From NCBI GenBank assembly GCA_030037185.1, contig JASHRR010001286.1, positions 1 to 7,865 on the forward strand: 7,865 bases of DNA, written 5' to 3'. A program made the position numbers and the translations under genes. The stretch's first letter is position 1. Each line of letters starts with the position of its first letter. The DNA is from Xanthobacteraceae bacterium (GTDB lineage: Bacteria; Pseudomonadota; Alphaproteobacteria; Rhizobiales; Xanthobacteraceae). Below the pieces are notes generated by a model. The model was not told the DNA's origin. It saw nothing but the letters and a program-made list of their open reading frames with translations, and searched no databases. Shown one piece after another: positions 1-7,865 of the stretch.

Positions 1-266
1 ACGAGGTCGATCAGCATTGGGGCCGGCTGTTCATGGGGGCCGCGCTGTCGACGGTGATCGGCATCGGCGCCGAGCTCGGCTCCAACGCCAACGACAGCGC
101 CATCGCGTCGGCGCTGCGGCAGGGCTCAAGCAACAGCCTCAGTCAGACCGGTCAGCAAATCACGCAGCGCAACCTCAACATTCAGCCGACACTCACCATC
201 CGGCCGGGGTTTCCGGTGCGGGTGATCATCAATCGCGACCTCGCTCTCGCAGCCTGGCAGGGCTGA
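1..266 (+). CDS. trbI: TrbI (VirB10-like) conjugal transfer protein, C-terminal fragment
   Basis: Only the last 87 codons are in the window; the reading frame is open from base 3 and the 5' end lies upstream. TrbI is the VirB10-type protein of P-type (trb) type IV secretion systems. It spans from the inner membrane to the outer-membrane core complex and helps build the mating channel. The visible part fits the end of the conserved VirB10/TrbI beta-barrel domain: a Gly/Ala-rich helix (GAALSTVIGIGAEL), a Gln/Asn-rich segment, then the hallmark ending IRPGFPVRVIINRDL and a short tail LAAWQG. The DUF2274 gene follows 41 bases downstream, which is the usual order at the end of trb operons in rhizobial integrative elements. 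The fragment shows no frameshift. Whether the gene is intact cannot be seen here. Confidence 0.9.
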   Translation, partial: EVDQHWGRLFMGAALSTVIGIGAELGSNANDSAIASALRQGSSNSLSQTGQQITQRNLNIQPTLTIRPGFPVRVIINRDLALAAWQG

Positions 267-307
267 AAGACCTGGTCGCAGACACTGTTTTATCGTGGAG
301 GTAAGCC

Positions 308-550
308 ATGGCCGATCTGAAACTTGGTCCGTTGCCCAATCAAAAAATGGTGCGGGTCACGATCATGCTGCCGGAGCCTCTCAGGCAAGAGCTTGATGCC
401 TATGCGCTCGAGCACAGCAGGCTCTATGGACCCGTAGAAACCGCAGCATTGATACCGCACATGCTGGAGGCGTTCCTCCGTGCGGATCGCGCCTGGTGCT
501 GCCGTCGAAGACAGATTCGGAACCAAGTCTCGACCGACCCGGCCGCTTAA
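308..550 (+). CDS. DUF2274 domain protein of trb conjugation operon
   Basis: This is an 80-residue soluble protein. Its N-terminal 60 residues match the DUF2274 pattern: LKLGPLP at 4-10, a charged strand (VRVTIMLPEPL, 15-25), a helix (QELDAYALEHSRL), then a Pro-Val-Glu element and the ending MLEAFLRADRAW at 52-63. DUF2274 proteins are typically encoded right after trbI; their role in conjugation is unknown. The first half resembles ribbon-helix-helix proteins in layout, so a regulatory DNA-binding role is possible but unproven. The start is supported by GGAGG at 296-300, seven bases before the ATG. The tail after residue 63 (CCRRRQIRNQ and on) is Cys/Arg-rich and diverges from what I expect of the family, so the C-terminus may be altered. 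Confidence 0.82.
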   Translation: MADLKLGPLPNQKMVRVTIMLPEPLRQELDAYALEHSRLYGPVETAALIPHMLEAFLRADRAWCCRRRQIRNQVSTDPAA

Positions 551-582
551 CACGCCATAAGCCGATTTCTCGATCGTAAACG

Positions 583-795
583 ATGAGCCGCGGACCACTC
601 CGTTTTAAGCAATCCGACGTCACCAAGGCGGTGCGCGCGGTCGTCGCTGCCGGCATAGGTGTTCGGGAAGTGGTAGTAGACGCCAACGGCGCAATCCGGA
701 TAATCGTAGGCGAGCCGGCTAATACCTCAAGTGTCGTAGACAACCAGGATGACCTCGACCGTGAGTTGGCGGAATTTGAGAGGGCACGCGGGTGA
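583..795 (+). CDS. small unrecognised protein translationally coupled to the integrase
   Basis: This is a 70-residue protein of unknown function. The predicted layout is a helix (VTKAVRAVVAAG, residues 13-24), a beta hairpin (VREVVVDANGAIRIIVG, 27-43), then a Ser/Thr linker and an acidic helix (DLDRELAEFERAR). I see no signal peptide or membrane segment. Its TGA stop overlaps the GTG start of the integrase (GTGA at 792-795), so translation of the two is probably coupled. No clear Shine-Dalgarno precedes the ATG, so its own translation may be weak. From memory, similar small proteins beginning RGPLxFKQ precede integrases in Bradyrhizobium islands. A recombination accessory role, such as excisionase or integrase partner, is an inference from position only; no standard Xis motif is visible. 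Confidence 0.72.
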   Translation: MSRGPLRFKQSDVTKAVRAVVAAGIGVREVVVDANGAIRIIVGEPANTSSVVDNQDDLDRELAEFERARG

Positions 796-1820
796 AGATT
801 GACCTTAAGGGCATCCACAGGGTCACCACGGGGGGACATACGTACTACTACGCCTGGCGCGGCGGCGGTCCACGGCTGCGCGGAGAGCCCGGATCGCCGG
901 AGTTCATCGCCTCCTACTACGAAGCCTGTGCTGAGGCCCGAACTCCGGACACCGGGCGGTTCGGCTCGGTGGTGGTCGCGTACAAGGCGAGTGGCGACTA
1001 CAAGAAGCTGGCGGACTCCACGAAGCGCAATTGGAGCCGGTGGCTAGATCAAATTGCCGACTACTTCGGCGAGCTCCACGTCGCGCAGTTCGATCGGCCG
1101 GAGAAGATCAGGCCAGTCATTCGGCGCTGGCGCAACCAATGGGACGACAAGCCACGAACGGCCGATTACGCTATGCAGGTGCTATCCCGCGTGCTGTCCC
1201 ATGCGGTCGATCCGCTCGGCAGGATCGCCAGCAACCCGTGCGAGGGTATCAAGCAATTGTATCGCGGCGACCGATCCGAGATCATCTGGACCGATTCCGA
1301 CATCGCCCATATCAAGCAGACCTGCGCGATCGAGATAGAGCATGCCGCGGACCTGGCCGGGCACACGGGCTTAAGACTTGGCGACCTACTGCGGGTGTCC
1401 TGGTCACATGTCGGCGCCGATGCCATTACCCTGACGACCGGCAAGAGTCGGCACCGCCGTGAGGTGATTATCCCGCTCTACGATGCTCTGCGGCGAGTCC
1501 TGGACAACATCCCGAAGCGATCGACGGTCATCCTGACGAACAGTAGGCATCGCCCTTGGACTGAGAACAGCTTCGGCAGTGCCTTCAACCGGGCGAAGAT
1601 CAACGCCGGCATGGAGGATCGCGATCTTCACTTCCACGACTTGCGCGGCACCGCCGCGACCAGGTTCTACATCGCCGGCCTGTCCGCCCGCGTCATCGCC
1701 GAGATCATGGGCTGGGAGGAGGAATACGTGGAGAAAATCCTTCGCCGGTACGTGGGCCGCAATGCCGCAACCAGGGCGGCCATAGCACAGCTCAATCGCG
1801 CCAGCCGGGACGAAGGGTAA
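792..1820 (+). CDS. tyrosine recombinase / integrase of the integrative element
   Basis: This 342-residue site-specific recombinase would integrate and excise the element by strand exchange at tRNA-Gly. Residues about 55-155 form the helical core-binding domain. The catalytic domain follows with the full set of active-site residues: R195 in TGLRLGDLL, K218 in the beta turn TTGKSR, H282 and R285 in HFHDLRG, W308 in the box II position usually held by His or Trp (MGWEEE), and the nucleophile Y320 in ILRRYVG. Nothing essential is missing, so the enzyme is probably active. The start is GTG, overlapping the upstream small gene by four bases. The stop lies 52 bases from the CCA end of tRNA-Gly(CCC), so the gene is transcribed toward the attachment site. 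It shares direction with trbI and DUF2274 and could be read through from the conjugation operon. Confidence 0.93.
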   Translation: MKIDLKGIHRVTTGGHTYYYAWRGGGPRLRGEPGSPEFIASYYEACAEARTPDTGRFGSVVVAYKASGDYKKLADSTKRNWSRWLDQIADYFGELHVAQFDRPEKIRPVIRRWRNQWDDKPRTADYAMQVLSRVLSHAVDPLGRIASNPCEGIKQLYRGDRSEIIWTDSDIAHIKQTCAIEIEHAADLAGHTGLRLGDLLRVSWSHVGADAITLTTGKSRHRREVIIPLYDALRRVLDNIPKRSTVILTNSRHRPWTENSFGSAFNRAKINAGMEDRDLHFHDLRGTAATRFYIAGLSARVIAEIMGWEEEYVEKILRRYVGRNAATRAAIAQLNRASRDEG

Positions 1821-1827
1821 ACAAACC

Positions 1828-1847
1828 CTGTAAAAACCACTGTAAAA
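1828..1847. repeat. two CTGTAAAA direct repeats between integrase and attachment site
   Basis: CTGTAAAA occurs at 1828-1835 and again at 1840-1847, with start points 12 bases apart, followed at once by a partial third unit CTGT (1848-1851). They lie in the short AT-richer gap between the integrase stop and the tRNA 3' end. Short direct repeats in this position are typical of arm-type sites for integrases or accessory factors, but no binding data are available and chance cannot be excluded. Confidence 0.4.
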
Positions 1848-1872
1848 CTGTCGCCAGAAATCAGCTAAGTCC

Positions 1873-1920
1873 TGGAGCGGGCGAAGGGAATCGAACCCTC
1901 GTATGCAGCTTGGGAAGCTG
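1873..1920. other. probable element-chromosome junction (att site) in tRNA-Gly 3' end
   Basis: Tyrosine integrases of ICEs often recombine within the 3' half of a tRNA gene. Here integrase, short repeats and the tRNA 3' end lie in that order, so the att core probably lies within the tRNA 3' half. The exact core cannot be fixed, because the matching copy at the other end of the element is outside the window; the given span covers the 3' half and anticodon arm. DNA to the left is inferred to be mobile and DNA to the right chromosomal. Confidence 0.6.
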
Positions 1921-1946
1921 CCGTTCTGCCATTGAACTACGCCCGC
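1873..1946 (-). tRNA. tRNA-Gly, anticodon CCC
   Basis: The minus strand folds into a complete cloverleaf. The acceptor stem is GCGGGCG (1940-1946) pairing with CGCCCGC (1877-1883). The D arm is GTTC...AGAAC. The anticodon stem GCAGC/GCTGC carries loop TTCCCAA with anticodon CCC at 1912-1914. The T arm has the TTCGATT loop. The discriminator is T at 1876 and the CCA end is encoded (1873-1875). The anticodon reads GGG glycine codons. The 3' end faces an integrase gene 52 bases away, which marks this tRNA as the integration site of the element. The gene stays intact, as expected when an element restores the 3' part on insertion. Confidence 0.96.
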
Positions 1947-1956
1947 GAACGGCGTC

Positions 1957-1984
1957 AGCCTACACCAAACCGGCGCCGGGTCCA
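1957..1984 (-). promoter_or_regulatory. possible promoter of tRNA-Gly
   Basis: On the minus strand TGGACC (1979-1984) and TAGGCT (1957-1962) are separated by 16 bases and end 10 bases before the mature tRNA 5' end. Both hexamers are imperfect. The position is right for a short-leader tRNA promoter, but the match is weak. The rest of 1963-2162, between the tRNA and the dcd stop, shows no gene or convincing terminator. Confidence 0.35.
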
Positions 1985-2162
1985 GCCATTGACGGATCAT
2001 CCAAGACGTCGCACCCGCCGCGTTCCGATCCACGACGCCCCTGACCTGCGAGATGGCGCGGTGCTCCGCAAGTCGCAGCACGGTAAAAATTCAGCCGAAA
2101 GATGGCGCCGGGGCCCACTCAACGCGCCGCCTGCAAACGCAATGCGGTCAGGAAACGGTTAT

Positions 2163-3269
2163 CTACCCGCGAAAGTGCTTGGACAGCTTCAAGCCCTGCG
2201 CCTGGTAGGTCGAACCGATGCTCCGGCCATAGAGCGCATCGGGCCGCACCAGCATGCGTTCGTAGACGAGCCGGCCGACGATCTGGCCGTGCTCGATAAT
2301 GAATGGCACCTCGCGGGAACGCACCTCCAGCACCGCGCGCGAGCCTCGCCCGCCGGCGCCCGCGTAACCGAATCCTGGATCGAAGAAGCCCGCGTAGTGG
2401 ACGCGGAATTCGCCGACAAGCGGATCAAACGGCACCATCTCGGCGGCATAATCGGGCGGCACCTGGACGGCCTCCTTGGACGCCAGGATGTAGAATTCGT
2501 CGGGGTCGAGAATCAGGCTGCGGTCGTGTCTGGCGCGGATCGGCTCCCAGAATTCCGCAATATCGTAGCTGGCGCGGCGATCCACATCGATGACGCCGGT
2601 ATGGCGCTTGGCGCGGTAACCGATGGATTTATCCGCGCCGAAGCCGACGAGATCGACACCGACCAGAACGCCGTCGGAAAGGTCTGGAGCTTCGCTGTCA
2701 ACCAGGCGCTCGCGCCAATGCAGTGTGGCAAGGGCATCGTCCGTCAGCACCGCATGGCCGCGGCGAAACCTCAGCTGCGACAGACGCGACCCTTCGCGTA
2801 CCAGCACCGGGAAGGTGCGCGGGCTGATCTCGGCGTAAAGCGGACCATGGTAGCCGGCATTAACGCGGTCGAATCCACGGGTCTGGTCGGCGATCACCCG
2901 GGTGAAGACATCAAGCCGGCCGGTCGAGCTTTTCGGATTGGCGGAGGCTGCGATGTCCGGCGGCAAGCATAGGCTTTCCATCAGAGGCACGATGTAGACG
3001 CACCCGGTCTCGAGCACGGCGCCGTCGCCGAGCGGAATCTCGTGCAGCTTCAGTTCGTCGATGCGCTCTCCCACGGTGGAAGCGCGCCCCGGCAGGAAAC
3101 TGGCCCGGACCCGATAGGCGATCTCGCCGAGACGCAGGTCAACGCTCGCAGGCTGGATCTGATCGTCCTCGAGCGCGCTCGCCGGGATAAGGACGCCGGC
3201 CTTGACAAGCGCCGCAATCAGGCGATCGGGTAGGATGCCTTTTTCGTCGGCAGGCAAATTCAACGACAC
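2163..3269 (-). CDS. dcd: dCTP deaminase, long two-domain form
   Basis: This enzyme deaminates dCTP to dUTP and ammonia, feeding dUMP and hence dTMP synthesis in the cytosol. At 368 residues it is about twice the length of E. coli Dcd and fits the alphaproteobacterial long form. The first half has the dUTPase-like signature: QIQPASVDLRLG (37-48), the nucleotide-binding KSSTGR (113-118) and the strand AEISP, with E147 aligning with the catalytic Glu of E. coli Dcd. The second half repeats the fold at a near-constant offset of 168 residues: Y92/Y260, PPD 103-105/271-273, E147/E315, P154/P322, G160/G328. It lacks the SSxxR motif, so it is probably structural. The start is GTG, with AGGA eight bases upstream and no better ATG nearby. 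The gene is divergent from metZ and appears to be a single-gene unit. Confidence 0.92.
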   Translation of the reverse strand: MSLNLPADEKGILPDRLIAALVKAGVLIPASALEDDQIQPASVDLRLGEIAYRVRASFLPGRASTVGERIDELKLHEIPLGDGAVLETGCVYIVPLMESLCLPPDIAASANPKSSTGRLDVFTRVIADQTRGFDRVNAGYHGPLYAEISPRTFPVLVREGSRLSQLRFRRGHAVLTDDALATLHWRERLVDSEAPDLSDGVLVGVDLVGFGADKSIGYRAKRHTGVIDVDRRASYDIAEFWEPIRARHDRSLILDPDEFYILASKEAVQVPPDYAAEMVPFDPLVGEFRVHYAGFFDPGFGYAGAGGRGSRAVLEVRSREVPFIIEHGQIVGRLVYERMLVRPDALYGRSIGSTYQAQGLKLSKHFRG

Positions 3270-3410
3270 GGGCGCTGTCCTGCTTCAAACCGGCCTGGGT
3301 GAAGACCGCTGCAGGCGTCTCGCGCGCTTAGCCGCTCCTGGGGGAGGACAGGCGGGACGCTCGCGTAAGCTCGCGGGGCCTGAAAGTCTCCGCTTTATCC
3401 GATGGTCGCC

Positions 3411-3439
3411 TTGACGGAAAGCCTTTCGACGCCTATGAG
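3411..3439 (+). promoter_or_regulatory. predicted metZ promoter
   Basis: TTGACG (3411-3416, preceded by C to give the CTTGAC form favoured in alphaproteobacteria) and TATGAG (3434-3439) are separated by 17 bases. Transcription would start near 3446, just ahead of the SAM-II aptamer at 3451, so the whole aptamer would be in the leader RNA. That fit of position raises confidence above the motif match alone. Confidence 0.6.
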
Positions 3440-3450
3440 TTTGGTTATCC

Positions 3451-3504
3451 CGTGGTCATTTGAGCCGGCCGGCTTGCAGCCACGTTAAACAAATCGCTAA
3501 AAGG
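3451..3504 (+). promoter_or_regulatory. SAM-II riboswitch aptamer
   Basis: The leader carries the characteristic SAM-II sequence. It opens with CGTGG (3451-3455), followed by TCATTTGA, a CGGCC/GGCTTGC segment, then CCACG (3480-3484), which closes stem P1 with CGTGG. The conserved tail GTTAAACAAATCGCTAAAAGG (3484-3504) supplies the strands of the H-type pseudoknot. SAM-II aptamers bind S-adenosylmethionine and in alphaproteobacteria lie upstream of methionine genes such as metA, metX and metZ, lowering expression when SAM is plentiful. Here the aptamer ends 70 bases before the metZ start, so direct masking of the ribosome site by the aptamer looks unlikely; a following hairpin with a T-run suggests control at transcription. 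Confidence 0.93.
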
Positions 3505-3554
3505 CCGGGGATGCGTACCCGGTCTTTGGGAAAGTTCCCTCGGCCGGGTTTTTT
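3505..3554 (+). terminator. riboswitch expression platform: intrinsic terminator with competing hairpin
   Basis: CCCGG at 3518-3522 can pair with CCGGG at 3544-3548, enclosing a small GGGA/TCCC hairpin (3528-3539) and followed by six T (3549-3554): an intrinsic terminator inside the metZ leader. The same CCCGG can instead pair with CCGGG at 3505-3509, directly after the aptamer, giving a mutually exclusive antiterminator. This is the layout of a transcription-attenuating riboswitch, in which SAM binding would favour the terminator. The pairing is read by eye and no energies were computed. Confidence 0.7.
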
Positions 3555-3574
3555 GTTGGCCAAAGGAGGCCCCG

Positions 3575-4759
3575 ATGTCCGTGTCCCGCGACCTCAGCCC
3601 CGAAACGCGGCTCGTTCACGCCGGTACTCTGCGTTCGCAATTCGGCGAAACGTCGGAAGCGTTGTTCCTCACGCAAGGCTTTGTCTACGCCAGTGCCGAG
3701 CAGTGCGAGGCCCGCTTTACCGGCGCCGATCCGGGCTACCAGTACTCGCGGTTTTCGAATCCCACAGTACACATGCTGGAGAGCCGGATGGCTGCGTTCG
3801 AGGGGGCCGAAGCAGCTCGCGCCACCGCAACCGGCATGGCGGCGGTCCATAATGCCATCGTCGGACAGGTGAAGGCCGGCGATCACGTGATTGCCGCCAA
3901 GGCGCTGTTTGGTTCATGCCGCTGGGTGGTAGAGGAATTTCTGCCGCGGTTCGGCGTCGCCTCGACGCTCGTTGACGGGCTCGATCTCGATGAGTGGCGC
4001 AGCGCCATCCGGCCGAACACGAAAGTGTTCTTTCTCGAAAGCCCGACCAATCCGACACTCGAGGTTCTCGATATCGCTGCGATCGCGGCGCTCGCCCATG
4101 ACGCCGGGGCCCGCCTCGTGGTGGACAATGTGTTCGCGACCCCGATCTACCAGTCTCCGCTGGAGCTCGGGGCCGATTGCGTCGTTTATTCGGCGACCAA
4201 GCATATTGACGGCCAGGGCCGCTGCCTCGGGGGCGTTATCCTGGGGTCGGAAAAGTTCATCCAGGACAATATCCATAACCTGCTTCGCCAAACCGGACCG
4301 GCGATGTCGCCGTTCAATGCCTGGGTGCTGCTCAAGGGTCTGGAGACGCTGCCGCTGCGGGTCGCCCGGCAAACCCAAAATGCCGCCGCGATCGCCGACT
4401 TGCTCGCAGGCCATCCCAAAATCACCCGGCTTGTCTATCCAGGCCGGGCTGACCACCCACAGGCGGCGACCATCAAAAAGCAGATGCGCGGTGGATCAAA
4501 CCTGGTGGCGTTCGAGGTGGCGGGCGGCAAGCCGGCGGCGTTTCGCTTTCTCAACGCATTGAAGCTGGTGCACATCACCAACAATCTGGGCGATGCAAAG
4601 AGCCTGATCACCCATCCGGCAACCACGACCCACCAACGGTTGACCCCGGCGGCACGCGCCGAACTCGGCATCAGCGACGGGCTGGTGAGGCTCTCGGTCG
4701 GTCTTGAACACCTTGATGATATCGCGGCGGACCTGACCGTGGCGCTGGAAAAGGCGTGA
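3575..4759 (+). CDS. metZ: O-succinylhomoserine sulfhydrylase (MetZ)
   Basis: This cytosolic, pyridoxal-phosphate (PLP)-dependent enzyme joins O-succinylhomoserine and sulfide to make homocysteine, the direct-sulfhydrylation branch of methionine synthesis. The 394 residues match the Cys/Met metabolism PLP family. Visible motifs are YSRFSNPT (57-64, phosphate contact from the neighbouring subunit), ATGMAA (85-90), ESPTNPT (155-161), VVDNVFATP (182-190, D184 holding the PLP ring nitrogen), SATKHIDGQGR (206-216) with K209 as the Schiff-base lysine, SLITHPATTTH (343-353) and R372 binding the substrate carboxylate. The start has a strong Shine-Dalgarno AAAGGAGG (3562-3569) five bases upstream. That site lies in the loop and 3' arm of a small GGCC/GGCC hairpin (3558-3571). 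Family members are hard to split by sequence, so an O-acetylhomoserine sulfhydrylase or gamma-synthase is possible; the SAM-II leader and overall match favour MetZ. Confidence 0.92.
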   Translation: MSVSRDLSPETRLVHAGTLRSQFGETSEALFLTQGFVYASAEQCEARFTGADPGYQYSRFSNPTVHMLESRMAAFEGAEAARATATGMAAVHNAIVGQVKAGDHVIAAKALFGSCRWVVEEFLPRFGVASTLVDGLDLDEWRSAIRPNTKVFFLESPTNPTLEVLDIAAIAALAHDAGARLVVDNVFATPIYQSPLELGADCVVYSATKHIDGQGRCLGGVILGSEKFIQDNIHNLLRQTGPAMSPFNAWVLLKGLETLPLRVARQTQNAAAIADLLAGHPKITRLVYPGRADHPQAATIKKQMRGGSNLVAFEVAGGKPAAFRFLNALKLVHITNNLGDAKSLITHPATTTHQRLTPAARAELGISDGLVRLSVGLEHLDDIAADLTVALEKA

Positions 4760-4891
4760 GGCCTGCGTGCCGGCCAACCTCGCGGAGAAGCACAGTGGTG
4801 GGCGGCGAGCGGGAGACACGAACGCCGGACGCGGCACACAAGAACCTTGCCGACGCTCCAACTCAGCGTGCAGGACAAAAACGGGTGTGAG

Positions 4892-5686
4892 CTATTTCGC
4901 GGTTACCGCCCCGGCAGACACAACCGGTTGCGTTGCCGCGTCGGCAATGGCAGCGCCCAACAGCTTCGCAAAGCACCCGTAGCCCCAATCGTTCATGTGC
5001 AACAGATCCGGCGACAGGAATGTCTCGAATGGAATCGCCGCTGCATCGTGCCATTCCCTCATGACGGCAAAGCGCGGAAACAGATCAACGCCGCGGCTGG
5101 CGGACGCCGCCGCAATGTCACTCACCATGCCTTCCGCGTCGGGCTTGGCAAGCACCTTCGGGGCAAATTGCGGATCGATCAGCACCACGTCGGCGCCAAG
5201 CGCCTTCATGCGTGCGAGGCCATCAACGATCAGCTGGTCAACCGGTCCAATCGGACTATCGCGCAGCACCGCGTTGGTACCGACCTGCCACAGCACCACA
5301 TCAGGCTTGTCATCGGCGGCGGCCTGGTCAAACCGTGCCAGCATATCGGCGGCTTCTTCGCCGTTGACGCCACGGTTTACCACAGTGATGGCCGCTCCGG
5401 GAAACCGGCTGCGCAATTCGACCTCGAGACGGGCCGGATATGACGCCGCCGGGCTGCTGGCGCCCGCGCCGGCGGTCGATGAGGAGCCAAGGGCCATTAT
5501 GGTTACCGGGTGCCCGGCCGCGATGAGCCGTCGCATCCGCGGCAATGGCGCGGAAAGCCGCCCCAAATGGGCATTGTCGCTGCACGCGTAGGCAGCGTCA
5601 TCCGCCCCGGCTGCCGAGGCGGGCGGGCACAGCGCTGTCCCGGCAAGGATGGCGGCGACCGCGAAGGAGCGAATTGAACGAGTCAC
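4892..5686 (-). CDS. exported SGNH/GDSL-family hydrolase or acyltransferase, catalytic motifs intact
   Basis: The product is 264 residues from a GTG start four bases after the stop of the upstream gene. The start is chosen because it opens straight into a signal peptide: Arg-rich N-terminus, hydrophobic core FAVAAILAGTAL, likely cleavage after PPASA near residue 25. The open frame runs further upstream but only overlaps the neighbour. The SGNH fold motifs are complete: block I LGSSSTAG with nucleophile S69, block II G106 in NRGVNG, block III GTN with N138, and block V D217-x-x-H220. Such enzymes hydrolyse or transfer acyl groups on glycans, lipids or peptidoglycan. Location in the periplasm and co-transcription with an OpgC-family acyltransferase suggest a glycan acyl group as substrate, which is inference. 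It is homologous to the gene just upstream. Confidence 0.88.
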   Translation of the reverse strand: MTRSIRSFAVAAILAGTALCPPASAAGADDAAYACSDNAHLGRLSAPLPRMRRLIAAGHPVTIMALGSSSTAGAGASSPAASYPARLEVELRSRFPGAAITVVNRGVNGEEAADMLARFDQAAADDKPDVVLWQVGTNAVLRDSPIGPVDQLIVDGLARMKALGADVVLIDPQFAPKVLAKPDAEGMVSDIAAASASRGVDLFPRFAVMREWHDAAAIPFETFLSPDLLHMNDWGYGCFAKLLGAAIADAATQPVVSAGAVTAK

Positions 5687-5690
5687 GGGA

Positions 5691-6446
5691 TTAGTCCGTT
5701 CCCTTGCCGGCAACGGGCGCCAATTTCGCGCCGGCGACGATGACATCGGCCAACAGTCGTCCCAGGCAATCGTGGACGCGTTCGGCCACATTGGTTGTTC
5801 GCGTTGCTCCATACAGATCAAATACCCCGCTTTCGTTCCAGCGCCGCATAATGGCAAAGCGATCAAACAGAACCGCCTCCCGCTTAAGGGCGATAAACCG
5901 CATCGCATCAGCATAGGCCGTTACAGCCAGCATGGCTTCGGTGCGTGGACTGTACTGCATATTCATGAACACCACATCGGCATCGGCAGCGCGCAGTCGC
6001 TCGACGCCGTCGTCGAGAGCGACGCGGAATTCTTCAGGATCGACGCCGCGAATGGCGTCCGCCGTGCCCGTTTGCCAGATCACCAGCGCAGGCGCAGTTT
6101 CGGAGATGATGCGGGTAAGCTTGGCCTCCATTTCCGCCGCACTCTCCCTCGCCCGCGCGTAAGTAGCGACCGTGACAGTCACGCCGGGCAGAAGGCTGCG
6201 TAGCGTCTCCTGTAGCCAGGTCGGATAAGCGATATTCGTTCCGGCCGGACCGGTGAGTTCCGAAGACGCACTGCCGATGACGGCAACACCGAGCTTTTTC
6301 CTGGCAATCGCCCGGGCTACGTTAGGCAGGCCGAATTCCGGCGCAACCGTGCCGGCGGCGACGATGCATTCGTTGCCTTCCCTGGCAGCGGTCCCGCTGG
6401 CCCCCAGGGCCAAAGCGCACAGCAGGGCAATGACGATCGGTCTCAT
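5691..6446 (-). CDS. exported SGNH-fold protein lacking the catalytic residues
   Basis: The product is 251 residues, with a signal peptide at MRPIVIALLCALALGASGTA and likely cleavage after TAA. The start ATG overlaps the stop of the upstream OpgC-family gene (ATGA at 6443-6446), so translation is coupled. It aligns end to end with the downstream SGNH protein: shared IGS/LGS strand, YPxxLxxxLRS, WQxGT, ADVV and LFxRFAxMRxW. Yet the active-site positions differ: nucleophile S69 of the partner is A60 here (GSASS), the block II Gly region is TYARARE, block III GTN is GTA, and the DxxH segment is replaced by ATRTTNVAE. The reading frame is intact, so this is a maintained protein and not a pseudogene. 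It is probably a non-catalytic, substrate-binding or scaffolding paralogue in the periplasm. A shifted nucleophile (S61 or S62) is a less likely alternative. Confidence 0.85.
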   Translation of the reverse strand: MRPIVIALLCALALGASGTAAREGNECIVAAGTVAPEFGLPNVARAIARKKLGVAVIGSASSELTGPAGTNIAYPTWLQETLRSLLPGVTVTVATYARARESAAEMEAKLTRIISETAPALVIWQTGTADAIRGVDPEEFRVALDDGVERLRAADADVVFMNMQYSPRTEAMLAVTAYADAMRFIALKREAVLFDRFAIMRRWNESGVFDLYGATRTTNVAERVHDCLGRLLADVIVAGAKLAPVAGKGTD

Positions 6447-7606
6447 GCCCCTCCTCCCACGAGGGTCGCGCCTGGTGGACCAGGGCGCGATCGAGGACTT
6501 CGTCCTTCGATTCTTTTGTACCACGAAATGAGGGTGGCTGTCGCAGTCATTATGGCGATGCCCACCAGACTCATGGCAATCTGCATCAGGATACCCTGGT
6601 TGATCTCCACCATGAGAAAATGGGCCGCAAAGGACAGGAATACCCCCAGGCAGAAAATCTCCAAGGAATGCTGGCCGCAAACGATGGCCGGGCGCAACCA
6701 CGCGGACTGCAGGAGATGCCAGTCGCGCGGTATCGCCCGGACCGTGAGCACCGCCAAGCTGAGGAAATGGGCGAATCGCAGCACGTCGAGGTTCGTCTTG
6801 TCGATCGGATACATCCAATCTGCCAGCCATTGCGGCACAAAGACCTCAAGGTCCGGGATGTACCAGGTCAGCACGATGAGGAATGCGAAGACGAGATAGG
6901 CGATCGCAACCGCGGCCGTGACTGGGGATAGAATCACGGCGGATAGTCGCGCCGCACCCCCGACAGCGCACCAGGCGCCGAACACGAACAGCATCTGCCA
7001 TGCGAACGGATTGAAAAACCAGGTTCCATTCGGGTAGGCCGGGATGTTCCACTCAAAAGATAGCGTCAGCGCGTAAAGCAATATCGAAGCACTCAGCGCA
7101 ACCGTGGGCGCGCGGAGCAGTAGCCACAACAGAGGTGGGAACCCGGCCAGAAGCACGATGTAGAGCGGCAGGACATCCATATTGGCGGGCTTGAATTTGA
7201 GGAGCATCGCCTGCGCCAGGGTGATGTCGGGCTGCTGAAGAAAGTCGAAAATGCCCATTTCCTCATGATAAAGCGGATTTTCGAAAGTATGGGCGACGTA
7301 GGAAATCTCCGCGGTATAAATGGCGAACAGGAAGATATGAGCCACGTAAACTTGCCAGGCCCGTTTGAGGATGCGGGCGCCGGCCACCAGGGTGCCTTGC
7401 TCGCGCATCGCGCGGCCGTACACGAATGCGGCGGTGTAACCGGAAATGAAAACGAAAATCTCGGTGGCGTCGGAAAAGCCGTAGTTGCGTATCGTCACCC
7501 AGTTGAGGACGTTCGATGGGATGTGGTCGAGGAAAATAAGCCACAGTGCGAGTCCGCGAAACAAATCGAGCCGAAGGTCGCGTTCGCCTGGCTTGGGTAA
7601 CGACAT
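6443..7606 (-). CDS. OpgC-family membrane acyltransferase
   Basis: The product is 387 residues, with roughly ten hydrophobic membrane segments spread over residues 14-363. OpgC proteins belong to the acyltransferase-3-like superfamily; the named member succinylates osmoregulated periplasmic glucans. Visible family features are the N-terminal R9-D10-LRLD14-LFRG18 motif leading into the first helix, D27-H28 at its end, FVFISGY (51-57), NPFAWQMLFVFG (199-210) and CGQHSLEIFCLG (310-321). The C-terminal tail (KRIEGRSPRSRPG) is basic and probably cytoplasmic. The start ATG at 7606 has AAGGAA six bases upstream; the frame stays open for another 46 codons but that extension lacks family features. It is the first gene of an operon with two exported SGNH proteins. 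The acyl group and the acceptor are not known from sequence. Confidence 0.87.
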   Translation of the reverse strand: MSLPKPGERDLRLDLFRGLALWLIFLDHIPSNVLNWVTIRNYGFSDATEIFVFISGYTAAFVYGRAMREQGTLVAGARILKRAWQVYVAHIFLFAIYTAEISYVAHTFENPLYHEEMGIFDFLQQPDITLAQAMLLKFKPANMDVLPLYIVLLAGFPPLLWLLLRAPTVALSASILLYALTLSFEWNIPAYPNGTWFFNPFAWQMLFVFGAWCAVGGAARLSAVILSPVTAAVAIAYLVFAFLIVLTWYIPDLEVFVPQWLADWMYPIDKTNLDVLRFAHFLSLAVLTVRAIPRDWHLLQSAWLRPAIVCGQHSLEIFCLGVFLSFAAHFLMVEINQGILMQIAMSLVGIAIMTATATLISWYKRIEGRSPRSRPGPPGATLVGGGA

Positions 7607-7865
7607 GGCGCTTCCTTGAACGGGCGGTGCCGACGAGGCTCGTGAGTGAGTTATCTGGTTCACAAATGACGCAAGTGCCTCGAAGGCGCTAGGGACCAAC
7701 CGGCTCGTCACAATAACCACCATAGCACGAGGTCGCCGTACCACGGTCGCCTCAGGTCAAGGAACCTTGTTAACTGTCGGTCACCGATGCCCGACCATTT
7801 CGACGTTTTGTGGACGATGGATCGGGGCCATAACACGCAACATCAACATTGCTGTGACCGTGGTC
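7607..7865. other. upstream region of the OpgC-SGNH operon, no gene seen
   Basis: These 259 bases precede the operon and run to the window edge. I find no supported coding region. A TTGACC is present on the minus strand at 7755-7760 and a TATGGT at 7719-7724, but their spacing (30 bases) does not make a standard promoter. Short GGTCGCC repeats (7731-7737, 7745-7751) and a GACCGTGGTC palindrome at the right edge (7856-7865) are visible, with no clear meaning. Confidence 0.4.

Follow-up and report, generated by a model that had tools for sequence, protein, structure and literature searches.

The operon considered here raises the question of what an OpgC-family membrane acyltransferase is doing beside two exported proteins of the SGNH fold, and whether the three could act as one. 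The genes lie on the minus strand of the window, i.e., the whole 7,865-nucleotide stretch of Xanthobacteraceae DNA that was analyzed. The reading preferred here, held with a confidence that falls a little short of even, is that the three genes together specify an O-acyltransferase split into parts and acting outside the cytoplasm, in which OpgC would export an acyl group, S2 would transfer that group, and S1 would serve as a non-catalytic adaptor.

Gene content of the operon

An earlier note on this DNA described three tightly packed genes, and the coordinates agree, with OpgC and S1 overlapping by 4 bases and S1 and S2 being separated by a gap of 4 bases. Its description of both downstream products as exported SGNH partners holds; that S1 is catalytically degenerate, the catalytic residues being complete in S2, had been missed. 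The genes and residues of interest are the following:

6443..7606, minus strand: opgC, encoding an OpgC-family membrane acyltransferase of 387 aa (PF10129, 473 bits, 1-358/358)
7523..7558, minus strand: R17...H28 of OpgC (R-X10-H), conserved in OpgC groups A, B and C
5691..6446, minus strand: S1, encoding an exported SGNH-fold protein of 251 aa with a degenerate active site
6261..6275, minus strand: block I region of S1, G58-S62 (GSASS), in which A60 aligns with the S2 nucleophile
4892..5686, minus strand: S2, encoding an exported SGNH protein of 264 aa with complete catalytic residues, GTG start
5480..5482, minus strand: S2 Ser69, the predicted nucleophile, in block I (GSSST), which falls on the GDS serine of 7c23 in an alignment
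4997..5008, minus strand: block V of S2, Asp227-x-x-His230, kept in 74 of 75 rows, with one row gapped

OpgC belongs to the OpgC_C family (PF10129), the 473-bit profile match covering the whole domain. The match to PF01757 (30.6 bits) falls just below the cut-off of 31, and as these two were the sole profile matches at E-values up to 1, no membership in the MBOAT family was seen. When the OpgC sequence was compared to those of solved structures, a single poor match was returned. The acyltransferase and SGNH proteins are encoded by separate ORFs, both in the window and at the linked loci that were read, and no ORF there matches both domains; the search for natural OpgC-SGNH fusions proposed in the earlier note thus came up empty at these loci.

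S2 presents Ser, Gly, Asn, Asp and His at the catalytic columns of the SGNH family. All five residues are found in 74 of 75 S2 rows, the one other row being gapped, and the Ser69 column is Ser in 75/75. In the structure model, a short helix begins at Ser69. The nearest solved structures are esterases, with a carbohydrate esterase as top structural match. S2 also retains the block II Gly, which is replaced in PatB and in one OatA (PMC12148441). Because the OatA of S. aureus keeps this Gly and is nonetheless a transferase, the residue is not decisive against S2 acting as a transferase.

These properties bear on a rather unlikely alternative, in which OpgC would be self-sufficient like the succinyltransferases of osmoregulated periplasmic glucans (OPGs), S2 would be the matching esterase, much as Ape1 is found beside PatA/PatB, and S1 would be a binding or regulatory subunit. 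Speaking for such an arrangement are the hydrolase-type Gly/Asn oxyanion hole of S2, the presence of carbohydrate and peptidoglycan O-acetylesterases among its nearest solved folds, the description of characterized OpgCs as stand-alone enzymes (PMC9558356), and the fact that the pat operon likewise includes a gene for an SGNH esterase (PMC12148441).

S1 has the SGNH alpha/beta fold and lacks the catalytic blocks of the family (Ser, Gly, Asn and Asp-x-x-His), with the window protein having A, A, A, R and N at the five columns. None of the five catalytic residues is kept in 75 of 80 S1 rows and Ser alone is kept in the other five, the Ser column containing Gly (30), Arg (22), Ala (20), Ser (5), Thr (2) and Phe (1). 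Residues 61-70 were modelled with a mean pLDDT of only 52, and a single HMMER alignment, made against a solved esterase, has S62 rather than A60 at the nucleophile; the remaining four catalytic residues are gone under either alignment.

It is quite improbable that S1 is a separate, living enzyme with a shifted active site comprising S61 or S62, D130 and H225. The HMMER alignment just mentioned is in line with this idea, as are the 80 close S1 rows, where His225 is invariant, position 130 is always Asp or Glu, and position 61 is Ser or Thr in 78. In a wider set of 26 S1 rows, however, His occupies position 225 in only 16 (the others mostly having Tyr) and Ser occupies position 61 in 19. Moreover, the block I loop of S1 is of low confidence and shows no counterpart of the helix beginning at the S2 nucleophile, while the oxyanion Gly and Asn have been lost as well.

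S1 is under purifying selection, with dN/dS values of 0.09-0.34 in 14 of 14 close pairs, these having been chosen for their closeness. Given these values and the presence of an S1 ORF in 79 of 80 loci, the possibility that S1 is a decaying pseudogene was rejected. The domain match of each S1 ORF from the best 80 loci spans at least 255 residues; one distant copy (L091, in genome G234) is split into two frames. Positions invariant or nearly so in close S1 and S2 proteins include, as examples numbered according to S1, two Cys, W124, Q125, G127, Q164, P167, R196, M200 and W203, some of which vary in distant rows. Such conservation points to a role in the fold or at the surface, outside catalysis, and would suit a disulfide together with a surface common to the two proteins.

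Conservation of the gene unit

When named genome contigs were scanned with OpgC, 589 relatives were found and the best 80 retained (L001-L080); many of these loci are from Xanthobacteraceae, Nitrobacteraceae or other Hyphomicrobiales, judging by title. Of these 80 closest loci, 79 contain S1 and 75 contain S2, in the order OpgC-S1-S2, with the gap between OpgC and S1 being -4 in 66 of 79. As for the five loci lacking S2, L064 stops at OpgC and L060 shortly past S1, the genomes containing L030 and L043 carry an intact S2-like gene elsewhere, and no intact S2-like gene over the cut-off was found in the genome containing L059.

Because the best 80 loci had been chosen by OpgC likeness, an independent class-wide sample was taken, consisting of 289 genomes from the class of Rhodoplanes serenus (G001, the source of L011). 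Full-length OpgC (>100 bits) was detected in 53 of the 289 genomes (61 genes) and PF25182 over the cut-off in 30 (49 matches among those listed, two of which belong to a single broken gene of G234). Full-length OpgC occurs in 29 of the 30 PF25182 genomes, as compared to 24 of the 259 others (p 3.5e-24); G071 contains PF25182 and no OpgC match. A PF25182 match lies within 3 kb of 28 of the 61 OpgC genes and, conversely, OpgC lies within 3 kb of 42 of the 49 PF25182 matches. As a control, SGNH matches under the cut-off listed in OpgC-bearing genomes were considered, and 0 of 36 were within 3 kb of OpgC. Co-occurrence of the three genes, which the earlier note had proposed to survey, was therefore borne out (79/80 for S1 and 75/80 for S2 at the closest loci; 29/30 genomes), and the finding which that note said would count against it, namely that the genes are rarely neighbors in relatives, was seen neither in the best 80 loci nor in the 289 genomes. 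The overall reading of a separated acyltransferase-SGNH unit whose genes stay together stands, while its glucan substrate has fared poorly. Both the gene unit and its pairing of a live with a dead SGNH protein can be considered as firm.

At certain loci, OpgC is accompanied by one intact SGNH partner with S1 absent nearby (L086, L087, L089, L101-L104 and L107, and likewise L147 and L157), such that S1 would not be required everywhere. In a phylum-level sample, PF25182 over the cut-off was found in 25 of 299 genomes among the matches listed, and 18 PF25182 genomes of this sample are absent from the class sample. OpgC was present in nine of the 20 stretches fetched and absent from 11, eight of the latter being copies additional to a strong one elsewhere in the genome. 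L146, L158 and L159 are each intact and the sole strong PF25182 copy of the genome, and no OpgC was seen within about 5 kb or up to the contig end. For six of the 18 genomes absent from the class sample (G492, G562, G437, G323, G476 and G392), the main S1/S2 loci are known as coordinates alone.

Phylogeny of the SGNH proteins and of OpgC

S1 forms a single clade with support of 100/100 in a 70-row tree, a grouping recovered with an SH-aLRT value of 98 in a quick tree of 85 rows from which the active-site columns had been removed. L091, present as two short pieces, was excluded from the residue counts and trees, and L102, near-identical to L101, from the second SGNH tree. Within the class sample, all rows of the S1 clade are without Asn and His, L081 keeps Asp, and some keep Ser and Gly; all rows outside this clade are intact except L105 and L106. 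L097 scores slightly better as S2, yet is degenerate and falls inside the S1 clade.

In the 85-row tree, degenerate copies outside the S1 clade comprise L105, L106, L148, L151, L153 and L155, with the intact L107, L147 and L157 grouping with L105. Branches of high support force at least three changes between the intact and degenerate states, implying that the active site would have been lost at least three times, i.e., at least twice beyond S1, unless the site was regained. The six outlying copies retain Gly in 6/6, Ser in 5/6 (L105 having Thr) and Asn in 3/6, with Asp being found in L105 alone and His in 0/6. These later losses thus mostly retain Ser and Gly and miss the Asp/His pair.

Linkage to OpgC was tabulated for the scored rows of L081-L165, the table leaving aside L001-L080, with a copy counted as unlinked when the fetched stretch showed no OpgC at a distance of up to 2 kb. 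Linkage to OpgC was seen for 24/24 degenerate copies, whereas the 45 intact copies comprise 24 linked and 21 unlinked copies, such that 21/21 unlinked copies are intact. The association between degeneracy and linkage has a p value of 1.8e-5 calculated on related rows behind which stand some three events; because only about three losses exist, the tie between a dead copy and OpgC is suggestive rather than proven. In L109, L114 and L159, the copy is close to a contig end and linkage is uncertain; in L141 and L142, OpgC lies about 5 kb from the SGNH copy; and L161 was scored as intact despite Leu at the Asp column. That intact copies unlinked to OpgC exist favors the alternative in which S2 is the matching esterase.

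A scored degenerate copy was found in 25 of the genomes sampled, and 23 of these also have an intact copy among the matches listed, a count that leaves aside the broken G234 copy and to which G130 and G444 are the exceptions. G130, G444 and G008 contain a degenerate or S1 copy with no intact PF25182 copy over the cut-off among the matches listed; these are drafts that may be incomplete. Intact unlinked copies were also detected in G197, G291, G545, G421 and G429.

The 61-row tree of OpgC falls into three parts. A clade of 28 rows (98/98) includes the window protein and has an SGNH neighbor in 28/28, a second clade (18 rows, 100/100) has such a neighbor in 0/18, and linkage to SGNH genes reappears in the mixed remainder. 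R17, H28 and Y149 are conserved in each of the OpgC groups A (28 rows), B (12 rows) and C (18 rows), with R-X10-H being a spacing reported for AT3 proteins (PMC9558356). As these residues are also found in OpgCs without an SGNH neighbor, they offer no clear mark of partner dependence; positions conserved inside both clades yet differing between them were sought and none were found. It can be argued that the tight linkage seen in the special clade of 28 rows, together with the retention of a dead copy, suits a complex better than it does a free esterase.

Proposed mechanism, related systems and acceptor

In the split acyltransferase favored here, OpgC would accept the acyl group of a donor in the cytoplasm, probably acyl-CoA, and present that group outside the inner membrane. 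S2, with its intact Ser-His-Asp triad, would then load the acyl group onto Ser69 and pass it to an acceptor in the cell envelope, while S1, as a non-catalytic subunit, would most likely dock S2 or the acceptor to OpgC. This scheme was reasoned from the relay of OatA and PatA/PatB, where the acyl group moves from an acyl-Tyr on the membrane part to an acyl-Ser on the SGNH part (PMC12148441); Y149 of OpgC is a candidate for the tyrosine acylated in such a relay. There is also the precedent of WecH, a stand-alone AT3 protein that, substituted for PatA, works with PatB, an SGNH protein separate from it (PMC9558356). We infer the direction of the reaction (transfer and not hydrolysis), the physical complex, the adaptor role and indeed all function from such considerations.

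Several known systems share parts of this design. DltD is the SGNH partner in the DltB/DltD pair, which joins an MBOAT protein to a separate SGNH protein. PatA/PatB(/Ape1) and DltB/DltD also rely on a membrane acyltransferase and an exported SGNH protein encoded by separate genes of one operon; here, by contrast, the membrane part belongs to the TmAT/AT3 superfamily rather than to MBOAT, and a degenerate SGNH protein is added. AlgI-AlgJ-AlgF-AlgX and WssH/I/F/G likewise contain a pair of SGNH-like proteins, differing in role, beside a single membrane acyltransferase. AlgJ is described as having a working triad and esterase activity, whereas S1 has lost these residues; AlgI, moreover, is an MBOAT protein, and polymer synthase genes were not seen at the operon. 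The AT3-SGNH fusions OatA, OafA and OafB share with the operon a membrane acyltransferase, an extracytoplasmic SGNH domain and the R-X10-H spacing (PMC9558356), yet the operon consists of three separate genes, pairs OpgC_C (PF10129) with PF25182, and has a second, degenerate SGNH protein. OpgC/MdoC, the OPG succinyltransferase, belongs to the same Pfam family and has the same conserved residues, although the known examples are described as stand-alone (PMC9558356) and the opgG/opgH-linked clade is separate and without SGNH neighbors. Finally, the pairing of WecH with PatB (PMC9558356) was engineered, unlike the operon, which is natural. In the available portions of the open-licence PMC literature, no description of an OpgC-SGNH partner system was found.

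The operon suggests that certain "stand-alone" membrane acyltransferases have separate partners on the outside with which they work. A broader proposal, advanced only tentatively, is that of a third architecture for acyl export, in which an OpgC-type transporter would act with separate SGNH partners, the linked copy repeatedly becoming a dead adaptor and its paralogue remaining catalytic. If true, this would add to MBOAT plus SGNH systems and to AT3-SGNH fusions, and it would follow that natural partners exist for some of the "stand-alone" TmAT/AT3 enzymes. The operon offers a recurrent and genetically simple test case, found mainly in Hyphomicrobiales among the named loci, and its live/dead SGNH pair a natural means to part docking from chemistry.

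Turning to the acceptor, the earlier note had pointed to cyclic or periplasmic glucans. It is improbable that the operon succinylates such glucans with the SGNH proteins as helpers. The family name agrees with this assignment, as does the ability of OpgC from Rhodobacter sphaeroides and of other OpgCs to succinylate OPGs (PMC9558356, PMC4726272). In G285, in addition, two MdoG genes (C92, 39.7-44.7 kb) are found about 10 kb from an SGNH-linked OpgC (28.5 kb), corresponding to L104 in the mixed part of the OpgC tree. Against this assignment, queries with single sequences revealed no mdoG or opgH-like gene near L001-L114, each of which covers up to about 17 kb. Such genes did appear near eight of the 26 unlinked OpgC loci fetched (of 33, the seven lowest-scoring being omitted), with all eight falling in the 18-row clade, which is distinct from that of the window OpgC; the latter does not group with the opgG/opgH-linked OpgCs, as an OPG succinyltransferase in the strict sense would. 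Eight genomes, furthermore, carry linked and unlinked OpgC together.

Bradyrhizobium has a glucan synthase of the beta-1,3/1,6 type. MdoG was found in 40 of the 289 genomes, including eight of the 30 PF25182 genomes, and PF10091 in 14, including four of the 30 (G001, G071, G074 and G190), with the PF10091 protein of G071 being short and stand-alone. Among the matches listed, MdoG/OpgG and PF10091 are both absent from 20 of the 30 PF25182 genomes and at least one is present in 10, a count based on these two markers and on a sample to which the genome of the window does not belong. As the linked OpgC clade is separate and 20 of 30 genomes lack both markers, the periplasmic-glucan reading is but weakly supported.

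That the acceptor is instead a lipid or small ester rather than a glycan, with S2 resembling TesA, seems highly improbable. TesA-type chains are indeed found among the sequence and structure matches, and the recurrent flanks of the operon are housekeeping genes (Hsp33, ArgF, metZ and dcd) rather than glycan genes. The top structural match is, however, a carbohydrate esterase, and related membrane acyltransferases are mostly known for acting on glycans (PMC9558356). Neither the recurrent operon flanks nor the tested neighbors of unlinked S2 copies (20 proteins at eight loci, housekeeping or mixed) suggest a substrate. A glycosyltransferase is encoded beside the unlinked copy L149 and an epimerase beside L110.

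Surroundings of the operon

Two genes were assigned to the region of the window downstream of the operon:

2163-3269, dCTP deaminase gene
3575-4759, metZ-type O-succinylhomoserine sulfhydrylase gene

In relatives, homologues of both were repeatedly encountered near the operon, with Hsp33 and ArgF flanking its opposite side, gene calls being noisy. Given the recurrence of these flanks, the operon appears to lie in a stable chromosomal neighborhood.

Arrangement and neighbors of OpgC genes

Examination of the fetched loci revealed variants in gene order, with S2 and OpgC being divergently oriented at L096 (genome G208) and L100 (G095), and S2 being placed upstream of OpgC at L084 (G052). Full-length OpgC genes numbered three in G002 (Afipia, locus L141) and two in G006 (L142). 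In each genome, one OpgC gene has an intact S2-like gene, i.e., one retaining the SGNH catalytic residues, ~5 kb away, with unrelated genes separating the pair at L141.

A CoA-transferase III gene cluster was common to OpgC loci L086, L089, L116, L117, L126, L128, L131, and L136, accompanied at L116, L117, L126, L128, and L131 by a TPP-dependent enzyme cluster, each cluster being identified from one tested representative. The presence of these clusters possibly hints at the identity of the acyl-CoA donor.

Integrase and tRNA genes

The window also contains the following:

792-1820, strand opposite to the tRNA gene, tyrosine-recombinase integrase gene (PF00589 match)
1873-1946, strand opposite to the integrase gene, tRNA-Gly(CCC) gene

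An integrase gene adjoining a tRNA gene is a frequent arrangement at sites where elements have integrated next to or within a tRNA gene. Here (792-1946), ~50 bases separate the two.
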